From positions 67,297-131,296 of the IMG/VR virus record IMGVR_UViG_3300042906_000857: DNA of 64,000 nt; one strand, written 5' to 3'. The DNA is from a virus. How positions within the stretch are numbered: position 1 is the first letter of the stretch; every line of letters starts with the position of its first letter. Below the pieces are notes generated by a model, which worked only from the letters and a program-made list of their open reading frames with translations, made no database searches and was not told the origin of the DNA. The translations under genes were made by a program, and so were the position numbers. Below, one piece after another: positions 1 to 64,000 of the stretch.

Positions 1-589
1 GTGTATCATGCATCAATTCTTTTGTATGACTATCTGAAACATGAGATGGAACGCCTTGTTTGAACTTTCCTATGTCTTTATTCTTGGCATGTTCACGCAT
101 CTTAGTGCCTGACATACCTGTTGTACCTTCTGCATCCGGATCACGGTGTCCAGCAGAATGTACATTAATCTTTTTGAAATTGTACAATGAAGTTTTGTGT
201 GTACCATTATAGGCGTGCAACTTCTTCTTCATTTCATCAGTACGGTCAGAACCAACTACCATGTGCAGGTGAGTTACACCTTTCTTGTGTAGTTCTGCTG
301 CGTGATGTAAGAATGTTGGATGATCTTTGGATGAAGCATGGAAGTTTGTTCCTGGAGAGTATCTTTTCAGATGCTTAACCTTCTGTACAGCTGATAAAGG
401 ATTCTTCTTGCTGTCTTGTGAATGTGATGTAACAACAGAATGAGTTGCATTGTGTTTCTTTGCAATCTCTTTTACTTTATCAATCAACTTCAAGTGACCT
501 GTTGTAGGCGGATTCATCCGGCCAAACGTCATCACATGATGGTGTTCACTTTGTTTCTGTTCTTCAACTAACTCTAAAAATGATTTCAT
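1..589 (-). CDS. Cytidylyltransferase/NMN-adenylyltransferase-like nucleotidyltransferase (partial)
   Basis: The open frame runs from an ATG at 589 off the left edge, so about 196 residues are visible and the C-terminus is missing. Residues 22-32 carry a GRMNPPTTGH signature, the HxGH-type nucleotide-binding motif of the nucleotidylyltransferase superfamily (NadR/NMNAT/TagD type). A later SGTKMRE segment sits where the family's ISSTxIR motif normally lies. It probably transfers AMP or CMP to a small phosphate or mononucleotide substrate; the substrate cannot be read from the sequence. Its ATG overlaps the TGA of the upstream ligase-like gene (ATGA), which suggests translational coupling and a shared role. 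The protein is lysine- and histidine-rich like its neighbour. Confidence 0.75.
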   Translation of the reverse strand, partial: MKSFLELVEEQKQSEHHHVMTFGRMNPPTTGHLKLIDKVKEIAKKHNATHSVVTSHSQDSKKNPLSAVQKVKHLKRYSPGTNFHASSKDHPTFLHHAAELHKKGVTHLHMVVGSDRTDEMKKKLHAYNGTHKTSLYNFKKINVHSAGHRDPDAEGTTGMSGTKMREHAKNKDIGKFKQGVPSHVSDSHTKELMHDT

Positions 590-1779
590 TTACGTACTTT
601 TAACAAATTCTGTTTAGCAAATTCTGCACGGTTAACCAATTTTGTTGGTTGATTATCGTGGTGTACAACGAAACCTTCTGGTTTAGATTTCTTACCTTCA
701 ATGTGGTGTTGGTAACGTCCTTCGTGTGTTTCCAAAGAATTTACCAAAGCATTTTTGGCTTGATGTAAGTGGTGGTGCATACTAAACAAATTACCATAAT
801 GTGCTTTGTGTTTATCCACATGAGCAATTTGTGACTTACCTTCACCAGTCTTTTCAGCCTTTGACTTTTCAGTTTTCACTTTAGCTGCTTGCTTTTCATG
901 TTCATTACTCAAGTGATCTTTGAAACCTTTAACAGAAGGCACTTCATCATGTCTAACTGTTTTGTTAATGTATGTAGATAGATGACCAGTTTCTCCACCG
1001 TGTTTGTGGTGAACTGCATCATACATTTTGTGGCCATGTGTATCGTGGATATCTTTGGCTGCAGCCATGTGTTTTTGGAAAGTGTGTTCATTCTCAGGTG
1101 AATGTTTAACTTTGCTGGTGTCATGTTCCGCACCGTGCAGGTGAACATCAGAATGTTGTTTGAAATTGTGGTGGTCAACATGAGGTGAAGCACTTTTCAT
1201 GTCATCACTGTATTTTTGATGAACCACAATACCAACTTTTGACTTTTTAACCTTATCGGCATCTTCTTTACTCTTAGGAGTATAAGTGATTGTGTTTGGT
1301 GTAAAAGACACTTTACTGTCTTTGGCTTCAACAATAAATTCTTCATGTAGGTTTTTAGTGTCTGCATGGTGCATCAAGTCACCTTGGTAAACACCATGTT
1401 TTGGTGATACTTTCGGTAGATGTTTGAGTGCATGTTTAAGTGTTTTTGCAAGACCAGGTGCGTGTCCGTGGTTCTTGTCAATGTCTGCTTCCGTGTGATT
1501 AATCTTAGGATTCTTGTTGAATGCCGACTTAGTTGCAACAAAGAACTTACCATTTTTTGGATGATGGCCAAAGACTAAAGATGGAGAACCATCATACTTC
1601 ATTGTTAGGTCACTGGTATTTGCACCGGCTTTCATGTGACCATGAGCCTTCATTAGTGCTGCATGAGCGTGTTCGAAACCAGCGTGGCCGTGCATCAAAG
1701 GACGATCCTCTGCATGATGAATATGCTTGAGTTCGGCGCCTTCGGCTTCTTCCTTTAGAAAGGATTGGAATGTTAACAT
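586..1779 (-). CDS. Ligase-fold (covalent nucleotidyltransferase) protein, His-rich
   Basis: This 397-residue protein shows the ordered motifs of the DNA/RNA ligase and capping-enzyme superfamily. Motif I is K61-Y-D-G, with K61 as candidate adenylated lysine. A motif III-like YQGDLM lies at 131-136. Motif IV-like EGFVV lies at 368-372, followed by a motif V-like lysine in TKLVNR at 379-384. About 230 residues, rich in His and Lys, separate motifs III and IV, which is longer than in minimal RNA ligases. I believe related phage proteins are annotated only as a domain of unknown function. Tandem sigma70-type and late promoters lie upstream, and the stop overlaps the start of the next nucleotidyltransferase gene. 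Ligase activity is inferred from motifs only. Confidence 0.65.
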   Translation of the reverse strand: MLTFQSFLKEEAEGAELKHIHHAEDRPLMHGHAGFEHAHAALMKAHGHMKAGANTSDLTMKYDGSPSLVFGHHPKNGKFFVATKSAFNKNPKINHTEADIDKNHGHAPGLAKTLKHALKHLPKVSPKHGVYQGDLMHHADTKNLHEEFIVEAKDSKVSFTPNTITYTPKSKEDADKVKKSKVGIVVHQKYSDDMKSASPHVDHHNFKQHSDVHLHGAEHDTSKVKHSPENEHTFQKHMAAAKDIHDTHGHKMYDAVHHKHGGETGHLSTYINKTVRHDEVPSVKGFKDHLSNEHEKQAAKVKTEKSKAEKTGEGKSQIAHVDKHKAHYGNLFSMHHHLHQAKNALVNSLETHEGRYQHHIEGKKSKPEGFVVHHDNQPTKLVNRAEFAKQNLLKVRK

Positions 1780-1825
1780 GTATTATACCTCTTGAAATGC
1801 AACACACTTTGGTTGCCTGTAGGTT

Positions 1826-1866
1826 TATTTATAACGGATTATATCACAGACCAACAAAATTGTCAA
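1826..1866 (-). promoter_or_regulatory. Tandem sigma70-type and late promoter
   Basis: On the minus strand TTGACA (1866-1861) is separated by exactly 17 bp from TATAAT (1843-1838), a perfect sigma70 consensus. An exact T4-like late box TATAAATA follows at 1833-1826, 47 nt before the ATG of the ligase-like gene. The unit can therefore be read both early and late. Confidence 0.8.
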
Positions 1867-1889
1867 TTGTTCGGTCCAATATATAGTAC

Positions 1890-2588
1890 TCAATAATGTT
1901 CGATTTCACCGTTTCCGGCCAGCCAACCCCAACATTTTATGGTATCAAACTCGGTCAGATACTCTTTTGGTATGTTTTTGAAGTGAGCATGTTCAGTATC
2001 CAAACCAGTATCACAATCCGCCAGATTCTTGTGGATTACTCCCAAGTATGTATCAATTAATGACGGACAGAAGGAAAACATTCTAGTAATTAATAAATCA
2101 GTAGCATCATCCCTAATTGGTGTCATCCAGGTTGGGATTCTTTTCTTAAATACAAATTTACCAAAAAGATTATCATATTCAGTAATATCAAAAGAATCTT
2201 CAAGTTCAGACCTTGCAGAAAACTTGAATATACGTTTCACATCACTTAACATCTTGGTGATTCGTGGTTCGTATTTCATGGCTGATAATGTATTGAATAG
2301 TAATAGATTTTCTGCATGACTTTTCATACCATTTTCTGAACACCGTTTTACATTTGGTTCACCACTCATATCAATATACAAATTGACCATGCCAGTAATT
2401 GTTTCTCGTTCCAATTCACTAATTGGTCTAACAGAAACGTCAGAGAATATAATCATCACATTGGGTACTTTTTGTCTGATTGATTTTAAGCTTGCAATTG
2501 TTTGTGCAAACCTATCATCATCAGTGAAAGCACCAATTGCAGGTTTAAGTGCAGAAGTAACAATAAAAAGGTTTGTATTTGGTATCAT
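1890..2588 (-). CDS. Conserved hypothetical protein of the glycan cluster
   Basis: This 232-residue soluble protein has no signal peptide or membrane segment. It begins with a beta-strand-like NLFIVTSAL and contains an alternating strand/helix pattern (VPNVMIIFSDVS at about 41-52). That pattern resembles the Rossmann-like nucleotide-sugar domains of glycosyltransferases, but I see no DxD motif that would settle it. It ends with a Trp/Gly-rich tail (GWLAGNGEIEHY). Its start overlaps the stop of the upstream nucleotidyltransferase-HAD gene by 4 nt (ATGA), so it is probably made in step with that enzyme. Function is unknown; sugar or glycan transfer is suggested only by context. Confidence 0.55.
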   Translation of the reverse strand: MIPNTNLFIVTSALKPAIGAFTDDDRFAQTIASLKSIRQKVPNVMIIFSDVSVRPISELERETITGMVNLYIDMSGEPNVKRCSENGMKSHAENLLLFNTLSAMKYEPRITKMLSDVKRIFKFSARSELEDSFDITEYDNLFGKFVFKKRIPTWMTPIRDDATDLLITRMFSFCPSLIDTYLGVIHKNLADCDTGLDTEHAHFKNIPKEYLTEFDTIKCWGWLAGNGEIEHY

Positions 2589-3622
2589 AAGTATCGGTCC
2601 AAGGTATCGTCATCACGGAAAATATTAATTGCTTCAGCTCTAGGATAAGGGTTTGCATTATTAAAATCATTAATCAATATGCGTCTAGAGTTCTGTAATC
2701 CAGAAATTAATTCAAAACTCTTGAATCCTAAACCATATAATATGTCTCTTGTTTTAGAATTATATCCATTCTCTCTGGATGTTGTGAATACAAATTGAGC
2801 ACCTTTGTCTTGTAATGCCAACAATTTTGCCACATTCTTTTTGAGTGGTACTGGTTCTTTATCGTAAGATTTAACTCCAACTCGGCTTTGTGCTTCAATA
2901 ATTGTACCATCAATATCACAAAAAACGACTGGTTTATCATTGTACTCAAACCAATCTTGTGCAGTACCCACATCAATATAATCTATAACTTGTTTCTCGT
3001 TGAAAATTTGTAAGTCACTTATACACATTCCAATTATATCAGATACAAACACTTCACGTTTACTTGTAATACGTTTAAATGCTGATTTATACATCAGTGC
3101 AGAAGAAAACTTATAACCACCAACGCAGAATGTATCAGATACAACTTCTTTCTCAACTATGTCGGTTATAATACCTTGATTGTTAGAAACTGTAAAACTT
3201 TTGGAAGATAACTTCTTCAATACTTCATGTTGAGATATCTTTGATACACATACGTAGTTACCAGATTCAATTTCATGTTCAAAGAAACTATCACAGTCTT
3301 TGATAAAGATTTCTTCACTGAATAGGCCAAGTTTTTCGATTATCTGATATACGGTGTCAGCGGGACCTTTAGTTGGTTCATCCAACACCACAACATTAAC
3401 TGAATCACCAAATTCATGTTTCAGAAATTCTATTGCATTGTATTTCTCATCATGCTCTTTGAGAATACCAATAGTAATGGGTAGATTCAACCTCAAAAAA
3501 GGTTTGATGGCATTGGCCAGCATGAGTTCATGTTTATAATCATACAACAGGTATTTCGGTTTCATATCCGGAAACCTTGTTGATAATCCTGCTGCAGGTA
3601 CAATTACGTGCATTTTAACCAT
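2585..3622 (-). CDS. Bifunctional nucleotidyltransferase - HAD phosphatase
   Basis: The N-terminal half is a sugar-phosphate/alditol-phosphate nucleotidyltransferase of the NTP_transferase family. Its signature VPAAGLSTRFP (8-18) is followed by KPKYLL, and a DCD metal-site candidate lies near 109-111. The C-terminal third is a HAD-superfamily domain with motif I DIDGT (236-240), a Thr-Thr-Ser motif II region (near 280-282) and a late Asn-Asp pair. The fusion suggests activation of a phosphorylated small molecule with CTP or another NTP, coupled to a phosphatase step. The adjacent kinase gene could supply the phosphorylated substrate, as in LicA/LicC phosphocholine pathways. The real substrate is not determinable. 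The start codon overlaps the kinase gene by 19 nt. Confidence 0.8.
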   Translation of the reverse strand: MVKMHVIVPAAGLSTRFPDMKPKYLLYDYKHELMLANAIKPFLRLNLPITIGILKEHDEKYNAIEFLKHEFGDSVNVVVLDEPTKGPADTVYQIIEKLGLFSEEIFIKDCDSFFEHEIESGNYVCVSKISQHEVLKKLSSKSFTVSNNQGIITDIVEKEVVSDTFCVGGYKFSSALMYKSAFKRITSKREVFVSDIIGMCISDLQIFNEKQVIDYIDVGTAQDWFEYNDKPVVFCDIDGTIIEAQSRVGVKSYDKEPVPLKKNVAKLLALQDKGAQFVFTTSRENGYNSKTRDILYGLGFKSFELISGLQNSRRILINDFNNANPYPRAEAINIFRDDDTLDRYL

Positions 3623-4356
3623 AGTCTGTTAATCTCTTTCATAATGAAATTATAATTTGCATCACCCTTAGTAGTATGTAGATACACTCTTAATAACATT
3701 AATATTAAAAGTGAATCATCAAATGCATTTGGGTATAATTCTTTTAAATTGTCCTGGATGTTTTGTAGTTTGGTGTCTAAGCGAACACCTTCATTGCGTA
3801 AGAACCACTTGCATTCCAAGTCCTGGCGCATCTTGGATATATCAAAAACGTATGAATCATATTCAACAGTCACAGGATCAATCATATTGAATCCGGTATC
3901 GGTATAAAGTATATTCTCCAAAGTCATATCACCATGATACATCGAACATGGTAAAATCTTAGGCAATCTATCAATCAGTTCTTCTTTAGTGAATGGTAAA
4001 CCACTGTCAGGTTCCAGCCAACTCAATTTACGTAAATATATATCCGTGTAATCTTTATCCTTAGAATGTTTATAGAAGGATGTGATTGTCTTGTTTATAA
4101 AATCGACAAGTGAATGTATTCCATTATGAATCAGATAAGTTTTCATATCCAGTCCATGAATATATTCCATGTCTAAACAATTATCTTGCCAATTATATAT
4201 TTTTGGAACAGGATAACCAGCAGCATAAAGTGCAGTTAATCTTTCAACATTTCTTTCAACGTTGTTAACTTTCCTTACAAACAATCCACGTTTATCTTCC
4301 AATAAATGGATTGTGCTGCCGGAATGTCCAGTAAGTTCCTTTACGACTTTGACCAT
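3604..4356 (-). CDS. APH/choline-kinase-like small-molecule kinase
   Basis: This 250-residue protein has the catalytic HGD at 141-143 with N148 (HGDMTLEN) and a downstream metal-binding D160 in MIDP. These are the Brenner and DFG-equivalent motifs of the aminoglycoside-phosphotransferase/choline-kinase fold. A lysine in FVRKV near residue 29 fits the ATP-binding position. A phage antibiotic-resistance function is unlikely. Overlap with the nucleotidyltransferase-HAD fusion on one side and a glycosyltransferase-like gene on the other points to phosphorylation of a sugar, amino alcohol or polyol that is then nucleotide-activated. It overlaps the preceding gene by 16 nt. Confidence 0.8.
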   Translation of the reverse strand: MVKVVKELTGHSGSTIHLLEDKRGLFVRKVNNVERNVERLTALYAAGYPVPKIYNWQDNCLDMEYIHGLDMKTYLIHNGIHSLVDFINKTITSFYKHSKDKDYTDIYLRKLSWLEPDSGLPFTKEELIDRLPKILPCSMYHGDMTLENILYTDTGFNMIDPVTVEYDSYVFDISKMRQDLECKWFLRNEGVRLDTKLQNIQDNLKELYPNAFDDSLLILMLLRVYLHTTKGDANYNFIMKEINRLWLKCT

Positions 4357-5018
4357 TTTTCATAATCATCACGAATCAATGAATGCCATGTTCCATTGTG
4401 AGCACCTGGTGGAAATGGATTATTCATATTAACGTACACCAAGTTTTCACCGTGTAGGTTGTGTTCGTGTAAATTGGCTCTCATTAAATCTTCACCAATG
4501 AATTGATTTCCTGCATCATAGTATTTGTCTATATTCTCATATGTGGACATATACTTATTCATTGTTTCCTGTGAACCAAAAGCAAACTGGTCATTGCCAA
4601 AGTCACGTTCAGGCACCATACGACAATTGGGTATATACAACTTTGTGTTATCTAATGTTTCGAATGGTATAAACCTGTTCAAAGCATAATCTGTGCGAGT
4701 TCTAATCACCCAATCATAATCACTAAAAATAAGTTTGTTGCATTGATACATCGAATAGAACATTCTATACGTGAACCTTGGTGGATACTTTTCCGCATTT
4801 GGTGTATTGGTGTAATGTTTATCGAAATCACCCAATGGTGGAACTTCAAAAGCATAGCCAACAGGTTTGTATAACTCAAGAAGTTTGCGTTCTTCTTCGT
4901 ATTTCCAGCTGTGAATATACACATCTACGTCATAGTGATCTAGTAGATTACGTTTGTAGTATTCAAAACCTTCAGCAAATGACCTACATTGGCCAGAAAA
5001 ACATAATGCAATTTTCAT
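4341..5018 (-). CDS. Glycosyltransferase-like protein, SGQxRSF family, copy 1
   Basis: This 225-residue protein opens with KIALCFSGQCRSF, then VDVYIHSW and DYDWVIRTRTDYA, where RTDYA is a plausible nucleotide-sugar/metal site. Its neighbour at 5015 shares the same order of blocks (SGQ-RSF, DVY-H-W, RYDLD), so the two are diverged tandem duplicates. The pattern resembles GT-A-fold phage glycosyltransferases of unknown specificity. It lies in a run of 1-19-nt overlaps within the glycan cluster and probably acts in the cytoplasm on an activated sugar. Specificity is unknown. Confidence 0.6.
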   Translation of the reverse strand: MKIALCFSGQCRSFAEGFEYYKRNLLDHYDVDVYIHSWKYEEERKLLELYKPVGYAFEVPPLGDFDKHYTNTPNAEKYPPRFTYRMFYSMYQCNKLIFSDYDWVIRTRTDYALNRFIPFETLDNTKLYIPNCRMVPERDFGNDQFAFGSQETMNKYMSTYENIDKYYDAGNQFIGEDLMRANLHEHNLHGENLVYVNMNNPFPPGAHNGTWHSLIRDDYEKWSKS

Positions 5019-5707
5019 CTGTGTATACTCACTGGAATGTCATCAATCGAAAACGCAACCTTGTTCATTACCAAATTTCTTAGTAACATCATGTGTGGAC
5101 AGTATCTTTGTTCCATATGAATCTTTATATCACCTTCTGGATATTTCTTTTCGTTTCTCAACCACTCAACAAATTCAGGTTCAAATTGTGTTGAATGTAA
5201 TTTCTCGTAATTGTCATAAATGAAATAGTGTTTTGCATCTTTATGTGGCATGATTGCAAAGATATCAGATACAAGATTATAAGATTCGTTGAATGGTGTA
5301 ACCAAATGAGGTACATCCATACAACCAAAGGTTTCAATATCTAAATCGTAACGACAGTAAACTATCGTGTCATAATCTTCATCAATCAAATCAAATGCCC
5401 GTTTACGGCTATAATTCATTGCTGCGTTCTGTGCAATCTTATCAATAGATAAAGGTTTACGATTTGCAAACAGAATACGTTTTTCTAAAGGAAGAAATTG
5501 TGTGATATTTTGTTTCTGTTGAATTATCTTTACAGGACTGAGTTTATCACTTATTGAAAAGTATTGTCGTTCAGTTTCCTTTTCACTAACATCTTCCCAT
5601 AGGTGGCAATAAACATCTAATTGATTGTAGTCAATAAAAGATTTAATTTTCTCCCAAGTCTTATCAAAGGACCTGTATTGACCAGATAATACTATTGCGC
5701 CCCTCAT
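5015..5707 (-). CDS. Glycosyltransferase-like protein, SGQxRSF family, copy 2
   Basis: I choose the ATG at 5707 (protein MRGAIVLSGQYRSF, 230 residues) over a TTG-type start further upstream, because this ATG overlaps the TGA of the methyltransferase gene as ATGA. Blocks shared with the 4341 gene are SGQYRSF near the N-terminus, LDVYCHLW, and YDTIVYCRYDLDIETF, in which YDLD is a candidate DxD-like site. It ends four bases into the next gene, again by ATGA. It is probably a glycan-modifying transferase; no activity can be assigned. Confidence 0.6.
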   Translation of the reverse strand: MRGAIVLSGQYRSFDKTWEKIKSFIDYNQLDVYCHLWEDVSEKETERQYFSISDKLSPVKIIQQKQNITQFLPLEKRILFANRKPLSIDKIAQNAAMNYSRKRAFDLIDEDYDTIVYCRYDLDIETFGCMDVPHLVTPFNESYNLVSDIFAIMPHKDAKHYFIYDNYEKLHSTQFEPEFVEWLRNEKKYPEGDIKIHMEQRYCPHMMLLRNLVMNKVAFSIDDIPVSIHR

Positions 5708-6273
5708 TTGATCCAGTACCAAACATCAGATTCGGTTGTAAGAATTTCCTTACCGACAGATAAAGCAAATTCTTTGGCTGCACGGTTCACACCCTCAATA
5801 GCAGTAAAATCGTGGCCCGCAAATATACCACCTGGTTTAACTAGATGATAAAAGTTTGCACAATCTTTAGTCAATTGTTCGTAAGTGTGCAATCCATCAA
5901 TGAACACTACATCAAAATCTGGAAGTGCTGATGTGACTGCTGCGTCATCGGAATATTTACGAATCAAATTAAATCTATTTGAATAACCTTTAAGTCGATT
6001 CATAAATCTTTCATAAACGGCTTCACGTTCATTTAGATTGTTGCCATTCCAGTCAACATAATTCTCATAAGGATCAACACCAATCAGATAACATTCAGGA
6101 TTACTGTCCAATAAAAATTGTGTAGTATCTCCAATGTCACAACCAATTTCTAAAACTGAAGGTTTGGTGATTTGTGCAATCATGGCACCAAGGCCATAAC
6201 CAGAACATTTAAAGTTTGGTGTTGGTCTTGTATAAAGTTGTGTTTCAGTATTGAATGTAATAGTATCGTTCAT
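5704..6273 (-). CDS. Class I SAM-dependent methyltransferase (MT_24 type)
   Basis: This 189-residue protein has the SAM-binding motif I VLEIGCDIGDT (40-50), the acidic ribose-binding segment IGVDPYE (64-70) and FIDGLHTYE (124-132). The last is diagnostic for the Methyltransf_24 family, as is the following LVKPGGIFAGHDF. These enzymes often methylate sugars or small molecules in cell-surface glycan pathways. Location between glycosyltransferase-like genes fits O-methylation of a sugar. The stop and start codons overlap those of both neighbours (ATGA and a 1-nt overlap). Confidence 0.85.
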   Translation of the reverse strand: MNDTITFNTETQLYTRPTPNFKCSGYGLGAMIAQITKPSVLEIGCDIGDTTQFLLDSNPECYLIGVDPYENYVDWNGNNLNEREAVYERFMNRLKGYSNRFNLIRKYSDDAAVTSALPDFDVVFIDGLHTYEQLTKDCANFYHLVKPGGIFAGHDFTAIEGVNRAAKEFALSVGKEILTTESDVWYWIK

Positions 6274-7133
6274 TATGCAGTCCTGTAAGTAAAAAATGAA
6301 TTTGGATCCTCTTGGCCAAATTTCTCAATAACCAATTCTTTCCATTTTGGTACTCTATCGTATTGGTGAACAATGCAGTGTGGAACATGGTTCCAATTTG
6401 TTATCAAACCAGTTTCGTAATTAAGTAGTGGTTGTGCTTCTGTTAAGAGTGGTCCGAAATGTTCCATTTTGTATGGATCACCAGTAGTACCAAGTTGTAC
6501 AGCCCAGCCATCATTTTGTGTTGTGAACAGGAATGCATCTTTATATGGTTGTGTATTAATTAACACATTATAGACCGCCTGGTCAACGATAGGAATTGGC
6601 CGGTTCGTTGCATTAGTGAAGATATTGAAACACATATCTCTAACGTAGTCGGATTGACCACCGAACGTTCCAACGTTGTATATTAGATTGTCTTTGAATC
6701 GATTATAAACATCTGGTCCATAAGTCTGCATCAGATTTTGATTGCCCCACGGTTCATCTTTGTAATACATAGACTCCGAACCAGCAACCAGTTTCTTATC
6801 ACCCAAGGTCACAGCAATCCAATGGCATGGGTCTTTTTGGAAATAAACATCTTTTACATCCGTAGTCACAACAATATCATAGTCTTGCCAGTTGTGAAAT
6901 AGGAAGTCATAGATAGCCCAAAATCTTGCTACGTGAATTGGTGCATTGATTTTTGGCATGTCGTATAGTTTAAAACCACACTTAATCAATTCTTCTCGTG
7001 TTTCGGTGCTTGCATCACCAACAACCATCACCTTGTCACCTTTGAATCCACAACTATCTATGGAAAGTACCCAAGGTTTTAATTGATTGAAATTGTATCC
7101 AGTAAACGCACCTATAATTAAATTTTTCGCCAT
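6273..7133 (-). CDS. Putative GT-A-fold glycosyltransferase
   Basis: This 286-residue protein has N-terminal NLIIGAFTGYNFNQLKPWV, followed by a typical GT-A arrangement ending at DIVVTTDVKDVYFQ (86-99). Its TDVKD is the likely metal/nucleotide-sugar DxD site. A late NWNHVPHCIVHQYDR segment supplies His residues often used to hold the metal in retaining GT8-like enzymes. It overlaps the GT2 gene upstream by 16 nt. The acceptor and sugar are unknown. Confidence 0.65.
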   Translation of the reverse strand: MAKNLIIGAFTGYNFNQLKPWVLSIDSCGFKGDKVMVVGDASTETREELIKCGFKLYDMPKINAPIHVARFWAIYDFLFHNWQDYDIVVTTDVKDVYFQKDPCHWIAVTLGDKKLVAGSESMYYKDEPWGNQNLMQTYGPDVYNRFKDNLIYNVGTFGGQSDYVRDMCFNIFTNATNRPIPIVDQAVYNVLINTQPYKDAFLFTTQNDGWAVQLGTTGDPYKMEHFGPLLTEAQPLLNYETGLITNWNHVPHCIVHQYDRVPKWKELVIEKFGQEDPNSFFTYRTA

Positions 7134-7834
7134 GGGAATTCTCCATTATATTTTTCATTCATAATCTTGTTACCGTTAATAAAAAACTCTGCATTGACGG
7201 AACCAGGATTGCCGTCAACACGATATTGTACTGTGTAATTACCTGTGCAATCAAACTTTGGAAAGTGTTGGGCAATCGTTGATAGAAATACTCTATCTTG
7301 ACCCCAGCCACCATGCCATACAGATGCTAATTTTATCGCAATTTCAGTTTTAATGCAATAGTTATTTGTATCAATATGATTAATGCCATGATAAGATTGC
7401 CATTTGCCTAAAGATTCACAATCATCTTTACACACGAATTCACCATCTTTGTTCGTAATGTTCCGTAAGGAATAAGACCAATCTAGATTTTTTTCTTCTA
7501 TGGTTTTGGTACAGTACTCTACGTGGTGCGGATCAAACCAACAATCTTGGTCGAGATATAGAATATACTCTGTGTTGATTAGATGTGTAAATGCAGCATA
7601 GATTCTATGGCCATAAAATCCATTGGCACCAACGTTGATGGGTATTGTGCAAAATTTAAACTTTGGATTGTCCATCCATTTGTTTGAGACTGCCATTGCA
7701 GCAATCTTATCATAATGTTCTGTGCCATCACATACAACATAACATTGTGTATCAATTGTCTGATTCAATACAGACTCAATAGCATTCCGTACCTCAGGCG
7801 CACCCGTGGTCGGTATAATCACCGTAGCTTTCAT
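7118..7834 (-). CDS. Family 2 glycosyltransferase
   Basis: This 238-residue protein begins KATVIIPTTGAPEVRNAIESVLNQT, the classic GT2 N-terminus. The metal-binding LDQDCWF lies at 94-100, and the catalytic-loop-like region GGWGQDR at about 180. Length matches a single GT-A domain. It is the first enzyme gene of the glycan cluster in transcription order, starting 2 nt after the 100-residue hypothetical gene. It probably transfers a sugar to a phage- or host-encoded glycan. Confidence 0.85.
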   Translation of the reverse strand: MKATVIIPTTGAPEVRNAIESVLNQTIDTQCYVVCDGTEHYDKIAAMAVSNKWMDNPKFKFCTIPINVGANGFYGHRIYAAFTHLINTEYILYLDQDCWFDPHHVEYCTKTIEEKNLDWSYSLRNITNKDGEFVCKDDCESLGKWQSYHGINHIDTNNYCIKTEIAIKLASVWHGGWGQDRVFLSTIAQHFPKFDCTGNYTVQYRVDGNPGSVNAEFFINGNKIMNEKYNGEFPWRKI

Positions 7835-7836
7835 AA

Positions 7837-8139
7837 TTAACCTCTTGTCAATTTCAATATTTGTTCAATTTGTTTTTCAATTGCTGGTTTACGATTAGGC
7901 CAGAAGATATATTCTTTATCACCTGTACTATGTAGTTTCTTTAGGAAAGGAATAATCAGTTTCTCAACTTCAGCCAGTCGAGTTTCAGTTTCAGTCAGTG
8001 TAGTTTTATAAGTTTCAACTGTCTGTACACTTTCTCGAATAGCGGAATTGTATTCATGTTCTGAGACTGCTGAAAATCCAAAATCATTTTCTGAATCTTC
8101 ATAATCTTTTAAAATTTTATCAAAGTCTTTTAGTGCCAT
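7837..8139 (-). CDS. Conserved hypothetical, helical
   Basis: I use the ATG at 8139 (MALKDFDKILKDYED, 100 residues), one base after the upstream stop. The earlier GTG lies inside the upstream coding sequence. The protein is predicted mostly helical with a central heptad-like segment, and it ends in an aromatic/basic motif (YIFWPNRKPAIEKQIEQILKLT). From memory this C-terminal motif recurs in T4-like aquatic phages. Function is unknown. Confidence 0.75.
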   Translation of the reverse strand: MALKDFDKILKDYEDSENDFGFSAVSEHEYNSAIRESVQTVETYKTTLTETETRLAEVEKLIIPFLKKLHSTGDKEYIFWPNRKPAIEKQIEQILKLTRG

Positions 8140-8140
8140 T

Positions 8141-9223
8141 TTATTTGTAAGAGAAGTCACACATTATACGAGTTGGATAACCATCACCACCTTGCGTATC
8201 ACGAATGTTTAGTTTTAGAATATATTTCTTTGTTTCAATTTCCATATCTATGCGTTTACCTGAACCACTTTTTCCGCCGTAGTAAACCATACATGATGAT
8301 GGTGTGGCTGCATCTTCCATATAATTTTTATCTATCTCTGTGGATTTAATCTCACTACTTAATTTATGTACAACATGATAACCGTGGCCGATGCCAGATA
8401 TCAGAAACTTTTTCAGTGAATTTCTTTGTTTAGAATTCATTGTTTTCCAAACATCTTCAACCAATGGTTTTTTTAGATTGCCATTGTATATGTCACAAAA
8501 TAATGCGGGAGTTATATTAAACATCTTTAATAGTTTTAATCCATCCGCATTTTTAATCACACCACTTTTTATTTCTGTTGGTGACAGAACAGTTTTAATA
8601 CCCACATTAAAAAATGTGACGGTTGTACCCAATTTCAAACTCAAATAAACAATATTCTTTTTACCATCAGTTAACGTAAGGTCTGTAACAATCGGCCCTA
8701 AATTGTTATCACTAACTGGAATCTGTGATGAAATCAAAACGTCAGGAGAAAAAACTAAAGGCCGTCTATTGTTTAATTCTCCGACTTCTTTAATATCCAA
8801 ACTTTTCCATTTTCTGAGTTTGTAAGTTTCTGATATATCTTCTATGGCCTTACGAGATTTTTCATCAGTAACAGGTTCACCGTTCCACCATTGACGTATA
8901 TCATTTGCAAAAATGCCTTCAAAAGCATTACCTTTGTTGGCAACACCACGGCCACCTGATGAACCATTGCCAAACTTCATTGACACTTTTGTTGCTTTGG
9001 CTTTGGTTTTGATATCTTTAAGTTCTATATCTCCTTGGAGACTTCGACTTATGTTTATGCCTGCTAATTTTGCAGGATCAATATTGATTGGACTATCAAC
9101 TTTAGGAAATTTAGATTTGACATAGGCAAAAATAGCAATAATCTCATCAACCTTACTTTTGTCACCAGTTTTTAAGGTGGTCTTTATTTCTACGGCTGAT
9201 GTTGGAAAAAATGTATATGCCAT
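8141..9223 (-). CDS. Conserved hypothetical phage protein
   Basis: This 360-residue soluble protein contains GGRGVANKGNAFEGIFANDI near residues 90-109 and a block DLTLTDGKKNIVYLSLKLG near residues 182-200. An Asp, a beta-hairpin and an SLK triplet in this order resemble the D-(E/S)xK core of PD-(D/E)xK nucleases, but the match is weak. A 7/8 late-promoter-like GATAAATA lies about 20 nt upstream. A nuclease or DNA-end function is possible; I do not assign one. Confidence 0.6.
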   Translation of the reverse strand: MAYTFFPTSAVEIKTTLKTGDKSKVDEIIAIFAYVKSKFPKVDSPINIDPAKLAGINISRSLQGDIELKDIKTKAKATKVSMKFGNGSSGGRGVANKGNAFEGIFANDIRQWWNGEPVTDEKSRKAIEDISETYKLRKWKSLDIKEVGELNNRRPLVFSPDVLISSQIPVSDNNLGPIVTDLTLTDGKKNIVYLSLKLGTTVTFFNVGIKTVLSPTEIKSGVIKNADGLKLLKMFNITPALFCDIYNGNLKKPLVEDVWKTMNSKQRNSLKKFLISGIGHGYHVVHKLSSEIKSTEIDKNYMEDAATPSSCMVYYGGKSGSGKRIDMEIETKKYILKLNIRDTQGGDGYPTRIMCDFSYK

Positions 9224-9246
9224 TTGTAGTGTTCAAATAGAAGTAT

Positions 9247-10353
9247 TTATCTAATAATTTGAATCTCTTTTCCAGAAGTCCAAATCTCCAATTCGTCACG
9301 CAATCGACCTTCATTGTGGAGTGTAACATATCGGTTGACGGCTTTGTTTCTCCACCATTCAATCAAGTTTACCAGTTTGTGTTTTTCATAGTTTTCACCA
9401 GGAATAAGCACGTCCGTCTTACAAGTCACATAATCAACCATGTTTTTAAAACCATAGTCACTGATATAATATCTCTTTTGTTCTGTCAACCCTTTTGCCT
9501 TGAGAATCGTTGCTGAGAATGTGTCCCCTTCAGGAGTACCTTTAAGTGCAAGCTTGGTTAATGAAATAATCTTCATAGAGATTTTAAGTTTCTTACTAGA
9601 AGCATCATCCTCAACCAAAGGTCCAACTCTATCTTGCACATAATCACGTAAATCCGAATATGGTTTACCGTGCATCATAGGCAAAAAGTCACTGTCTGTC
9701 AAGCCTTTGTAACGAATATATGGTTTCATTCCGTCATATTGTGATACGGTCTTTGAACTGCCATACAAAGATGTTGTTTCAAAGAGACAAAGATTCATGC
9801 CATATTTCTTATTAACAATCTCACGTACCTCATGTGAGGTACAAATTGCAGCCAGTAGTTTGCCGCCGAGATAATTGTATCCAAATGGTTGTGCAGGAAC
9901 AATAACAAAACCCATCATTGCGGAATCATTGAATCGTTTACCCCATGCAGGTTGTTGTGTGAATACTTGGCCAAGTGTATCATTACGTGGTTTACAATTA
10001 ATCACTGGTGAACCCAAACGTATGAAACCAACAAACTTTCCAGTAGTAGTTTCTTTGACAGCCAAACGAATTTGGCGGCCAACAGGTGCAATATTAACGT
10101 GTGAACTGGTAATGTTCAACAAGTTGTTCCATGTTTCACCATCAATCTCACACACCTCAAAGTTCATGTCTTTTGGATGCATTGTGAAGTTACTGAATAA
10201 ATCTTCTTCCAGTGGAAACAAGGGATTACTCGGTAATTCTGAAAGTGAATTCAATTTCTGGTCACGCATGTATTCATCAATGCGGTCAAAGTTACCAAAG
10301 TAATCTTCAAAAGCATTGGCACAATGTACTGCGTCTTTAAATTCTAATTTCAT
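9247..10353 (-). CDS. DUF4338/DruA-like protein, paralogue 1
   Basis: This 368-residue protein is recognised by FGYNYLGGKLLAAI (157-170), ETTSLYGSSK (192-201) and SQYDGM (204-209). The same three blocks in the same order occur in the protein at 36410-37681. The pattern resembles phage members of the DUF4338 family, which also includes Druantia DruA, but I could not run a profile search. N-terminal halves differ between the paralogues. The 3-prime end of gp41 lies immediately upstream (4-nt overlap), so it is co-transcribed with the replicative helicase. No biochemical function is established. Confidence 0.6.
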   Translation of the reverse strand: MKLEFKDAVHCANAFEDYFGNFDRIDEYMRDQKLNSLSELPSNPLFPLEEDLFSNFTMHPKDMNFEVCEIDGETWNNLLNITSSHVNIAPVGRQIRLAVKETTTGKFVGFIRLGSPVINCKPRNDTLGQVFTQQPAWGKRFNDSAMMGFVIVPAQPFGYNYLGGKLLAAICTSHEVREIVNKKYGMNLCLFETTSLYGSSKTVSQYDGMKPYIRYKGLTDSDFLPMMHGKPYSDLRDYVQDRVGPLVEDDASSKKLKISMKIISLTKLALKGTPEGDTFSATILKAKGLTEQKRYYISDYGFKNMVDYVTCKTDVLIPGENYEKHKLVNLIEWWRNKAVNRYVTLHNEGRLRDELEIWTSGKEIQIIR

Positions 10354-11741
10354 ACTTTAAAGTCATTAAAAGATTTCTTTTGTGGTCGTTCACGTTCACC
10401 AAATGTATTCAGTGGTTTGTTTTGGCCAGCATCAACAATATCATTTTGTGCTGATTGTTCAACATCATATAATCTCATCTTTGCACGGTCAACACCAAGT
10501 GTGAATCTTTTATATAGTGTTGGATCATTATATCGATTCTTCAATTGCTTAACCATAATTTGACCAAGTTCTTCCAGTTCTTCGGAAGAAATCAAAGCAA
10601 ACATCAAATCTGCTGTCGCTGGCAAACCAAAAGACTCACTGGTATCTTCGAGTCCTGGGTCAGAACTTGAAAAACCGGATCTTGTGGTTTGAGTTGCAGA
10701 TACAATTGGTACTCCGAATTCAACTGCAAGGCCACGCAATTCTTCAGCAATGGCCTTGACGTAGGTGTAACTGTTAACATTGGCACCGGCTTTGATTCTG
10801 GACGAACAGCAAATATTAAGATAATCAATAAAGATAATATCAGGTACGAAAGACTTTTTAAGATTAAGTTCATTCAATAATGTCCTAAAGTGTGTGGCCG
10901 AAGCTGATGCAGTAGGATACTCTTTGATAATTAATTTGCCTACGGTTTTCTCACGTAGTTTTGCAATTTTCTTATCGTACATATCTTTAGGTAAGTTGAC
11001 CAGGTCATCAATCGTTACGTTCAAGAGGTTTGCATCAATACGTTCAGCAATTCTTTCTTCCGCCATTTCCATGGTGATATAGAGTACGTTCTTGCCTTGT
11101 ACCATACAACCGGCAGCAACGTGACACATGAACAATGATTTACCAACACCGGTACCTGCAAGAGCAATGTTAAGTGTCTTTGCAGGTAAACCACCTTTGG
11201 TAATCTTGTTGAAGAAATCTAAATCAAAAGGAATACGTTCTTCTTTTCTGTGGTAGAATTCATATCGTTCCTCAGCATTTTCCAAATAGTCATGGCCAAC
11301 AGAACTGTCAAAACTAATTGATAGTGCATCAGATAAGATTTTAGGTATTGAACCTTTGTCATTTACTTTATCTTTTCCATCAAGAATTGAGATAGAACCC
11401 AACACAGCATTATAGATTGCCTTTTCTTGGCAAAACTTTTCTGTCTTATCTACCAGCCATTCAATCTTGGAATGTTCATCTTTGGCTTTGACAATTTCTT
11501 TAATGCAAATGTCACAGCGTTCTAGTTCATCTTCTGTAAGATTACGTTTGTCTCTGACAGCCAATTCAATTGCTTCAATTGTTGGTGTCGAGTTATAAGT
11601 TTCAGTAAACGATGATATTTCGTTAAAAATTACTTTGTCGGTTCTGTCCGTGAAATACTCATCTTTAATGAAAGGTAGTACTTTACGTAAATATTCTTCA
11701 TTGTAAATCAGATTCTTGAGAATCGTTTGTTCCAGCCTCAT
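10350..11741 (-). CDS. 41: Replicative DNA helicase-primase subunit gp41 (DnaB-like)
   Basis: This 463-residue DnaB/gp41-family helicase moves 5-prime to 3-prime on the lagging strand. The Walker A GTGVGKS is at 196-202, followed by LYITMEMAEERIAERID and a Walker B IIFIDYLN. The N-terminal 130 residues form the helical domain used for primase and loader contacts. I start at the ATG at 11741 (MRLEQTILKNLIY) because the codon before it is TTG. The start lies 44 nt inside the preceding small gene, so the two are translationally coupled. Confidence 0.93.
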   Translation of the reverse strand: MRLEQTILKNLIYNEEYLRKVLPFIKDEYFTDRTDKVIFNEISSFTETYNSTPTIEAIELAVRDKRNLTEDELERCDICIKEIVKAKDEHSKIEWLVDKTEKFCQEKAIYNAVLGSISILDGKDKVNDKGSIPKILSDALSISFDSSVGHDYLENAEERYEFYHRKEERIPFDLDFFNKITKGGLPAKTLNIALAGTGVGKSLFMCHVAAGCMVQGKNVLYITMEMAEERIAERIDANLLNVTIDDLVNLPKDMYDKKIAKLREKTVGKLIIKEYPTASASATHFRTLLNELNLKKSFVPDIIFIDYLNICCSSRIKAGANVNSYTYVKAIAEELRGLAVEFGVPIVSATQTTRSGFSSSDPGLEDTSESFGLPATADLMFALISSEELEELGQIMVKQLKNRYNDPTLYKRFTLGVDRAKMRLYDVEQSAQNDIVDAGQNKPLNTFGERERPQKKSFNDFKV

Positions 11742-12021
11742 CAATAATATCCTGTTCTATGTTACCCGACATAATTTCAACCAATAAATCACCCAAATAA
11801 TCTTTGAAGTCTATGTCCTTCTCCAACTTGGATGGTTTCTTAACTGTTGATTCTAACACATCATAAGCAAAAAGTAAATGCATTAACTCATCTTCTTCCT
11901 TAAATTTAACTTTACCATATTTGAAAATGGTATCTTTATAAGGACCTTCTAATAGTTTAATGTGTACCGTAGTCTTATCATCCTTGGGATAGATGAAACA
12001 GTAATCTAAACCTTCAATCAT
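11698..12021 (-). CDS. Conserved hypothetical between uvsX and 41
   Basis: This 107-residue acidic protein starts MIEGLDYCFIYPKDDKTTVHIKLLEGPYKD, suggesting a small beta-barrel-like N-terminus, followed by a charged helical C-terminus. It begins immediately after the uvsX stop and overlaps the start of gp41 by 44 nt. This position makes a replication/recombination accessory role plausible. No known motif is visible. A T4 head completion or loader role is not supported. Confidence 0.75.
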   Translation of the reverse strand: MIEGLDYCFIYPKDDKTTVHIKLLEGPYKDTIFKYGKVKFKEEDELMHLLFAYDVLESTVKKPSKLEKDIDFKDYLGDLLVEIMSGNIEQDIIDEAGTNDSQESDLQ

Positions 12022-13098
12022 TTAAACACCATTCATAGTTGCAACGTCAAAAGTTTGGTCAATATCGGTTTCCATAATATTGCCTGCGGAGATGCAGTAC
12101 TTTTCTTCGATGAAATCCCTAAAGGATTTTTGTTTTAGAATTGGCATCCAGAATTCTTTAGTATCAGTTTCTTTGATACGATATTTTTTTTCTTGAACTT
12201 CACCAGTATCTACGTTACATTGAGAGTACCAACCATTTGTTGGTTTAACCACATGCTTGGATTCCAATGCAATGTCAAGTAAGCCAGACCAAGTGCTAAT
12301 ACCGCCATCATAAGATACAGTAACAGGTATTTTAGATTTTTCTTTAACATAACGGGATTTTTCTACGTTGATAATAAAATTATAACCAACGACTTCTGTA
12401 CCTTCTTTTTCTTGTTGACGGCCAATAATGAAAATATTATCGGCAGAATAATAACTTCCTGTACCACCACCAACGATGGCTTTCGGGAACATACCAATTT
12501 CCATATAAGTGTGATTCACCACAATCATTGGAATATCTTTCAGATTCAAGTGTGGTGTTACCATACGGAACAAAGATTTAACTTGTTTAGCACGAGACAT
12601 ATCAGCCACAGATTTTTCTGCTAAGGCATCTTCAACTTCTTTTTTGGATGCCAGATTACCAATCGAATCGATAATGATAATCAACTTATCACCACGTTCT
12701 AGGTTGGTCAATTGTGACATTACATCGAACTTCAATTGTTCAATGTCAGTAAGAGGAGTATGAAGAACACGATTAGTGTCAATGCCGAAGGAATCGAAAT
12801 AAGATTGAGGAGTGCCAAACTCAGAGTCATAAAACAAAAGTGCAGCTTCTGGATATTTGTCCAAGTAAGATTTTGCCATCAATAAAGAGAACGCTGTCTT
12901 AAAGTGTTTTGATGGACCTGCCCACATGGTAAGACCAGGAGTTAAGCCACCGTCTAACTTGCCTGAAAGTGCCACGTTGATAATTGGCACTGCTGTTGGA
13001 ATCATGTCTTTGGCATTGAAGAACTTTGATTTAGATAAAATAGCAGAGTCTTTGATACTACTATTCTTTTTGATTTTTTCCAATATACTCATATTCAT
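12022..13098 (-). CDS. uvsX: UvsX RecA-like recombinase
   Basis: This 358-residue strand-exchange protein has a P-loop GPSKHFKT at 61-68, the same unusual form (GPSKxFKx) as T4 UvsX. Walker B is LIIIIDSIGNL, and the L2/monomer-interface region contains GGGTGSYYSADNIFIIGR. It coats ssDNA with help from UvsY (43960) to drive recombination-dependent replication. The start is ATGAATATGAGT just after the stop of the membrane-protein gene. Confidence 0.95.
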   Translation of the reverse strand: MNMSILEKIKKNSSIKDSAILSKSKFFNAKDMIPTAVPIINVALSGKLDGGLTPGLTMWAGPSKHFKTAFSLLMAKSYLDKYPEAALLFYDSEFGTPQSYFDSFGIDTNRVLHTPLTDIEQLKFDVMSQLTNLERGDKLIIIIDSIGNLASKKEVEDALAEKSVADMSRAKQVKSLFRMVTPHLNLKDIPMIVVNHTYMEIGMFPKAIVGGGTGSYYSADNIFIIGRQQEKEGTEVVGYNFIINVEKSRYVKEKSKIPVTVSYDGGISTWSGLLDIALESKHVVKPTNGWYSQCNVDTGEVQEKKYRIKETDTKEFWMPILKQKSFRDFIEEKYCISAGNIMETDIDQTFDVATMNGV

Positions 13099-13101
13099 CC
13101 T

Positions 13102-14130
13102 TTAAAATTTACCACCATCCATATCACGTTTTTCTCTAAACGAATATGATGCATCATAGTCATACTTAGGTTCCAGTTTTTTGTGTTGTTCATTACTTTT
13201 ACCTATTGGTGGTATAGACTCACCACTCATACCATCGATAACAATATTGTCTATGTTTTCTTTATCAATTTCTACTGTATCTTTCTTAATAACAACTTCT
13301 TCCTTCACTTCCTTTTTTTCTGGAACAGGTTCAACTGGTTTATCAATTGGCCAAATTTGTTCTTTGGAAATAAACACTTTCTTCGGTGAATTCATCAATG
13401 ACATATTAGCAGCAATCAATAACAAAATTGCCAACGGATCAAACACAACAATGATTAACAAAATAACCAATCGCACCGCTCTATCTACAAATTCCGAATC
13501 TGACTTTTCATCATAGACCAATGCTGCAATGTATTTTATTGGTCCAATATCAGCCTCTACCTTTTTGAACTCATTAGATATAGGTGAACGTTCTTCGGAG
13601 TACTTAGCAAGAACTTCCTGTGACTGTTTAATTTCTTGCAATATTCTAATACGGTCTTTCTGTTGGGAACGGCGAATTGCTTGCGCTTTATCGGTACCCT
13701 TTTCATCCGTTGTTCGACCCATCGTTTGGTCCACAACTTCATCATACTGTTTAATTGCCTTACGATTAACATCAATGTTCTCCTTCTCGGTCTTTATTCT
13801 TTCATCCAATACTGCAAGTCTTTCAACTAACGGTGCATTATCAACAGAATGTTCCAAGTGTGCCTTGGACAAGTAACCAAATATACCCATCGAGGTAATC
13901 AACATCAAAATTATTGTTGCTATGGACAAATAAGATTTCATAAAGAATGGTGATGTTGTCCAGTTACGATACAACCAAGACACGGTCACCAGTTTTGCTA
14001 AACCTAAAGTTCCACCCATCAACACCACTGGCCAAAATGCACCAGGGAAAATTGTTGCCAGTCCAACCACAGAGTAATATTCAGCAACTACTGATAATGC
14101 AATTGCAGTAAAGAAGGTTAAAAATATCAT
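13102..14130 (-). CDS. Multi-pass membrane protein with coiled coil
   Basis: This 342-residue protein has two or three hydrophobic helices in the first 90 residues. A long charged, probably coiled-coil stretch follows (about 95-195). A further hydrophobic segment (about 217-245, LVILLIIVVFDPLAILLLIAA) precedes a cytoplasmic, Pro/Lys-rich tail. The layout resembles DUF4407-like inner-membrane proteins of T4-like aquatic phages. It overlaps gp43 by 4 nt and precedes uvsX, so it is transcribed with replication genes. It could tether replication to the membrane or act in exclusion; neither is shown. Confidence 0.75.
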   Translation of the reverse strand: MIFLTFFTAIALSVVAEYYSVVGLATIFPGAFWPVVLMGGTLGLAKLVTVSWLYRNWTTSPFFMKSYLSIATIILMLITSMGIFGYLSKAHLEHSVDNAPLVERLAVLDERIKTEKENIDVNRKAIKQYDEVVDQTMGRTTDEKGTDKAQAIRRSQQKDRIRILQEIKQSQEVLAKYSEERSPISNEFKKVEADIGPIKYIAALVYDEKSDSEFVDRAVRLVILLIIVVFDPLAILLLIAANMSLMNSPKKVFISKEQIWPIDKPVEPVPEKKEVKEEVVIKKDTVEIDKENIDNIVIDGMSGESIPPIGKSNEQHKKLEPKYDYDASYSFREKRDMDGGKF

Positions 14131-16673
14131 CCAAAAAAGTCCTCAAGAGAATTAGTCTTTTCGATTTTCCATTTCATACAGTTTAGAATTACACGAATTG
14201 GTTCTACGAAAGATTTATCGAATTGTACATCATAATCTATGTAGTTGTCAAGCCCAAACTCTTTAGGAATCCTAGAAGGGAAAGAAATAACGGTATCTTT
14301 GAAGTGATTTGGCATCTTCAAATAGGCAAACTTAATCTTTTCACCTTCTTGGATTATCTGGTACTTCTTTTCAAGTCCCATTGCTTTTAAGTGGTGATTA
14401 TAAAGTATGGCACCTTTCACATGAATTGGTGTACCTTTTTTGTACATCATTACCGAATCTGAATATGTGCTAAGCCCATTCAATCCACGAGGGAAAGAAA
14501 TTTCTTCTGGTGGTAACTTCTTAAATTCTTCTCTGAAATCACTAATAAACTTCTGTACATCATTCTCGGTACCAGTCATCATCAACTTAATAACCTGTTT
14601 CATCTTCTCACGAATAGCAGAAGGTGTGGATGATTTAATCATTTCCAAACCCATGACTTTCATGTGAGGTTCAGCATACTGAACACCTTCGTTATTATAC
14701 ACATTTAGAATGTATCGTTTCTTGGCAGTCCACACACCTTTGTCCGAAAGACCTTCACGTTTCATTTGCATCTTTTGGTCATATGCATGTACATATTCGG
14801 CAAGTTCTTCATAAGACTTATCGATGTATGGTTGAATCTTATCTTCACACACACGGTCCATAAACTCAATAATCTTTTGTTTAGGCATACCGATTTGGCC
14901 ATCAACACCATAAACTTTATCAACCAGTTCACCAAGGCGCAAATAGATAGAATCGGTATCTGATGCAATAACATAATCAGCTTCAGTGCCGAGAAGTTTA
15001 TTCATGTAAGCATTAATCTTCGCCTCAATCCATCGAATGGATAACTGACCAGCAGAAGTAACACCCAATGCCATACGTAGGTCATAGAATCTAAAATACT
15101 GAGAACCAAGAGCACCATAAGCAGAGTTAAGTGAAACCTTCTTCGCCAATTGCAAGTTATTAAATCGAGCTACTCGTTTTTCAATCTCATATTTTTTAGA
15201 ATCATCTTTTTCATCTTCGTATTCCTGTTGTGCTTTCAACATCAACTTCTTAAACTTTTTACGATCTTCGTACATTTCAACCATCATGTTTGGAAGAAAG
15301 CCTTGAATGTCTGTGCGAAAGAATTGACCGTTCGGTGTTAGTGTAACGTTTTCTAGTTTGGATGTATCAACAGATTTTGATAACATCTTATCAACAGAAA
15401 CACCAGAAGAAATGATTTCACGCATTTCAGGTGTATAGTTTTGAGGTTCAATTAGTGTCTCAGGTGAAACATTATATTGCATCATCAAATGTGGATATAG
15501 ACTGTTCAAGTCGAAACTGGCAACCCAATGATGTAAACCTGTTTGCACCTCTTTAACATATGCGCCTTCGAATGCTGCGTCTTTGTCCTGTACGTCACGA
15601 GGTGGTACAATAATGTTCTTGTTCAATAAATGGTTATATGTCAGTGCATCCCACATACGTGTTTGTGCAAATACATCTTCGTAATTACATTTGGTATCGT
15701 ATGCAAGAGTTAAAGCCAATTCAATCAACTTCAACTTATCTTCCAGCTTCAGAATCAACTTAACGTCTTTAATGTTGTATTCAATAAACTTCTGATAGTT
15801 TAAACGATACAAGGCATGAAGGTTATCATATTCATCATATGAAATCTTACCTTCACCAAGTTCAACTTGAGCAATATTATCCAAACGATAGGATTCTTGT
15901 GACTTACCACCTGGTGCATACCATTTGTATAATTCAATATAGTCAAGTGATTCAACACCAACAAGTGAGTATGCAATTAACATACGACCATTGATATTGG
16001 TTTTGCGTTCTGAGATATATTTCCACGGAGATAAATTTCTAGCTTCATCTTCACCTAGAATCTTACGAAAACGATTCACCAAATATGGAATATCAAAGAA
16101 CTTAGTATTCCAACCGGTAATCACATCAGGACATTTTGCCATCCAGAGTTGTAAGAACTTTTTACATAAAGACCATTCATCTTTACATTTGACATACATC
16201 TCATCACCTTGCGTCACATAGTCACCACAACCAAACACATAAGTTTGGCCATTGGTGTATGTTATAGCAATTGCAGTGATAGGTTCATTTGCAAGATAAG
16301 GATCAGGGAAACCATTTTCTGAACCAACCTCAATATCGACAATGCCAATTAAAATCTTTTCTTGGTCCCAGTCAACCATCTTTTTGTGTTGATCGGCAAT
16401 GAATGCATATTCATATCTGGTGTTGCCATAGATTTTAACTCCACCTTGTACATTCGCAAACTGCTTAACGTAATCTCTTGCCTCGTGAATACCATCGAAT
16501 GTCTTTTTGTCGAGGTACTGGCCATTCAAAGTTTTGTAATTGGTTTCACGCTTTGATGGAATGTATAAAGACGGATCATAATCAATCCGTTGTTTAATTC
16601 TTTTACCATCCATCACACCACGGTAAAGAATCTTACCGCCGATACTCTGAACGTTTGTGTAGAAATTTGCCAT
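14127..16673 (-). CDS. 43: Family B DNA polymerase gp43
   Basis: This 848-residue replicative polymerase has exonuclease motif I VDIEVGS near 112, exo III-like YNIKDVKLI, polymerase motif A DLNSLYP near 394, motif B KKVSLNSAYGALGSQ, and motif C ASDTDSIYL near 572. The C-terminal tail would bind the gp45 clamp. The reading frame is intact, with no intein or split. The start overlaps the stop of the LSm-like gene by one base. Length is slightly below T4 gp43 (898). Confidence 0.97.
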   Translation of the reverse strand: MANFYTNVQSIGGKILYRGVMDGKRIKQRIDYDPSLYIPSKRETNYKTLNGQYLDKKTFDGIHEARDYVKQFANVQGGVKIYGNTRYEYAFIADQHKKMVDWDQEKILIGIVDIEVGSENGFPDPYLANEPITAIAITYTNGQTYVFGCGDYVTQGDEMYVKCKDEWSLCKKFLQLWMAKCPDVITGWNTKFFDIPYLVNRFRKILGEDEARNLSPWKYISERKTNINGRMLIAYSLVGVESLDYIELYKWYAPGGKSQESYRLDNIAQVELGEGKISYDEYDNLHALYRLNYQKFIEYNIKDVKLILKLEDKLKLIELALTLAYDTKCNYEDVFAQTRMWDALTYNHLLNKNIIVPPRDVQDKDAAFEGAYVKEVQTGLHHWVASFDLNSLYPHLMMQYNVSPETLIEPQNYTPEMREIISSGVSVDKMLSKSVDTSKLENVTLTPNGQFFRTDIQGFLPNMMVEMYEDRKKFKKLMLKAQQEYEDEKDDSKKYEIEKRVARFNNLQLAKKVSLNSAYGALGSQYFRFYDLRMALGVTSAGQLSIRWIEAKINAYMNKLLGTEADYVIASDTDSIYLRLGELVDKVYGVDGQIGMPKQKIIEFMDRVCEDKIQPYIDKSYEELAEYVHAYDQKMQMKREGLSDKGVWTAKKRYILNVYNNEGVQYAEPHMKVMGLEMIKSSTPSAIREKMKQVIKLMMTGTENDVQKFISDFREEFKKLPPEEISFPRGLNGLSTYSDSVMMYKKGTPIHVKGAILYNHHLKAMGLEKKYQIIQEGEKIKFAYLKMPNHFKDTVISFPSRIPKEFGLDNYIDYDVQFDKSFVEPIRVILNCMKWKIEKTNSLEDFFG

Positions 16674-16981
16674 TAACCTGTGATAATTTGTGTTGAAGGT
16701 AATACGATACCTGAACCGAAAATTTGTTTGTAGTTACTAATAAAATCTTCAGCGGGAACATAGGAGTATACAACATGTTTCTTAGCAATTACAAGCTCTT
16801 GATCCGTTTTTTGTTCAGCGTGTAGTGGGAATGGTGCAAAACCTACGTTAGGTTGTCCGTCTTTGCCACGTACCACAGCAATACCAACAGTGTTCATTAA
16901 AATTAAAGATGTTTCATCCTCACCAACTTTTTCGGCAAGAACATCTTCACCAGTAATTAATTTAATTGCAATAATATCCAT
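16673..16981 (-). CDS. Small beta-rich conserved protein (LSm-like), paralogue 1
   Basis: This 102-residue protein starts IAIKLITGEDVLAEKVGEDE and contains a beta-strand pattern and a C-terminal SNYKQIFGSGIVLP. The arrangement (short strand, GEDV turn, long strands) resembles an Sm/LSm barrel. The protein at 42128 has a comparable N-terminus (IKIVRFKDGLDVICD). A strong Shine-Dalgarno AGGAG precedes the ATG. It leads the gp43 operon. RNA binding is a guess from fold resemblance. Confidence 0.7.
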   Translation of the reverse strand: MDIIAIKLITGEDVLAEKVGEDETSLILMNTVGIAVVRGKDGQPNVGFAPFPLHAEQKTDQELVIAKKHVVYSYVPAEDFISNYKQIFGSGIVLPSTQIITG

Positions 16982-17010
16982 TTTTTTTATCTCCTAATGT
17001 TTACAGAATA

Positions 17011-17018
17011 CATAAATA
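17011..17018 (+). promoter_or_regulatory. Possible late promoter for the plus-strand module
   Basis: CATAAATA on the plus strand matches the T4 late box TATAAATA at 7 of 8 positions and lies about 120 nt before the first plus-strand gene. Other CATAAATA boxes precede virion genes in this window. No better plus-strand promoter was found here. Confidence 0.4.
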
Positions 17019-17023
17019 CATAT

Positions 17024-17058
17024 ATGGTCGAAATTTTGACACCAAGTTCATCGACCAT
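17024..17058. promoter_or_regulatory. Perfect inverted repeat in the divergent intergenic region
   Basis: ATGGTCGA and TCGACCAT form an 8-bp stem around a 19-nt loop. It lies between the divergent gp43 unit and the plus-strand module, downstream of the minus-strand promoter, so it would be in the 5'UTR of that unit. It may be an operator or an mRNA hairpin. Confidence 0.5.
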
Positions 17059-17073
17059 CAACGTTACACCGTT

Positions 17074-17102
17074 ATTATACATCATGCAGTAATAAAAGGC
17101 AA
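17074..17102 (-). promoter_or_regulatory. Sigma70-like promoter for the LSm-like/gp43 unit
   Basis: TTGCCT (17102-17097), 17-bp spacer, TATAAT (17079-17074) on the minus strand. The expected start near 17067 gives an 85-nt leader carrying the inverted repeat at 17024-17058. Confidence 0.6.
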
Positions 17103-17135
17103 CAAGCTAATTAGGCAAATTTAAAAGGAATAAAA

Positions 17136-17603
17136 ATGTTCAAAAAGTTACCAGTGTTGGTTCTTTTTGTTATGGTTTCATCATCAGTGGTCGCACAATC
17201 CGACCCTATCGTAACTGATTCGACTTCTAAAAGTTCAGTAACCTCCACTAGTGAGACTACTGTAAAATCACCACCACCTTCAGCAATTGCTCCAGGTATC
17301 ACTGTAATCAACAACGATGTTTGTGCTGTGGCTGCTTCTGGCGCTGTACAAACACAAATCCTAGGCATCTCCGTAGGCGGAACTGCAAGAGATTACAATT
17401 GTGAACGTATTAAGTTATCCAAAAACCTGTATGATATGGGTATGAAGGTTGCTGCGGTTGCTTCACTTTGCCAAGACCGTAGGGTTTTTGATGCAATGAT
17501 GAATGCTGGCACACCTTGTCCTGTTGATGGCAAGATTGGTTCTGAAGCCAAAGTGGTTTGGGAATCCGACCCATCACGTATACCTAAACCCGTTAAAGAA
17601 TGA
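17136..17603 (+). CDS. Exported conserved protein 1 of the plus-strand module
   Basis: This 155-residue protein has a clear signal peptide (KK charge, LPVLVLFVMVSSSVVA, cleavage near AQ at 20-22) and then a Ser/Thr/Pro-rich linker (about 24-50). A compact C-terminal domain has four Cys (near DVC, YNC, LCQD, PCP), suggesting disulfides in the periplasm. The block GAVQTQILGISVGGTARDYNCERIKLSKNLYDMG resembles conserved proteins of T4-like aquatic phages, from memory. The ribosome site is AAAAGGAA. Its stop overlaps the next start (ATGA). Confidence 0.7.
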   Translation: MFKKLPVLVLFVMVSSSVVAQSDPIVTDSTSKSSVTSTSETTVKSPPPSAIAPGITVINNDVCAVAASGAVQTQILGISVGGTARDYNCERIKLSKNLYDMGMKVAAVASLCQDRRVFDAMMNAGTPCPVDGKIGSEAKVVWESDPSRIPKPVKE

Positions 17604-19288
17604 AAACAACACTAGCCTTTGTGCTGGTGATGTTTTCTTTATTATGTAACGCACAAAATGTAACAGGAAATCTGGTAACGGATCCTAACTTTACCAACAC
17701 AACTGGTTGGACTGTCACGGGCCATGGATCCAATACTAGTCATCCTGTTGTGGGACCAGGTCAATATTCATTTGGAACACAAGGCTCTATTGCTCAATCT
17801 ATTGCTATCAATAACGCATTGTCTGGTAGTGGAATTTCTGTAACGGGTATTCAGTACGGTTGGAGATTTGCTTTATACTGTAACAATCCTGTGGGTGGTA
17901 ACTCTAACACATGCCAATCAGGCACCGGTGCATCAGATACATTGACCGCAAACGTAAATGTTACCAATAGTAGTGGTGGAACTATATTTGATAGAACACA
18001 TAACTATAACACAAGATTGTGGGCGTGGGTTAATGAAGCACAAGATGTAAACTTCACCTCAACTCCTTTGGCGTCAATGGGTCATATCAACATGACATTT
18101 ACTGGTACTGATGGTGGTGCGTCAACAGGTGATCCATACATGGGACCATCAATAAGTTCAGTGTATGCTAGACTGAAGTATGGTGTAGAAACAGTTGATC
18201 CTTGTATAACAGATGCTTTGAGTTCTCCATCATGTCCCGGTTATCAACAAGCATACACCAACCAACAGTGCGCTTCAAATCCTCTTTATTCAACATCTTG
18301 TTCCGGTTATGCAATAGCATATAAGACACAACAATGTTCAGTAAACCCACTATACGCAACTGATTGTCCTGGTTATGCAACAGCCTACAAGTCACAACAA
18401 TGTTCTATAAGTCCTTTATATGCCACTGATTGTCCAGGATATGCAGAATCATATAAGACACAGCAGTGTTATGTGAGTGCTTTGTATGCAACAGATTGTC
18501 CTGGTTATGCAATTGCATATCACGACCAACAATGTTCTATAAACGCTTTGTATGCAACTGATTGTCCTGGTTATGCTGATGCTTATCTGAAATCACAATG
18601 TATCAAAGATTCGTTGTATAGTACTCAGTGTGAAGGATACAAGACTGCATATGCTATTAAGTATCTGGTCAATTTAAGTCCGGCTGTAACGAGTGCTGTT
18701 AACCAACAATTAACCACGACTGTTGAGATACAGAAAGCTGATCCAACTAACGTTGTATCAGCAACAGGTGATTCAACCGTTGATTCTGTTGTATCAGCAC
18801 CTTCAACGACCTCTGTAACATCAACAACATCCCCAACGAGTGTAACTGCTCCAAAGGAAAATTCAGCAGCCAACTCAACAACTAATCCACCAGCACTTCC
18901 ACCACCAGCAGCTAACAAACAGGATGACAAACAAGAGAAGAAAACAGATTCTCAAATGGCTTCTATGGAAAAGAAATCTGGTGGCAACAAAGAAAATGCT
19001 AAGAAGGAAGCTGGCGAAAAGGGTAAACAACTTGCCAATGAGATTGCATCAGCCACAAGTATTGAACAACAACAAGCGATTCAAGGTTCTCTGGTTGGTG
19101 TAATGAATTTTGTTCCAGGTTTTTCATCGTATAGTACTGCGTTGATACCTGATATAAACGGTTTAAAAATGGCCAAACAATATAATAAGCCTGTGATTGA
19201 TAATTTATCAGCTCAGAGAAGAATGAGTGGTGCTAGTGATTCAAAATGGCAAGAAATGGTAGATTCACAATTCAACTTAGGAAAATAA
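17600..19288 (+). CDS. Exported Cys-repeat protein
   Basis: This 562-residue protein begins with a signal peptide (KTTLAFVLVMFSLLCNA). A beta-rich domain at about 20-200 follows, then seven tandem 22-residue repeats at 202-355. The repeat consensus is C-x(4)-LYATDCPGY-x-x-AY-x-x-QQ, with two Cys per unit. After the repeats come a Thr/Ser/Pro-rich linker, a Lys-rich helix (about 440-480) and a C-terminal domain ending GASDSKWQEMVDSQFNLGK. Fourteen regularly spaced Cys suggest a rigid disulfide-stabilised rod in the periplasm or on the cell or virion surface. Function is unknown; the neighbours are membrane proteins. Confidence 0.7.
   Translation: MKTTLAFVLVMFSLLCNAQNVTGNLVTDPNFTNTTGWTVTGHGSNTSHPVVGPGQYSFGTQGSIAQSIAINNALSGSGISVTGIQYGWRFALYCNNPVGGNSNTCQSGTGASDTLTANVNVTNSSGGTIFDRTHNYNTRLWAWVNEAQDVNFTSTPLASMGHINMTFTGTDGGASTGDPYMGPSISSVYARLKYGVETVDPCITDALSSPSCPGYQQAYTNQQCASNPLYSTSCSGYAIAYKTQQCSVNPLYATDCPGYATAYKSQQCSISPLYATDCPGYAESYKTQQCYVSALYATDCPGYAIAYHDQQCSINALYATDCPGYADAYLKSQCIKDSLYSTQCEGYKTAYAIKYLVNLSPAVTSAVNQQLTTTVEIQKADPTNVVSATGDSTVDSVVSAPSTTSVTSTTSPTSVTAPKENSAANSTTNPPALPPPAANKQDDKQEKKTDSQMASMEKKSGGNKENAKKEAGEKGKQLANEIASATSIEQQQAIQGSLVGVMNFVPGFSSYSTALIPDINGLKMAKQYNKPVIDNLSAQRRMSGASDSKWQEMVDSQFNLGK
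18203..18664 (+). repeat. Seven 66-bp in-frame coding repeats
   Basis: Seven consecutive 66-bp units encode the 22-residue Cys repeat of the 17600-19288 protein without indels. Protein motifs are better conserved than the DNA, so the array is old or under coding selection rather than a recent expansion. Confidence 0.85.
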
Positions 19289-19289
19289 A

Positions 19290-19853
19290 ATGTCAGAAGA
19301 AATCAAAGATGTTAATGCTAAAATTGACGAAGCAGAAGCAGCAGTTAAGAAATATGCAAGTAAAGATACAGTCATCAGTATTGGTGGTTATGAATTTACA
19401 CCAGCCAAATTGATGGTTGCGTTTACTCTTGCATCTTCATTGTTAGGTGGTTTATATGGTGCGTTTGAGGTCTATAAAGACTATCAAGGCATGAAGAAAC
19501 GTATTGCTGAATATGTGGCACCAGACTTAACGGTGTTTGATAAACGTTTGGCTGTCATTGAAGAAAACTCAGGTAAGACTGCCGATTACACCCGTGATAT
19601 CAAGAATGATTTAAAAAGTGATATTCGTAGAGTTGAGGGTGTGGTTGAAGGTGTTGAACGTGGTTCAAAACAAGCTCAACGTGAAAATGAAAATGAAATC
19701 AAGTCATTGCGTGTTGATGTTCGTACAAACCTAGACAAGAGCCGTGATGAGATGGACAAAACCAAACAAGTTATAGATGGTAAGATGGATAAGTTGTCTC
19801 GTGAGATGGATAGCAAGATTAAGCAAGCGTTAGATAACCCACTATCAAAGTGA
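19290..19853 (+). CDS. Single-pass membrane protein with long coiled coil
   Basis: This 187-residue protein has a short helical N-terminus, one membrane segment at about 50-68 (LMVAFTLASSLLGGLYGAF) and a highly charged heptad-like region at about 85-185 (KNDLKSDIRRVEGVVEGVERG and onward). It starts one base after the preceding stop. It may form an oligomeric stalk at the inner membrane alongside the exported proteins of this module. There is no family assignment. Confidence 0.7.
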   Translation: MSEEIKDVNAKIDEAEAAVKKYASKDTVISIGGYEFTPAKLMVAFTLASSLLGGLYGAFEVYKDYQGMKKRIAEYVAPDLTVFDKRLAVIEENSGKTADYTRDIKNDLKSDIRRVEGVVEGVERGSKQAQRENENEIKSLRVDVRTNLDKSRDEMDKTKQVIDGKMDKLSREMDSKIKQALDNPLSK

Positions 19854-19854
19854 C

Positions 19855-20103
19855 ATGACTATGCATAAGAAAATAGTAATCACCTGTGTACTGCTATTTT
19901 CTTCTATTATGTACACCGAGAACGCTTTCTGTTTACAACCAGAATATCTTCCGGTGTTACCTGTTCGGAATTACAAACACTGGCAAAAATTGGAAAAGGT
20001 TTGTGAAACGGGTAGACAAACTTATGGTGCAAATGAGTTTTTGGAAAACGGCAAAATCTGTCGTTGGATGTTGGTATCTTATTGGCCAGAGAATAAGAAA
20101 TAA
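19855..20103 (+). CDS. Small exported protein
   Basis: This 82-residue protein has an N-terminal signal sequence (HKKIVITCVLLFSSIMYTENAFC). A short mature domain with PEYLPVLPVRNYKHWQKLEKVCETGRQ follows, with two further Cys. The first or second Met (19855 or 19861) could be the start. A lipoprotein is unlikely because the Cys at the end of the signal lacks a clear lipobox. The stop overlaps the next ATG by one base. Function is unknown. Confidence 0.6.
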   Translation: MTMHKKIVITCVLLFSSIMYTENAFCLQPEYLPVLPVRNYKHWQKLEKVCETGRQTYGANEFLENGKICRWMLVSYWPENKK

Positions 20104-20582
20104 TGGATCCGTTCACCGCATTTGCCATGGCTCAAGGTGCTGTTAAAGGCATCAAAGCTGCTATGCAGTTGGGTAAAGACGTAAAGGAACTGTACGGACA
20201 ATTCAGTCAATTCTATTTGTCTGCGGATCAAGTTCATGTGGCCAGCACACAGATGCGTATTGCGGCTGTCGGTAAAACTGATGCACAAATAAATTCAGAT
20301 TCATTAAAGATTGCCATGGCATCCAAGGCACTGAGAGATAATGAGAAGGAATTAAAAGACATATTGTTTTGGTCAGGAAATGCTGATGTATGGAATGAAA
20401 TGATGGCAGAACGTACTAGAATGTCAAAAGAACGCCGTGCTTTAGAGAAGGCAGCTGAAGATAAGAAGCAACGTGATAGAGAAATGATGTATAATACTTT
20501 GATGAACGCACTGTTGGCAATTGGAATAATGAGTACAACAATTCCTCTAATAGCACTTATATGGCACCTTATCACGAAATAA
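20103..20582 (+). CDS. C-tail-anchored helical protein
   Basis: This 159-residue protein begins MDPFTAFAMAQGAVKGIKAAMQLGKDVKELYG, an amphipathic segment, and has a strongly charged coiled-coil-like middle. It ends with one membrane helix (about 137-156, LLAIGIMSTTIPLIALIWHLI). I recall similar proteins in T4-like aquatic phages without assigned function. It is co-directional and nearly contiguous with the exported proteins. Confidence 0.7.
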   Translation: MDPFTAFAMAQGAVKGIKAAMQLGKDVKELYGQFSQFYLSADQVHVASTQMRIAAVGKTDAQINSDSLKIAMASKALRDNEKELKDILFWSGNADVWNEMMAERTRMSKERRALEKAAEDKKQRDREMMYNTLMNALLAIGIMSTTIPLIALIWHLITK

Positions 20583-20632
20583 ACACACATATATATTATA
20601 TTAAACAATTTATTCATTAAAAGGAATATAAC

Positions 20633-21175
20633 ATGGCAGAAGAAAAGAAACCATTGTCTCGTTCAGAACGTGAAGCACTAATTAAAGACAAAGCTGGATG
20701 GGTTATTACTGTATTGGCTGCACTACTAGCACTCACCACATATTTTGGTGGAAGTAATAGTTCTAAAGTATTGACGAATACAATCGAGGCCAATAATACA
20801 TGGGCTTTCTATCAAGCAAAAAGCATTAAAGGTACGTTGGCTGAAATGGCATTAGATGATGCTGTACGTGTTAAAGACACCAAGAAGATTGAACAATTAA
20901 CTGCAAAGATTGACCGTTACGAGAATGAACCAAAAGAAGGTAAGAAAGCTCTAATGGAAAAAGCACGTGGACTGGAAGCAGAACGTTCGGTAGCCAAAGC
21001 ACGTAGTCCATGGTACACCTTTGCAGGTTCACTATTTCAAATTGCAATCGTACTATTAACAGCGTCAATACTGGCAGTTAATAATAAGTTATATGATGCA
21101 AGTCTTGTTGTTGGTGCTGTTGCAGCAATTCTATTGTCCCAAGCTATTTGGTTGTGGTTGCCGTTTGTAATTTAA
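20633..21175 (+). CDS. DUF4337-like inner-membrane protein
   Basis: This 180-residue protein has a membrane helix at about 23-41. The segment NNTWAFYQAKSIKGTLAEMA (54-73) is characteristic of DUF4337 proteins. A charged loop follows, then two C-terminal membrane helices (about 129-150 and 155-178). AAAAGGAA provides a good ribosome site. DUF4337 proteins are small bacterial and phage membrane proteins of unknown role. In this module it could be part of a lysis, envelope-remodelling or exclusion complex. Confidence 0.75.
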   Translation: MAEEKKPLSRSEREALIKDKAGWVITVLAALLALTTYFGGSNSSKVLTNTIEANNTWAFYQAKSIKGTLAEMALDDAVRVKDTKKIEQLTAKIDRYENEPKEGKKALMEKARGLEAERSVAKARSPWYTFAGSLFQIAIVLLTASILAVNNKLYDASLVVGAVAAILLSQAIWLWLPFVI

Positions 21176-21178
21176 TAT

Positions 21179-21892
21179 ATGCGTAAACTTTTAATTATGG
21201 CCGCTTTCATGGCGGCATCTACATCATGGTCATCACCTATTACTGCACACAGTTGGTTAGTAACTGACGATAAAGGTAAAATAATACAAGGTGAGAACAC
21301 AAAAGAAGTGCGTCCAATTGCATCTATAACAAAATTGATGACTGTTATGGTTGTACTGGATGCCAAACAAAATCTTAGTGAGAGACTAGGTAAATTTACT
21401 AGAAAAGAATTGATCCAGATGGCTCTGGTTCGTTCCAATAACGAAGCTGCAAGTAAGTTGTGTAAACATTATCCAGGTGGAACTTCCTCTTGTGTTCGAG
21501 CAATGAACTCCAGAGTATATTTTATGGGATTGTCTCAAACCAAATATGTGGATCCAACTGGTTTGAATGTTATGAATGTAAGTACTGCTGAAGAATTGGT
21601 GGACATTGTGCAAGAAGCAAGTAAATATCCATTGATTGTACAGTCTAGTAAACTATCAGAAGTTAAAATTAAGAAACGCAAAAAGTGGTTAGTGTTCAGA
21701 AACACGAATCCAATTATTGGTAAAAGGTATGACTTTGTTGTAAGTAAGACTGGTTACATCACCGCTTCAGGTGGATGCATCGTAATGATGTTAGACACCG
21801 ATGTTGGTACGAGAACAGTTGTGGTACTAGGAAGCAAAAACACGCATACAAGAATACCTGAAGCGGAATTTGTTTTCAATACTTATAATTAA
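21179..21892 (+). CDS. PBP-like D,D-carboxypeptidase/endopeptidase (S11 family)
   Basis: This 237-residue protein has a signal peptide (RKLLIMAAFMAASTSWSS) and all three active-site motifs of penicillin-binding serine peptidases in order: SITK (49-52, nucleophile S49), SNN (86-88) and KTG (190-192). It is shorter than host DacA-type enzymes and lacks the C-terminal membrane-anchor domain, so it would be a soluble periplasmic peptidase. It probably cleaves peptidoglycan stem peptides or cross-links, in lysis, entry or wall remodelling. It closes the plus-strand module and overlaps the convergent gene by 17 bp. Confidence 0.88.
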   Translation: MRKLLIMAAFMAASTSWSSPITAHSWLVTDDKGKIIQGENTKEVRPIASITKLMTVMVVLDAKQNLSERLGKFTRKELIQMALVRSNNEAASKLCKHYPGGTSSCVRAMNSRVYFMGLSQTKYVDPTGLNVMNVSTAEELVDIVQEASKYPLIVQSSKLSEVKIKKRKKWLVFRNTNPIIGKRYDFVVSKTGYITASGGCIVMMLDTDVGTRTVVVLGSKNTHTRIPEAEFVFNTYN

Positions 21893-22310
21893 CTGAATCG
21901 TTATTTTCTCGGTAGACTGAAGCACCATTTTTCAGGTGAAATCTACGAGCTAGTTCCGTCTTTGGACTGTAGGTAACATAATCAACAATATTTGGTTTGT
22001 CGGATTTCATGTACTTAACAGATTCGACAATCAATTCACGTCCAGCACCTGCAGCATAACTCCAAATGGTGTAGAACACCGCAACGGTTGGTGACACTAC
22101 TGCATCCAATAATTCATCTATGGTAGATGGTATTGAATCGTGGTACATCACACAAACTATAGCTGACACCACATCATCGGTTTTTAAAACCAGAACTTCT
22201 GAATTTTTAGATACTCTTACGTTGCGTGGAATATCTGGACGAACTGGATCATCCTTTAAATATTCCAATAATGGATTTTCTAATGAATTTATTTTTATTA
22301 GAGTTTTCAT
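21876..22310 (-). CDS. GNAT-like acetyltransferase, putative
   Basis: In this 144-residue protein the segment YAAGAGRELIVESV (near 83-96) resembles the acetyl-CoA pyrophosphate loop. VTYSPKTELARRFHLKNGAS (near 112-131) matches the C-terminal GNAT signature, in which the helix before the last strand ends in (F/H)xKxGA. It lies downstream of the tRNA-Met gene and converges on the peptidase gene. The acetylation target is unknown. Confidence 0.6.
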   Translation of the reverse strand: MKTLIKINSLENPLLEYLKDDPVRPDIPRNVRVSKNSEVLVLKTDDVVSAIVCVMYHDSIPSTIDELLDAVVSPTVAVFYTIWSYAAGAGRELIVESVKYMKSDKPNIVDYVTYSPKTELARRFHLKNGASVYRENNDSVNYKY

Positions 22311-22323
22311 TTTTTATCATTAT

Positions 22324-22396
22324 TGGTTGCGGGCCTCGGAGTCGAACCGGAACTGAGGATTATGAGCCCACTGTGATACCATTTCACCAGCCCGCT
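22324..22396 (-). tRNA. tRNA-Met(CAT), initiator-like
   Basis: Acceptor AGCGGGC/GCCCGCA with an A1:A72 mismatch, A73 and encoded CCA. The anticodon loop is CTCATAA below GGG/TCC pairs. The unpaired 1-72 position and the G-rich lower anticodon stem are initiator-tRNA features. The D-arm pair 11-24 is elongator-like, so initiator identity is a proposal. Confidence 0.85.
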
Positions 22397-22399
22397 ATA

Positions 22400-22573
22400 T
22401 TATTCTTTTACAACTTGTCTATTCATTATCTCATTAAAGGCTTCATCTTCAGCCTCGTCATCATCAATTTCTACTGGTGTTTTTCTTCTAAAGATTTCAT
22501 CAAAGTTTTTACCATATGTTTCTTGTGAAACACTATATGGTCTTGCATTTGAACCTTTACCACCATCAGACAT
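22400..22573 (-). CDS. Small conserved phage protein
   Basis: I choose the ATG at 22573, giving 57 residues (MSDGGKGSNARPYSVSQETYGKNFDEIFRRK and an acidic tail). A start eight codons upstream would lie inside groES. The GGKGSxxRPYSVSxExYxxNFDxIF pattern is common in phage genomes but unassigned. It follows the groES-like gene directly and precedes tRNA-Met. Confidence 0.75.
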   Translation of the reverse strand: MSDGGKGSNARPYSVSQETYGKNFDEIFRRKTPVEIDDDEAEDEAFNEIMNRQVVKE

Positions 22574-22574
22574 T

Positions 22575-22820
22575 TTATTCTCCGTAGATGTATGCAATAT
22601 CTTCTACTTTTACAATAAAGTAATCCTTTACTGCTGCTGCTTTACCCCAATCAGGTTGTACAACATCACCAACCGATAATTCACTTGCATCAGGACCAAC
22701 AGCAATAACTCTAGCCTTATCAGGTTCTTCGGAATGTTTTAAAATAATTCCTGAAGATGTTTGTTTGATGTTCTCAATGCGCTCAATCAAAACTTTATCG
22801 TGTAACGGCTTAATAATCAT
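22575..22820 (-). CDS. GroES-like co-chaperonin
   Basis: This 81-residue protein contains the Cpn10 start IIKPLHDKVLIERI, a short mobile loop (about 17-30, NIKQTSSGIIL) that contacts GroEL, and RVIAVGPDASELSVGDVVQPDWG. It is shorter than host GroES (about 97) and lacks the long roof loop. It is probably the functional counterpart of T4 gp31, which adapts host GroEL to fold the major capsid protein. Transcription may start at the promoter at 22987-23015. Confidence 0.88.
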   Translation of the reverse strand: MIIKPLHDKVLIERIENIKQTSSGIILKHSEEPDKARVIAVGPDASELSVGDVVQPDWGKAAAVKDYFIVKVEDIAYIYGE

Positions 22821-22834
22821 AATGTCCTAAAAAA

Positions 22835-22898
22835 TGGAGCGGGTACCTAGATTCCCACTAGGATTATGGATGGACCCACAAATGTTGGAAACACCCGC
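22835..22898 (-). pseudogene. tRNA-like element lacking a normal anticodon arm
   Basis: A perfect 7-bp acceptor (GCGGGTG/TACCCGC), T73 and CCA, plus a 5-bp T-arm (CCTAG/CTAGG) with the odd loop TGGGAAT. Only about 29 nt separate the acceptor from the T-arm. They fold as TCCA/TGGG around ACATTTG and leave no room for a 17-nt anticodon arm. Total length is 64 nt. It sits between groES and tRNA-Gly. Confidence 0.55.
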
Positions 22899-22904
22899 AT
22901 AAAC

Positions 22905-22978
22905 TGGAGCGGAATATCAGAATCGAACTGATGACTGGAGATTGGAAATCTCTAATTTTGCCATTAAACTAATTCCGC
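22905..22978 (-). tRNA. tRNA-Gly(TCC)
   Basis: Acceptor GCGGAAT/ATTCCGC, T73, CCA encoded; anticodon loop TTTCCAA on AGAGA/TCTCC; T-loop TTCGATT. It begins about 10 nt downstream of the -10 box at 22987-22992, so its promoter transcript starts almost at the tRNA 5-prime end. Confidence 0.93.
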
Positions 22979-22986
22979 ATGTATGT

Positions 22987-23015
22987 ATTATATATGAAAA
23001 AACTTGTAGAGTCAA
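22987..23015 (-). promoter_or_regulatory. Sigma70-type promoter (tRNA-Gly/groES unit)
   Basis: TTGACT (23015-23010), exactly 17 bp, TATAAT (22992-22987). It lies in the gap between tRNA-Thr(TGT) and tRNA-Gly(TCC) and would drive tRNA-Gly, the tRNA-like element, groES, the small gene and tRNA-Met. Confidence 0.8.
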
Positions 23016-23039
23016 TACTTTTTTTTAAAGTGTACCATT

Positions 23040-23113
23040 TGGTGCCCCATGACAGAATCGAACTGCCGTAACCTGATTACAAAACAGGTGTAATACCATT
23101 ATACTAATAGGGC
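23040..23113 (-). tRNA. tRNA-Thr(TGT)
   Basis: Acceptor GCCCTAT/ATGGGGC, A73, CCA; anticodon loop TTTGTAA on CCTGT/TCAGG (one T:T mismatch at the top of the loop); T-loop TTCGATT. Confidence 0.9.
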
Positions 23114-23121
23114 GAAAGAGT

Positions 23122-23196
23122 TGGAGCGGGCAGCGGGAATCGAACCCGCAACTAAACCTTGGCAAGGTCTTGTGTTACCACTAGCACCATGCCCGC
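23122..23196 (-). tRNA. tRNA-Gly(GCC)
   Basis: Acceptor starting GCGGGC and ending GCCCGC, T73, CCA; loop TTGCCAA; T-arm GCGGG/CCCGC around TTCGATT. Confidence 0.95.
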
Positions 23197-23215
23197 TTAT
23201 GTTATTATTATATAG

Positions 23216-23300
23216 TGGTGCGAGGAGCGGGACTCGAACCCGCACGCCATAAAGACAAGAGATTTTAAGTCTCTCACGGCTACCATTACGTCATCCTCGC
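23216..23300 (-). tRNA. tRNA-Leu(TAA)
   Basis: Class II tRNA with long variable arm; acceptor GCGAGGA/TCCTCGC, A73, CCA; loop CTTAAAA on AGAGA/TCTCT. Confidence 0.95.
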
Positions 23301-23307
23301 ATTGCTC

Positions 23308-23382
23308 TGGTCCGGCGTGAGAGAATCGAACTCCCATCAGAAGGGTAGAAGCCTACTGTACTATCCATTGTACTAACGCCAG
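23308..23382 (-). tRNA. tRNA-Arg(TCT)
   Basis: Acceptor CTGGCGT/ACGCCGG, A73, CCA; loop CTTCTAC on GTAGG/CCTTC; T-loop TTCGATT. It decodes AGA/AGG. Confidence 0.92.
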
Positions 23383-23387
23383 AGATT

Positions 23388-23461
23388 TGGTGCTCTTAAC
23401 AAGAATTGAACTTGTATCTCATCCTTACCAAGGACGTGTACTACCACTGTACTATAAGAGC
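23388..23461 (-). tRNA. tRNA-Thr(GGT)
   Basis: Acceptor GCTCTTA/TAAGAGC, A73, CCA; loop TTGGTAA on CGTCC/GGATG; T-loop TTCAATT. Confidence 0.94.
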
Positions 23462-23467
23462 TTAATT

Positions 23468-23552
23468 TGGTGCCCCAGGTCGGACTCGAACCGACACGCC
23501 ACAAGGACATGAGTTTCTAAGACTCACACGGCTACCATTACGTCACCGGGGC
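23468..23552 (-). tRNA. tRNA-Leu(TAG)
   Basis: Class II; acceptor GCCCCGG/CTGGGGC, A73, CCA; loop CTTAGAA on TGAGT/ACTCA; long variable arm like the Leu(TAA) gene. Confidence 0.95.
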
Positions 23553-23558
23553 ATTATT

Positions 23559-23634
23559 TGGTGCAACCTGTAGGAATCGAACCTACTTCAATGCCGCTTC
23601 AAGACACCGCTATGACCACATCAGCTAAAGTTGC
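23559..23634 (-). tRNA. tRNA-Phe(GAA)
   Basis: Acceptor GCAACTT/AGGTTGC, A73, CCA; loop TTGAAGC on GTGTC/GGCAT. T33 and the stem phase make GAA the best anticodon. A TGA reading would break the stem and lacks the class II arm expected for Ser. Confidence 0.78.
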
Positions 23635-23639
23635 ATATT

Positions 23640-23713
23640 TGGTACCTCGTTGGAGAATCGAACTCCCGTATGCACCGTGTAAGGATGCCGTTCTACCATT
23701 AAACTACCGAGGC
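23640..23713 (-). tRNA. tRNA-Val(TAC)
   Basis: Acceptor GCCTCGG/ACGAGGT with a G1:T72 wobble, A73, CCA; loop CTTACAC on GCATC/GGTGC; T-loop TTCGATT. Confidence 0.9.
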
Positions 23714-23723
23714 AAATTTACTT

Positions 23724-23797
23724 TGGGGTGACCTATGGGAGTTGAACCCATACTAAGAGATTCACAATCTCGGGTGCTGCCGCTACACTAAGGCCAC
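23724..23797 (-). tRNA. tRNA-His(GTG)
   Basis: Acceptor GTGGCCT/AGGTCAC; discriminator C73, the bacterial His identity base; CCA; loop TTGTGAA on CGAGA/TCTCT. Confidence 0.95.
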
Positions 23798-23840
23798 ACC
23801 AAAGTAAACTTTGGGATAATTTTTGGTTTATCATCACCGT

Positions 23841-24338
23841 TTAAGATTCTAACAATTCCTGTTCTGCCAAGATTCTTTTCAATCTGTCAGCGCAGAAAGA
23901 TGCTGCTGGAGCGTCAGGTTTAACCATTGGAGTCATGTTACATGTACCTTTGATATAACCGATAGCTTGTTGCACAACGCATGAGGATCCGTGCAGGTCT
24001 GATTTGTTCAAGTCCAAGTGAACTTCAACATGATAATCTTCCAACACTTCTGATAGATTTTGAAATAATTCAGAAACTTTGTAAACTTCGGTCATCAGTC
24101 TCATTGCAGGTTTACTTTTCTTGTGGTCGTAATCTAATTCACGATCCACATAACCAAAGATTTTACAACCATGACGGCCATCAATATGAACAACTACAGC
24201 AAGTGCATAATCGGCATACCAAACACCATTGATTCTAATTCTTTCAGAATCAGCACCAAGATAAACTTTAGTGTCTGGTCCTTGTTTTGCTAAATATTCT
24301 TTAACATCTTGTATGTCGAACTTACTCATATCATTCAC
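23841..24338 (-). CDS. YkuK-like (DUF458) RNase H-fold protein
   Basis: This 165-residue protein contains VYLGADSERI (25-34), the acidic first strand of an RNase H-like fold as in DUF458/YkuK. A central VEVHLDLN strand (near 104-111) has further acidic residues, followed by SSCVVQQAIGYIKG. The conserved Asp residues suggest metal binding, but nuclease activity is unproven for the family. It sits between tRNA-His and tRNA-Trp, so its mRNA is part of the tRNA transcript. Either the first ATG or the one four codons in could start it. Confidence 0.75.
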   Translation of the reverse strand: MNDMSKFDIQDVKEYLAKQGPDTKVYLGADSERIRINGVWYADYALAVVVHIDGRHGCKIFGYVDRELDYDHKKSKPAMRLMTEVYKVSELFQNLSEVLEDYHVEVHLDLNKSDLHGSSCVVQQAIGYIKGTCNMTPMVKPDAPAASFCADRLKRILAEQELLES

Positions 24339-24351
24339 CTTTCTTTAAATT

Positions 24352-24425
24352 TGGCACCCCGGGAAGGACTCGAACCTTCACAAACAGTTTTGGAGACTGT
24401 CGTGCTGCCATTACACTACCGAGAT
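24352..24425 (-). tRNA. tRNA-Trp(CCA)
   Basis: Acceptor ATCTCGG/CCGGGGT, G73 as in bacterial Trp tRNA, CCA; loop CTCCAAA on ACAGT/ACTGT. Confidence 0.94.
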
Positions 24426-24432
24426 ATAATTC

Positions 24433-24506
24433 TGGTACCCTGTAGAGGTAACGATCCTCTGTCTATCGGTTATCAGCCGATTGCTCTACCTTTAAGCTAA
24501 CGGGGT
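24433..24506 (-). tRNA. tRNA-Ile(GAT)
   Basis: Acceptor ACCCCGT/ACAGGGT with one C:A mismatch, A73, CCA; loop CTGATAA on ATCGG/CCGAT; T-loop ATCGTTA is non-canonical at its first base. Confidence 0.9.
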
Positions 24507-24511
24507 ATATA

Positions 24512-24587
24512 TGGAGGGTCATAGAGGACTCAAACCCCTAACTCAAACTTCGTAGGATTGTGTGATATTCAGTTTCACCAACGACCC
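24512..24587 (-). tRNA. tRNA-Arg(ACG)
   Basis: Acceptor GGGTCGT/ATGACCC, T73, CCA; loop CTACGAA on CAATC/GTTTG; T-arm AGGGG/CCTCT. The 3-prime end of the HNH gene (stop at 24543) runs 45 nt into this tRNA. Confidence 0.9.
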
Positions 24588-24992
24588 AAATAATTTTCCA
24601 GCGTGATGTTTTCTGTGACAATTTGAACATAAACACGCACACTTATTAACTTCATCAAGAATTTGTTTTTTACTAGCTTCCGATTTATTGGAAATATCAA
24701 ATTCTTTTTCTGCACTGTCTATGTGATGAAAGTCTAAACAAACCGGTTCAGATTCTCCACACACACAACAGCTTAAGGTTTCTTTCAATTTCAAAAACCA
24801 TTCTTTATTTTCTTTTTTATATTTTTTTATTCTATTCAAATTTGTTGAATGGTGTTTATAATAAGACTGTTTACTTTTTATTTTACGACACTCATCACAA
24901 AAAGTGATTCTTGTTCCCTTTGATTTGTTTTTGAAGGCAAATTTCTCAATTGGGAATATTTCGCCGCAACAATTACATTTTTTTGTTTCCAT
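24543..24992 (-). CDS. HNH endonuclease (probable homing/intron-less)
   Basis: This 149-residue protein has an N-terminal zinc-finger-like pair of Cys clusters (CNCC at 6-9, CDEC at 32-35). A C-terminal HNH domain follows: CCVCG (75-79), LDFHHID (86-92), CLCSNCHRKHH (120-130). It is free-standing with no intron or intein around it. Its last 15 codons lie inside tRNA-Arg(ACG), and a perfect late box TATAAATA (25022-25015) sits 23 nt upstream. Such placement fits a homing-type mobile gene that integrated at, and now overlaps, a tRNA gene. Confidence 0.85.
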   Translation of the reverse strand: METKKCNCCGEIFPIEKFAFKNKSKGTRITFCDECRKIKSKQSYYKHHSTNLNRIKKYKKENKEWFLKLKETLSCCVCGESEPVCLDFHHIDSAEKEFDISNKSEASKKQILDEVNKCACLCSNCHRKHHAGKLFGSLVKLNITQSYEV

Positions 24993-25014
24993 ATATTTTT
25001 CCTAGATACGAACT

Positions 25015-25022
25015 TATTTATA
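25015..25022 (-). promoter_or_regulatory. Late promoter box for the HNH gene
   Basis: Exact TATAAATA on the minus strand, 23 nt upstream of the HNH ATG, in an otherwise sigma70-driven tRNA island. Confidence 0.65.
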
Positions 25023-25040
25023 AAGTTTGTATCTTTTATA

Positions 25041-25116
25041 TGGTAGTAACGGTGAGACTCGAACTCACGATAAACACCGTATGAAGGTGGTGCATTAGCC
25101 ACTATGCTACGTTACC
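25041..25116 (-). tRNA. tRNA-Met(CAT) or tRNA-Ile2(CAT)
   Basis: Acceptor GGTAACG/CGTTACT (G1:T72), A73, CCA; loop TTCATAC on CCACC/GGTGT. Sequence alone cannot decide between elongator Met and a lysidine-modified Ile tRNA. Confidence 0.88.
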
Positions 25117-25245
25117 ATAGAAAAACACACTCGGCTCTCCTTACAACCTTGTTCCTGTCAATTCAGGATGAAACTGGATGAACCCAGTGGCTCCCCTTGG
25201 TTGTTTTTATCTGTCAATTCAGATTGAAAGTGTGTTTATCTATAG
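25115..25245 (-). ncRNA. Structured tRNA spacer module A1
   Basis: Near-perfect terminal stem (CATAGAAAAACACACT with AGTGTGTTTATCTATAG) starting at the 5-prime GG of tRNA-Met. Inside are an ACAACC/GGTTGT helix and hairpins ATCTG/CAGAT and CCTG/CAGG that share the loop AATTGA on the minus strand, plus ACTGG/CCAGT. It contains no ORF. Function is unknown. Confidence 0.5.
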
Positions 25246-25248
25246 CTA

Positions 25249-25376
25249 CCATATAGAAACACTCTGATAAGTGCTTGAATCTTGTGGTGACCCTACTTCA
25301 CGGTAGATTATTGCAATGGTCGACATATGCAATATGCTGTTTTTCCGCTGTAGTCACACAGAATGTTTTTATATGG
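25249..25376 (-). ncRNA. Structured tRNA spacer module A2
   Basis: An 18-bp closing stem, CCATATAGAAACACTCTG paired with CAGAATGTTTTTATATGG, has one A.C mismatch and one wobble pair in the minus-strand RNA. Inner GTGAC/GTCAC, ATTGCA/TGCAAT and CTAC/GTAG helices are possible. Its right end includes the CCA of tRNA-Ala. It lies directly next to module A1 with no tRNA between them. Confidence 0.5.
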
Positions 25377-25448
25377 TGGACCGCCGGGGAGTCGAACCCC
25401 GTACTCCTACGTGCAAGGCAGGTGTGTTCCCAAGTATACCAGCAGCCC
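25374..25448 (-). tRNA. tRNA-Ala(TGC)
   Basis: Acceptor GGGCTGC/GCGGTCC (two wobble pairs), A73, CCA; loop CTTGCAC on CCTGC/GTAGG; T-arm CGGGG/CCCCG. It lacks the usual G3:T70-only pattern but has G3:T70. Confidence 0.9.
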
Positions 25449-25498
25449 ATAATTGACAATTTATCCTATTATACGCCGTCAATAAAGGCGATTATTTT

Positions 25499-25572
25499 TG
25501 GTCTCGGTAGAAGGAATCGAACCTTCGCCACATGGCCCCAAACCACGCATGATACCATTTCACCACACCGAG
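25499..25572 (-). tRNA. tRNA-Pro(TGG)
   Basis: Acceptor CTCGGTG/TACCGAG with the C1:G72 pair typical of bacterial Pro, A73, CCA; loop TTTGGGG on CGTGG/CCATG. Confidence 0.93.
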
Positions 25573-25578
25573 AAATAT

Positions 25579-25653
25579 TGGCTCCAGAGGCAGGGATCGA
25601 ACCTACGACCAATTGATTAACAGTCAACTGCACTACCGCTGTGCTACTCTGGA
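25579..25653 (-). tRNA. tRNA-Asn(GTT)
   Basis: Acceptor TCCAGAG/CTCTGGA, G73, CCA; loop CTGTTAA on a TTGA/TCAA stem; T-loop TTCGATC. Confidence 0.94.
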
Positions 25654-26097
25654 ATATTGAATTTGTAAGCCTACGCCGCATTTATCGTAGATTTATTCAG
25701 GACTTACCGGCCGGTATAGCCTGACCTCGTCAAGATTATCTCTCGAACGATGGATATCACTTGGGATTCGTCCAGTACAGTCCCCATTACGGACCTCCGC
25801 AGTTGCCCGAGGGTGGGAGTTGAACCCATTAACCTTTTACTGCTTTGGTCCTTCGAAGAAACCTAGACAGCGTGACTTCACTTGCTGACACTTACAAAAC
25901 TAAAATGTAGTAGGCAGAGACAAAACTCTATTAGTTTGCGCTTCGATATTTAACGCCACCTTCGTGGATCCGCAACGCCATTTACTCTAGTACCAGACTA
26001 GAACTACAAAACTAAATCTGTGGCAGGTGAGGTATCTAGTTAGTCGTTCTAAAAGCAACCAACTTGCCCATTCTCCTTTTACTTTCCTTACCACAAA
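25654..26097 (-). ncRNA. 444-nt structured non-coding spacer between tRNA-Asn and tRNA-Asp
   Basis: No ORF or normal tRNA is visible. On the minus strand it is packed with hairpins: TCAGG/CCTGA enclosing the palindrome TACCGGCCGGTA (near 25695-25725), CTACG/CGTAG (25674-25692), CAGC/GCTG (near 25870-25890), and GCAGT/ACTGC enclosing TGGG-TTCAACT-CCCA (25796-25842), whose loop resembles a T-loop. The word AGTTTTGT occurs four times (near 26095, 26007, 25923, 25896). It may hold eroded tRNAs or a multi-part ncRNA. I tested tmRNA, RNase P RNA and group I intron signatures by eye and found none convincing. Confidence 0.45.
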
Positions 26098-26174
26098 ACT
26101 GGCGACTCGTGGGAGAATCGAACTCCCATCTACGGATAGACAATCCGCGATAATGACCATTATATGAACGAGCC
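26098..26174 (-). tRNA. tRNA-Asp(GTC)
   Basis: Acceptor GGCTCGT/ACGAGTC (G1:C72), G73, CCA; loop TTGTCTA on GCGGA/TCCGT; T-arm TGGGA/TCCCA. The 5-prime base lies near 26174 and the CCA near 26100. Confidence 0.92.
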
Positions 26175-26258
26175 TAAAAATTTAACGTGGAGCCTTTCAC
26201 TTACCACGATTAGTACACTAAAGTACTTGAAGGTTACACCCAACCTTTAAGAGTGATT
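26175..26258 (-). ncRNA. Three-hairpin tRNA spacer
   Basis: Three consecutive perfect hairpins on the minus strand: AAGGTT/AACCTT, AGTAC/GTACT and CGTGG/CCACG. It lies between tRNA-Asp and tRNA-Tyr and has no ORF. It probably guides processing or stabilises the precursor; function is unproven. Confidence 0.45.
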
Positions 26259-26351
26259 TGGTGGAGCAACTTGGAGTCGAACCAAGATTGTTTACCCAAA
26301 GGGATCAGATTTACAGTCTGAGGATGCACACGCCATAGCATCAATTGCTCC
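26259..26351 (-). tRNA. tRNA-Tyr(GTA)
   Basis: Class II; acceptor GGAGCAA/TTGCTCC, A73, CCA; loop CTGTAAA on CAGA/TCTG; variable arm ATCCCTTTGGGT. Confidence 0.95.
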
Positions 26352-26360
26352 AAATTCTAA

Positions 26361-26459
26361 CATATGTAAACACACTAGAGTTTTACGATAAACTACGCTC
26401 TCAAGGTTCTGCTCAAGACCCCATAGGTTTGCCTATGTTTCTAATGTGTTTGCATATGG
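26361..26459 (-). ncRNA. Structured tRNA spacer module B
   Basis: Closing stem CATATGTAAACACACTAG with CTAATGTGTTTGCATATG (wobble differences only), ending in the CCA of tRNA-Lys. An internal hairpin CATAGG/CCTATG and a GTTT/AAAC hairpin are present. It has the same closing-stem consensus as modules A2, C and D. Confidence 0.5.
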
Positions 26460-26531
26460 TAGGGGCACAGAGAATCGAACTCTGATAGACCGGTTAAAAG
26501 CCGGATATTCTAGCCGTTGAATTATACCCCC
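26457..26531 (-). tRNA. tRNA-Lys(TTT)
   Basis: Acceptor GGGGGTA/TGCCCCT, A73, CCA; loop CTTTTAA on TCCGG/CCGGT; T-arm CAGAG/CTCTG. Confidence 0.95.
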
Positions 26532-26588
26532 ATTATCTTACCACTCTTGTCACTTTCCATGACAGTCTCCTTTTTAAAAAAAAATATT

Positions 26589-26800
26589 ACCATATTAAAA
26601 TACATTAGGGTGTGATTGTCGTTCCAGAACTACATCTGGATTCTCACGGCTTCGTCTGCCGATAAGACAATCTCCACATTACTTGCCAATTTATTCTAGC
26701 GCCATCGGAAGGCTTCATGTAATCTTAGTGAGAATGATGCGGCCATCAAGTGCTCCTAAGTCACCTACTAGAATTGGTAACCTAATATATTTTAATATGG
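26589..26800 (-). ncRNA. Structured tRNA spacer module C
   Basis: A 20-bp closing stem (CCATATTAAAATACATTAGG against CCTAATATATTTTAATATGG) ends at the CCA of tRNA-Glu. Inside, GATTGTC/GACAATC encloses hairpins CGGC/GCCG and CCAGA/TCTGG, a clean three-way junction. It is 212 nt without an ORF. The 57 nt between it and tRNA-Lys (26532-26588) hold an A/T-rich run and nothing recognisable. Confidence 0.55.
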
Positions 26801-26872
26801 TACTCCGTACGAGAGTCGAACTCGTCTTATTGGGTTGAAAACCCAGTGTCCTAACCGATAGACGAACGGAGT
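26798..26872 (-). tRNA. tRNA-Glu(TTC)
   Basis: Acceptor ACTCCGT/ACGGAGT, A73, CCA; loop TTTTCAA on CTGGG/CCCAA. It is the first tRNA downstream of the tandem promoter/boxA leader. Confidence 0.94.
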
Positions 26873-26878
26873 ATATTA

Positions 26879-26936
26879 ACTCTACAAATTTTTAAAGAAC
26901 AGTGTGTATTATATACCAAATACACACTCTTGTCAA
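26879..26936 (-). promoter_or_regulatory. rRNA-type promoter P2 with boxA leader
   Basis: Perfect TTGACA (26936-26931), 17 bp, TATAAT (26913-26908) is followed by the leader TGTTCTTTAAAAATTT (within 26901-26879), which resembles the boxA antitermination element of rRNA operons. Forty-three bases (26879-26921) are repeated exactly at 28019-28061. Confidence 0.8.
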
Positions 26937-26995
26937 TACCAGTGTTGCATAATAACAACATCTGTTTTTACATTGATTTCTCAACGCAAGAATGT

Positions 26996-27023
26996 ATTAT
27001 AACAGAACTGGCCACTTTGTCAA
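26996..27023 (-). promoter_or_regulatory. Sigma70 consensus promoter P1 of the tRNA island
   Basis: TTGACA (27023-27018), 16 bp, TATAAT (27001-26996), about 90 bp upstream of P2. Together they form an rrn-like tandem P1-P2 arrangement. Confidence 0.8.
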
Positions 27024-27069
27024 CCAGTGTGTTGTTTTTTTACAACATTTGTTATTCGCAAATAAAGAA

Positions 27070-27145
27070 TGGAGTGGGTGACAGGACTCGAACCTGCATT
27101 ATCCGGACTTGCAAACCGGCACCTAGCCTTTCAGAACACACCCAC
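27070..27145 (-). tRNA. tRNA-Cys(GCA)
   Basis: Acceptor GTGGGTG/CACCCAC; T73, the Cys identity base; CCA; loop TTGCAAG on CCGGT/TCCGG. A TGC reading would need a worse stem and the wrong discriminator. Confidence 0.88.
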
Positions 27146-27146
27146 A

Positions 27147-27341
27147 TTATTTTTTCTTACGTGATATCCAACCATCATAGTTTGGATCAGTCACTTCATC
27201 AACACCAAACTTACCTACAAATTCCATTTCACCATTGGTGATAGTCACGAATGTACCGTAACCTATTGCAAACTTCATTGCATCAAGCAATGATTCAAAC
27301 TCTTGCAACGGTAATTTGTTTTCACTTATAATTTTCCACAT
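27147..27341 (-). CDS. Small conserved hypothetical in the tRNA island
   Basis: This 64-residue protein (MWKIISENKLPLQEFESLLDAMKFAIGYGTF, then a beta-hairpin, then a basic SRKKK tail) has no recognised family. The start is followed by good coding character. The stop is 1-2 nt before tRNA-Cys, so it shares the tRNA transcript. Confidence 0.6.
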   Translation of the reverse strand: MWKIISENKLPLQEFESLLDAMKFAIGYGTFVTITNGEMEFVGKFGVDEVTDPNYDGWISRKKK

Positions 27342-27359
27342 ATCATATCATCCTTAATT

Positions 27360-27436
27360 TGGTACCTCTACTCTGATTCGAACAGAGAAACTCCTCCTTT
27401 TGAGAGAGGTGACTTTACCAATTTGTCCATAGAGGC
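27360..27436 (-). tRNA. tRNA with CAA anticodon (Leu) but class I architecture
   Basis: Acceptor GCCTCTA/TAGAGGT, A73, CCA; loop CTCAAAA on CCTCT/GGAGG; T-arm CTCTG/CAGAG; only a five-base variable region (AGTTT). CAA is a Leu anticodon, yet bacterial Leu tRNAs are class II, as are the two other Leu genes here. Charging identity is uncertain. Confidence 0.85.
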
Positions 27437-27438
27437 AT

Positions 27439-27530
27439 TGGTACCAGCGTAGGGATTCGAACCCTATCAAGAACGCTAATCTGGCGCTAAAAGGCTTATA
27501 AGACCTCTCTGACTACCCAGTCTCGCTGGC
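27439..27530 (-). tRNA. Class II tRNA with TAT anticodon (Ile codon AUA), identity uncertain
   Basis: Acceptor GCCAGCG/CGCTGGT, A73, CCA; anticodon loop CTTATAA on GAGGT/GCCTT; long variable arm AGCGC/GCGTT with loop CAGATTA; short D-arm. TAT is an Ile anticodon but the long arm and A73 are Leu-like. It may be a Leu(TAA) derivative changed at position 36. Confidence 0.75.
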
Positions 27531-27535
27531 ATATT

Positions 27536-27624
27536 TGGCGGAGAGTGTGGGAATCGAACCCACTCACCATATCACTACGGCGACAGATTAGCAATCTGCT
27601 GCATTACCATCCTGCCCACTCTCC
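27536..27624 (-). tRNA. tRNA-Ser(GCT)
   Basis: Class II; acceptor GGAGAGT/ACTCTCC, G73, CCA; loop TTGCTAA on CAGA/TCTG. The upstream 58-codon gene ends inside it, with its TAA in the anticodon loop. Confidence 0.94.
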
Positions 27625-27764
27625 AATTGTTCAATTCTATTTGCTGCTTCTTCTAATAAATCAGCAATTCTATCTGGTGCATTTTCTTGCACCGATTTTC
27701 TTGTAGTAATTTGCCTACGAATTTCAGCACGTTTTCTTAATCGATAAATTAAATCTTCTTTCAT
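27588..27764 (-). CDS. Small helical protein ending inside tRNA-Ser
   Basis: I start at the ATG at 27764 (MKEDLIYRLRKRAEIRRQITTRKSVQEN, 58 residues), which has AAGGAAT as ribosome site. The longer upstream start would read through tRNA-Ser(TGA). The predicted helix and the RIADLLEEAANRIEQLE motif recur in phage genomes without a function. Its last 12 codons and stop are the 5-prime half of tRNA-Ser(GCT). Confidence 0.65.
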   Translation of the reverse strand: MKEDLIYRLRKRAEIRRQITTRKSVQENAPDRIADLLEEAANRIEQLESGQDGNAADC

Positions 27765-27779
27765 AAGAATTCCTTTTAA

Positions 27780-27871
27780 TGGCGGAAGACGGAGGAGTCG
27801 AACCCCATCCAATTTCTCAGAACCTGGTTTTCAAGGCCAGTCGCAGGACCAACCCCGCTGCATCATCTTCC
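27780..27871 (-). tRNA. tRNA-Ser(TGA)
   Basis: Class II; acceptor GGAAGAT/GTCTTCC, G73, CCA; loop CTTGAAA on CTGGC/ACCAG; long variable arm. Confidence 0.94.
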
Positions 27872-27940
27872 ATATAGAAACACACTAGCATGAACCTGTT
27901 GTCAATTATCCCTGCGGGGAACTAATATGTTTTTATATGG
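27870..27940 (-). ncRNA. Structured tRNA spacer module D
   Basis: A 19-bp closing stem (CCATATAGAAACACACTAG with CTAATATGTTTTTATATGG) joins the CC of tRNA-Gln's CCA to the GG of tRNA-Ser. Inside is a TCCC/GGGA hairpin. At 71 nt it is the smallest module of the family. Confidence 0.55.
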
Positions 27941-28011
27941 CACCCGGAGTAAGAATCGAACTTACAATAGCAGAGTCAAAGTCTGTTGTGTTGCCACTAC
28001 ACTATCCGGGA
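27938..28011 (-). tRNA. tRNA-Gln(TTG)
   Basis: Acceptor TCCCGGA/TCCGGGT with an open T1:T72, G73, CCA; loop CTTTGAC on ACAGA/TCTGC. A weak first pair and G73 fit Gln identity. It is the first tRNA after the promoter/boxA leader at 28019-28076. Confidence 0.92.
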
Positions 28012-28018
28012 GTATTTT

Positions 28019-28076
28019 ACTCTACAAATTTTTAAAGAACAGTGTGTATTATATACCAAATTCGATGACTTGGCAA
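28019..28076 (-). promoter_or_regulatory. rRNA-type promoter with boxA leader, second copy
   Basis: TTGCCA (28076-28071), 17 bp, TATAAT (28053-28048), then the same leader with TGTTCTTTAAAAATTT. Its 28019-28061 portion is identical to 26879-26921. It drives tRNA-Gln and following tRNAs. Confidence 0.8.
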
Positions 28077-28104
28077 TACGTGTGTTGTTTTTATGCAACA
28101 CCAA

Positions 28105-28137
28105 ACAAAAAACCCTTAGAGGTTGAATTCTAAGGGT
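28105..28137 (-). terminator. Rho-independent terminator
   Basis: Perfect 9-bp hairpin ACCCTTAGA/TCTAAGGGT (28137-28112) followed by a T6 run in the minus-strand direction. It separates the ncRNA candidate from the tRNA promoter just downstream. Confidence 0.85.
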
Positions 28138-28313
28138 CTTGTGTTTGGAATCTTTTCTAAGAACTTTTTATCTTTAGTCCTCATTCTCTACACAAAACCC
28201 GGTCGGCCATGACGCATCGGCACAATTAATACTTGTGCGATACTCCGATTGGGACGTAAAGGGTTTATGGGATATGAGGGACACTTTTTTTCTTTCGAGT
28301 TATATTTAACGAT
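28107..28313 (-). ncRNA. Candidate stand-alone ~205-nt ncRNA
   Basis: A consensus-like promoter (28348-28320) and a strong terminator (28137-28107) frame a stretch with no ORF of note. The RNA can fold as a long interrupted rod: CCTCAT/ATGAGG, then AAACCC/GGGTTT or CCC/GGG, then TCGG/CCGA, capped by GCACAA/TTGTGC with a GTATTAA loop. A 6S-RNA-like mimic is one possible reading, but no family is recognised. Confidence 0.6.
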
Positions 28314-28319
28314 GTTTGT

Positions 28320-28348
28320 ATTATATAGTAAACTTTATACCTTGGCAA
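28320..28348 (-). promoter_or_regulatory. Promoter of the ncRNA candidate
   Basis: TTGCCA (28348-28343), 17 bp, TATAAT (28325-28320); expected start near 28313. Confidence 0.75.
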
Positions 28349-28368
28349 GCGGTTTCACAAAAAATATT

Positions 28369-28881
28369 TTAATTTATTTTTTTCCACTTGATAGGTTTTG
28401 GTACCAAAGGTGCGGTCGGATTTTGAAATTCACTGAAAACTTCCCATAGATGTTCTGCTGTTACATACTTTGTAAGCAATCCAATCTCACGGCCGTAAGC
28501 ATCTATTTCCCATGGATGTGACCAGTATTCAACCTCATCGGAGTTTATTTTTTTACCACGCCATGTCGATAGTTGTTCATTGGTTTCACCCTCGATATAC
28601 TGTTTGATGTGAACCATCTCATGTGCTAACGTGGCCAAGATACCTCTGGCACCTAGACCTGGATGAACCTCAATTAAGAATTCTCTTGGTTGTTTTCTGG
28701 AGTTGTAATCTTCTATGCTACAAAATCCATATTCGTTTATCTTACTGTCGAAACGTACAGTAGTGAAACAATTGTTACGTATTCTTGTATTGGTAATCAA
28801 TTCTTTGGCGTAGAACTGGATAGACCTCTCAACGAAAGGCTTGAATGATTCCTCGGGACAGTTTAGAATCTTCAAATTCAT
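28369..28881 (-). CDS. SprT-like zinc metallopeptidase
   Basis: This 170-residue protein contains LAHEMVHIKQ with the HExxH zinc site HEMVH at 87-91. A third ligand candidate lies in WSHPWEIDAYGRE about 40 residues on. The fold and spacing resemble SprT/Spartan-type proteases, which in cells act on protein-DNA crosslinks. A phage substrate is unknown. It is a single-domain protein without a signal peptide. A CATAAATA late-like box lies about 45 nt upstream. Confidence 0.75.
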   Translation of the reverse strand: MNLKILNCPEESFKPFVERSIQFYAKELITNTRIRNNCFTTVRFDSKINEYGFCSIEDYNSRKQPREFLIEVHPGLGARGILATLAHEMVHIKQYIEGETNEQLSTWRGKKINSDEVEYWSHPWEIDAYGREIGLLTKYVTAEHLWEVFSEFQNPTAPLVPKPIKWKKIN

Positions 28882-28937
28882 GCGAACTCCAGTTTATTTT
28901 TTAACCGATAATACTCACTCCTTAGCTATTTATGGAC

Positions 28938-29366
28938 TTACATCTTTTCCACTTTGATACCAGATTTCTCAAGGAAGTTTAATCCTGCCATGTCCCTATA
29001 ACTATTCCGATAGTATACAGAAGATATACCGCTTTGGTATATAAGTTTGGCACAGTCAAGACAAGGAGCGTGAGTAATAAATATATTAGCATCAAGACCG
29101 CTTTCGCTTGATTTGGCCAGCTTCGCAATTGCATTAGTTTCAGCATGAAGAACCTCAGGTTTAGTTTTCAACGTTACGGTATCATCGCTGTGTTGAATAG
29201 TATCTTCACAGTTATTATCCCATCCAGACGGCATTCCGTTATATCCAATTGATATAATTCTGTCATCCTTAACAACAATTGCACCAACGTGTAACCTTTT
29301 GGCAGAGGACAATTCAGCAAAGGTTTCTGCAACCTTCATAAAAGTATCAAGAAATTTCTGTTTCAT
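28938..29366 (-). CDS. cd: Deoxycytidylate (dCMP) deaminase
   Basis: This 142-residue member of the cytidine-deaminase superfamily has catalytic zinc motifs HAETNAI (74-80) and PCLDC (101-105), together with GYNGMPSGWDNNCED typical of dCMP deaminases. It converts dCMP to dUMP for thymidylate synthesis. It lacks any obvious insertion relative to T4 Cd (193) and is nearer to the bacterial/ComE length. It precedes the SprT-like gene and follows a tRNA(CAT) in the same direction. Confidence 0.92.
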   Translation of the reverse strand: MKQKFLDTFMKVAETFAELSSAKRLHVGAIVVKDDRIISIGYNGMPSGWDNNCEDTIQHSDDTVTLKTKPEVLHAETNAIAKLAKSSESGLDANIFITHAPCLDCAKLIYQSGISSVYYRNSYRDMAGLNFLEKSGIKVEKM

Positions 29367-29379
29367 TTTGTTTTATAAA

Positions 29380-29453
29380 TGGTGGGCCGACTTGGAATTG
29401 AACCAAGACTCCGCCGATTATGAGTCGGAAGCTTTACCATTAAGCTATCGGCC
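29380..29453 (-). tRNA. tRNA(CAT), Met or Ile2
   Basis: Acceptor GGGCCGA/TCGGCCC, A73, CCA; loop CTCATAA on TCCGA/TCGGC; T-loop TTCAATT. This is the third CAT tRNA. With one initiator-like gene at 22324, this and 25041 are candidates for elongator Met and AUA-reading Ile2. Confidence 0.92.
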
Positions 29454-29460
29454 CCCTTGT

Positions 29461-29670
29461 TTATTTAATGTATTCTAAACCGTCTTTACGCATCCAGTGT
29501 AACTGTTGTGTCAATTCATTGGATGGAAAAAACTTAGACACACCAATGAACTCCACACCTTCAATTTCTTTTGAAGGCCAGTGTTTGAATGTATAGTAAA
29601 CGTCCAGTGTAGATTTTACCCGCACTTTTATTGGACTTGGTGTTTTGATGTTTCGGTTTTCCAATTTCAT
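29461..29670 (-). CDS. Small hypothetical protein
   Basis: This 69-residue beta-rich basic protein (VRVKSTLDVYYTFKHWPSKEIEGVEFIGVSKFFPS, near 16-50) has no known motif. It lies directly downstream of a consensus promoter (29708-29680) and upstream of tRNA(CAT) and the deaminase, so it leads that unit. Confidence 0.65.
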   Translation of the reverse strand: MKLENRNIKTPSPIKVRVKSTLDVYYTFKHWPSKEIEGVEFIGVSKFFPSNELTQQLHWMRKDGLEYIK

Positions 29671-29679
29671 AATGATCCT

Positions 29680-29708
29680 ATTATAGTCGAAAAAAAGGGC
29701 TCTGTCAA
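29680..29708 (-). promoter_or_regulatory. Sigma70 consensus promoter overlapping a terminator
   Basis: TTGACA (29708-29703), 17 bp, TATAAT (29685-29680). The -35 box forms the loop and edge of the terminator hairpin at 29690-29714. Confidence 0.8.
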
Positions 29709-29714
29709 GAGCCC
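29690..29714 (-). terminator. Rho-independent terminator of the hsp20 unit
   Basis: GGGCTCT/AGAGCCC stem with a TGAC loop followed by T7 on the minus strand. It ends transcription from hsp20 and the two micro-ORFs. Confidence 0.85.
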
Positions 29715-29724
29715 CTTTAAATTA

Positions 29725-29790
29725 TTACCGAAACTTGTCCGGATAATTTAATCGTTCCCATTCATCATCGGATACTGGCCACCAGTTCAT
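29725..29790 (-). CDS. 21-residue micro-ORF
   Basis: It starts at 29790 with ATGA overlap of the upstream stop and encodes MNWWPVSDDEWERLNYPDKF plus Arg. The Trp/Asp-rich composition and translational coupling suggest a real micropeptide, but its size makes this uncertain. Confidence 0.45.
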   Translation of the reverse strand: MNWWPVSDDEWERLNYPDKFR

Positions 29791-29957
29791 GTTGGCCATC
29801 CATGTAAACGTTGTAGGTTTATTTGTTCAAACCTGCGTTGAAGATAGTCAATGTCTTCCACAGTCTTAGGATTGTTAGAAACAATGTATGCTTCTAACGC
29901 TGATCCGTAAGTCTGTGGTTTACCAAAGTTCCGTAAGAACTTGGATAAGAATTTCAT
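29787..29957 (-). CDS. 56-residue small ORF after hsp20
   Basis: It starts at 29957, its ATG overlapping the hsp20 TGA (ATGA), and encodes a basic N-terminus (KFLSKFLRNFGKPQTYGSAL) and a helical AYIVSNNPKTVEDIDYLQRR segment. Three consecutive coupled genes (hsp20, this, the micro-ORF) end at the terminator at 29690. Function is unknown. Confidence 0.6.
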   Translation of the reverse strand: MKFLSKFLRNFGKPQTYGSALEAYIVSNNPKTVEDIDYLQRRFEQINLQRLHGWPT

Positions 29958-30409
29958 TTCTCATCCTTTTCTTTCACAACGATTTTCTTGATTGCATCTT
30001 GGCCTTTGACCATGTTTGCTAACCAAATCTTTAACATTCCATTGGTCATTTCAGCATTTTCAATTTCAATTTTGTCATTGAGTTTGAATTCACGGCTGAA
30101 ATTACGATTGGCGATACCTTTGAAGATAAAGTTTTTATCGTCTAGTTCTTCATCTTGAGTATTACCTTTCACAACCAATTTGTTACCTTCTAGTGTAACT
30201 TCAATATCAGATTTGCCGAAGCCAGCAACAGCGATTTCGATAACGAACTTGTTATCTTTGATCTGCTTGATATTGTATGGAGGGTAAGAAACGGTCTTGG
30301 CGACTGTCTTTGCCATGTCTTGTAGGTCTTTGAACATATCTTCATAACCTACTGCGAATGGATCAAACTTGTGGAAGTCGAATAAACCAGGTAGTTGTAG
30401 CTTTGTCAT
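29954..30409 (-). CDS. hsp20: Small heat-shock protein (Hsp20/IbpA family)
   Basis: This 151-residue protein has an alpha-crystallin domain at about 45-145, including NKFVIEIAVAGFGKSDIEVTLEGNKLVVKG and the family's AxxxNGML signature as AEMTNGMLKI. It is an ATP-independent holdase, common in aquatic T4-like phages, and probably protects virion or replication proteins. It has its own consensus promoter and a roughly 145-nt structured leader that hides the ribosome site, so heat-controlled translation is likely. Confidence 0.95.
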   Translation of the reverse strand: MTKLQLPGLFDFHKFDPFAVGYEDMFKDLQDMAKTVAKTVSYPPYNIKQIKDNKFVIEIAVAGFGKSDIEVTLEGNKLVVKGNTQDEELDDKNFIFKGIANRNFSREFKLNDKIEIENAEMTNGMLKIWLANMVKGQDAIKKIVVKEKDEK

Positions 30410-30554
30410 AATTGCTCCTTAATAAGCGAGTTTTTAAAATTGCAACCCCGAAGGCATTGCATAAAATCCAGGTTACCTTATCTGGTCCGAACTTTCGTGC
30501 CGGAGGTGTAATTACACGGACGCCTTTTACCGTAGCATCTAACGGCCCTAAGGT
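30410..30554 (-). promoter_or_regulatory. ROSE-like RNA thermometer in the hsp20 5'UTR
   Basis: The last hairpin pairs CUC(G)CUU with the Shine-Dalgarno AAGGAG across an AUU loop, with a single bulged G. It contains UCGCU, matching the UYGCU signature of ROSE thermometers. Upstream are a UUCG-capped hairpin closed by UGCAA/UUGCA, a CCAG/CTGG hairpin and the palindrome GTGTAATTACAC. Confidence 0.7.
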
Positions 30555-30560
30555 GGGCCT

Positions 30561-30589
30561 ATTATATCTTTATTTATATTGGGTGTCAA
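30561..30589 (-). promoter_or_regulatory. hsp20 promoter with embedded late box
   Basis: TTGACA (30589-30584), 17 bp, TATAAT (30566-30561). The spacer contains an exact TATAAATA (30578-30571), so early and late recognition sites are superimposed. The -35 overlaps the regA stop codon. Confidence 0.75.
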
Positions 30590-30993
30590 CCGTTTTGTGG
30601 TTTTTTACCAATATTATATTTTGGTACCAATTGCCAGTCTGATTTTTCTTTATGTGAAATGATCTTCACTTGAGATAGAAAGATTGGTACTGGAACTTCA
30701 GTTTGTTTTTTGTCAACAATCTTAACTAAGCCCCAATCTTCCAACAGATTTACAATAGCATTTCTGCGTGATAGGTCATTCTCAGTTAAATCAGTTTCTT
30801 TACCATCAAGAGCAAATAACTCTTTGAAGTGAACTATGTAATATTTACCACGTTTGTGTAGAATATGGCAAGATTGATACAGTGTATTGTCCTTCTTGGA
30901 AGCAACACCGATACGTGTTAACGTTTCACGTACCTTCAAAAAATCATCACTTTCTTCTAATAATACCTCAACTAGATCCTTAATTTCAATCAT
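30586..30993 (-). CDS. regA: RegA translational repressor
   Basis: This 135-residue protein is clearly T4 RegA-like: FLKVRETLTRIGVASKKDNTLYQSCHILHKRGKYYIVHFKEL, then LLEDWGLVKIV and WQLVPKYNIG. It binds ribosome sites of early phage mRNAs and represses their translation. It sits at its usual place after gp62, overlapping that gene's stop by 4 nt. Slightly longer than T4 RegA (122). Confidence 0.95.
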   Translation of the reverse strand: MIEIKDLVEVLLEESDDFLKVRETLTRIGVASKKDNTLYQSCHILHKRGKYYIVHFKELFALDGKETDLTENDLSRRNAIVNLLEDWGLVKIVDKKQTEVPVPIFLSQVKIISHKEKSDWQLVPKYNIGKKPQNG

Positions 30994-31364
30994 TTCATTC
31001 CGCCTTTAATTGTTTTTATTTTTATTTCAGCGATTTGTTCATCTGTAAGAATACGTAGAGCATCTTTTGCTTTTTGGTTTGAATAACCAAAATAAGTCTT
31101 TACAGATTCAATATCAACATCTCTATTAGACTTCTGCCACGGTTGGTACGTCCGTTTCATAGGTCTGATATTATTTAGAAGATACTGGTATTGCATGTCA
31201 GGATCAAGTCCTGGCCACATATTCATTTCATTTGAATACAATACACAATCTACATGATAGGATAAAGAACGATTAATGAGGAATGGTTTATATTCTTTGA
31301 AGTTTAATTCATCAACGGGTTTCTTTTTGTGTAGTAATAAATCTACAAATTCGAATGGTGTCAT
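30990..31364 (-). CDS. 62: Clamp-loader small subunit gp62
   Basis: This 124-residue protein begins TPFEFVDLLLHKKKPVDEL and contains NMWPGLDPDMQYQYLLNNIRP, a pattern of T4-like gp62 proteins. It is shorter than T4 gp62 (187). It pairs with the gp44 ATPase to load gp45. Position between gp44 and regA with 4-nt overlaps on both sides supports the assignment. Confidence 0.9.
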   Translation of the reverse strand: MTPFEFVDLLLHKKKPVDELNFKEYKPFLINRSLSYHVDCVLYSNEMNMWPGLDPDMQYQYLLNNIRPMKRTYQPWQKSNRDVDIESVKTYFGYSNQKAKDALRILTDEQIAEIKIKTIKGGMK

Positions 31365-32293
31365 TTGAATTCACATTCCACCATGATTTCTGTAAGACAG
31401 GCAATGAGATTAATCTCGTGGTCTGCTACGAATGCTGCTTGGTATTGATACTTAGCAAGAATTAGAACCAATTGTGGAACTGAATTAGGTTTAAGAATCT
31501 CATACAATGCATCATAGATGTTTCTAAAGATACGTGTTTGGTCATTATCCAAGTTCATTGTAACCCATTTACGGCAGGCTGCAAAGTCTTTACCTTTTAA
31601 GGATTTAGTGAGTTCTTCCATTCGAATATCAGAAACAGATGCAAGGATGCCATGGTCAATACTTCCAGAGATTCCATAACGTTGCAATTCATTTAGAATA
31701 CGGCGATTGTCAGGAAAGTGTTTAGTGATAACCGCAGCAACAACATCTTTACTGTACGTGATGTTCTCTTGTGTTAGAATATATTCCACACGTTTGAAGA
31801 AAGCGGATGCCATCTTGGCTTTGCTGCCATTGGCCTTGAAATCAATTACTGTACAACGTGAATGAATCGGATCAATAATACGATTTTTAAAGTTACAAGT
31901 AAAAATGAAAGAACAATTCTCTGCATATTCTTCAATACCTGCACGTAAGATTGCCTGAGCGTTTGGTGTTAGATAGTCTGCCTCATCCAAGATGATGACC
32001 TTACGACCACCGGTGAGTGACATTGACGAAGCATAGTTCTTGATTTTGATACGAATTGTATCTACACCATTTTCATCCGAGCCATTGATGATAATGTAAT
32101 CACAACCAACCTGTTCACAAAGAGCTCGTGCAACAGTGGTCTTACCCACACCTGCGGAACCTGCAAACAATAGATTGGGAATCTTATTTTGGTTTACAAA
32201 TTCCTGGAAGGTATTTTTAAGACCTTCTGGTAGAATACAATCCTCAATAGTTTTAGGACGGTACTTCTCTACCCATAACATATGTTCTGACAT
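31361..32293 (-). CDS. 44: Clamp-loader ATPase gp44
   Basis: This 310-residue AAA+ protein has Walker A GSAGVGKT (45-52), Walker B VIILDEADYL near 98-107, sensor 1 FTCNF and an SRC arginine-finger motif (HSRCTVIDF). It opens with the typical LWVEKYRPKTIEDCILP. It uses ATP to open and load the gp45 sliding clamp together with gp62. Confidence 0.96.
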   Translation of the reverse strand: MSEHMLWVEKYRPKTIEDCILPEGLKNTFQEFVNQNKIPNLLFAGSAGVGKTTVARALCEQVGCDYIIINGSDENGVDTIRIKIKNYASSMSLTGGRKVIILDEADYLTPNAQAILRAGIEEYAENCSFIFTCNFKNRIIDPIHSRCTVIDFKANGSKAKMASAFFKRVEYILTQENITYSKDVVAAVITKHFPDNRRILNELQRYGISGSIDHGILASVSDIRMEELTKSLKGKDFAACRKWVTMNLDNDQTRIFRNIYDALYEILKPNSVPQLVLILAKYQYQAAFVADHEINLIACLTEIMVECEFK

Positions 32294-32323
32294 TCAAATT
32301 CTCCATAATATAATAAAATCAAA

Positions 32324-32341
32324 CCGGTAGTGCGAAACCGG
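32324..32341 (-). terminator. Weak hairpin between dsbA-like gene and gp44
   Basis: CCGGT/ACCGG stem followed on the minus strand by a T-rich TTTGATTTTATT. It may be an attenuator that lowers gp44/62 expression relative to gp45. Confidence 0.4.
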
Positions 32342-32348
32342 CGGTTCG

Positions 32349-32624
32349 TTATTTAATGTCGTTCATACTCTCAAACAAGGCTTCAAACTCTTTGGATTCT
32401 GCAACCTCAGTCTGGAATGAATTCTTAAACTGAGTCTTTGCCATACGTTTGATAATCTTTTTAGGAATTTTTAATTCTTCATTTGATACTTCAATAATGT
32501 CCTTGATAGCCTGATTGTTGGAATCATTGCGTTGCATATGCAATACAACTTCTTCAATATAACCTTTAAGTTGTTTTAATTGTACATCATCAAAAGAACC
32601 GAACAATGTATTAACTTTGGTCAT
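32349..32624 (-). CDS. DsbA-like small late-promoter/dsDNA-binding protein, putative
   Basis: I start at the ATG at 32624 (MTKVNTLFGSFDD, 91 residues), just after the gp45 stop; longer frames overlap gp45. The C-terminal half (IEVSNEELKIPKKIIKRMAKTQFKNSFQTEVAESKEFEALF) resembles the C-terminus of T4 DsbA (89 residues). It could bind DNA or the clamp during late transcription. The match is by eye, so the assignment is tentative. Confidence 0.6.
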   Translation of the reverse strand: MTKVNTLFGSFDDVQLKQLKGYIEEVVLHMQRNDSNNQAIKDIIEVSNEELKIPKKIIKRMAKTQFKNSFQTEVAESKEFEALFESMNDIK

Positions 32625-32625
32625 A

Positions 32626-33306
32626 TTATACTCCGCTGAAAGAAAGGTCTGAATCTTTAGATTCGATTGCGATCCAATATTGAATATCTTCTTTTGTATT
32701 TTTGAAAGATGATAAACCTTTGCTGCACAATTGAACACTGTAAGAACCTGGAAGCATCTTAAAGTTTTCAGTTAAGAATACTGCTTTGAATTTCTTACCA
32801 TTGCCATCAGAAATTTCTGTGGAGTTTGTGTGTGAAGAATTGTCTTTAGGATCAAAAGATGTGATTGAAATCTTTTCACCATCAGATTCAATTGCAATGT
32901 TAGGTGATTGTAAAACACTTGCACTCTTTAGAATGGAACTCAAGTCATCCTCGGTCAAGGTAAACTCAACATCAACTGATGGTAGAGTCAACTCTTTTTC
33001 TGGAGGTGTAACAATCATGTTCTTGGCTGTCTTACGATATTTAATCTTGCTGTGTTTATTTTTAAAAATAACATTCAAGGAATCGAATTCTAACTCAACA
33101 TCCTTATTCAAGGAATGTACTGAAAGGAATTGGTTCAAATCATAGATACAGAAATCATCTGTAAACTCATCTTTAACGGACGCTTTTGCAAGAACCGTTT
33201 TAGTTGAAGAAATGGTTGTAAGGCTTTTACCTTTTTTAAACTCAATACCTGGATTGATGTTCGCAAAGTTTTTCAAGACCGCAAGGGTCTCATTAGTTAG
33301 TTTCAT
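32626..33306 (-). CDS. 45: Sliding clamp gp45
   Basis: This 226-residue processivity clamp begins MKLTNETLAVLKNFANINPGIEFKKG and contains CIYDLNQFLSVHSL, both typical of T4 gp45. It tethers gp43 and activates late transcription through gp55. It overlaps the dNMP kinase gene by 14 nt and has its own promoter inside that gene (33357-33330). Confidence 0.95.
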   Translation of the reverse strand: MKLTNETLAVLKNFANINPGIEFKKGKSLTTISSTKTVLAKASVKDEFTDDFCIYDLNQFLSVHSLNKDVELEFDSLNVIFKNKHSKIKYRKTAKNMIVTPPEKELTLPSVDVEFTLTEDDLSSILKSASVLQSPNIAIESDGEKISITSFDPKDNSSHTNSTEISDGNGKKFKAVFLTENFKMLPGSYSVQLCSKGLSSFKNTKEDIQYWIAIESKDSDLSFSGV

Positions 33307-33964
33307 GATATACTCCGTTTAATTCACTCATTATACTCGAACCATAAGATTTGGCAAGGCATTTAATGAGGTTTGTTTTCAAGTCTTCCAGTGTTCCTAC
33401 GTTATCAATCTGGTGGTCAATAGTACCACCAAGCCAACGCCATTCAGATTCATGTACACCGGATTTTTGCAGCATAAACTGCTCAGCTTTATTATCACCG
33501 TTGTTAGCATAACCAGCAATATCGTACCAGTGAGGTGTAATACCACGTTGTACTTCAATTAAGATGCCATTGTTATTAGTAACAAAATCCATTTCATTTC
33601 TGAAACGAACATCTGTGATTACAAAGTTTTCATTAGGATTAGATGCAATGTATTTTTTGAGTTTTATAACCCAAAATTGTTTGTGGAATACATCACGTCC
33701 AACTTCTGTGCCCATTAGTTGTAAGGCCAACCTTGGAGTAAACTCTTTACCAAATTCTTTAGACCAGAATTCGTCAGGTTTTTCTCGCCACTGTCTTGAT
33801 TGTTCCGTATCACCTTCTAACAGATGACGAGGCCAATCAAACATTTCAGCGGCAACATCCTTAACACCTTTAGCAAAACTCAACGGAGTAAAGCCAAGTG
33901 TTTTAAGAATGTCGCCGGCTGTGCCTTTACCTGAACCAATGAATCCAAGTAAACCAACAATCAT
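33293..33964 (-). CDS. 1: Deoxynucleoside monophosphate kinase (T4 gp1-like)
   Basis: This 223-residue protein has a P-loop GFIGSGKGT (7-15) and FVITDVRFRNEMDFV, with the DVRFxNE motif of T4 gp1 and related dNMP kinases. It also has LALQLMGTEVGRDVF near residue 80-95. It phosphorylates dGMP, dTMP and modified dCMP in T4; substrate range here is unknown. Its end overlaps the start of gp45. Confidence 0.9.
   Translation of the reverse strand: MIVGLLGFIGSGKGTAGDILKTLGFTPLSFAKGVKDVAAEMFDWPRHLLEGDTEQSRQWREKPDEFWSKEFGKEFTPRLALQLMGTEVGRDVFHKQFWVIKLKKYIASNPNENFVITDVRFRNEMDFVTNNNGILIEVQRGITPHWYDIAGYANNGDNKAEQFMLQKSGVHESEWRWLGGTIDHQIDNVGTLEDLKTNLIKCLAKSYGSSIMSELNGVYHETN
33330..33357 (-). promoter_or_regulatory. 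Promoter of the gp45 operon
   Basis: TTGCCA (33357-33352), 16 bp, TATAAT (33335-33330), inside the 3-prime end of the dNMP kinase gene. Expected start near 33323, 17 nt before the gp45 ATG. Confidence 0.65.
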
Positions 33965-34782
33965 TACATTTCTCCGACAAAATTTGCCACTGCTGGCATA
34001 TCACCCTTGAAGTGGTATGTACCGATGTGGTCTGTACGCATCCAAGGACACAACCAAATTGATCCACCCATTTTACGCCACAATTGACAGAACATATAAT
34101 CTTCTGATAAGTAACGGTCAGAACCACCACCTGTTGCAGAATCAACAGTGTCAATCAATGTATCAAAGTATGCATGAATGTAACGAGAACCATCGAAGTG
34201 TGCTTGTCCTACGTGGTCTGGTTTGTAACGTAACTGCGGATATGCAGCTGCGAATTTTGGAAACACATCACGGTTAACCAACATCAAACCTGTACCAATT
34301 TCTAGAACTTCTAGTGGTTCGGACACGCTGAATTTATCTGTGCCTTTAACTGGATTAAAAACATAATCACCAGTAACAGTTTCAAGTAAACCAACATCAA
34401 TGTCAGGATTCTTTTCAATGGCCTTTTTCACTGAACGCCATTTGATGGCTTTCTTAGGATAAGGTGCACCGATAACATCTTTGTCCATGGCAAGAAGTGC
34501 AATAATGTCTTGTGGATTAAAGTGAATGTCTGCATCGATAAACAAAAGATGTGTACATTCAGAACGGTTAATGAACTCATCAACCAGATAGTTTCTAGCA
34601 CGAGTAATTAAAGACTCGTTGAAAAGAAATGAGAATTTCACTTGTACACCATATTGCATACACAATGCTTGCAAATCAAGACATGCCTTAGCATATAGTC
34701 CGTGATTCATTCCACCATACATTGGTGTTGCAACGAAAATACTTTTCTTTTGAAGTTCCTCTTTTTTAATTGAAATTTCCAT
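33964..34782 (-). CDS. GT-A-fold glycosyltransferase-like protein
   Basis: This 272-residue protein has IFVATPMYGGMNHGLYAKA near the N-terminus, NESLITRARNYLVDEF and then HLLFIDADIHFNP (about 83-95), with DAD as the metal-binding DxD. It has conserved Trp/His segments near the C-terminus (WLCPWMRTDHIGTYHF). I recall similar genes next to replication genes in other aquatic T4-like phages. The sugar and acceptor are unknown, and DNA glucosylation cannot be claimed. It shares one base with the kinase start. Confidence 0.7.
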   Translation of the reverse strand: MEISIKKEELQKKSIFVATPMYGGMNHGLYAKACLDLQALCMQYGVQVKFSFLFNESLITRARNYLVDEFINRSECTHLLFIDADIHFNPQDIIALLAMDKDVIGAPYPKKAIKWRSVKKAIEKNPDIDVGLLETVTGDYVFNPVKGTDKFSVSEPLEVLEIGTGLMLVNRDVFPKFAAAYPQLRYKPDHVGQAHFDGSRYIHAYFDTLIDTVDSATGGGSDRYLSEDYMFCQLWRKMGGSIWLCPWMRTDHIGTYHFKGDMPAVANFVGEM

Positions 34783-34794
34783 TATCTCTCCAAA

Positions 34795-34832
34795 AATAAA
34801 AAAAAGGGGAGAACCACCGATGGTGGTCTCCC
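34795..34832 (-). terminator. Strong rho-independent terminator
   Basis: GGGGAGACCACC/GGTGGTTCTCCCC hairpin followed by T8 on the minus strand, directly after the wHTH gene. It insulates that gene from the glycosyltransferase gene. Confidence 0.9.
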
Positions 34833-34845
34833 CAGCAATTACCGA

Positions 34846-35118
34846 TTAAGCAGTGAAGCTGTAACCAGTTTTAAGTGCAGCACGAACCATAGCTTTGGTT
34901 GGTGTACCCATACGATAAACGGAAACTTTAGTACCATCACCACGAGTTTTGGTGTTAGTATAGATAACGTTACCTTCTTGACGCAATTCATCAATACGTG
35001 CAGACACGTTGGTGATGCCGAAGCGAGCACGAGCTTGTGCCACAGAAAGAGTGTTGTAACCCTCAGACTTGGTCAAGTAGTTAAGGATTTTGGCTTTAGC
35101 GGATAGTTTTGTGTTCAT
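34846..35118 (-). CDS. Winged-helix DNA-binding protein
   Basis: I choose the ATG at 35118 (MNTKLSAKAKILNYLTKSEG, 90 residues), which has a TAGGAG ribosome site; a longer start has none. The segment LSVAQARARFGITNVSARIDELRQEGNVIY is a winged helix-turn-helix. A lone gene between a TTGACA/TATGAT promoter (35200-35172) and a strong terminator suggests high independent early expression. It may regulate phage or host transcription, or bind DNA structurally. Confidence 0.85.
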   Translation of the reverse strand: MNTKLSAKAKILNYLTKSEGYNTLSVAQARARFGITNVSARIDELRQEGNVIYTNTKTRGDGTKVSVYRMGTPTKAMVRAALKTGYSFTA

Positions 35119-35171
35119 ATGAACTCCTAATAATAAATTAAAACAATGTCTTGCAATCAGCAAGTACTCAC

Positions 35172-35200
35172 ATCATATCATTATATAGTGTGTGTGTCAA
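35172..35200 (-). promoter_or_regulatory. Promoter of the wHTH gene
   Basis: TTGACA (35200-35195), 17 bp, TATGAT (35177-35172); leader about 47 nt. Confidence 0.75.
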
Positions 35201-35221
35201 GCATATTTACGGTATACTTGT

Positions 35222-36343
35222 TTATGTACCAAATTTAAAGACTTTGGTAACATTCACCCCAACAGGATTACCATTTTTATCAACGATAGTTTCCTCATTG
35301 GGATTTCCTCCTTTAGATGGATCCGGATTTAATAAGCACGGTAACCATCCTTTATTCTTAAATGGAATTTTTTCAATAATTTCTTCCACAGATTTTTTTA
35401 AACCAAATTGTTGCATAATGGTTTGAATCCATTCCGCCTCATCATATACAGCAGATTTAAATTCTTCTTCCCATTCTTTGCGTTGGTCGTATAATGCTGG
35501 TGCTTGTTTTGGCTTAGAAAGGAAAAAATGAAATTCAATATCTTGAAATCCATACTTCTTGATTAATTTTTTTGCACCGGCAAAAGATGTGATTGGATTG
35601 GAATAAGGAGGAATATAACCCAACTTATTTGTTTTTGCATGATTCGCATCACCTTTGTAAGGAATATTAAACTTCTTTGCAGCTTCAGATGTTGAATTTA
35701 AGCCTTCGCCACAATGATATGTTAATAAATTTGAATATTGTGATTTGTGGCCACGAATCAAATCGAAGATTGATTTTCTTTCTTTTTTGGATTTATCAGC
35801 AGCAACCACATCAATAAACCAAACAATCTCATCATCATCATTACTAATTTCTGATGCATTAATGGCTTTTAATGTTTGCATAACAATATCGTTTTTCGTA
35901 TGCTGAGTTTTTGGAGTTTTTTGTTGGTTGCCGACACCATTAAACAATGTCTTAGCTAACGGAGAATCAAATTTATATACATCATATATCATATGAGTAA
36001 CATCTAGTTCTCTTAAAGATTGGTCTCTTGTGTGTCCAATTAAACCATCATATAATTCTTTGTTTTTTGGGTTTTGAACTAAAATAGGAGGATATTCTGT
36101 ATGAATAAATCCATTCAATTGAAAAGTAATTTTCATTTCTGAAGCATTTCCTTGAACGATTTTAAGTATTCGACTTTGATCCTCAATATAATATGTCACA
36201 CGATCCAAACCAATAATTTTTCGCTCAACAAAATGACATTGTTTTTGTATTTCTTTTGGCAAATTTGGCAAAGCCAAAAAATATGGATTTTTGCTAGGTG
36301 GGCAAAGTTTTAATGATGATTCTATATCTAAATGCAATTTCAT
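35222..36343 (-). CDS. ParB-like N-terminal domain protein, putative
   Basis: In this 373-residue protein the block PILVQNPKNKELYDGLIGHTRDQSLRELD (near 86-114) resembles the ParB/Srx-type core, where an (I/V)xDGxHR-like motif lies before a helix. The rest (a Lys-rich middle, FHFFLSKPKQAPALYDQRKEW, and a C-terminal KNGNPVGV) is not recognised. A restriction/nicking or DNA-binding role is possible. It is separated from its neighbour by a hairpin (36368-36388). It interrupts the usual T4-like core order and may be an acquired gene. Confidence 0.5.
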   Translation of the reverse strand: MKLHLDIESSLKLCPPSKNPYFLALPNLPKEIQKQCHFVERKIIGLDRVTYYIEDQSRILKIVQGNASEMKITFQLNGFIHTEYPPILVQNPKNKELYDGLIGHTRDQSLRELDVTHMIYDVYKFDSPLAKTLFNGVGNQQKTPKTQHTKNDIVMQTLKAINASEISNDDDEIVWFIDVVAADKSKKERKSIFDLIRGHKSQYSNLLTYHCGEGLNSTSEAAKKFNIPYKGDANHAKTNKLGYIPPYSNPITSFAGAKKLIKKYGFQDIEFHFFLSKPKQAPALYDQRKEWEEEFKSAVYDEAEWIQTIMQQFGLKKSVEEIIEKIPFKNKGWLPCLLNPDPSKGGNPNEETIVDKNGNPVGVNVTKVFKFGT

Positions 36344-36367
36344 TTAATTTTCCTTAATTCAGGTGTT

Positions 36368-36388
36368 GTAATATCACAGAGATATTAC
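36368..36388. promoter_or_regulatory. Perfect 8-bp inverted repeat
   Basis: GTAATATC-ACAGA-GATATTAC between the DruA-like gene and the ParB-like gene. No T-run follows on either strand, so it is more likely an operator or mRNA-stability hairpin than a terminator. Confidence 0.4.
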
Positions 36389-36409
36389 TGTTTGGTTTAA
36401 ATTATCAAA

Positions 36410-37681
36410 TTATCTGCCAACTTGTGGTAGATATTTTGCTTTAGTTTCCTCCCAGGACAAGTAAATCAAGTCATCATAGAACAAGGAGTCGTAGGAAACC
36501 GTGTTCTTCTTCTTCAACATTGATATACGACCTTTGGCATATTTGGTTTTCCAAATCTCCGTTAAGGTCTCCTCACTGGTATCAAATGATTTTACCAGTT
36601 CTTTGTCACCAATCTCTTTACGTAGATATTCGTTGGTGTTATCATAGAGGGGAGAAAAGTAGATGCCCCTCTGATGTTCTGTACGTATGAGCTCTTTGGG
36701 AATACCCAACTTACCATACGCAAAATTTAGTGTTCGATTTTTGTGGTCACGTTTAAGTGGAAGACCATTTGGTTTTTTGGATTCCCACCACTCGAAATAC
36801 TTCTCTGTGTAGTTTTCTTTTACCCAATCATATACCATTCTTAGAGTCTGTCTGGATGGTTCGAAAGCAACCGATCCAGATGAGAATCCCATTTTATTCC
36901 AATGCTCAAGACCATCATATTGAGACAAACCATTAGACTTGGTATTGCCATATAAAGAGGTTGTAGTGACGCCAGCAAGTGTATCTCCATATCGTACCTT
37001 CCAATCGTTTTGTACTGTGTCAGATAAACACAATAATGCCAATAATTTACCACCCATGTAATTATAACCAAGTGGTTGCAAAGGCACAATCGTAGAACCA
37101 ATTGCAGTATGGTTAATCATGTTGCCTGTAGTCTTTAAGTCTCGTGGCCAACCAATGGCTTTGTCTCGTGGAGTAAGGTCTAAGAAGTCGGATGAAATAC
37201 AAATGACACCAAGATACTTGTCCGTCTGTCCATCAATCACTGTGTAGAAAAGGTTACGGCCAATGTTGGAGTTGTTTTTCATTGTAGATGAAAATGTACG
37301 AACTGTGTTCCAAGTTTCGGCAAGGTCACCATTGGACAACTGCAAAATAGGACGTAGTTTCTGGTAATCATCAGGTGATTCTGGCATCCAAAACTTTGAT
37401 TTAACCTTTTCAATCAACTTGCTTTGGTTGATATCAATCAATTGAGTTTCATATCCTTCAAGTGTATTCAACTCACGAGTAGGATACTTCTCATGTACTT
37501 CACACCATTTCTGATACAATGTGTATTCACGCACATCCATCTTTGAAGCTTTGGACAAATCTGTAATGAGTCTTTGCTTTACTTCATCGGTGTCGATGTG
37601 AACGAAACGTTCAGGTTCATTTTCGATTTTCCATAAACGCCATTGTTCTTCAACGGAAGGAAATACTTTTTTTGTTGCCAT
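36410..37681 (-). CDS. DUF4338/DruA-like protein, paralogue 2
   Basis: This 423-residue protein shares with the 9247 gene the ordered blocks LGYNYMGGKLLALL (204-217), TTSLYGNTK (240-248) and SQYDGLEHW (253-261). It also has an upstream GRNLFYTVIDGQTDKYLGVI strand. Its N-terminal 130 residues are specific to this copy. The C-terminus is basic and tryptophan-rich (KKNTVSYDSLFYDDLIYLSWEE). It ends the transcription run gp47-gp46-deformylase. Function is unknown; DruA homology is by motif memory, not by search. Confidence 0.6.
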   Translation of the reverse strand: MATKKVFPSVEEQWRLWKIENEPERFVHIDTDEVKQRLITDLSKASKMDVREYTLYQKWCEVHEKYPTRELNTLEGYETQLIDINQSKLIEKVKSKFWMPESPDDYQKLRPILQLSNGDLAETWNTVRTFSSTMKNNSNIGRNLFYTVIDGQTDKYLGVICISSDFLDLTPRDKAIGWPRDLKTTGNMINHTAIGSTIVPLQPLGYNYMGGKLLALLCLSDTVQNDWKVRYGDTLAGVTTTSLYGNTKSNGLSQYDGLEHWNKMGFSSGSVAFEPSRQTLRMVYDWVKENYTEKYFEWWESKKPNGLPLKRDHKNRTLNFAYGKLGIPKELIRTEHQRGIYFSPLYDNTNEYLRKEIGDKELVKSFDTSEETLTEIWKTKYAKGRISMLKKKNTVSYDSLFYDDLIYLSWEETKAKYLPQVGR

Positions 37682-38284
37682 TTATTTTGCGGATTTTTGT
37701 AACTGTTTCATTCGTGCAGGATTAAAAAATTTACGTCTAATCTTTTCCAATTTCTTTAAACCAAATTGCAATGCAAGTGGTTTTACACGTTGAGTATACA
37801 TTATTCCGTTCATGTGGTCAAGCTCGTGGAGAAAACATCTTGCAGTCATACCATCGAAAGTTTTGGTATGTTTTGTTCCTGTATAATCTTGGTATTCTAT
37901 CACAACACTTCTTGGTCGTGTCATCTTCAGCATCAATAGGGGGAAAGAAAGGCAACCTTCTTCCATGTGTGCTTCACCTTCACTGGATATAAGTTTTGGA
38001 TTGAAGTATGCCACATATTCTTCATCTACACCCATAACAAATACACGGTGTGTAAATCCACATTGATTGGCAGAAAGACCAAGGCCATTGTGTTGCTTAC
38101 AAGTTTCTACCAATGAGGAAGCAAACCCATTAGGATCAACTGGTGGTTTTTCAAAATCAAAATCAGGTAATACTTGATGTAGTACCGGTGAATTTAATTC
38201 AACCAAGTCAAAGGTTTTTAATTTTGGTTGTTCTTTTACCGATACATCGGTTACTTCTGTATTAAATGTAATCACTTCACTCAT
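37682..38284 (-). CDS. def: Peptide deformylase
   Basis: This 200-residue protein has all three deformylase motifs: GLGLSANQ (67-74, motif 1 GxGxAAxQ-like with Ser for Ala), EGCLS (109-113) and HELDH (153-157, metal-binding HExxH). It removes formyl groups from new proteins and is an auxiliary gene known from marine T4-like phages. It has an N-terminal extension of about 25 residues compared with minimal viral forms. It overlaps gp46 by 4 nt. Confidence 0.95.
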   Translation of the reverse strand: MSEVITFNTEVTDVSVKEQPKLKTFDLVELNSPVLHQVLPDFDFEKPPVDPNGFASSLVETCKQHNGLGLSANQCGFTHRVFVMGVDEEYVAYFNPKLISSEGEAHMEEGCLSFPLLMLKMTRPRSVVIEYQDYTGTKHTKTFDGMTARCFLHELDHMNGIMYTQRVKPLALQFGLKKLEKIRRKFFNPARMKQLQKSAK

Positions 38285-39999
38285 TTTGCAATCCTTGAGA
38301 AATTGTTTTTCTTTTCAAATTTAATGACCGAACGGAACTTATCGAACAGTTGGTCGCCTTTATGTGAGATAACAAACACATTGGTGTCTGTACCCATTTC
38401 ATGTATCAATTTTAAGAATTCTTCTGTACCAACCGTATCAAGGCTAGAATCAAATACTTCATCTAATATCAACAAGTTTGTATTGGTAGAATTCTTCAAC
38501 TTGGCAATTTGTCGCCATGTAAAGAGTAATGCCAAGTCAATACGCATCTTCTCACCTTCGGAGAAATTGGCATAAGAGAATTCATCACGGTGTCTACTCT
38601 TAATTGTTTCTTCAAAGTTTTCATTGATGTTAAAGTTGACAAAGAAGTCCATTGCAGTCAGGTACTTGTTAATCAACTTATTCATAATTGGCAAATACTG
38701 TTTGATAATTTTGGTTTTAATGCCAGTATCTTTCAACAATGCGGCCGCATAATCATAATATTGTTTTGCTTCTGAACCCTCTTGTTGTGCCTCAGTGTGC
38801 ATAATCAAGTCGGTACGTAAATCTCTCAATTTAATATTATCTACTTCCACATCATCATACTTAACAGACAGTTCGGTTATTTCCTTTTGTGTCTTGACAA
38901 TGTAGTTAGAGATTGCTGCCATAGTGGCATTGTGTTTTGTAATCTCATTGGAATGATCGTTGATGTGTTTGATAACGACAGAAACGTTTTGCATTTCATC
39001 GGTAACTTTCTTCAACTCCGTGGAGATTTCTTCCAATCCAGATTGCTGAGTGGCAACCTTAGTCTTACGTTCTTCAACCTGTAATGACTTAAAGTTGGAC
39101 TCAATAGATTGTTTGCAAGTAGGACAAGAATCATTATGTTCATAGAACTCAATGTCTTTTACATTCTTCTTAATGTTACTTTCAACCTTACCTTGTAGTG
39201 TAAAAAGAGATTTGGATTTCTTTTCCAGTTTCTCTTTCTTATCACCCACTTTAGAAGTAAGTACAACAATATGCTTGTTGATAAGCTCGACCTGTTTGAG
39301 TATGTTCTTTAACTGTTTCTTTGAAACGTCAACATCTTCTTTCTTTTTGGTAATCTCATCATCGTTATGTTTTTTGTGTTCTTCGATGTTGGTCAATTGC
39401 ATCGCAATCTTTTCCTCAATCAACTCAATTGCATAACGACCTTTGGTCATGTTTTCTTTGAGTGAACTCATCTTGTCTTTTAAGACAACGTTCATGGAAG
39501 AAAAAATCTGAATGTCGAGCAAGTCCTCGATGATTGTTCTTCTATCTGATGATGAAAGTTGCATGAACGGAACAAAGGATGCTGAACCAAGAATTACGAC
39601 TTGCGTAAAGGACTTATAGTTTAATTTGAGAATGTTCTTCTCTAATATTTCTTGATAGTCTTTTGCAGCTGCATCTTGGTTCAGCAAAACCGAATTGCAG
39701 TAAATCTCAAACACATTAGGTTTGATACCACGTACAATCTTGTATTTTTTCTGACCAATATCAAATTCAACCTCAACAAGCGCATCACGGCCATTAATCG
39801 AATTTAATAATTGTGGTTTGTTTATTTTACGAAATGGTTTACCAAATAAACCAAAACACAAGGCATCTAGAATGGTAGATTTACCTGCGCCGTTGTGGCC
39901 AATAATGAGTGTGTTAGTTGACCTAGTAAAGTCAACTTCGGTAAACGAGGCACCTGTACTTAAAAAGTTGCGCCAACGTATCTTCTGGAATAAAATCAT
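38281..39999 (-). CDS. 46: Recombination nuclease subunit gp46 (Rad50/SbcC-like)
   Basis: This 572-residue SMC-type ATPase has Walker A GHNGAGKST (34-42), two long coiled coils around a zinc-hook CPTC, the signature ANFSEGEKMRIDLAL and Walker B LLILDEVFDSSLD. With gp47 it resects DNA ends for recombination-dependent replication. It starts 4 nt inside gp47. Confidence 0.97.
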   Translation of the reverse strand: MILFQKIRWRNFLSTGASFTEVDFTRSTNTLIIGHNGAGKSTILDALCFGLFGKPFRKINKPQLLNSINGRDALVEVEFDIGQKKYKIVRGIKPNVFEIYCNSVLLNQDAAAKDYQEILEKNILKLNYKSFTQVVILGSASFVPFMQLSSSDRRTIIEDLLDIQIFSSMNVVLKDKMSSLKENMTKGRYAIELIEEKIAMQLTNIEEHKKHNDDEITKKKEDVDVSKKQLKNILKQVELINKHIVVLTSKVGDKKEKLEKKSKSLFTLQGKVESNIKKNVKDIEFYEHNDSCPTCKQSIESNFKSLQVEERKTKVATQQSGLEEISTELKKVTDEMQNVSVVIKHINDHSNEITKHNATMAAISNYIVKTQKEITELSVKYDDVEVDNIKLRDLRTDLIMHTEAQQEGSEAKQYYDYAAALLKDTGIKTKIIKQYLPIMNKLINKYLTAMDFFVNFNINENFEETIKSRHRDEFSYANFSEGEKMRIDLALLFTWRQIAKLKNSTNTNLLILDEVFDSSLDTVGTEEFLKLIHEMGTDTNVFVISHKGDQLFDKFRSVIKFEKKNNFSRIAK

Positions 40000-41066
40000 G
40001 CTTGTTCGATGTTCAATGCTTCAACATAAAGTTCTTTTAACAATTTTTTTAACTCACCATTATCTATGGAATCTTCATTAATAGAATCAACATATTTGTT
40101 TAGAATGGTCAAGGTATCTTCCGCTTGGTCAACCATGTCATCATCAACACCTTCCAAAATGTCGGTGAAATCTTCTGCAATAGTAATGTCAATTGGATTA
40201 ACATTATACAGGCTATTCATGAATTTGTCAAACAAATACGGATTGGTTTTGTTCATTACAACCACTTTGACATAGGTACCAGTGTATGGTTTGAAATCTA
40301 TATCTGTAATTTCTTTGATGCTTTTATCTTTATCATCATATACAATTTTGTGGAACATCACATTAGGATTTCTTACAAAATCCAATTTCTTATCATCTAG
40401 ATCAAAGAGATGGAAACCACGAGGATCATTGTAGTCTTGCCAAGTAAGTTCGTATGGATTTCCAAGATAGTAGATATCATTGGCTGAAGATTTATGGTGA
40501 TAGTGACCACTGAAAGTGTATTCAAATTTATTGAATATGCCACGGTTAAGACCTTCTTCTGACGGCATGCCACGATACATGGCAAATCCTGCAATCTCAA
40601 AATGTCCCATGCAAACAGATGCTTTGGTATTCTCCAACATCTTCATAGATTCATCCACATTTTCAGGACATATCCAAGGCATCATACAAATCAATTCTTC
40701 ACCAACGCAGATTTCTTTTGGTGAATCGATTACATGTATGTTATCATATTCTTTAAGTAAAAGGTCAACCGAATTTACATCATTGGTGTTCTTGAAGTAT
40801 GTGTCGTGGTTGCCAGCCAGCATATGAATTTTGATATTCTTTTCACGCAAAGGATCAAAGAACATTTCTTTGGTACGTTTCAATGAATAAAAGTTTACAT
40901 ACTTCCTACGGTCAAAGGTATCACCGAGTATTAATACGGTATCAATCTTCTCCTGTTCTAAAATAGGAAAGAATGTTTCTTTATAAAACTTTTCATAAAA
41001 ATCCAGGAAATGAATCGAATCATTCCTTGCGCCAAAATGTTGGTCGGTGATTATCGCAATTTTCAT
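39996..41066 (-). CDS. 47: Recombination nuclease subunit gp47 (Mre11/SbcD-like)
   Basis: This 356-residue metallophosphoesterase contains TDQHFGAR (6-13), LGDTFDRR, AGNHDTYF and GHFEIAGF/FSGHYHH, the five phosphoesterase motifs. It is the nuclease partner of gp46. Residue Q8 in place of the usual H of DxH is shared with T4-type gp47 proteins. Confidence 0.96.
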   Translation of the reverse strand: MKIAIITDQHFGARNDSIHFLDFYEKFYKETFFPILEQEKIDTVLILGDTFDRRKYVNFYSLKRTKEMFFDPLREKNIKIHMLAGNHDTYFKNTNDVNSVDLLLKEYDNIHVIDSPKEICVGEELICMMPWICPENVDESMKMLENTKASVCMGHFEIAGFAMYRGMPSEEGLNRGIFNKFEYTFSGHYHHKSSANDIYYLGNPYELTWQDYNDPRGFHLFDLDDKKLDFVRNPNVMFHKIVYDDKDKSIKEITDIDFKPYTGTYVKVVVMNKTNPYLFDKFMNSLYNVNPIDITIAEDFTDILEGVDDDMVDQAEDTLTILNKYVDSINEDSIDNGELKKLLKELYVEALNIEQA

Positions 41067-41083
41067 TTATAACAAATATTAAT

Positions 41084-41509
41084 CTATCTTAATTCTAATA
41101 CACGTTGTCGTAACTCAGTGGTACTAAAACTATGCTGCCTACTATTGAAATATACCGAAATTGGTAAATTAAAACCGGTAAATTGTTTGTCCCGGTATTC
41201 TTCTCCGATGATTCTAACATCAATTGGGTAAGAAGTCAATAGGTCCATCAACTCTTTTTCTGTGGAATATGGTACAATTTCATCAACGTGCTTGCAGGCC
41301 TGTAATTGTATGAATCTTTCCAGAAGGGTTTGTACCGGTTTATTCTTCTCCGGTCGGTCAATGGTAGGATCCGATTGTAATCCTACGATGAGGTAATCAC
41401 ATTGACTCTTTGCTTCCTGTAACATCATTACGTGTCCTGCGTGGAACAAATCAAAACAAGAACAGGTAAATCCCACTCTCATATCACCACCTAATTTATT
41501 CTTTCTCAT
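41084..41509 (-). CDS. Tag-D-like cytidylyltransferase
   Basis: This 141-residue protein has GFTCSCFDLFHAGHVMMLQEAK with the HxGH motif at 23-26 and a C-terminal FSTTELRQRV, the ISSTxIR-equivalent. The size matches glycerol-3-phosphate or ethanolamine-phosphate cytidylyltransferases. Either ATG (41509 or 41482) has a Shine-Dalgarno; I keep the first. It probably makes a CDP-activated polyol or alcohol and could feed surface-glycan genes elsewhere in the phage. Confidence 0.8.
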   Translation of the reverse strand: MRKNKLGGDMRVGFTCSCFDLFHAGHVMMLQEAKSQCDYLIVGLQSDPTIDRPEKNKPVQTLLERFIQLQACKHVDEIVPYSTEKELMDLLTSYPIDVRIIGEEYRDKQFTGFNLPISVYFNSRQHSFSTTELRQRVLELR

Positions 41510-41512
41510 AAT

Positions 41513-42055
41513 TTACTCCATGAATTTTTCTATACCTTTGGGTTTCTTGGCTGCATCCTTTTCCGCTTTCTTGGCATTTCTGGCACTCTCATATGTTCCA
41601 ATGAATTCGGCAATATTGTCGTACAGTTCGAATTGTTTTGAAGAACCATCTTCTGACTCCAACATCTCAAACTCATCCAGTACACCATACATCTCTGTGG
41701 CCTTATACTTGACGTACAGTTGTTTCTTTTCCTTTTGGATTCTACGTAAGAACGCATAGTAGATTACCTGTGTAAAGTATGCAAATGGATTCTTAGATTT
41801 GGTAGGATCAAAGTTCTCAAAGTACATGAGACAGTTCTCAATGCCATCGGATACCATTTCATCTCTATAGGTGTAGTTGATAAAGTTTGGTTTGTGGGAA
41901 AGACCTTCACCAATCTTCATAAAGCACTCACCAATGTAGTTTGGTATGTTGGGTTTAGTTTTGTTTTCCAATTTTGCCGCAGCGCATTGTTCCTTGTAAT
42001 CTACCAAGGCCTTTAGGAAATCTTCGTTGTTAATGTAATGTTTAATTTTGCTCAT
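41513..42055 (-). CDS. 55: Late transcription sigma factor gp55
   Basis: This 180-residue protein with YRDEMVSDGIENCLMYFENFDPTKSKNPFAYFTQVIYYAFLRRIQKEK corresponds to sigma region 2, as in T4 gp55. It directs host RNA polymerase to TATAAATA boxes with the gp45 clamp. Exact TATAAATA sequences occur at several places in this window, consistent with its role. Confidence 0.95.
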   Translation of the reverse strand: MSKIKHYINNEDFLKALVDYKEQCAAAKLENKTKPNIPNYIGECFMKIGEGLSHKPNFINYTYRDEMVSDGIENCLMYFENFDPTKSKNPFAYFTQVIYYAFLRRIQKEKKQLYVKYKATEMYGVLDEFEMLESEDGSSKQFELYDNIAEFIGTYESARNAKKAEKDAAKKPKGIEKFME

Positions 42056-42077
42056 TCAAGTATACCATAGAAAGTTG

Positions 42078-42106
42078 TTGACAAGGGGCTTGACATGTGA
42101 TATAGT
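42078..42106 (+). promoter_or_regulatory. Plus-strand sigma70 promoter, antisense to uvsW operon
   Basis: TTGACA, 17 bp, TATAGT on the plus strand, facing into the minus-strand genes LSm-like 2, uvsW and uvsY. No plus-strand gene lies downstream. It may be a real antisense promoter or a chance match. Confidence 0.45.
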
Positions 42107-42127
42107 TCACGGTGTCCCCCAATGATG

Positions 42128-42487
42128 TTAATGTAATAAGGATTTAGTTAAGTCCTTCTCCTCAAAAGCTAGTAACACCTCATCTGTTAAAGCTACCTCT
42201 TTATCTTTAAGATTTTCTTCCTTCATTCTGCGGAGAGATTCCACATAATATTCCGCAAAATCATCGTTTGGATCCATTGTGCAGAGTATATCTTCCTTGT
42301 TCACGTAAACAAAATTATCTTTCATTACCGCAACAGGCAACCAATACTGTAACATGAGGTTTACACCTCGGATTTCGAACAACATTGGATCTACAATTTT
42401 ATATTGGTCATTTGTTGGTGATGATACAGAAGTGCAATCGCAGATTACATCCAAACCATCTTTGAATCTTACAATTTTAATTTCCAT
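42128..42487 (-). CDS. Small beta-rich conserved protein (LSm-like), paralogue 2
   Basis: This 119-residue protein begins MEIKIVRFKDGLDVICDCTSV and contains an aromatic strand NLMLQYWLPVAV and VYVNKEDILCTMDPND. Strand order and the N-terminal GxDV turn match the 16673 protein, suggesting a common small-barrel fold. A helical tail (ESLRRMKEENLKDKEVAL) is specific to this copy. It overlaps the uvsW end by 11 nt. Function is unknown. Confidence 0.7.
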   Translation of the reverse strand: MEIKIVRFKDGLDVICDCTSVSSPTNDQYKIVDPMLFEIRGVNLMLQYWLPVAVMKDNFVYVNKEDILCTMDPNDDFAEYYVESLRRMKEENLKDKEVALTDEVLLAFEEKDLTKSLLH

Positions 42488-44000
42488 TTTTTAATCCTAT
42501 GTTGTAGATTTTAAAGGGGAACTTCTCCTCATTATATATCTTTACTCTTTCCACAAAATGTTGCAACGTAAAGTTCATATGTTTTTTGTGTCTGAGGTCA
42601 TCTGCGATATCATAGAGTGTCGCCATTTTCTTTCCTGCCGATTGTCGTAAACCTCGTCCAATAGATTGAAGATTGCGAACTCGTGATTTGGAAGGAGATG
42701 CGAATATGATATTATGCAAATTACGAATATTAATTCCAGTACTAAAGGTACCAAAACTAGCCACAACAATAGCGTCATTTTCTGTCTCCATAATTTTACG
42801 AATAGCTTCACGATCATCCGTATCTACTTTACCGTGAACAAAGAACACTTTACGTCCATTTGCTTTCTCTTTGATGATTTCAAACAGAATCTTTCCATGT
42901 TTTTCCACCATCTGAAATAATACCAATGTATTGGTGTTTAAACTAATTGCAAGATTTCGAATGAATCTATTACGATTCTCATTCAGAATCAAGTATTCTA
43001 TTTCTTCTTGGTACGTGCAACCTTTCATGCTCTCTGCAATCTCAGGTGAATGTTTCAATACCAAACATTTAATCTCAAAAGGAGATAACTGATTAGTGTC
43101 AATCAGTTCTTTTGTAGTTGTGACCTTCTCTACTGCACCGAATAGACCTTCCAAAACCAACTTGTGAGTCTTTGTTCCATCCAAAGTACCAGTAAGTCCA
43201 ACTCTGTACTTAGTGTTTGTTGCTGAAGTTAGAATCGTAGTAAGAGATTGTGCTTTGAAAAGGTGAGCCTCATCACCAATGATGTATTCAAAATCTTGAA
43301 AATATTCTTTAGGTAACTGGTAAAGTGATTGCCAAGTTGAGATTATTAACTTCTTGTCCGATACTTTATCTTTACCTTGATAGATTCTGTGTACGTTTTC
43401 CTCCACATCGAAACCATTGTGTGAAGAATAGTCTTGAAAATCGGAGTATAACTGTTCAACCAATGAGGTTGTCGGTACGATAATCAAGCCTTTAAGGTTC
43501 TGATACTGCAACAACTGTCTGAATATCAGATATATGATTAGGGACTTACCAGAAGCGGTAGGAGACAACAATAACGCTCTACGCCTTTGCATTGTATGTA
43601 TGAACGCATTACGTTGGTGGTCACGTACTTTAATTGCGTTACCTTGAGAATGTAGATTCAAAGTATCAAAGAACTTCTCCGCATGGTAAACTGAGTACTC
43701 ATCTTCCAGTTCTTCTAAGTCATACGTATATCCACGTTCAACGCAGAACTCCTTCAGATACGGAATCAATCCAAGATATATTTGACTAGTCTGTAAATTG
43801 AATAGTCTTATCTTTCCATCCCACAATCTATTACGGAAGGCTGGAACAAATTGATAACCAGGTACAAAGAACGTAAAGTACTCTGAGATTTCCATAGTGA
43901 TGTGTCTCTCGCCAACTATCTTGGCATAGACCTCATCTTTTTTTGTTATGGTTAAATCTTTATTGTCCTGCAACGAATTTCTCCCATGATATAAAGTCAC
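42477..44000 (-). CDS. uvsW: UvsW superfamily 2 helicase
   Basis: This 507-residue helicase has motif I SPTASGKSL, motif II GDEAHLF, motif III TGTL and C-terminal motif VI QSIGRGLRQ, with an N-terminal UvsW-specific domain. It unwinds R-loops and branched DNA during the switch from origin to recombination-driven replication. It overlaps the uvsY end by about 40 nt. Confidence 0.96.
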   Translation of the reverse strand: MTLYHGRNSLQDNKDLTITKKDEVYAKIVGERHITMEISEYFTFFVPGYQFVPAFRNRLWDGKIRLFNLQTSQIYLGLIPYLKEFCVERGYTYDLEELEDEYSVYHAEKFFDTLNLHSQGNAIKVRDHQRNAFIHTMQRRRALLLSPTASGKSLIIYLIFRQLLQYQNLKGLIIVPTTSLVEQLYSDFQDYSSHNGFDVEENVHRIYQGKDKVSDKKLIISTWQSLYQLPKEYFQDFEYIIGDEAHLFKAQSLTTILTSATNTKYRVGLTGTLDGTKTHKLVLEGLFGAVEKVTTTKELIDTNQLSPFEIKCLVLKHSPEIAESMKGCTYQEEIEYLILNENRNRFIRNLAISLNTNTLVLFQMVEKHGKILFEIIKEKANGRKVFFVHGKVDTDDREAIRKIMETENDAIVVASFGTFSTGINIRNLHNIIFASPSKSRVRNLQSIGRGLRQSAGKKMATLYDIADDLRHKKHMNFTLQHFVERVKIYNEEKFPFKIYNIGLKNGN

Positions 44001-44394
44001 GCAATTGCCATGTGCGTTGTTTCAATTCATTCATAATAGATTCAATTACAGATACGACTTCCTCATGGTATACTTTTTTCTCAAGTAACTTGATGAGGTC
44101 TTTGTCTGCTTCGAGATATGTGGTTATGTCAGACTTGAGTGCAAACTGAAATGGTTCCCAACCATATTCAGATAGTTCTTCCTGAGACATTTTACCAGTG
44201 AAGTACTCCCATTTGACCTTACGCATACGCAAGTAATCAAAGTGAGCCTTCTTAGAGGCAATACGGTGTTTAGTAAGTATACTTACGTATTTACTATGAT
44301 ACTTGGGAATCTTTAAGAGCTCTTTGCTAGGCTCTGTACGATCTATGTCCGCATCTGATTCCCACATTTTTAATATCTGTTCAAGTGTTTCCAT
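43960..44394 (-). CDS. uvsY: Recombination mediator UvsY
   Basis: This 144-residue helical protein begins LEQILKMWESDADIDRTEPSKELLKIPKYHSKYVSILT. The KHRIASKKAHFDYLRMRKVKWEYFTGKMS stretch is typical of T4-like UvsY. It helps UvsX load on gp32-coated ssDNA. A consensus promoter lies just upstream (44457-44429). Confidence 0.93.
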   Translation of the reverse strand: METLEQILKMWESDADIDRTEPSKELLKIPKYHSKYVSILTKHRIASKKAHFDYLRMRKVKWEYFTGKMSQEELSEYGWEPFQFALKSDITTYLEADKDLIKLLEKKVYHEEVVSVIESIMNELKQRTWQLRDFISWEKFVAGQ

Positions 44395-44428
44395 TTATGT
44401 TTAATAATATAGTCAAATTAATATGTCC

Positions 44429-44457
44429 ATTATATCATAAAAATATTATGCTGTCAA
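44429..44457 (-). promoter_or_regulatory. Sigma70 consensus promoter of the uvsY-uvsW unit
   Basis: TTGACA (44457-44452), 17 bp, TATAAT (44434-44429), overlapping the stop of the tail-tube-like gene; separates early genes from the late operon. Confidence 0.8.
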
Positions 44458-44958
44458 GTATTTGTATGATTGATACCTAAATGTGGCTCTTGCGGTGATA
44501 AGGTTGTCCGCAGATTGGGTAGTGTCAAACTGAATATCTCCGATGGTCAAAGGAAATACATTTAGATATTGTATTCTTATAATAGGATTATTCAGTCCAC
44601 TTAATATGGTCAGTGTGGCGTCAGAAAAGTGTTTGATAGATTGCAACTCTCTACTACCGTCTCTGGATTCAAATCCATCTGGATCAGCCATAGACAAGAA
44701 CCAATTATATAAGTTCTTCCATGATTGCAATTCTTCATCAATTAGAAATTCTATTTCCAGTGGAGAATAGGTTAACTTGGTACCTGGAGAATACATGTCC
44801 AAAAATGGCGTAGCCCTATTAACTTCACCTAGAGAAACTCCAGGTAAATTAACCGATTGACAAAAATATTGTACAGTTTGAATTCTATTAAACGTCAACA
44901 AGAATTTTGTTGGTTGTAGTAAATTAGTATTCTGAGGACTTCTAGTAATTGCAGTCAT
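44446..44958 (-). CDS. Tail-tube-like (gp19-superfamily) structural protein
   Basis: This 170-residue protein contains QPTKFLLTFNRIQTVQYFCQSVNLPGVSLG and IEFLIDEELQSWKNLYNWF, a topology shared with phage tail tube and tube-initiator proteins. The true gp19 at 50930 has comparable motifs (AQLPGSTIG). It may be a tube initiator, neck or baseplate-hub protein. A CATAAATA late-like box is upstream. It lies after the gp23 terminator. Confidence 0.7.
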   Translation of the reverse strand: MTAITRSPQNTNLLQPTKFLLTFNRIQTVQYFCQSVNLPGVSLGEVNRATPFLDMYSPGTKLTYSPLEIEFLIDEELQSWKNLYNWFLSMADPDGFESRDGSRELQSIKHFSDATLTILSGLNNPIIRIQYLNVFPLTIGDIQFDTTQSADNLITARATFRYQSYKYLTA

Positions 44959-44987
44959 TTTATCTCCTATATTACTATTTATGAGCC

Positions 44988-45017
44988 AAAAAAAAGGACC
45001 ACCGAAGTGGTCCTTTT
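44988..45017 (-). terminator. Terminator after gp23
   Basis: GGACCAC-TTCG-GTGGTCC hairpin followed by T8 on the minus strand, immediately downstream of the major capsid gene. Confidence 0.9.
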
Positions 45018-45054
45018 AAAACTGTCACTCTTAACGGTGACTTTTTTTCAACGA

Positions 45055-46404
45055 TTACATCAAGTTTTTAACTTGGAAAATACGGTAGTAAACATTACTA
45101 CGAGCATTCAATGCACCGTTACCAGTTGTCAAACCAGTTGCGAATGGGTTTGCAACCATGCCGTAACGAGTTTTGAAACCGATTTTAGGTTGGAATGTAT
45201 ATTGGTCAACCGCACGAACCATTTGTAGAGGAACGTATGGGCAATAGAACAAACCAGCATCATAAGGAGAAGAACCCTTATAACCAACTGTTACCAATTC
45301 TTGGTTGGATGTGTATCCACCAAAGTATGGGTCGATGTACACTTTGATACGACCGTGTAACATACCTGCGAAGGTGTTACCAGTGTCATCAACTTGCAAG
45401 TCAGCAGACAAAGCAGGAGTGTATTGTAACACACCAGCCATCGCCATTGCGGAAGCAACGTCAGATGATACAATCATCACGTTACCTTTACCACGACGAG
45501 TTTGTTTAGCAATAACGTTAGCATCACGTTCGATTTGGAAAATCAAACCTTTGAAACGTTCAACTGACCAACGACCGTTAGAGTCTGTATCCAAGTCGAA
45601 AGAACCAGCAGTTGTAGTACCATACTGAGCACCGGCAACAGCGCAAGTATAGATAGTACGGATAACTTCACGGTTAATTTCAGCCAAGATTTCTGTAGAC
45701 AGAATGTTTGACAATTCTGTTTCAGCATCTAGACCATGGATTGCTTTCAAGTCTTGAGCGAGTTCAAGTGAGTACTCAGCTTTCAACGCACGGGATTGAG
45801 CAGTAACAGTAACCTTCTCGATAGAGAAAGCCATTTGACTGAACATACCTGTATCAGTATCAGCACCCAAACCTTCAGCACGACTTGTTGGCATGCCGAT
45901 ACCAGTTGTGTAACTGTTAGCAACCAAATCACCACCAGCATTTGTTACAATGTCAGTTGCGTTGTTACCACGGAAACCGTATGGATTTGCAGCAGAACCA
46001 GCACCAGAGAACAATGTGTTTGCTTCATTGAAGAAAGCTTCATTGCTGTTTGATGGACCACCAGATTGTGTGTTGTAACGAGCACGCATCGCAAAGATCA
46101 AGCCTGTTGGGCCTGTCATTGGTTGAACGCCAGCAACATCATAAGCAATTAGGTTAGGCAACGCACGGCGAACCAAACTAATCAAGATTGGGTCGTAGTT
46201 AGAAATGCCAGCACCTGTTGCATTACCAGGAGTTGCAGAGTAAGTAGTCTCGTTCAATGCTTGTGCATCGGTAGACATAGCTTGTTGTTGGTTTTCCAAA
46301 ACCAAAGCTGTAACAGCCTTTTTGTATGGATCTTTAATCGCTTCTAATTCTGGGTGTTCCAGAACTGGTTGCCATTTTTTTTGTAGTTCTTCGGTTAGAA
46401 ACAT
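45055..46404 (-). CDS. 23: Major capsid protein gp23
   Basis: This 449-residue T4 gp23-type protein has an N-terminal propeptide (LTEELQKKWQPVLEHPELEAIKD) probably cleaved by gp21. NYDPILISLVRRALPNLIAYDVAGVQPMTGPTGLIFAM follows, and the C-terminal PKIGFKTRYGMVANPFA is near-universal in this family. A 5-prime leader and good ribosome site (AAGGAG) indicate high expression. Confidence 0.97.
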   Translation of the reverse strand: MFLTEELQKKWQPVLEHPELEAIKDPYKKAVTALVLENQQQAMSTDAQALNETTYSATPGNATGAGISNYDPILISLVRRALPNLIAYDVAGVQPMTGPTGLIFAMRARYNTQSGGPSNSNEAFFNEANTLFSGAGSAANPYGFRGNNATDIVTNAGGDLVANSYTTGIGMPTSRAEGLGADTDTGMFSQMAFSIEKVTVTAQSRALKAEYSLELAQDLKAIHGLDAETELSNILSTEILAEINREVIRTIYTCAVAGAQYGTTTAGSFDLDTDSNGRWSVERFKGLIFQIERDANVIAKQTRRGKGNVMIVSSDVASAMAMAGVLQYTPALSADLQVDDTGNTFAGMLHGRIKVYIDPYFGGYTSNQELVTVGYKGSSPYDAGLFYCPYVPLQMVRAVDQYTFQPKIGFKTRYGMVANPFATGLTTGNGALNARSNVYYRIFQVKNLM

Positions 46405-46445
46405 TAGTTTTCTCCTTGTTAGTTTCTGTTAGTGGTAAAGTTTAT

Positions 46446-47717
46446 TTATTTAGCCACTGTTTTAGATATTGCGGATGCGTATTGTGCCATTGCTGGGTCA
46501 CCTGAAACAGAAGTTTTAGGTTCATCTTCAATTAACACTTCTTCATTTAGAGCAGAACTGTTTCCAGACTTAACTTTGTTTTGAAAGTATGAATCTACCA
46601 AAGTTTCTAGTTTATGTCCAAATTCTTCCTCAGTAGTAAACTCAACGCTCTCTGCGAGTGTTTTCAATTTTTCTACTTGGGTCTGCGTCAGGCCTTCACA
46701 TACTGCATGTATAGCCTCTGTCTTTTTGTGTTCGTTAAGTTCTCTTTTCATTGCAACAGAAGATTTGATTTGTTCGTTGATTGAAGATTCTAATTGTTCA
46801 ACCTTAGTTGTCAATTCTTCAACAACATCAACTTTTTCTTCTGGAATGTCGATATAGTGTTCTGTGAATAGGTCACGCATACCACGGATGAAATCTTCAA
46901 CGATTTCGGAACGTAGACCAGATTCGATAGCCAATTGATTTTCTTTAAAGAATTCTTCAGCCATATAGTCGATGTACTCATCTAACTTGGTAGCCAAATC
47001 TTCTTTAACTGTTTCAACAGCAGATTCAAATTCTTCAAACAGAGCTTCTTCAACTTCTTCCACAATAGATTGTGAACGAGCAATAACTGCTGCTTCGAAA
47101 ATTGTAGTTGCTTTCTCTTTGAATTCTTCGGAAAGACTTTCACCAGAAAGAAGTGCGCCAACGTCTTGGTCCATTTGTTCTTTCATTTTTTGTTTCTTCA
47201 TCATCTTCTTAATCATGGCCGCATCTTGTGCTGAATCTTCATGACCTTTTTCTTCTTTTTCTTCAGCAACTACTGTCTCATCATTTTCTACTTCTTCTGG
47301 AACAGCATGGAAAGTAGCGCCTGGATTAGACTTCATAGTTTGTGTAGCAAGTTTTGCCTTGATACGGTCACGAATTGCTGAGTAGTCAGTCGCAGCAGCT
47401 TGTTGAACTGCGTGTTCTGAACCTTCTGAGTCAGCAGGTCCGCTTAGTTTGGAACCTGGTTGCGAACCTACTGGAGGTGTTGCACCTGGAGGTGTTGCGC
47501 TTGGTGTACCTTTGGTGTAGTCTGGTTTGCCATCGGCAAGTTTGTCTACAACGTCAGCAACTTGTCCAACATCTTTGGTGCCATAAGCAACCGCAGCGGA
47601 TAGTTTTGATGCACCGTCTTTGCCACCACGTTTTGATGAAAGGTTAGCTTCAAAGTTTTCTTTAGCACCTTCTGTCAAAATGTTTTTAGCGGCGTCTGTC
47701 AGATTAAATTTTCCCAT
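46446..47717 (-). CDS. 22: Prohead scaffold protein gp22
   Basis: This 423-residue highly acidic, Glu/Lys-rich, mostly helical protein contains LLSGESLSEEFKEKATTIFEAAV and FIRGMRDLFTEHYIDIPEEKVDVVEELT, typical of gp22 scaffolds. The Ala/Gly/Pro-rich N-terminal 120 residues are unlike T4. It forms the core that gp23 assembles around and is degraded by gp21. An exact late box precedes it (47753-47746). Confidence 0.93.
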   Translation of the reverse strand: MGKFNLTDAAKNILTEGAKENFEANLSSKRGGKDGASKLSAAVAYGTKDVGQVADVVDKLADGKPDYTKGTPSATPPGATPPVGSQPGSKLSGPADSEGSEHAVQQAAATDYSAIRDRIKAKLATQTMKSNPGATFHAVPEEVENDETVVAEEKEEKGHEDSAQDAAMIKKMMKKQKMKEQMDQDVGALLSGESLSEEFKEKATTIFEAAVIARSQSIVEEVEEALFEEFESAVETVKEDLATKLDEYIDYMAEEFFKENQLAIESGLRSEIVEDFIRGMRDLFTEHYIDIPEEKVDVVEELTTKVEQLESSINEQIKSSVAMKRELNEHKKTEAIHAVCEGLTQTQVEKLKTLAESVEFTTEEEFGHKLETLVDSYFQNKVKSGNSSALNEEVLIEDEPKTSVSGDPAMAQYASAISKTVAK

Positions 47718-47745
47718 TTTGAGAATCTCCTTGATTTATATTGGA

Positions 47746-47753
47746 TATTTATA
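47746..47753 (-). promoter_or_regulatory. Late promoter for gp22
   Basis: Exact TATAAATA on the minus strand, 29 nt before the gp22 ATG, in the gap after gp21. Confidence 0.8.
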
Positions 47754-47754
47754 A

Positions 47755-48399
47755 TTAAAGTTTTTTAAGGAAGTTTTCGAAGATACTTAAACTTACTGCT
47801 TCGATTTCTTTACTTGAGGCCTGACGAATTTCTTGTTTGGCCTCCTCGTACTGTTGTTCCGACCAAACGCCGTTTACCAACATCCACTCTTTACCTTCCA
47901 TAATTCCTTGTACGAAAGCACCAGGGGCAGAAGGGTCTGCTACAATATCTGCCGCTGTGGCTAGATGAAAGTCTCCTTGAACGACATTGATGCCGTTTTC
48001 CATTTTAAGGGAACCCATACCACGAGAAGATACACCTAATTGTGCGCCGCCCTCGATAAGACTCCTTGCAATGTTACCCATAGGGGTTTCAAGAATTTTT
48101 GCTTTGCCTATCCAAGCATTTCCCTCTTGTCGTAAACCAACAATTAAATGTGATACACGGTCAAGGTTAATAGATGGGGTGTCTGGATGACCCAGTTCAC
48201 CAAAGGCACGATTTTTTGAAATGTATTCTTCTGAATAACGATTAACTTCATTACGCATAGTTTCTTCTTTATACATGCGTTTGTTTTTGTTAACCGATTC
48301 AGCTACTAGAAACGGACCTTCAATGAAAAGAGTTTTCTTTCCATCTTTTTCTTCCGTTAAATAACTTACTGACTCTGAGAGTTCTCGTATTAGTTTCAT
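47755..48399 (-). CDS. 21: Prohead core protease gp21
   Basis: This 214-residue serine protease has FGELGHPD with catalytic H71 and GVSSRGMGS with the nucleophile at S124/S125, as in T4 gp21 and the herpesvirus-type assemblin fold. It cleaves gp23, gp22 and other head proteins during maturation. It lies between the structural protein at 48408 and gp22, in conserved order. Confidence 0.95.
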   Translation of the reverse strand: MKLIRELSESVSYLTEEKDGKKTLFIEGPFLVAESVNKNKRMYKEETMRNEVNRYSEEYISKNRAFGELGHPDTPSINLDRVSHLIVGLRQEGNAWIGKAKILETPMGNIARSLIEGGAQLGVSSRGMGSLKMENGINVVQGDFHLATAADIVADPSAPGAFVQGIMEGKEWMLVNGVWSEQQYEEAKQEIRQASSKEIEAVSLSIFENFLKKL

Positions 48400-48407
48400 T
48401 TTAGTCC

Positions 48408-48932
48408 TTATGGTCTAATGGCGTAACTGCCATAGTTAAATGCAGCAGGATCATTAAATTGACCACGTTGATAGTATTCGTTTTCTTTACGTACTTCTAA
48501 GATGATTGTATAAACACTGTTTGCAACCATACCTCTAGTAATAAGTCCAATGTCACCAAGACAATTCGCAGTTGCTTTAGCATCATTCGGTATTGTTGTC
48601 CAATTGCCCATACCGTCAAATTCACCATTTCCATTTAGATGGAAAATGTATTTAACTGTGTCAGCATGCCAGAATAAACTTACTTGGCCGGCGCCATCTG
48701 CACAATCATACCAAACACGATTGATTGCTAAACCGTAATATGGCAACGGGCCTGTGTTTGCGGTTGAAGAAAGTAAATTTGCTTTTGAACTATCTAATGC
48801 ACCAGATAATGTGTTTGCTTGAATTCTTCGGTGGTCATTCTCTTGGCCAGTACCATCAAAAAACCCAGTCAATTTAATAACTGCATGTTCTGTTGTGTCT
48901 TTAATGACTTGATATCCATATGAATTTGCCAT
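48408..48932 (-). CDS. Putative virion structural protein between gp67 and gp21
   Basis: This 174-residue protein contains EHAVIKLTGFFDGTGQENDHRRIQANTLSGALDSSKANLLS and VWYDCADGAGQVSLFWH, predicted all-beta. I recall similar proteins in aquatic T4-like phages at this genome position. Location in the head operon and an exact late box 28 nt upstream (48967-48960) suggest a minor head, decoration or tail protein. Confidence 0.7.
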   Translation of the reverse strand: MANSYGYQVIKDTTEHAVIKLTGFFDGTGQENDHRRIQANTLSGALDSSKANLLSSTANTGPLPYYGLAINRVWYDCADGAGQVSLFWHADTVKYIFHLNGNGEFDGMGNWTTIPNDAKATANCLGDIGLITRGMVANSVYTIILEVRKENEYYQRGQFNDPAAFNYGSYAIRP

Positions 48933-48959
48933 TTGTAATCCCTGTTATTGTTTAGATAA

Positions 48960-48967
48960 TATTTATA
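48960..48967 (-). promoter_or_regulatory. Late promoter of the head protein gene
   Basis: Exact TATAAATA, minus strand, 28 nt upstream of the 48932 start. Confidence 0.8.
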
Positions 48968-48981
48968 TAATTATAATGAGA

Positions 48982-49164
48982 TTAAGATTCTTCAGCTTCA
49001 GGCTCTGGTTGAACATTGTCACCCATTAAATTCTTTGCAACTTCAGCTTTATGTGCCTCTATGTGAGACATAACTCTATCTGAAATAGCAGAATACAATG
49101 CATCACGCATTTCTTTTGCGTTGTCTTGTTCAGCATAGTCTACAATTGTTCGTGCTTGTTCCAT
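48982..49164 (-). CDS. 67: Prohead core protein gp67-like
   Basis: This 60-residue acidic helical protein (ARTIVDYAEQDNAKEMRDALYSAISDRVMSHIEAHKAEVAKNLM) resembles T4 gp67, an internal head-core protein of about 80 residues, and occupies the same place between gp20 and gp21. An AGGAG site precedes the ATG. Confidence 0.7.
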   Translation of the reverse strand: MEQARTIVDYAEQDNAKEMRDALYSAISDRVMSHIEAHKAEVAKNLMGDNVQPEPEAEES

Positions 49165-49177
49165 GTTTCTCTCCTAA

Positions 49178-50869
49178 TTATAATATACGTTTCAATTTAG
49201 TGAACGTGTTTTCCAAAATTAAATCACCTTCTGGTGTATCGTTTTCTTCTTTTTTGGAAGAAGTTTTCTTCATGTCAGCTTGCGCTTTTAAATCTTCTGG
49301 ATGAGTTGGTTGTGCAGGTATGCTACTCATCATCTGTTGTTGTGCAATGTCATTAGATACACCTACTGGTATACCTAAACCTTCTTCTTTTTCTTTATCT
49401 ATCTGTTTCTGAATTACTTTAATTTCATCATCATTCATACGCAATACATTTTGTTGTATCCATTGTTGAGAGAAATATCTTCCAGTATAAGGATCAACAG
49501 CAGATAACAGTGACAATCTTTGCGTCATTAATTCCGCTTCTTTAAGTTCGGAGAAATTATTGTCTTTAATAAAGTCGTAATGTACGTTTTCTTTAAACAA
49601 ATCCCATTCTTCATTTGTACAGACACCTTTTAGTACACACTGTACACGCAAAGCCTGGTCAAATACATCCGAGAATTTGCTTCGTAGTCTATCAACAAAC
49701 TTAGAAAACTTTAATTCATCACGAGTAATTTCTGATGTACGTCCCAATGAGAAACCTTGATTGGGTTCTAAACGAGAGATAGGTACACTCAAAGCACCAT
49801 ATAATTTCTTTTGGAAGTACTTAACGTCTTCCAGTTCACCCAGGTTTTGACCACCAGGCAATGTTGTAATCTCTGTACCTTTACCACCTTCACGGCGAGG
49901 TAACCAAAAATCTTCAAGCATAGACATATGTTTACGGTCATCACGTACTTCACCTGTGTTTGAATCATACACAAGTTTGTTTTTGTACTTAACCATAATG
50001 TCACGCAGATATTGTTCCGCTTTTAATTTCGGTAAGTTACCTACGTCAATATAAAATATACGGCGTTCTGGTGCTCTCGAAATACGATATATGACCGTTG
50101 CATCCTCAATCATACGTAATTGATTGAGTGGTTTAATTGCTTTATGTAGATAACTCAGCACGACCGCACGGCGTGAATCCATAAGGCCAGAAACGACCGA
50201 AATGATAGAGTCAGTAGTAATGCGTACACCTGTTGGACCGTAGTTGGAAGAACTTCCTGTCACGACCTTGTCATTGTATATGTAATACTCATTAACCGGT
50301 TTCATAATGTCCGCACCAGTGCGTTCATCTTTTTGTTTTTTGATTTCTCGTACCTTACGTAACTTACGTGGGTCGATGTATCTTAACTCTTTAATACCTT
50401 CTTGTGGATTATCACGGTCAATAATGATGTGATAATACATTCTACCGTCAACATAGTAACGGCGAAAAATATCTTGAGCCATATTTTGATAGTTAATCAA
50501 ACGAAGAATATTATTAAATTCTTCCTTAATGGCCTTCTTAATTTTATCATTTTGCTTCAAGTCATCCAAAACAATCTCGGTAATTTTACCGTCATCATCT
50601 TGAACAATAGCTTCATTAACTATATCATCTATCGCCGATTCAATTTCAGGTTGCATTGCCATCTCACGGTATCGAGAAATGAGTTCTACCTCATTCTTTG
50701 CAGTACCATCAAGGTCAACGTATGTGCCATAGTAAGCGGCAGATGTAATAGTTAATGCACCATCATCCGAACTTGGAGGTGCGAATGACTGTTGCGTAGT
50801 CGATTCTTCTTCATCCTTTGCACGGGATATAGTGAAACCGAAAAGTGAAAATTTATTTGTATTTGCCAT
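49178..50869 (-). CDS. 20: Portal vertex protein gp20
   Basis: This 563-residue portal has AYYGTYVDLDGTAKNEVELISRYREMAMQPEIESAIDDIVNEAI near 45-88, and YRISRAPERRIFYIDVGNLPK with FWLPRREGGKGTEI, all hallmarks of T4-like gp20. It forms the dodecameric DNA gate and the head-tail joining site. The C-terminus holds a Gln/Pro-rich tail. Confidence 0.97.
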   Translation of the reverse strand: MANTNKFSLFGFTISRAKDEEESTTQQSFAPPSSDDGALTITSAAYYGTYVDLDGTAKNEVELISRYREMAMQPEIESAIDDIVNEAIVQDDDGKITEIVLDDLKQNDKIKKAIKEEFNNILRLINYQNMAQDIFRRYYVDGRMYYHIIIDRDNPQEGIKELRYIDPRKLRKVREIKKQKDERTGADIMKPVNEYYIYNDKVVTGSSSNYGPTGVRITTDSIISVVSGLMDSRRAVVLSYLHKAIKPLNQLRMIEDATVIYRISRAPERRIFYIDVGNLPKLKAEQYLRDIMVKYKNKLVYDSNTGEVRDDRKHMSMLEDFWLPRREGGKGTEITTLPGGQNLGELEDVKYFQKKLYGALSVPISRLEPNQGFSLGRTSEITRDELKFSKFVDRLRSKFSDVFDQALRVQCVLKGVCTNEEWDLFKENVHYDFIKDNNFSELKEAELMTQRLSLLSAVDPYTGRYFSQQWIQQNVLRMNDDEIKVIQKQIDKEKEEGLGIPVGVSNDIAQQQMMSSIPAQPTHPEDLKAQADMKKTSSKKEENDTPEGDLILENTFTKLKRIL

Positions 50870-50929
50870 ATATTGTGTGTAATTATAAAATCAAAAAAAC
50901 ATTGGAGGGCACTAGGCCCTCCACTAATA

Positions 50930-51472
50930 TCAAGTTGTTGTGTCTGTTTCCCAGAATTGATAAGCAAACGTTGCAGTATACTCCTCAATTGCGTCATTTG
51001 AACCCCAATCTAGGTCGATTGGTGCCAAATCAAGTGGGAACACACCAACAAATTTATACCTCTTCAATTCGTTACCAGTTTTTCCGTATTGTATTACACT
51101 AGCGTCAATTGAATATCCGTTGGAACTCAAAGCCGCAGCATTTCTTACATTACCCGAATGACTATTGATAGTATTCATCCAGTTTTCTAAAGAATTTCTG
51201 ATAACAAAATCTTCATCGTTAATAATTGTCAATGTCCAGTCGGCGAAACTTCTGTTGCCAGCAAATTTCATTTCACGACCGAAGTAGTAAACAGGAACAG
51301 TACCTATTGTAGAGCCTGGTAGTTGAGCTGTCTTTGCCATAAATGTTATTTTTTGGCCAGCAGCTGTAGCGTTTTGTACGATTGTTGGGAATATTAGAGA
51401 AACCGAAAACAGATTAGGACGGGCACCGTCTCCAATCATGTTCGCTCTAAATTCTGATACATTGAATGCCAT
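50930..51472 (-). CDS. 19: Tail tube protein gp19
   Basis: This 180-residue protein contains GDGARPNLFSVSLIFPTIV, FMAKTAQLPGSTIGTVPVYYFGRE and a C-terminal FPLDLAPIDLDWGSNDAIEEYTATFAYQFWE, characteristic of T4-like gp19. It builds the inner tube of the contractile tail. An AATAAATA late-like box is about 20 nt upstream. Confidence 0.95.
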   Translation of the reverse strand: MAFNVSEFRANMIGDGARPNLFSVSLIFPTIVQNATAAGQKITFMAKTAQLPGSTIGTVPVYYFGREMKFAGNRSFADWTLTIINDEDFVIRNSLENWMNTINSHSGNVRNAAALSSNGYSIDASVIQYGKTGNELKRYKFVGVFPLDLAPIDLDWGSNDAIEEYTATFAYQFWETDTTT

Positions 51473-51498
51473 TGTTTTCTCCTATTATCGTTTATTTA

Positions 51499-53190
51499 TT
51501 AAGCTGCACCAACGATTGTCACGAAGTCAACACCAGTTCCAACTGCAATAAAGTTTAATTGGATGTAGTTAACGGAACGAGCAGGCTTAATGTATATATC
51601 ACCAACAAATTGGTTGCTATCAATAACCTGTTGTGTATTATTAGTTGAATCGCAAACAACTCTGAAATCAGTAATACCACGGCGACCTTGGATTTCACGC
51701 AAGAACGGAGCGACTAAAGCAATAAACTGTGATCTTGTGAATTCATCATTCAACTCAAACATAGAATACTTGGCTGCTTGTGCAATTGACTTTTCAAGTG
51801 TGATAAACAATCTACGAACATTGATACGGTCAAACGCAGAAGGTTTTGCCAACAACGTTTTATCACCAAACAACAATGTACCTTGACCTGGCATTGAGAT
51901 AACAGGATTAACACCTGCTGCATACAATGTATCACGGAAAGATTTTGTTGGGTTCCAAGCTAACTTGATACTGTTTTTAATTGCACCACGATTGAAACCT
52001 GCTGGTGAGAACCATGGGTCTCTGTTGTTGTCTGTGAAAACACAAAGACCAGCAATATCACCATTCAAAGGTATCCAACGGTATGAATTGTTATATTTGT
52101 CGAATTGATATTTCCAACCAGAATCGGCAACAACGTATGAAGAACTTCTTGATAGTGCGGTTAACCAGTTTAAAATGTTTGAAGTTTCTGAACCAGCTTG
52201 ATTAACAACGTCAACGTAACGTGGAGAAATGAACGCCACGCAATCTGCACGACCAACAGCAAGTGTGTCGATAACATATTGTTGAACTGTAACTGAGTGT
52301 CCGCCTGTTAGAACCAACGCAACATCAATACTTTCCTTATTTGAAAATAAGTCATACGCTAATTGTATGTTACCGTCAGTAGGAACAGCATTCGTACCTG
52401 ATGTTAAGTTGGTAACAATGTTTGTCAACGGACGGCCGAATGTTCTTCCTGCTGCCGTTCTATCCCAAGTTGAACTTGTTGTTGCATAATCAACAGGACT
52501 CATTGAGTAAACGTATTTTGAGTTGTTAGATATAACTTGTTTGTAATAGTTTGTATTGCCATTGATTGTTGCGTCAGACGCAGCTGAGACAAAACCGTAA
52601 GTTTCTAATACAGAACCAGCTGAACCTGTTAACAAACCGTCTTGGTCAACTACAACGATGTGCATTTCATCACTTGCACCATTTACTGAACTTGCATATT
52701 CAGATGTACCTGGTGCGGATGTAAAGTAGTTTTTGTATGCCCAAGTACCATAAGTTGTAGTATTTGCACAAACATGAACAGTCACGGAGTTACCTAGTGT
52801 ACCAGGATATCTTGCAACAAAAGCTCCATAAGCATTACTGTTGTCAACGTCAAGGTATGCAGCTTCGTAAACATCTTCATTTTTAATCTGTATGTTACTT
52901 CCGTTACCGTCAGTTGCGTTGTTAGCAAGATTGCCAACCGCACGTACTATATTTAAGTTATTACCATAAGATAAGAAACTAGATGCGGTAAAAAATGATA
53001 CTGCTGAACCCGAATCTGGCTTACCGTAGGTTTTAACAAGTGTAAGCTCACTGTCTATTTGTTTTACTTTCTCTGCTGGACCCCATTGGAATGTCCCAGC
53101 AAATGCACCGGCCGTTTGTTGCGTAGAAGGTACAACTGTTGTTGCATCAATTTCCGACACATTTACGCCTGGAGAGATTTGAAATGCCAT
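51499..53190 (-). CDS. 18: Tail sheath protein gp18
   Basis: This 563-residue protein begins MAFQISPGVNVSEIDATTVVP, a typical gp18 N-terminus, and ends with VDFVTIVGA. Conserved RGAIKNSIKLAWNPTKSFRDTLYAAGVNPVI and DKTLLAKPSAFDRINVRRLF are sheath-core motifs. It contracts to drive the tube through the envelope. A CATAAATA late-like box lies about 50 nt upstream. Confidence 0.96.
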   Translation of the reverse strand: MAFQISPGVNVSEIDATTVVPSTQQTAGAFAGTFQWGPAEKVKQIDSELTLVKTYGKPDSGSAVSFFTASSFLSYGNNLNIVRAVGNLANNATDGNGSNIQIKNEDVYEAAYLDVDNSNAYGAFVARYPGTLGNSVTVHVCANTTTYGTWAYKNYFTSAPGTSEYASSVNGASDEMHIVVVDQDGLLTGSAGSVLETYGFVSAASDATINGNTNYYKQVISNNSKYVYSMSPVDYATTSSTWDRTAAGRTFGRPLTNIVTNLTSGTNAVPTDGNIQLAYDLFSNKESIDVALVLTGGHSVTVQQYVIDTLAVGRADCVAFISPRYVDVVNQAGSETSNILNWLTALSRSSSYVVADSGWKYQFDKYNNSYRWIPLNGDIAGLCVFTDNNRDPWFSPAGFNRGAIKNSIKLAWNPTKSFRDTLYAAGVNPVISMPGQGTLLFGDKTLLAKPSAFDRINVRRLFITLEKSIAQAAKYSMFELNDEFTRSQFIALVAPFLREIQGRRGITDFRVVCDSTNNTQQVIDSNQFVGDIYIKPARSVNYIQLNFIAVGTGVDFVTIVGAA

Positions 53191-53267
53191 TTTATTCTCC
53201 TTGAATTATTATGTTCTCTTGGCAAAATACCATATAGTATATTTATGAAACGCTGGATTTACAAATT

Positions 53268-54947
53268 TCACAAGTCTTTTCTAAAGAAGTTTGCGTATGT
53301 TTCTCCACCATCAGCGAGTTCCCATATATCATCACCAATTATCTCGAAGTCGTGTTCTAAACCATCTTCAATAATTGGTGCTGGCAAAAGGTCCTCATCC
53401 ATTTGATTCATATTTTCTAACTGAATCTGTTTACGAATGTCGTGATTTACAATTTCTTTGAAGTATTGCTGAGTTGTTACCCATGCAAATATCACCAAAG
53501 ACATAACCAAGTCATCATTTGCACCATCTTCCGCACTAAATGAGTTCTTTTGTTGAACAAACGTAGTCAATTCGGAGTAAGTATCAAAATCATTAATAAC
53601 TAATTTGTCACCTTCAATCAAGGTTTTTAGGTTGGAACAACCAATTGCCTTAACTTGAGGTGACATTTTCAGGCCCATTTGAATACCACGAGCAAATCCT
53701 GCTGATAGTTGTTGTGGTTTCTTGTTGCCTGTAAATACTTTCCATAGATTCTCATACTCAAAATCTGCGTGTAGTGAGTCTGCAACCTGTGGATTATTAT
53801 TTATTTCTATTAAAACATACGCATCATTGTAATACTTGGCTGCATTGTATATGACGGTAGGATATAAAATTGGTGTGATTGACGAACTTTTATACACCGC
53901 AACTTGTTTGTATGGTGTTTCTGATATGTCTATAACTTGAAATGCAGAACTGTCCAGATTCTTACCTTCTGAAACGTCAACACAAATTGCATATAGGTGG
54001 TCTGTATTACTCTCGTTTACACCTTCTTTGACTGGGTGTTCATATATCTTCAACATATCATGGTTGGCAATTGGATCACTGTATGCCAACTGTTGAAGTT
54101 TATAACCAGATATTAGAGTATTGGTAGAACCTAAGAACTCAGTTTCAAACTCTTGCTTGAATTGTCGTTCAGAGGTGTTGCGAATTGTTTCTTCTTTCCA
54201 TTTCTCATCACGGCCTGGTACCATTGACCAGTGAATCTCAAAGTTTATATAATTATTTTTCTTGTTCAAAGAATCCATCCACAACTTGTAGAACAGATTC
54301 ATACCGTTAGGTGTTGACACAATAATAATCTTTGTCTTTTTACCAGATGAAATTACAGGATAAACGGAGTTAAAGAATTCTTCTGCAATATTATTAGGAA
54401 CGAAAGCAAATTCGTCCAAGAATACAATGTTAAAAGAACCACCTCGAATGGCGGAACTAGATGTGGACGCAGCGATAATCTTAGAACCGTTCTCTAGTTC
54501 AACGTTACCTTTATTCCAGGTAAGAACACCTTGTTGCAACCACATTGGTAAATTCTCATAAGCCAATTGGTATTTTGAAAGAATGTCTCTTGCAAGAGAA
54601 CCTTTGTTTGCCAGAACGGCACAGTTTTGTGTGTCAGTAAAGATAGTTGCCCACAACATATAAGCAACAGTGGTTGTTGTTTTTCCAACCTGACGAGGAC
54701 ATTTAGTAATAACGAAACGATTGGATGCAAACAACCGAATCATTTCCTCTTGAAACCCCCACATCGCAAAGTTGATTAGACCTTCATCAACGTTGACAAT
54801 TTTAATATAGTTTTTGGCAAAGTATACCGGATCACTTGCACATTTAACATATTCATCAATCTGTTCTTTGGTGTACTCTACCTTAACGCCAGCCTTCTTT
54901 AATAAGGGATTGTCCCGGTATGCATCACCACTATGCAATTCACTCAT
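53268..54947 (-). CDS. 17: Terminase large subunit gp17
   Basis: This 559-residue packaging motor has Walker A region KCPRQVGKT (82-90), Walker B IVFLDEFAF near 179-187 and coupling motif VSTPNGMN. The C-terminal RNase H-like nuclease domain has acidic CVDVSEGKNLDSS. It packages concatemeric DNA through gp20. It overlaps gp16 by 4 nt. No intron or intein is present. Confidence 0.96.
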   Translation of the reverse strand: MSELHSGDAYRDNPLLKKAGVKVEYTKEQIDEYVKCASDPVYFAKNYIKIVNVDEGLINFAMWGFQEEMIRLFASNRFVITKCPRQVGKTTTTVAYMLWATIFTDTQNCAVLANKGSLARDILSKYQLAYENLPMWLQQGVLTWNKGNVELENGSKIIAASTSSSAIRGGSFNIVFLDEFAFVPNNIAEEFFNSVYPVISSGKKTKIIIVSTPNGMNLFYKLWMDSLNKKNNYINFEIHWSMVPGRDEKWKEETIRNTSERQFKQEFETEFLGSTNTLISGYKLQQLAYSDPIANHDMLKIYEHPVKEGVNESNTDHLYAICVDVSEGKNLDSSAFQVIDISETPYKQVAVYKSSSITPILYPTVIYNAAKYYNDAYVLIEINNNPQVADSLHADFEYENLWKVFTGNKKPQQLSAGFARGIQMGLKMSPQVKAIGCSNLKTLIEGDKLVINDFDTYSELTTFVQQKNSFSAEDGANDDLVMSLVIFAWVTTQQYFKEIVNHDIRKQIQLENMNQMDEDLLPAPIIEDGLEHDFEIIGDDIWELADGGETYANFFRKDL

Positions 54948-55366
54948 TCTTTACCTCTGAGTAACTTATTCAATTCAGCAGTAGAACCTATGAATATAGC
55001 TTTATCTATTTTAGTGTCTCCATCTTTTTCGGGACCATTCATAACACGCATCTGTTTCTGTACTGCTAATAGTTCTTTGTTTGCATCTACTACGTTTTTT
55101 AATAGTGTGCCATAGACCTCAAAGGCTCGTGGGTGTTGTCCTGCTTTGGCGATATTCAATATTTCATCCATGGCATCTTTGCCTTGGTCAATCAACTCTT
55201 GTAAATTATCTTTAGTCTGTTGATATGCATCAGCCAAATCTTCTTTTAGGTCTGGTTCATTTGTATCTGGTGTTACAGTGACTAAACTTTTTTCTTTAGG
55301 TTCAATCGGTGTAACATCAAATATTTTTTCCATATTCTTGTCAAATGTATTCATATTATTTTCCAT
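54944..55366 (-). CDS. 16: Terminase small subunit gp16
   Basis: I choose the ATG at 55366 (MENNMNTFDKNMEKIFDV, 140 residues), directly after the stop of the 601-residue protein; longer reading frames are inside that gene. ADAYQQTKDNLQELIDQGKDAMDEILNIAKAGQHPRAFEVYGTLLKNVVDANKELL is typical of T4-like gp16. It recognises DNA and stimulates gp17. Confidence 0.9.
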   Translation of the reverse strand: MENNMNTFDKNMEKIFDVTPIEPKEKSLVTVTPDTNEPDLKEDLADAYQQTKDNLQELIDQGKDAMDEILNIAKAGQHPRAFEVYGTLLKNVVDANKELLAVQKQMRVMNGPEKDGDTKIDKAIFIGSTAELNKLLRGKE

Positions 55367-55370
55367 AAAA

Positions 55371-57176
<1,806 letters not shown>

Positions 57177-57196
57177 TTATTTCTCTCATTTATTGT

Positions 57197-58210
57197 TTAC
57201 TGGTTTGCGGCCTTATTGATTGTAAGTATCGTATTCAATGTGTTATCAGCCTTGGCATCTTCTTTATCAACCGACATGAAATCGATATCAGAAGTAACTT
57301 TACCAACTGCATCAACTTCAACAAATTTCAGTGGGTTCAAGTTATACGATGTGAAATTATAGTTCGCAAGGGTATTTATTCCGTATATAGGTTGACTTGA
57401 CACAAAGTTTCCTGTTAGTTCTTTTACTCTTAATACGTTGTCGGTAAACTGTACGACTATTCCTGTTGCAGTTGAATCGTCAGAATTGTAACCTTGATAT
57501 ATCTTTTCACCAACCTTATACGTACCGTAACCAGAATTTAAATCCATATAAAATTCAATAACTTCTGCTGTCGTTATTAAATTGTAAACGGAAACAAAAG
57601 CACGATTGATAACGTTTGTCTCTGATGGTTTACCAAAAACAAAACCTTTGACAGTAAAGTTTAAGGTCCAAACAATCATTCTTGTGTCGTTCTCTCTAGG
57701 TCCTTCATATGTAATTTCATGTGAAGTTGAGTTCAGAATGACAGGTACCTCTTTGATGATTCCCATTTCAGGAATCAAATTCAATTTCATCGTGTAGTCT
57801 GGTGTAAAGAACGGTAGAATGTGTTCTATTATTTGTGTACCATCTTCAATGTTTCTAACGTATATGTAAAGACTAAAATCAAAGTTGTAGGGTACAGGAT
57901 TGTATTGTGAAATTATACCAGTAGCTGTAGATGCAAAATTCTTAACGTTTGTATTTTGTTTTCTATTTGCATCATATTGCATACCAGTCATTTCAAAAGA
58001 CAATCGTGGTAGAGTTACTTGCACCTTTTTGTCTAGAGCCATATCTTCCTCTAGACGCATGATATAACGTTCTTTAGTTGCATACGCAATAGGAACAATA
58101 AATCTTTCAGTCTCATCAAGGTTGCCATCGAACCTGTATAGTGTAATACTATCAAACAGATTGCCAAATCCAACAACCAATTTTCTTATGACACGATTGT
58201 ATGTTGACAT
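57197..58210 (-). CDS. 15: Tail sheath stabiliser/completion protein gp15
   Basis: This 337-residue protein contains FGNLFDSITLYRFDGNLDETERFIVPIAYATKERYIMRLEED, a strongly conserved gp15 segment, and TLPRLSFEMTGMQYDANRKQNT. It caps the tail and joins it to the neck. It shares one base with gp14. Slightly longer than T4 gp15 (272). Confidence 0.95.
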   Translation of the reverse strand: MSTYNRVIRKLVVGFGNLFDSITLYRFDGNLDETERFIVPIAYATKERYIMRLEEDMALDKKVQVTLPRLSFEMTGMQYDANRKQNTNVKNFASTATGIISQYNPVPYNFDFSLYIYVRNIEDGTQIIEHILPFFTPDYTMKLNLIPEMGIIKEVPVILNSTSHEITYEGPRENDTRMIVWTLNFTVKGFVFGKPSETNVINRAFVSVYNLITTAEVIEFYMDLNSGYGTYKVGEKIYQGYNSDDSTATGIVVQFTDNVLRVKELTGNFVSSQPIYGINTLANYNFTSYNLNPLKFVEVDAVGKVTSDIDFMSVDKEDAKADNTLNTILTINKAANQ

Positions 58211-59091
58211 TATATTTTTCCGAACGGATTAGATTCTGTGAAGTCTATGATATTATTTGCCGCATTAAACAAATACGCATTATCATAAGTTTCATTTCGT
58301 GTACTGTCTTTTAGTGGATCAAAAGATGACAGGTAATATCGTGCATTGCTTGTTGCACCAATAATAACTTGGCTGCTTTGGAATTCACCTGCAACATTTG
58401 TCACCTTCAGAACATCATCAATTGTGTTCCACTCTTGTACAATTGCAACCACTGACGCATTGGCCTGTGTGAAGTCAATTGACTGGAATACAATTTCTCT
58501 TGCTTCATATGTTCCAGTACCAACACCAGTATTCAAGTCGATAGTGTAACTTGATTGAATCATTACATCATCAATATCTTCCACACCAGTATCGATAACT
58601 TCTTGAGAATACTTGAATTTCTCTAGTTCCAATTCATAGAAATATGGAATCTTTCGGCCTAACATAAAGAAGTCTTTAGTTTGATTTGTGAATTTGATTT
58701 CAAATATCTCACCAGTACCATTCAAAAACGGTACATAAATCAGATCACCCTCTCGTGGTCTGGTGAAATGATCTTGTGGAACACGTTGAGAGAAAGACCT
58801 CTTAGACAACATAATATTAATGTTGTTCTTAATTTCCAAGCCAAACTTGGAAAAGAATTCTCTTTCACCACCGTACTCCAAAGAACTCGATAGATAAAAT
58901 TCAATAGGAAATGCTGAACTGAATTTTTTAACCGGATCTTCACCGTACAAAATATCACGGTCAGTTTCATTTTCAATAGGTAGATAATAGGCGTCATGCC
59001 CCATAATCTTGATTGATTCAACAATCAAATCTTCAACTACTCGCTGTTCAGCAAGAGAGTTGTAATTGTTAAAATAGACCGAAGTTGCCAT
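58210..59091 (-). CDS. 14: Neck protein gp14
   Basis: This 293-residue protein includes RVVEDLIVESIKIMGHDAYYLP, LLYG-type GEDPVKKF and the RPREGDLIYVPFLNGTGEIFEIKF region conserved in gp14. It forms the head-tail neck with gp13. Start and stop abut both neighbours. Confidence 0.95.
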   Translation of the reverse strand: MATSVYFNNYNSLAEQRVVEDLIVESIKIMGHDAYYLPIENETDRDILYGEDPVKKFSSAFPIEFYLSSSLEYGGEREFFSKFGLEIKNNINIMLSKRSFSQRVPQDHFTRPREGDLIYVPFLNGTGEIFEIKFTNQTKDFFMLGRKIPYFYELELEKFKYSQEVIDTGVEDIDDVMIQSSYTIDLNTGVGTGTYEAREIVFQSIDFTQANASVVAIVQEWNTIDDVLKVTNVAGEFQSSQVIIGATSNARYYLSSFDPLKDSTRNETYDNAYLFNAANNIIDFTESNPFGKI

Positions 59092-59092
59092 A

Positions 59093-59869
59093 TTAGTTCA
59101 TGAACATTTCAAGAGGTGCGCCGTACTTGTCACCAATTTCGGCATGTAACATATCTATTTCGTTTTTGGCTTCAGTATAAATCCTGTCGCCATTTAATTT
59201 AACACCACCTGGTAATTGAATACCTTCAAACTTTTTAAGGTTATTACCCCAAGAACGTTTGATAAGTGCTGTTGCATATTCTTTTAACCAACGGTCATTC
59301 CATGCCATTGTATATACATCCGGATCAATCAACGCATAACATTCGGCAATAACTGTCGTACCAATTGGTGCTTCACTGCGTCCCCATGCCCAATCGATAT
59401 ACAACCTTTGCATATGTCTCTGGAATCGAATAGGAACCTCACCAGTGAACATCAATTCCAAAGAACGAAGATGTTGTTGAGTCAGTGTGTAATTGATGTA
59501 GGACGCCGAAGTAAAGTCATACAATTCATTTAAACGTAATTGGTATCTCAAGTCAAACATATTGACTGACGATTGTGAATCGGATATCGGAAACACTCTG
59601 GTGATACCAGCAATTTGCAGTACGTTATTAGATGAGTCTTTTGCTTCTGTCAGATTCAGGTACTTATTATTGATATCCGTTTGGTCAATTTTTTTGATGT
59701 AATATATTTTTTGTAGTCCATCAAAGTGGTAGTCTTGCCAATATTGCAACGCATCATCGATACGATCTTCCACCTGGTCATCATCAACGTTGATTTCGAT
59801 GACAGGAAACCCTAATCTGCGTAAGCAATATTCTTTGAAAGCTGTTCTGGTTGTAATTGGCTGCGACAT
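59093..59869 (-). CDS. 13: Neck protein gp13
   Basis: This 258-residue protein contains FKEYCLRRLGFPVIEINVDDDQVEDRIDDALQYWQDYHFDG and YIDWAWGRSEAPIGTTVIAECYALIDPD, which identify gp13. It binds the portal after packaging. A CATAAATA box and the palindrome CCCCTATTAGGGG (59876-59888) lie just upstream. Confidence 0.95.
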   Translation of the reverse strand: MSQPITTRTAFKEYCLRRLGFPVIEINVDDDQVEDRIDDALQYWQDYHFDGLQKIYYIKKIDQTDINNKYLNLTEAKDSSNNVLQIAGITRVFPISDSQSSVNMFDLRYQLRLNELYDFTSASYINYTLTQQHLRSLELMFTGEVPIRFQRHMQRLYIDWAWGRSEAPIGTTVIAECYALIDPDVYTMAWNDRWLKEYATALIKRSWGNNLKKFEGIQLPGGVKLNGDRIYTEAKNEIDMLHAEIGDKYGAPLEMFMN

Positions 59870-59915
59870 TATTTCCCCCTATTAGGGGTATTTATGTTTC
59901 TTGGAACAACTAATA

Positions 59916-61400
59916 TTAGTATCGAATGACGATACGACCACCACCAGCCCAAGAAGTGCTGGCGTTTCCGCCTTGGCCAGCAGACCTGTTTGAAGCATTA
60001 ACTGTACCTGATGCTCTGTCTGCATCAGCAGAATTACCTGGAGTACTAACACCTGTTCCAGCAATAAGTGATGTTGTACCAGTTAGTCCACCAATATAAC
60101 CTGATCCTCCGCCACCTGCGGAATGTCCCCAGCTGCCGTTTCTACGGCCAGAACCGCCGCCATAATAACCACCACCAGCACCGCCGCCGTATGTAACTGT
60201 ACCGCCTGTTAATTGTCCGCCGTATGTGGTTTCACCTTCACCTCCTGGTGTACTCGAACCACCGGCACTTTGCGTTCCGCCTTGGCCGCCAGTGCCTACT
60301 CCACCTGGGCCATGTCCTGCGGTACCTGTTGTACCACCACCATGACCACCGCCGCCTTGAATTGAACCACCGCCACCGCCGCCAGCAGCAGCAATCACAT
60401 TTGCAAATGCTGTACCACCACTAAACACATATGAACCACCGCCACCGCCGTGATCTTGACCACCGCCCACACCGCCACCGAAACCACCTGCATCGTTGCC
60501 TGTGCCAGTGCCTTCTACAGAACCATAACCGCCACCACCTACTCGTAATGTGAATGTTTCTCCTGGTGTAACAGTTCTAAATCCACTTGCATAACCACCA
60601 GACCCACCAAATTCTGTAGTGCCAGCACCACCACCGCCAGCACCCCAAACTTTAAATTGTACCGATGTTACTCCATCTGGAACTGTCCAAGTTTGATCTG
60701 CTCCACCGCCGACAGCAGGCATACCAAAAGCAACAACCACCGGTTCTGTTGTGACTGCAATACTAAAATTTCTATCAGTATCTTGGCCTTGACCATCTGT
60801 TGCTCGAATCGCAAAGTTGTATGTGGTTGAACCTGATACACCAGGTGCTGTTCCTGATATTACACCTGTGTTGGCACTCAATGTCATTCCAGCAGGCAAA
60901 GTGCCAGAGTACAAACTGTATGTTACTGGTGCATCACCTGTTGCAACAACGGTTGTGTTTGCGTTTGCTGTGTTTCGTAAAACCGATAAGATTGAACCTG
61001 AAGCTGTTGTCCAAACTGGTGCAGGACTATAAATTATTCCCGGTACAGATAGTGTGGTACCACCATCTGCATTGATGACGTATATGACATATGTACCAGT
61101 TGACAAAGCAGGTGTAACAAAGGTAATCAGTGTATCACCAACATAAGTTACAGTCGGTGCAGGAGTTGTTCCCACGACAACAGTAACACCAGCCGCAAAG
61201 CCTGTACCGTTCAAGGTGATTGTTTGTCCACCGCCCGTATCAGCAGCAGTATCATTTGATGGATAACCAATACTTGTTACCTTCAAAGCAGAAGTTGCTA
61301 ACGAGTAAGCAGTATTAGCTTTATTATATACTCCAGGTGATAACACTGAGAAGTCTTGTGTGTTATCTAGTCCACTTGGTTGTATTTTTGTTAATGCCAT
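59916..61400 (-). CDS. Glycine-rich adhesin-like virion protein
   Basis: This 494-residue protein begins MALTKIQPSGLDNTQDFSVLSPGVYNKAN, a tail-fibre attachment-like start. It then has an IPT/TIG-like domain (about 38-127), an Ig/He_PIG-like domain (about 135-215, LPAGMTLSANTGVISGTAP) and a 240-residue Gly-rich region with repeated GGGGxG and GGGSG motifs. Polyglycine blocks are reminiscent of the receptor-binding gp38-type adhesins of T-even phages. It probably binds host surface structures. A late gene; the next gene upstream is the LamG-repeat protein. Confidence 0.7.
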   Translation of the reverse strand: MALTKIQPSGLDNTQDFSVLSPGVYNKANTAYSLATSALKVTSIGYPSNDTAADTGGGQTITLNGTGFAAGVTVVVGTTPAPTVTYVGDTLITFVTPALSTGTYVIYVINADGGTTLSVPGIIYSPAPVWTTASGSILSVLRNTANANTTVVATGDAPVTYSLYSGTLPAGMTLSANTGVISGTAPGVSGSTTYNFAIRATDGQGQDTDRNFSIAVTTEPVVVAFGMPAVGGGADQTWTVPDGVTSVQFKVWGAGGGGAGTTEFGGSGGYASGFRTVTPGETFTLRVGGGGYGSVEGTGTGNDAGGFGGGVGGGQDHGGGGGSYVFSGGTAFANVIAAAGGGGGGSIQGGGGHGGGTTGTAGHGPGGVGTGGQGGTQSAGGSSTPGGEGETTYGGQLTGGTVTYGGGAGGGYYGGGSGRRNGSWGHSAGGGGSGYIGGLTGTTSLIAGTGVSTPGNSADADRASGTVNASNRSAGQGGNASTSWAGGGRIVIRY

Positions 61401-61415
61401 TTTTATTTTTCCTAA

Positions 61416-64000
61416 TTATTTTGTATAAAGAGCTTGTGCTGGTGGAGTGAATGTGGAGGTGTATCGTGCAACACCTTTGGTGATACGTAGGTCATCAATA
61501 TAACCAGTAAAATAATTTCCAACATGACTGATGCCTACCTCTAACGATCCGGATGCACTATAATTTCTAGCATCAGCTACGCTGCCGTCTAAAACCCCAT
61601 TAACCCATAGTTTCACAGTTCCACTTTGTCGTGTAACTGCTATATGATACCATTGATTTGTGGAAAGTGATGTGGTACCAGTTAATAAATTAGCAGGTGT
61701 TTGCGGAGTTATAGTTCCCCATTGTAATTTATTTGCAGGTAATATATAAAGTGTCCATCCTACACCATAACCAAACATAATTCCAGAGTCACTACCCAAA
61801 CTACTCCATTTGATCCAACTTTCAATAGTAAAATCTCCTGTACCCCATGAAACGTTTTGATTAGAAGGTGTAATCAAATAATCTCCAGTGCCGTCAAAGT
61901 ACATAGCGCCTGTACCATATTTAACTGCAGCTGAAGAAACTTTTGAATCTGCAACAGTGGTATAATTACTTTGCATGGATTGGTCTACAATACTAGCATT
62001 TGTTCCTCTGAGCAACAAAGCTGTAGTTTTGAGTACATTCAATGGTGTTGTATTTGGTGTAAAATTGCTTGAGTATAAACCTGTTTTTGTAATTCTAAGA
62101 TCGGAAATATAACCATTGTACTGATAGTGTACAGTATTAACAGTATCATACCCAATATATAAAGGTAGGTCATTATCACTTGGTAAAGTTATTGAAGTGG
62201 GACCTGCTGCTGAGGTTCCATTAATGAAAATTCGTGCGGAACCAGCAACGCAAGAAAGTGCAACATGATACCATTGACCTGTTGTAATTGTTCCTGCCGA
62301 AGTTGCAATACCTGTACCTGGCCAAGCCGGGCCCGCTCCAATAATACCATTGGAAGATAAAGTAACCGTATAACTAGCAGGAGTATCATTTACGTTAAAC
62401 ATTAAAAATCTGCAAGGACCAGCGGGCAAAGCATTAACATACATATACAGTTCTATTGTCCAATTGCCGCCAGATAAATTAAATGCATTGGAAGTTGGCA
62501 AGGATAATCTATGTCCATTTATATACATAGAACCACCATGAATACTTGGAACATATCCCGTAGTAGTACCAAATGGTGAGAATCTGCTTACAGTTGTATC
62601 ACCATTTTTAGTAACTACAAAATTATTAGTACTGTTGTCTTTAAAGTTATTAGATTGGCAAGTTAATAGACTCGTATTAGCAATTGCTGTTAGTGGTGTT
62701 GTACTTGGAGTAAACGCTGCAGTATAGAGTGCAGTACCTTTTACAATGCGGAGATTTGAAATATTTCCTCTAAAATAACTGCCATCACTGTTATAGTTAG
62801 CGTAGTAAGTTCCAATGAATAGTGTACCGCCAGCACCAGCACCACTAAACGAATTTGTTGAATAAACTGATACTCCGTTAACATACATGCTAAAGTTACT
62901 GCCGTATCTTACTGCGGCAATATGTGTCCAAGCATTATTTTGGATTACACTGACAGCAGAAGTATAAGTATTGGTCCAGCTCCAGTTTCCGGCAGGATTA
63001 GTCTGCCACATTAGGCTTCTATCATTGTTGATCTGCCAACTGTTCCAGGTTGAACTTCCACCGGCACCTGATGTTAAAATAGTATTGTTACCGTTTGAAG
63101 TTACATAGACCCAACATTCAACAGTCCAATCTCCAGTACTGAGATTATAGTTAGAAGTAGCTGGAGTAGATAGATAAGCTGTTGTGCCATTAAAGTAGTT
63201 GCTCCAATTTGATCCGAACGGACTAAATGACCCTTGTGTTGGTGTGCCAGTATTGGTTATTGCAAGGTTATTTGGTCCTGAATCCACAAATATATTATTA
63301 TTATTTGGTACTGGACTTTGTAAAGTTAGTAAACTTGTACCTGAAATTGCTGTTAGTGGACTAGTTGGTGGTGTAAATGCTACAGTGTAAACTGCCGTAC
63401 CTTTTACTATACGTAGGTTGGAGATGTAACCAAAAGTTCCGTATAAATTAGTACCATTCATACCACCAATATATCTAACATTTGCAGAGTTATTCAAATT
63501 TGTACTATTAGTTGCTGTACCTACTGATACACCATTAATATATAGTTTCATTGTTGTACCTGAACGTACAACAGCGATATGAGACCATACCTTCAATTGC
63601 AATCCCACACTAGAAACGATCCAGTTAGTTAAATCTCCACCAACAGAAATTCCTTGTGTATAGTTCCAATAAATTTGTAAAGCACTATCGGTACCAGTTC
63701 TATAACCATAAAACATTTGATTAGTACTAGGTGTAGGTGTAGAGAGCGGAGCTTGAGTAGGATTAATCCACATTTCAATAGTAAAATCACCTGTACCAAA
63801 ATCATTCGCTGAACTAGCTGGTGTTGTCAAATAGTTACTTCCACTAAAACTTGTAGAACCTAGTGTAACAGAAGGTGTAGTTTCAAACGGAATTTTTTGT
63901 GAGACTGAAACACTAGTATTGGTAATTGCAAAAGCATTAGTACTATTATCTTTAATACGATTATTTTGTAAAATTAAAAGACTTGTACCGGAAATTGCTG
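61416..64000 (-). CDS. LamG/concanavalin-like repeat virion protein (partial)
   Basis: The frame is open to the right edge, so at least 861 residues are coded and the N-terminus lies outside the window; the internal TTG near 63830 is not needed as start. At least four copies of a roughly 195-residue LamG-type jelly-roll domain are seen, each with a (G/D)(D/N)(F/W)TIExW strand, an HIAVxR core, (L/V)(Y/W)(I/V)NG and SNLRI(V/T)KG, and joined by FTPPxxPLTAI linkers. It is a likely tail fibre or surface adhesin that binds glycans. Repeats are diverged. Confidence 0.75.
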   Translation of the reverse strand, partial: AISGTSLLILQNNRIKDNSTNAFAITNTSVSVSQKIPFETTPSVTLGSTSFSGSNYLTTPASSANDFGTGDFTIEMWINPTQAPLSTPTPSTNQMFYGYRTGTDSALQIYWNYTQGISVGGDLTNWIVSSVGLQLKVWSHIAVVRSGTTMKLYINGVSVGTATNSTNLNNSANVRYIGGMNGTNLYGTFGYISNLRIVKGTAVYTVAFTPPTSPLTAISGTSLLTLQSPVPNNNNIFVDSGPNNLAITNTGTPTQGSFSPFGSNWSNYFNGTTAYLSTPATSNYNLSTGDWTVECWVYVTSNGNNTILTSGAGGSSTWNSWQINNDRSLMWQTNPAGNWSWTNTYTSAVSVIQNNAWTHIAAVRYGSNFSMYVNGVSVYSTNSFSGAGAGGTLFIGTYYANYNSDGSYFRGNISNLRIVKGTALYTAAFTPSTTPLTAIANTSLLTCQSNNFKDNSTNNFVVTKNGDTTVSRFSPFGTTTGYVPSIHGGSMYINGHRLSLPTSNAFNLSGGNWTIELYMYVNALPAGPCRFLMFNVNDTPASYTVTLSSNGIIGAGPAWPGTGIATSAGTITTGQWYHVALSCVAGSARIFINGTSAAGPTSITLPSDNDLPLYIGYDTVNTVHYQYNGYISDLRITKTGLYSSNFTPNTTPLNVLKTTALLLRGTNASIVDQSMQSNYTTVADSKVSSAAVKYGTGAMYFDGTGDYLITPSNQNVSWGTGDFTIESWIKWSSLGSDSGIMFGYGVGWTLYILPANKLQWGTITPQTPANLLTGTTSLSTNQWYHIAVTRQSGTVKLWVNGVLDGSVADARNYSASGSLEVGISHVGNYFTGYIDDLRITKGVARYTSTFTPPAQALYTK

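What the first reader, a model, noticed from the sequence alone, without database searches (positions are those of the whole stretch)
30410..30589. Phage hsp20 leader looks like a ROSE RNA thermometer
The 145-nt leader ends in a hairpin in which CUC(G)CUU pairs with AAGGAG, with a bulged G and the UCGCU (UYGCU) signature that ROSE elements use against the Shine-Dalgarno. Upstream hairpins, including one with a UUCG tetraloop, give the multi-hairpin plan of ROSE elements. Heat-controlled translation of a phage chaperone would be a new use of this element.
Basis: partly seen in the sequence, partly recalled or inferred. Interest (0 to 1): 0.85.

Follow-up and report, generated by a model that had tools for sequence, protein, structure and literature searches.

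The report
ROSE-like RNA thermometers in aquatic phages
The start of a viral chaperone gene is preceded by an RNA hairpin pair of the kind bacteria use to switch heat-shock genes on with warmth, and the same element sits before the chaperone gene of nearly every related lake and ocean phage examined, including well-known cyanophages where we found no report of it.

Summary
In a 172-kb T4-like viral record, the regA–hsp20 intergenic leader ends in two hairpins. Hairpin II pairs CUC(G)CUU with the Shine-Dalgarno AAGGAG; hairpin I has a C(UUCG)G loop and its own bulged G. Rfam ROSE_3 is the only relevant family hit (27.6 bits, below its cut-off of 43; E 8.6e-5 in the whole record). All 29 distinct close relatives keep CUYGCU…AGGAG. 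A covariance model trained on 23 of them (window excluded) ranks the hsp20 leader first genome-wide in 8 of 8 distant non-Vibrio phages (S-PM2, P-RSM1, MED4-213, HTVC008M, Melnitz and others) and hits nearly all cyanophage-type hsp20 loci in IMG/VR. Hairpin I covaries strongly. Marine alphaproteobacterial hsp20 genes carry the same element, so phages probably took gene and leader together, more than once. The 5' half of the window leader is not ROSE: it is an unannotated pseudoknotted module, one of several swapped between promoter and ROSE core. Temperature response itself is untested. Every ROSE-bearing phage Hsp20 checked keeps the arginine that IbpA needs to repress its own mRNA, so the element may sense protein aggregation as well as heat. 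No earlier report was found in the open-access library.

The parts
29954..30409 (-). hsp20 (small heat shock protein, 151 aa), the regulated gene; R102 and Y42 align with IbpA R93 and Y34
   Evidence: PF00011 E 3e-16; alignments
30407..30409 (-). hsp20 start codon AUG, outside hairpin II
30415..30420 (-). Shine-Dalgarno AAGGAG, 3' arm of hairpin II
   Evidence: invariant in relatives
30424..30430 (-). anti-SD CUC(G)CUU with extra G at 30427; UCGCU signature 30425-30429; 5' arm of hairpin II
30441..30461 (-). hairpin I UGCAAU(G)CC-UUCG-GGGUUGCA with bulged G at 30455
   Evidence: fold; covariation; matches ROSE_3 hairpin I
30404..30463 (-). complete ROSE-like element (Rfam ROSE_3 match; own model R1 hits 30404-30465 at 63.8 bits)
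30467..30559 (-). separate pseudoknotted RNA module (P1 hairpin, putative H-type pseudoknot, covarying H-type pseudoknot, P4 hairpin); not part of ROSE, absent in many relatives
   Evidence: alignment and covariation; no Rfam match
30561..30589 (-). sigma-70-type promoter TTGACA-N17-TATAAT (12 of 12), overlapping the regA stop codon; TATAAATA (T4-late-like) at 30571-30578 inside the spacer
   Evidence: (TATAAATA itself is not enriched in the window)
30586..30993 (-). regA (T4-like translational repressor), upstream neighbour; regA-hsp20 order shared with S-PM2 and S-CRM01
   Evidence: PF01818

Best explanation
The leader carries a short, two-hairpin ROSE-like translational control element. At low temperature hairpin II pairs the SD with CUC(G)CUU and keeps ribosomes off hsp20; warming melts this weak, bulged hairpin while the stable hairpin I stays folded, and Hsp20 is made. 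The element belongs to the hsp20 gene of a broad set of T4-like aquatic phages and of their bacterial source lineages. Shown here: presence, position, conservation, covariation of hairpin I, conservation of SD pairing. Inferred: repression at low temperature, melting on warming, and additional autorepression by Hsp20 itself (as for E. coli IbpA) so that heat-denatured or unassembled proteins also switch it on.
For: ROSE_3 is the only relevant Rfam hit. All 29 distinct close leaders keep CUYGCU...AGGAG while loop and spacer vary. Hairpin I covaries: 31 double-change cells in 23 leaders, score 0.301 vs 0.100 shuffled and at most 0.081 slid; 213 double-change cells in 94 phage leaders, 0.402 vs 0.123 (alignment fitted to the model). 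Hairpin II pairs in 98.5% of cells, varying only as U(U/C)GCU and at the inner pair, apart from single cells. Model R1, trained without the window or any distant phage, ranks the hsp20 leader first in the whole genomes of P-RSM1, S-PRM1, HTVC008M, MED4-213, Melnitz-3, HTVC103P, S-CRM01 and S-PM2, and hits 78 of 79 intact cyanophage-type loci, nearly all MED4-213-, HTVC008M- and S-PM2-type loci and 71 of 77 bacterial or MAG hsp20 loci, mostly marine alphaproteobacteria. Predicted hairpin II stability is marginal (T at dG=0 about 47 C here, versus 58 and 68 C for Pseudomonas and enterobacterial ROSE hairpins), i.e. weaker than elements known to switch between 25 and 42 C (PMC3669281).
Against: No experiment. 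The Rfam gathering score is not reached by any phage copy tested. Hairpin II is too invariant to show compensatory changes at its core pairs. Simple partition-function opening curves show no clear melting for most copies, though they also show almost none for the bacterial control leaders. In the window sequence an alternative SD-masking pairing is about 1 kcal/mol better. One cyanophage (L223) has lost the anti-SD and another (L299) has a degenerate one, so the control is dispensable in places.
Confidence: 0.8

Rival explanations
1. The leader is mainly a binding site for the phage's own Hsp20: free Hsp20 holds the ROSE fold closed, and aggregated host or virion proteins titrate it away, so the element senses folding or assembly stress in late infection, with temperature secondary. 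This can coexist with the thermometer.
For: E. coli IbpA represses its own mRNA through the 5' UTR, needing R93, with aromatic Y34 and R97/K98 contributing (PMC10474464). In the sampled phage Hsp20s downstream of ROSE-type leaders the R93 position is Arg in 341 of 341 rows (redundant sample) and Y34 is Tyr/Phe, whereas the two Vibrio phages without a detectable ROSE leader have Ser at R93. hsp20 has been proposed to help capsid maturation (PMC3037559).
Against: The K98 position is mostly not basic in phages, and K98A abolishes repression in IbpA. R93 is also common in alpha- and gammaproteobacterial sHsps generally. The proteins were collected by a motif search that favours ROSE loci, and the ROSE-less group is one lineage.
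Confidence: 0.4
2. The hairpins only set a low constitutive translation rate or protect the mRNA; no regulated melting takes place.
For: Folding energies are only modestly better than shuffles and predicted opening curves are mostly flat.
Against: The specific bulged G and U(U/C)GCU, both hairpins and the sHsp context are kept over phages whose Hsp20s share only 33-38% identity with the window protein, which a generic weak-translation hairpin would not need.
Confidence: 0.15
3. The leader is a target of the neighbouring RegA translational repressor, which could use the SD/AUG region.
For: regA lies directly upstream here and in S-PM2 and S-CRM01. That T4 RegA acts near start codons is my own knowledge.
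Against: The element is equally present before bacterial hsp20 genes, which have no RegA. No RegA-site test was made.
Confidence: 0.05

Closest known systems
Short ROSE-like RNA thermometers of Pseudomonas ibpA (Rfam ROSE_3, RF02523; PMC3669281)
   Same: About 60 nt, two hairpins, stable hairpin I with AUGCC...GGGU and a bulged G, hairpin II with U(U/C)GCU against the SD, AUG unpaired, upstream of an sHsp gene.
   Different: Carried by lytic-type T4-like phages; below the Rfam cut-off; hairpin II shorter and weaker; often preceded by extra pseudoknotted modules.
ROSE (RF00435) and ROSE_2 (RF01832) of rhizobia and enterobacteria
   Same: Same anti-SD logic and sHsp target.
   Different: Those have three to four hairpins; phage copies have two, and matches to these models are weak or absent (L006 ROSE_2 22.7 bits).
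Phage RNA thermometers: lambda cIII, SPbeta blyA fourU, Caudoviricetes sigma-70 (PMC10586365, PMC11182007)
   Same: Temperature control of phage translation.
   Different: None is ROSE-like or on a chaperone gene; here the element is shared by a large set of phages.
Cyanobacterial hsp17 thermometer (PMC4477652)
   Same: Thermometer before an sHsp gene in a cyanobacterium.
   Different: [quoted passage not shown] cyanophages use the two-hairpin ROSE plan instead.
IbpA autorepression through its 5' UTR (PMC10474464)
   Same: sHsp with the critical Arg downstream of a ROSE-type leader.
   Different: Not tested for any phage protein; the K98 equivalent is not conserved.

Membership tests
Rfam ROSE_3 (RF02523) | Covariance-model score at or above the gathering score of 43 bits | tested here: not met
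   27.6 bits in the window; best phage copy 35.1 bits
ROSE-like RNA thermometers (functional class) | U(U/C)GCU motif paired imperfectly with the SD in the 3' hairpin | tested here: met
   definition in PMC3669281
ROSE-like RNA thermometers (functional class) | Unpaired (bulged) G opposite the SD | tested here: inconclusive
   Conserved G and register supported comparatively, but energy slightly favours GCUU/GAGC in the window itself
ROSE-like RNA thermometers (functional class) | At least one stable upstream hairpin before the SD hairpin | tested here: met
   Hairpin I fold and strong covariation
ROSE-like RNA thermometers (functional class) | Directly upstream of a small heat shock gene | tested here: met
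ROSE-like RNA thermometers (functional class) | Translation rises with temperature through melting of the SD hairpin | not testable with these tools
   Only marginal predicted stability; no experiment
fourU thermometer | Four uridines paired with the SD | tested here: not met
   The segment facing the SD is CUCGCUU
Cyanobacterial hsp17-type thermometer | Single hairpin with the start codon in the stem | tested here: not met
   Two hairpins; start codon outside hairpin II

The most novel reading that the evidence does not exclude
A large group of T4-like aquatic phages carries an sHsp-plus-ROSE unit that works as a dual sensor: RNA melting reads temperature and phage Hsp20 autorepression reads protein aggregation or virion-assembly stress. 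In some lineages a further layer of swappable, previously undescribed tandem pseudoknots at the mRNA 5' end tunes stability or adds another input.
Probability: 0.3. Interest if true: 0.9.

Novelty: new variant of a known kind. Interest (0 to 1): 0.78.

Why it matters
hsp20 is a core gene of T4-like cyanophages whose role is unsettled (capsid scaffold or heat protection; PMC3037559, PMC7674155). A conserved thermometer in front of it says translation is held back until a stress signal comes, which points to a stress role and gives a direct test. It extends ROSE elements from bacteria to abundant marine and freshwater phages, where only a handful of RNA thermometers of any type are reported, and it offers a route by which water temperature could act on infection.

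Tried and rejected
(1) Chance hairpin: rejected by conservation, covariation and genome-wide specificity. (2) Other R1 hits (before a tail-tube-like gene in the window at 44953–45018 and in G001/G002; others in W04, W06, W10): inspected; terminator-like hairpins followed by an SD, at most 25.2 bits, mostly without U(U/C)GCU. (3) Whole-leader MFE and SD-opening curves: uninformative also for bacterial controls. (4) Rfam for the upstream module: nothing credible. (5) Vibrio phages PWH3a-P1 and VpB-34: Hsp20 present, no ROSE leader found. (6) pmoC next to hsp20: AmoC not found in this record, but the search had no positive control. (7) Cyanobacterial host genomes could not be reached, so whether marine picocyanobacteria have ROSE themselves is open. 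(8) TATAAATA as a late promoter: suggestive position only; the motif is not enriched in the window.

Full report
What is there. The window is part of a 172,157-base viral record from a T4-like phage: gp45, gp44, gp62 and regA precede hsp20 on the minus strand, and gp44 is about 60% identical to that of Prochlorococcus phage P-HM1. Between regA and hsp20 lie a perfect TTGACA-N17-TATAAT promoter (30589–30561) and a leader of about 145 nt. Its last 60 nt form two hairpins: hairpin I (30461–30441, C(UUCG)G loop, bulged G30455) and hairpin II (30430–30415), in which CUC(G)CUU faces the SD AAGGAG; the AUG is outside.

Is it more than chance? Rfam ROSE_3 is the only relevant family that matches: 27.6 bits, E 0.0013 against all families in 601 nt and E 8.6e-5 as the only ROSE_3 hit in the whole record. 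The score is below the curated cut-off (43), so Rfam annotation would miss it. Of 33 SD-bearing ORF leaders in the window, only this one has the CUYGCU…RGGA signature. Folding energy alone would not have convinced (z about -1.5).

Close relatives. Seventy IMG/VR loci encode a related Hsp20. Their 29 distinct leader cores all keep CU(C/U)GCU…AGGAG while loop length, spacer and flanks vary. In 23 well-aligned leaders hairpin I shows 31 cells changed on both sides, covariation 0.301 against 0.100 in shuffles (0 of 500) and at most 0.081 when slid. Core pairs of hairpin II hardly vary, except CG to UG, exactly the U(U/C)GCU choice that defines ROSE-like elements (PMC3669281).

Distant relatives. 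A covariance model (R1) built from those 23 leaders, without the window and without any reference phage, was run on whole phage records. The hsp20 leader is the best hit in P-RSM1, S-PRM1, HTVC008M, MED4-213, Melnitz-3, HTVC103P, S-CRM01 and S-PM2, whose Hsp20s share only 33–38% identity with the window's. HTVC008M is the weakest (21.3 bits). No inspected non-hsp20 hit exceeds 25.2 bits; they are terminator-like hairpins followed by an SD. In IMG/VR, 78 of 79 intact cyanophage-type loci are hit directly before hsp20 (the exception L223 has lost the anti-SD), as are 76 of the 80 MED4-213-type loci over their full length (of the other four, three are cut at contig ends and L299 has a degenerate anti-SD). 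All 15 HTVC008M-type loci and both S-PM2-type loci are hit too, the weakest near 16 bits. On 94 distinct phage leaders hairpin I has 213 double-change cells (67 in shuffles) and hairpin II is paired in 98.5% of cells (this alignment leans towards the model).

Source. The same element stands before hsp20 in 71 of 77 bacterial or MAG loci, mostly SAR11 and other marine alphaproteobacteria; a few of these matches are weak or cut at contig ends. In an Hsp20 tree the cyanophages form one clade (100/99), the window group another (100/96), and pelagiphage HTVC008M falls within the SAR11 sequences (96/83); at least three phage/bacterium changes are forced. Gene and leader therefore probably moved together, more than once. 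Two Vibrio phages have an Hsp20 but no detectable element.

How it most likely works. By analogy with the short Pseudomonas elements, where hairpin II melts between 25 and 42 C and hairpin I stays folded (PMC3669281), hairpin II should block the SD when cool and open on warming. Its predicted stability is marginal: dG about -3.1 kcal/mol at 20 C, zero at 47 C, against 58 and 68 C for the Pseudomonas and enterobacterial hairpins by the same crude calculation; UUGCU versions reach zero at 21–29 C. That would suit cooler waters, but nearest-neighbour energies ignore non-canonical pairs, and SD-opening curves were uninformative even for the bacterial controls. In the window itself an alternative pairing, GCUU/GAGC, is about 1 kcal/mol better. 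It also masks the SD, but needs a C after GGAG, present in 37 of 88 parsed leaders.

A second input. E. coli IbpA represses its own translation by binding this type of leader, and R93 is essential (PMC10474464). The aligned residue is Arg in all 341 phage sequences sampled and Ser in the two Vibrio phages without the element; an aromatic residue at Y34 is kept, K98 is not. So the phage element may also read protein aggregation. This is a correlation only.

The rest of the leader. Positions 30559–30467 are not ROSE. They match a separate module found in 43 IMG/VR contigs with clear covariation: an H-type pseudoknot and two further base-base covariations visible across 17 sequences (for a few sequences the script reported another complementary pair and the pseudoknot was read by eye). 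A second module, a 5' hairpin AGUCCCAUCGGGAUGGGA followed by an H-type pseudoknot with covarying stems, occurs in 80 contigs, and every leader type listed there ends in a ROSE-type signature. Many relatives have neither module and go straight from promoter to ROSE. Rfam has no credible match. Function unknown; mRNA 5'-end protection is my guess.

Literature. Phage RNA thermometers on record are lambda cIII, SPbeta blyA and a sigma-70 candidate (PMC10586365, PMC11182007). Searches for ROSE or thermometers together with phage, cyanophage and hsp20 found no report; only an open-access library was searched. hsp20 itself is a known cyanophage core gene with suggested roles in capsid maturation or host heat protection (PMC3037559, PMC7674155).

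Verdict. A genuine ROSE-like element by sequence, structure and context, new for phages as far as could be searched, widespread, and formally outside the Rfam family threshold. Thermosensing is likely but unproven.

Noticed in passing
window 30467-30559 (-); L009, L015, L051, L366, L376, L387, L398, L402: About 93-nt RNA module (P1 hairpin, putative H-type pseudoknot, covarying H-type pseudoknot, P4 hairpin) upstream of ROSE; also before other genes without ROSE (L366, L387). No Rfam match.
   Followed up: partly
L006, L009, L030, L037, L038, L372, L428, L430 and others (80 contigs): 5' hairpin AGUCCCAUCGGGAUGGGA followed by an H-type pseudoknot with covarying stems and an A-rich linker, placed at the presumed mRNA start before the ROSE core.
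   Followed up: partly
L435 10010-10234; also L428, L391, L392, L403: A small phasin-like ORF (69-74 aa) sits between the ROSE leader and, where traced (L435), hsp20, so ROSE controls a two-gene unit there. The phasin call is by eye, no family search.
   Followed up: partly
L113, L119, L125, L142, L148, L162: Actinobacterial (Planktophila-type) hsp20 leaders contain GGUAUCUCGC...AAGGAG without an obvious hairpin I: a possible ROSE-like anti-SD in Gram-positives, where such thermometers are said to be absent.
   Followed up: no
L223 1110-1215; L299 500-620: Cyanophage leaders that keep hairpin I but have lost (L223) or degraded (L299) the anti-SD: natural loss variants useful as controls.
   Followed up: no
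window 29708-29680 (-): A second perfect TTGACA-N17-TATAAT promoter before a 69-aa ORF (29461-29670), next to a terminator-like hairpin.
   Followed up: no
window 22327-29454 (-): Cluster of 25 tRNA genes downstream of hsp20.
   Followed up: no
L091: The bacterial-labelled hsp20 nearest to the window (48%) comes from a 132-kb 'Bacteroidetes' MAG contig and clusters with the window phages; probably a phage contig.
   Followed up: no
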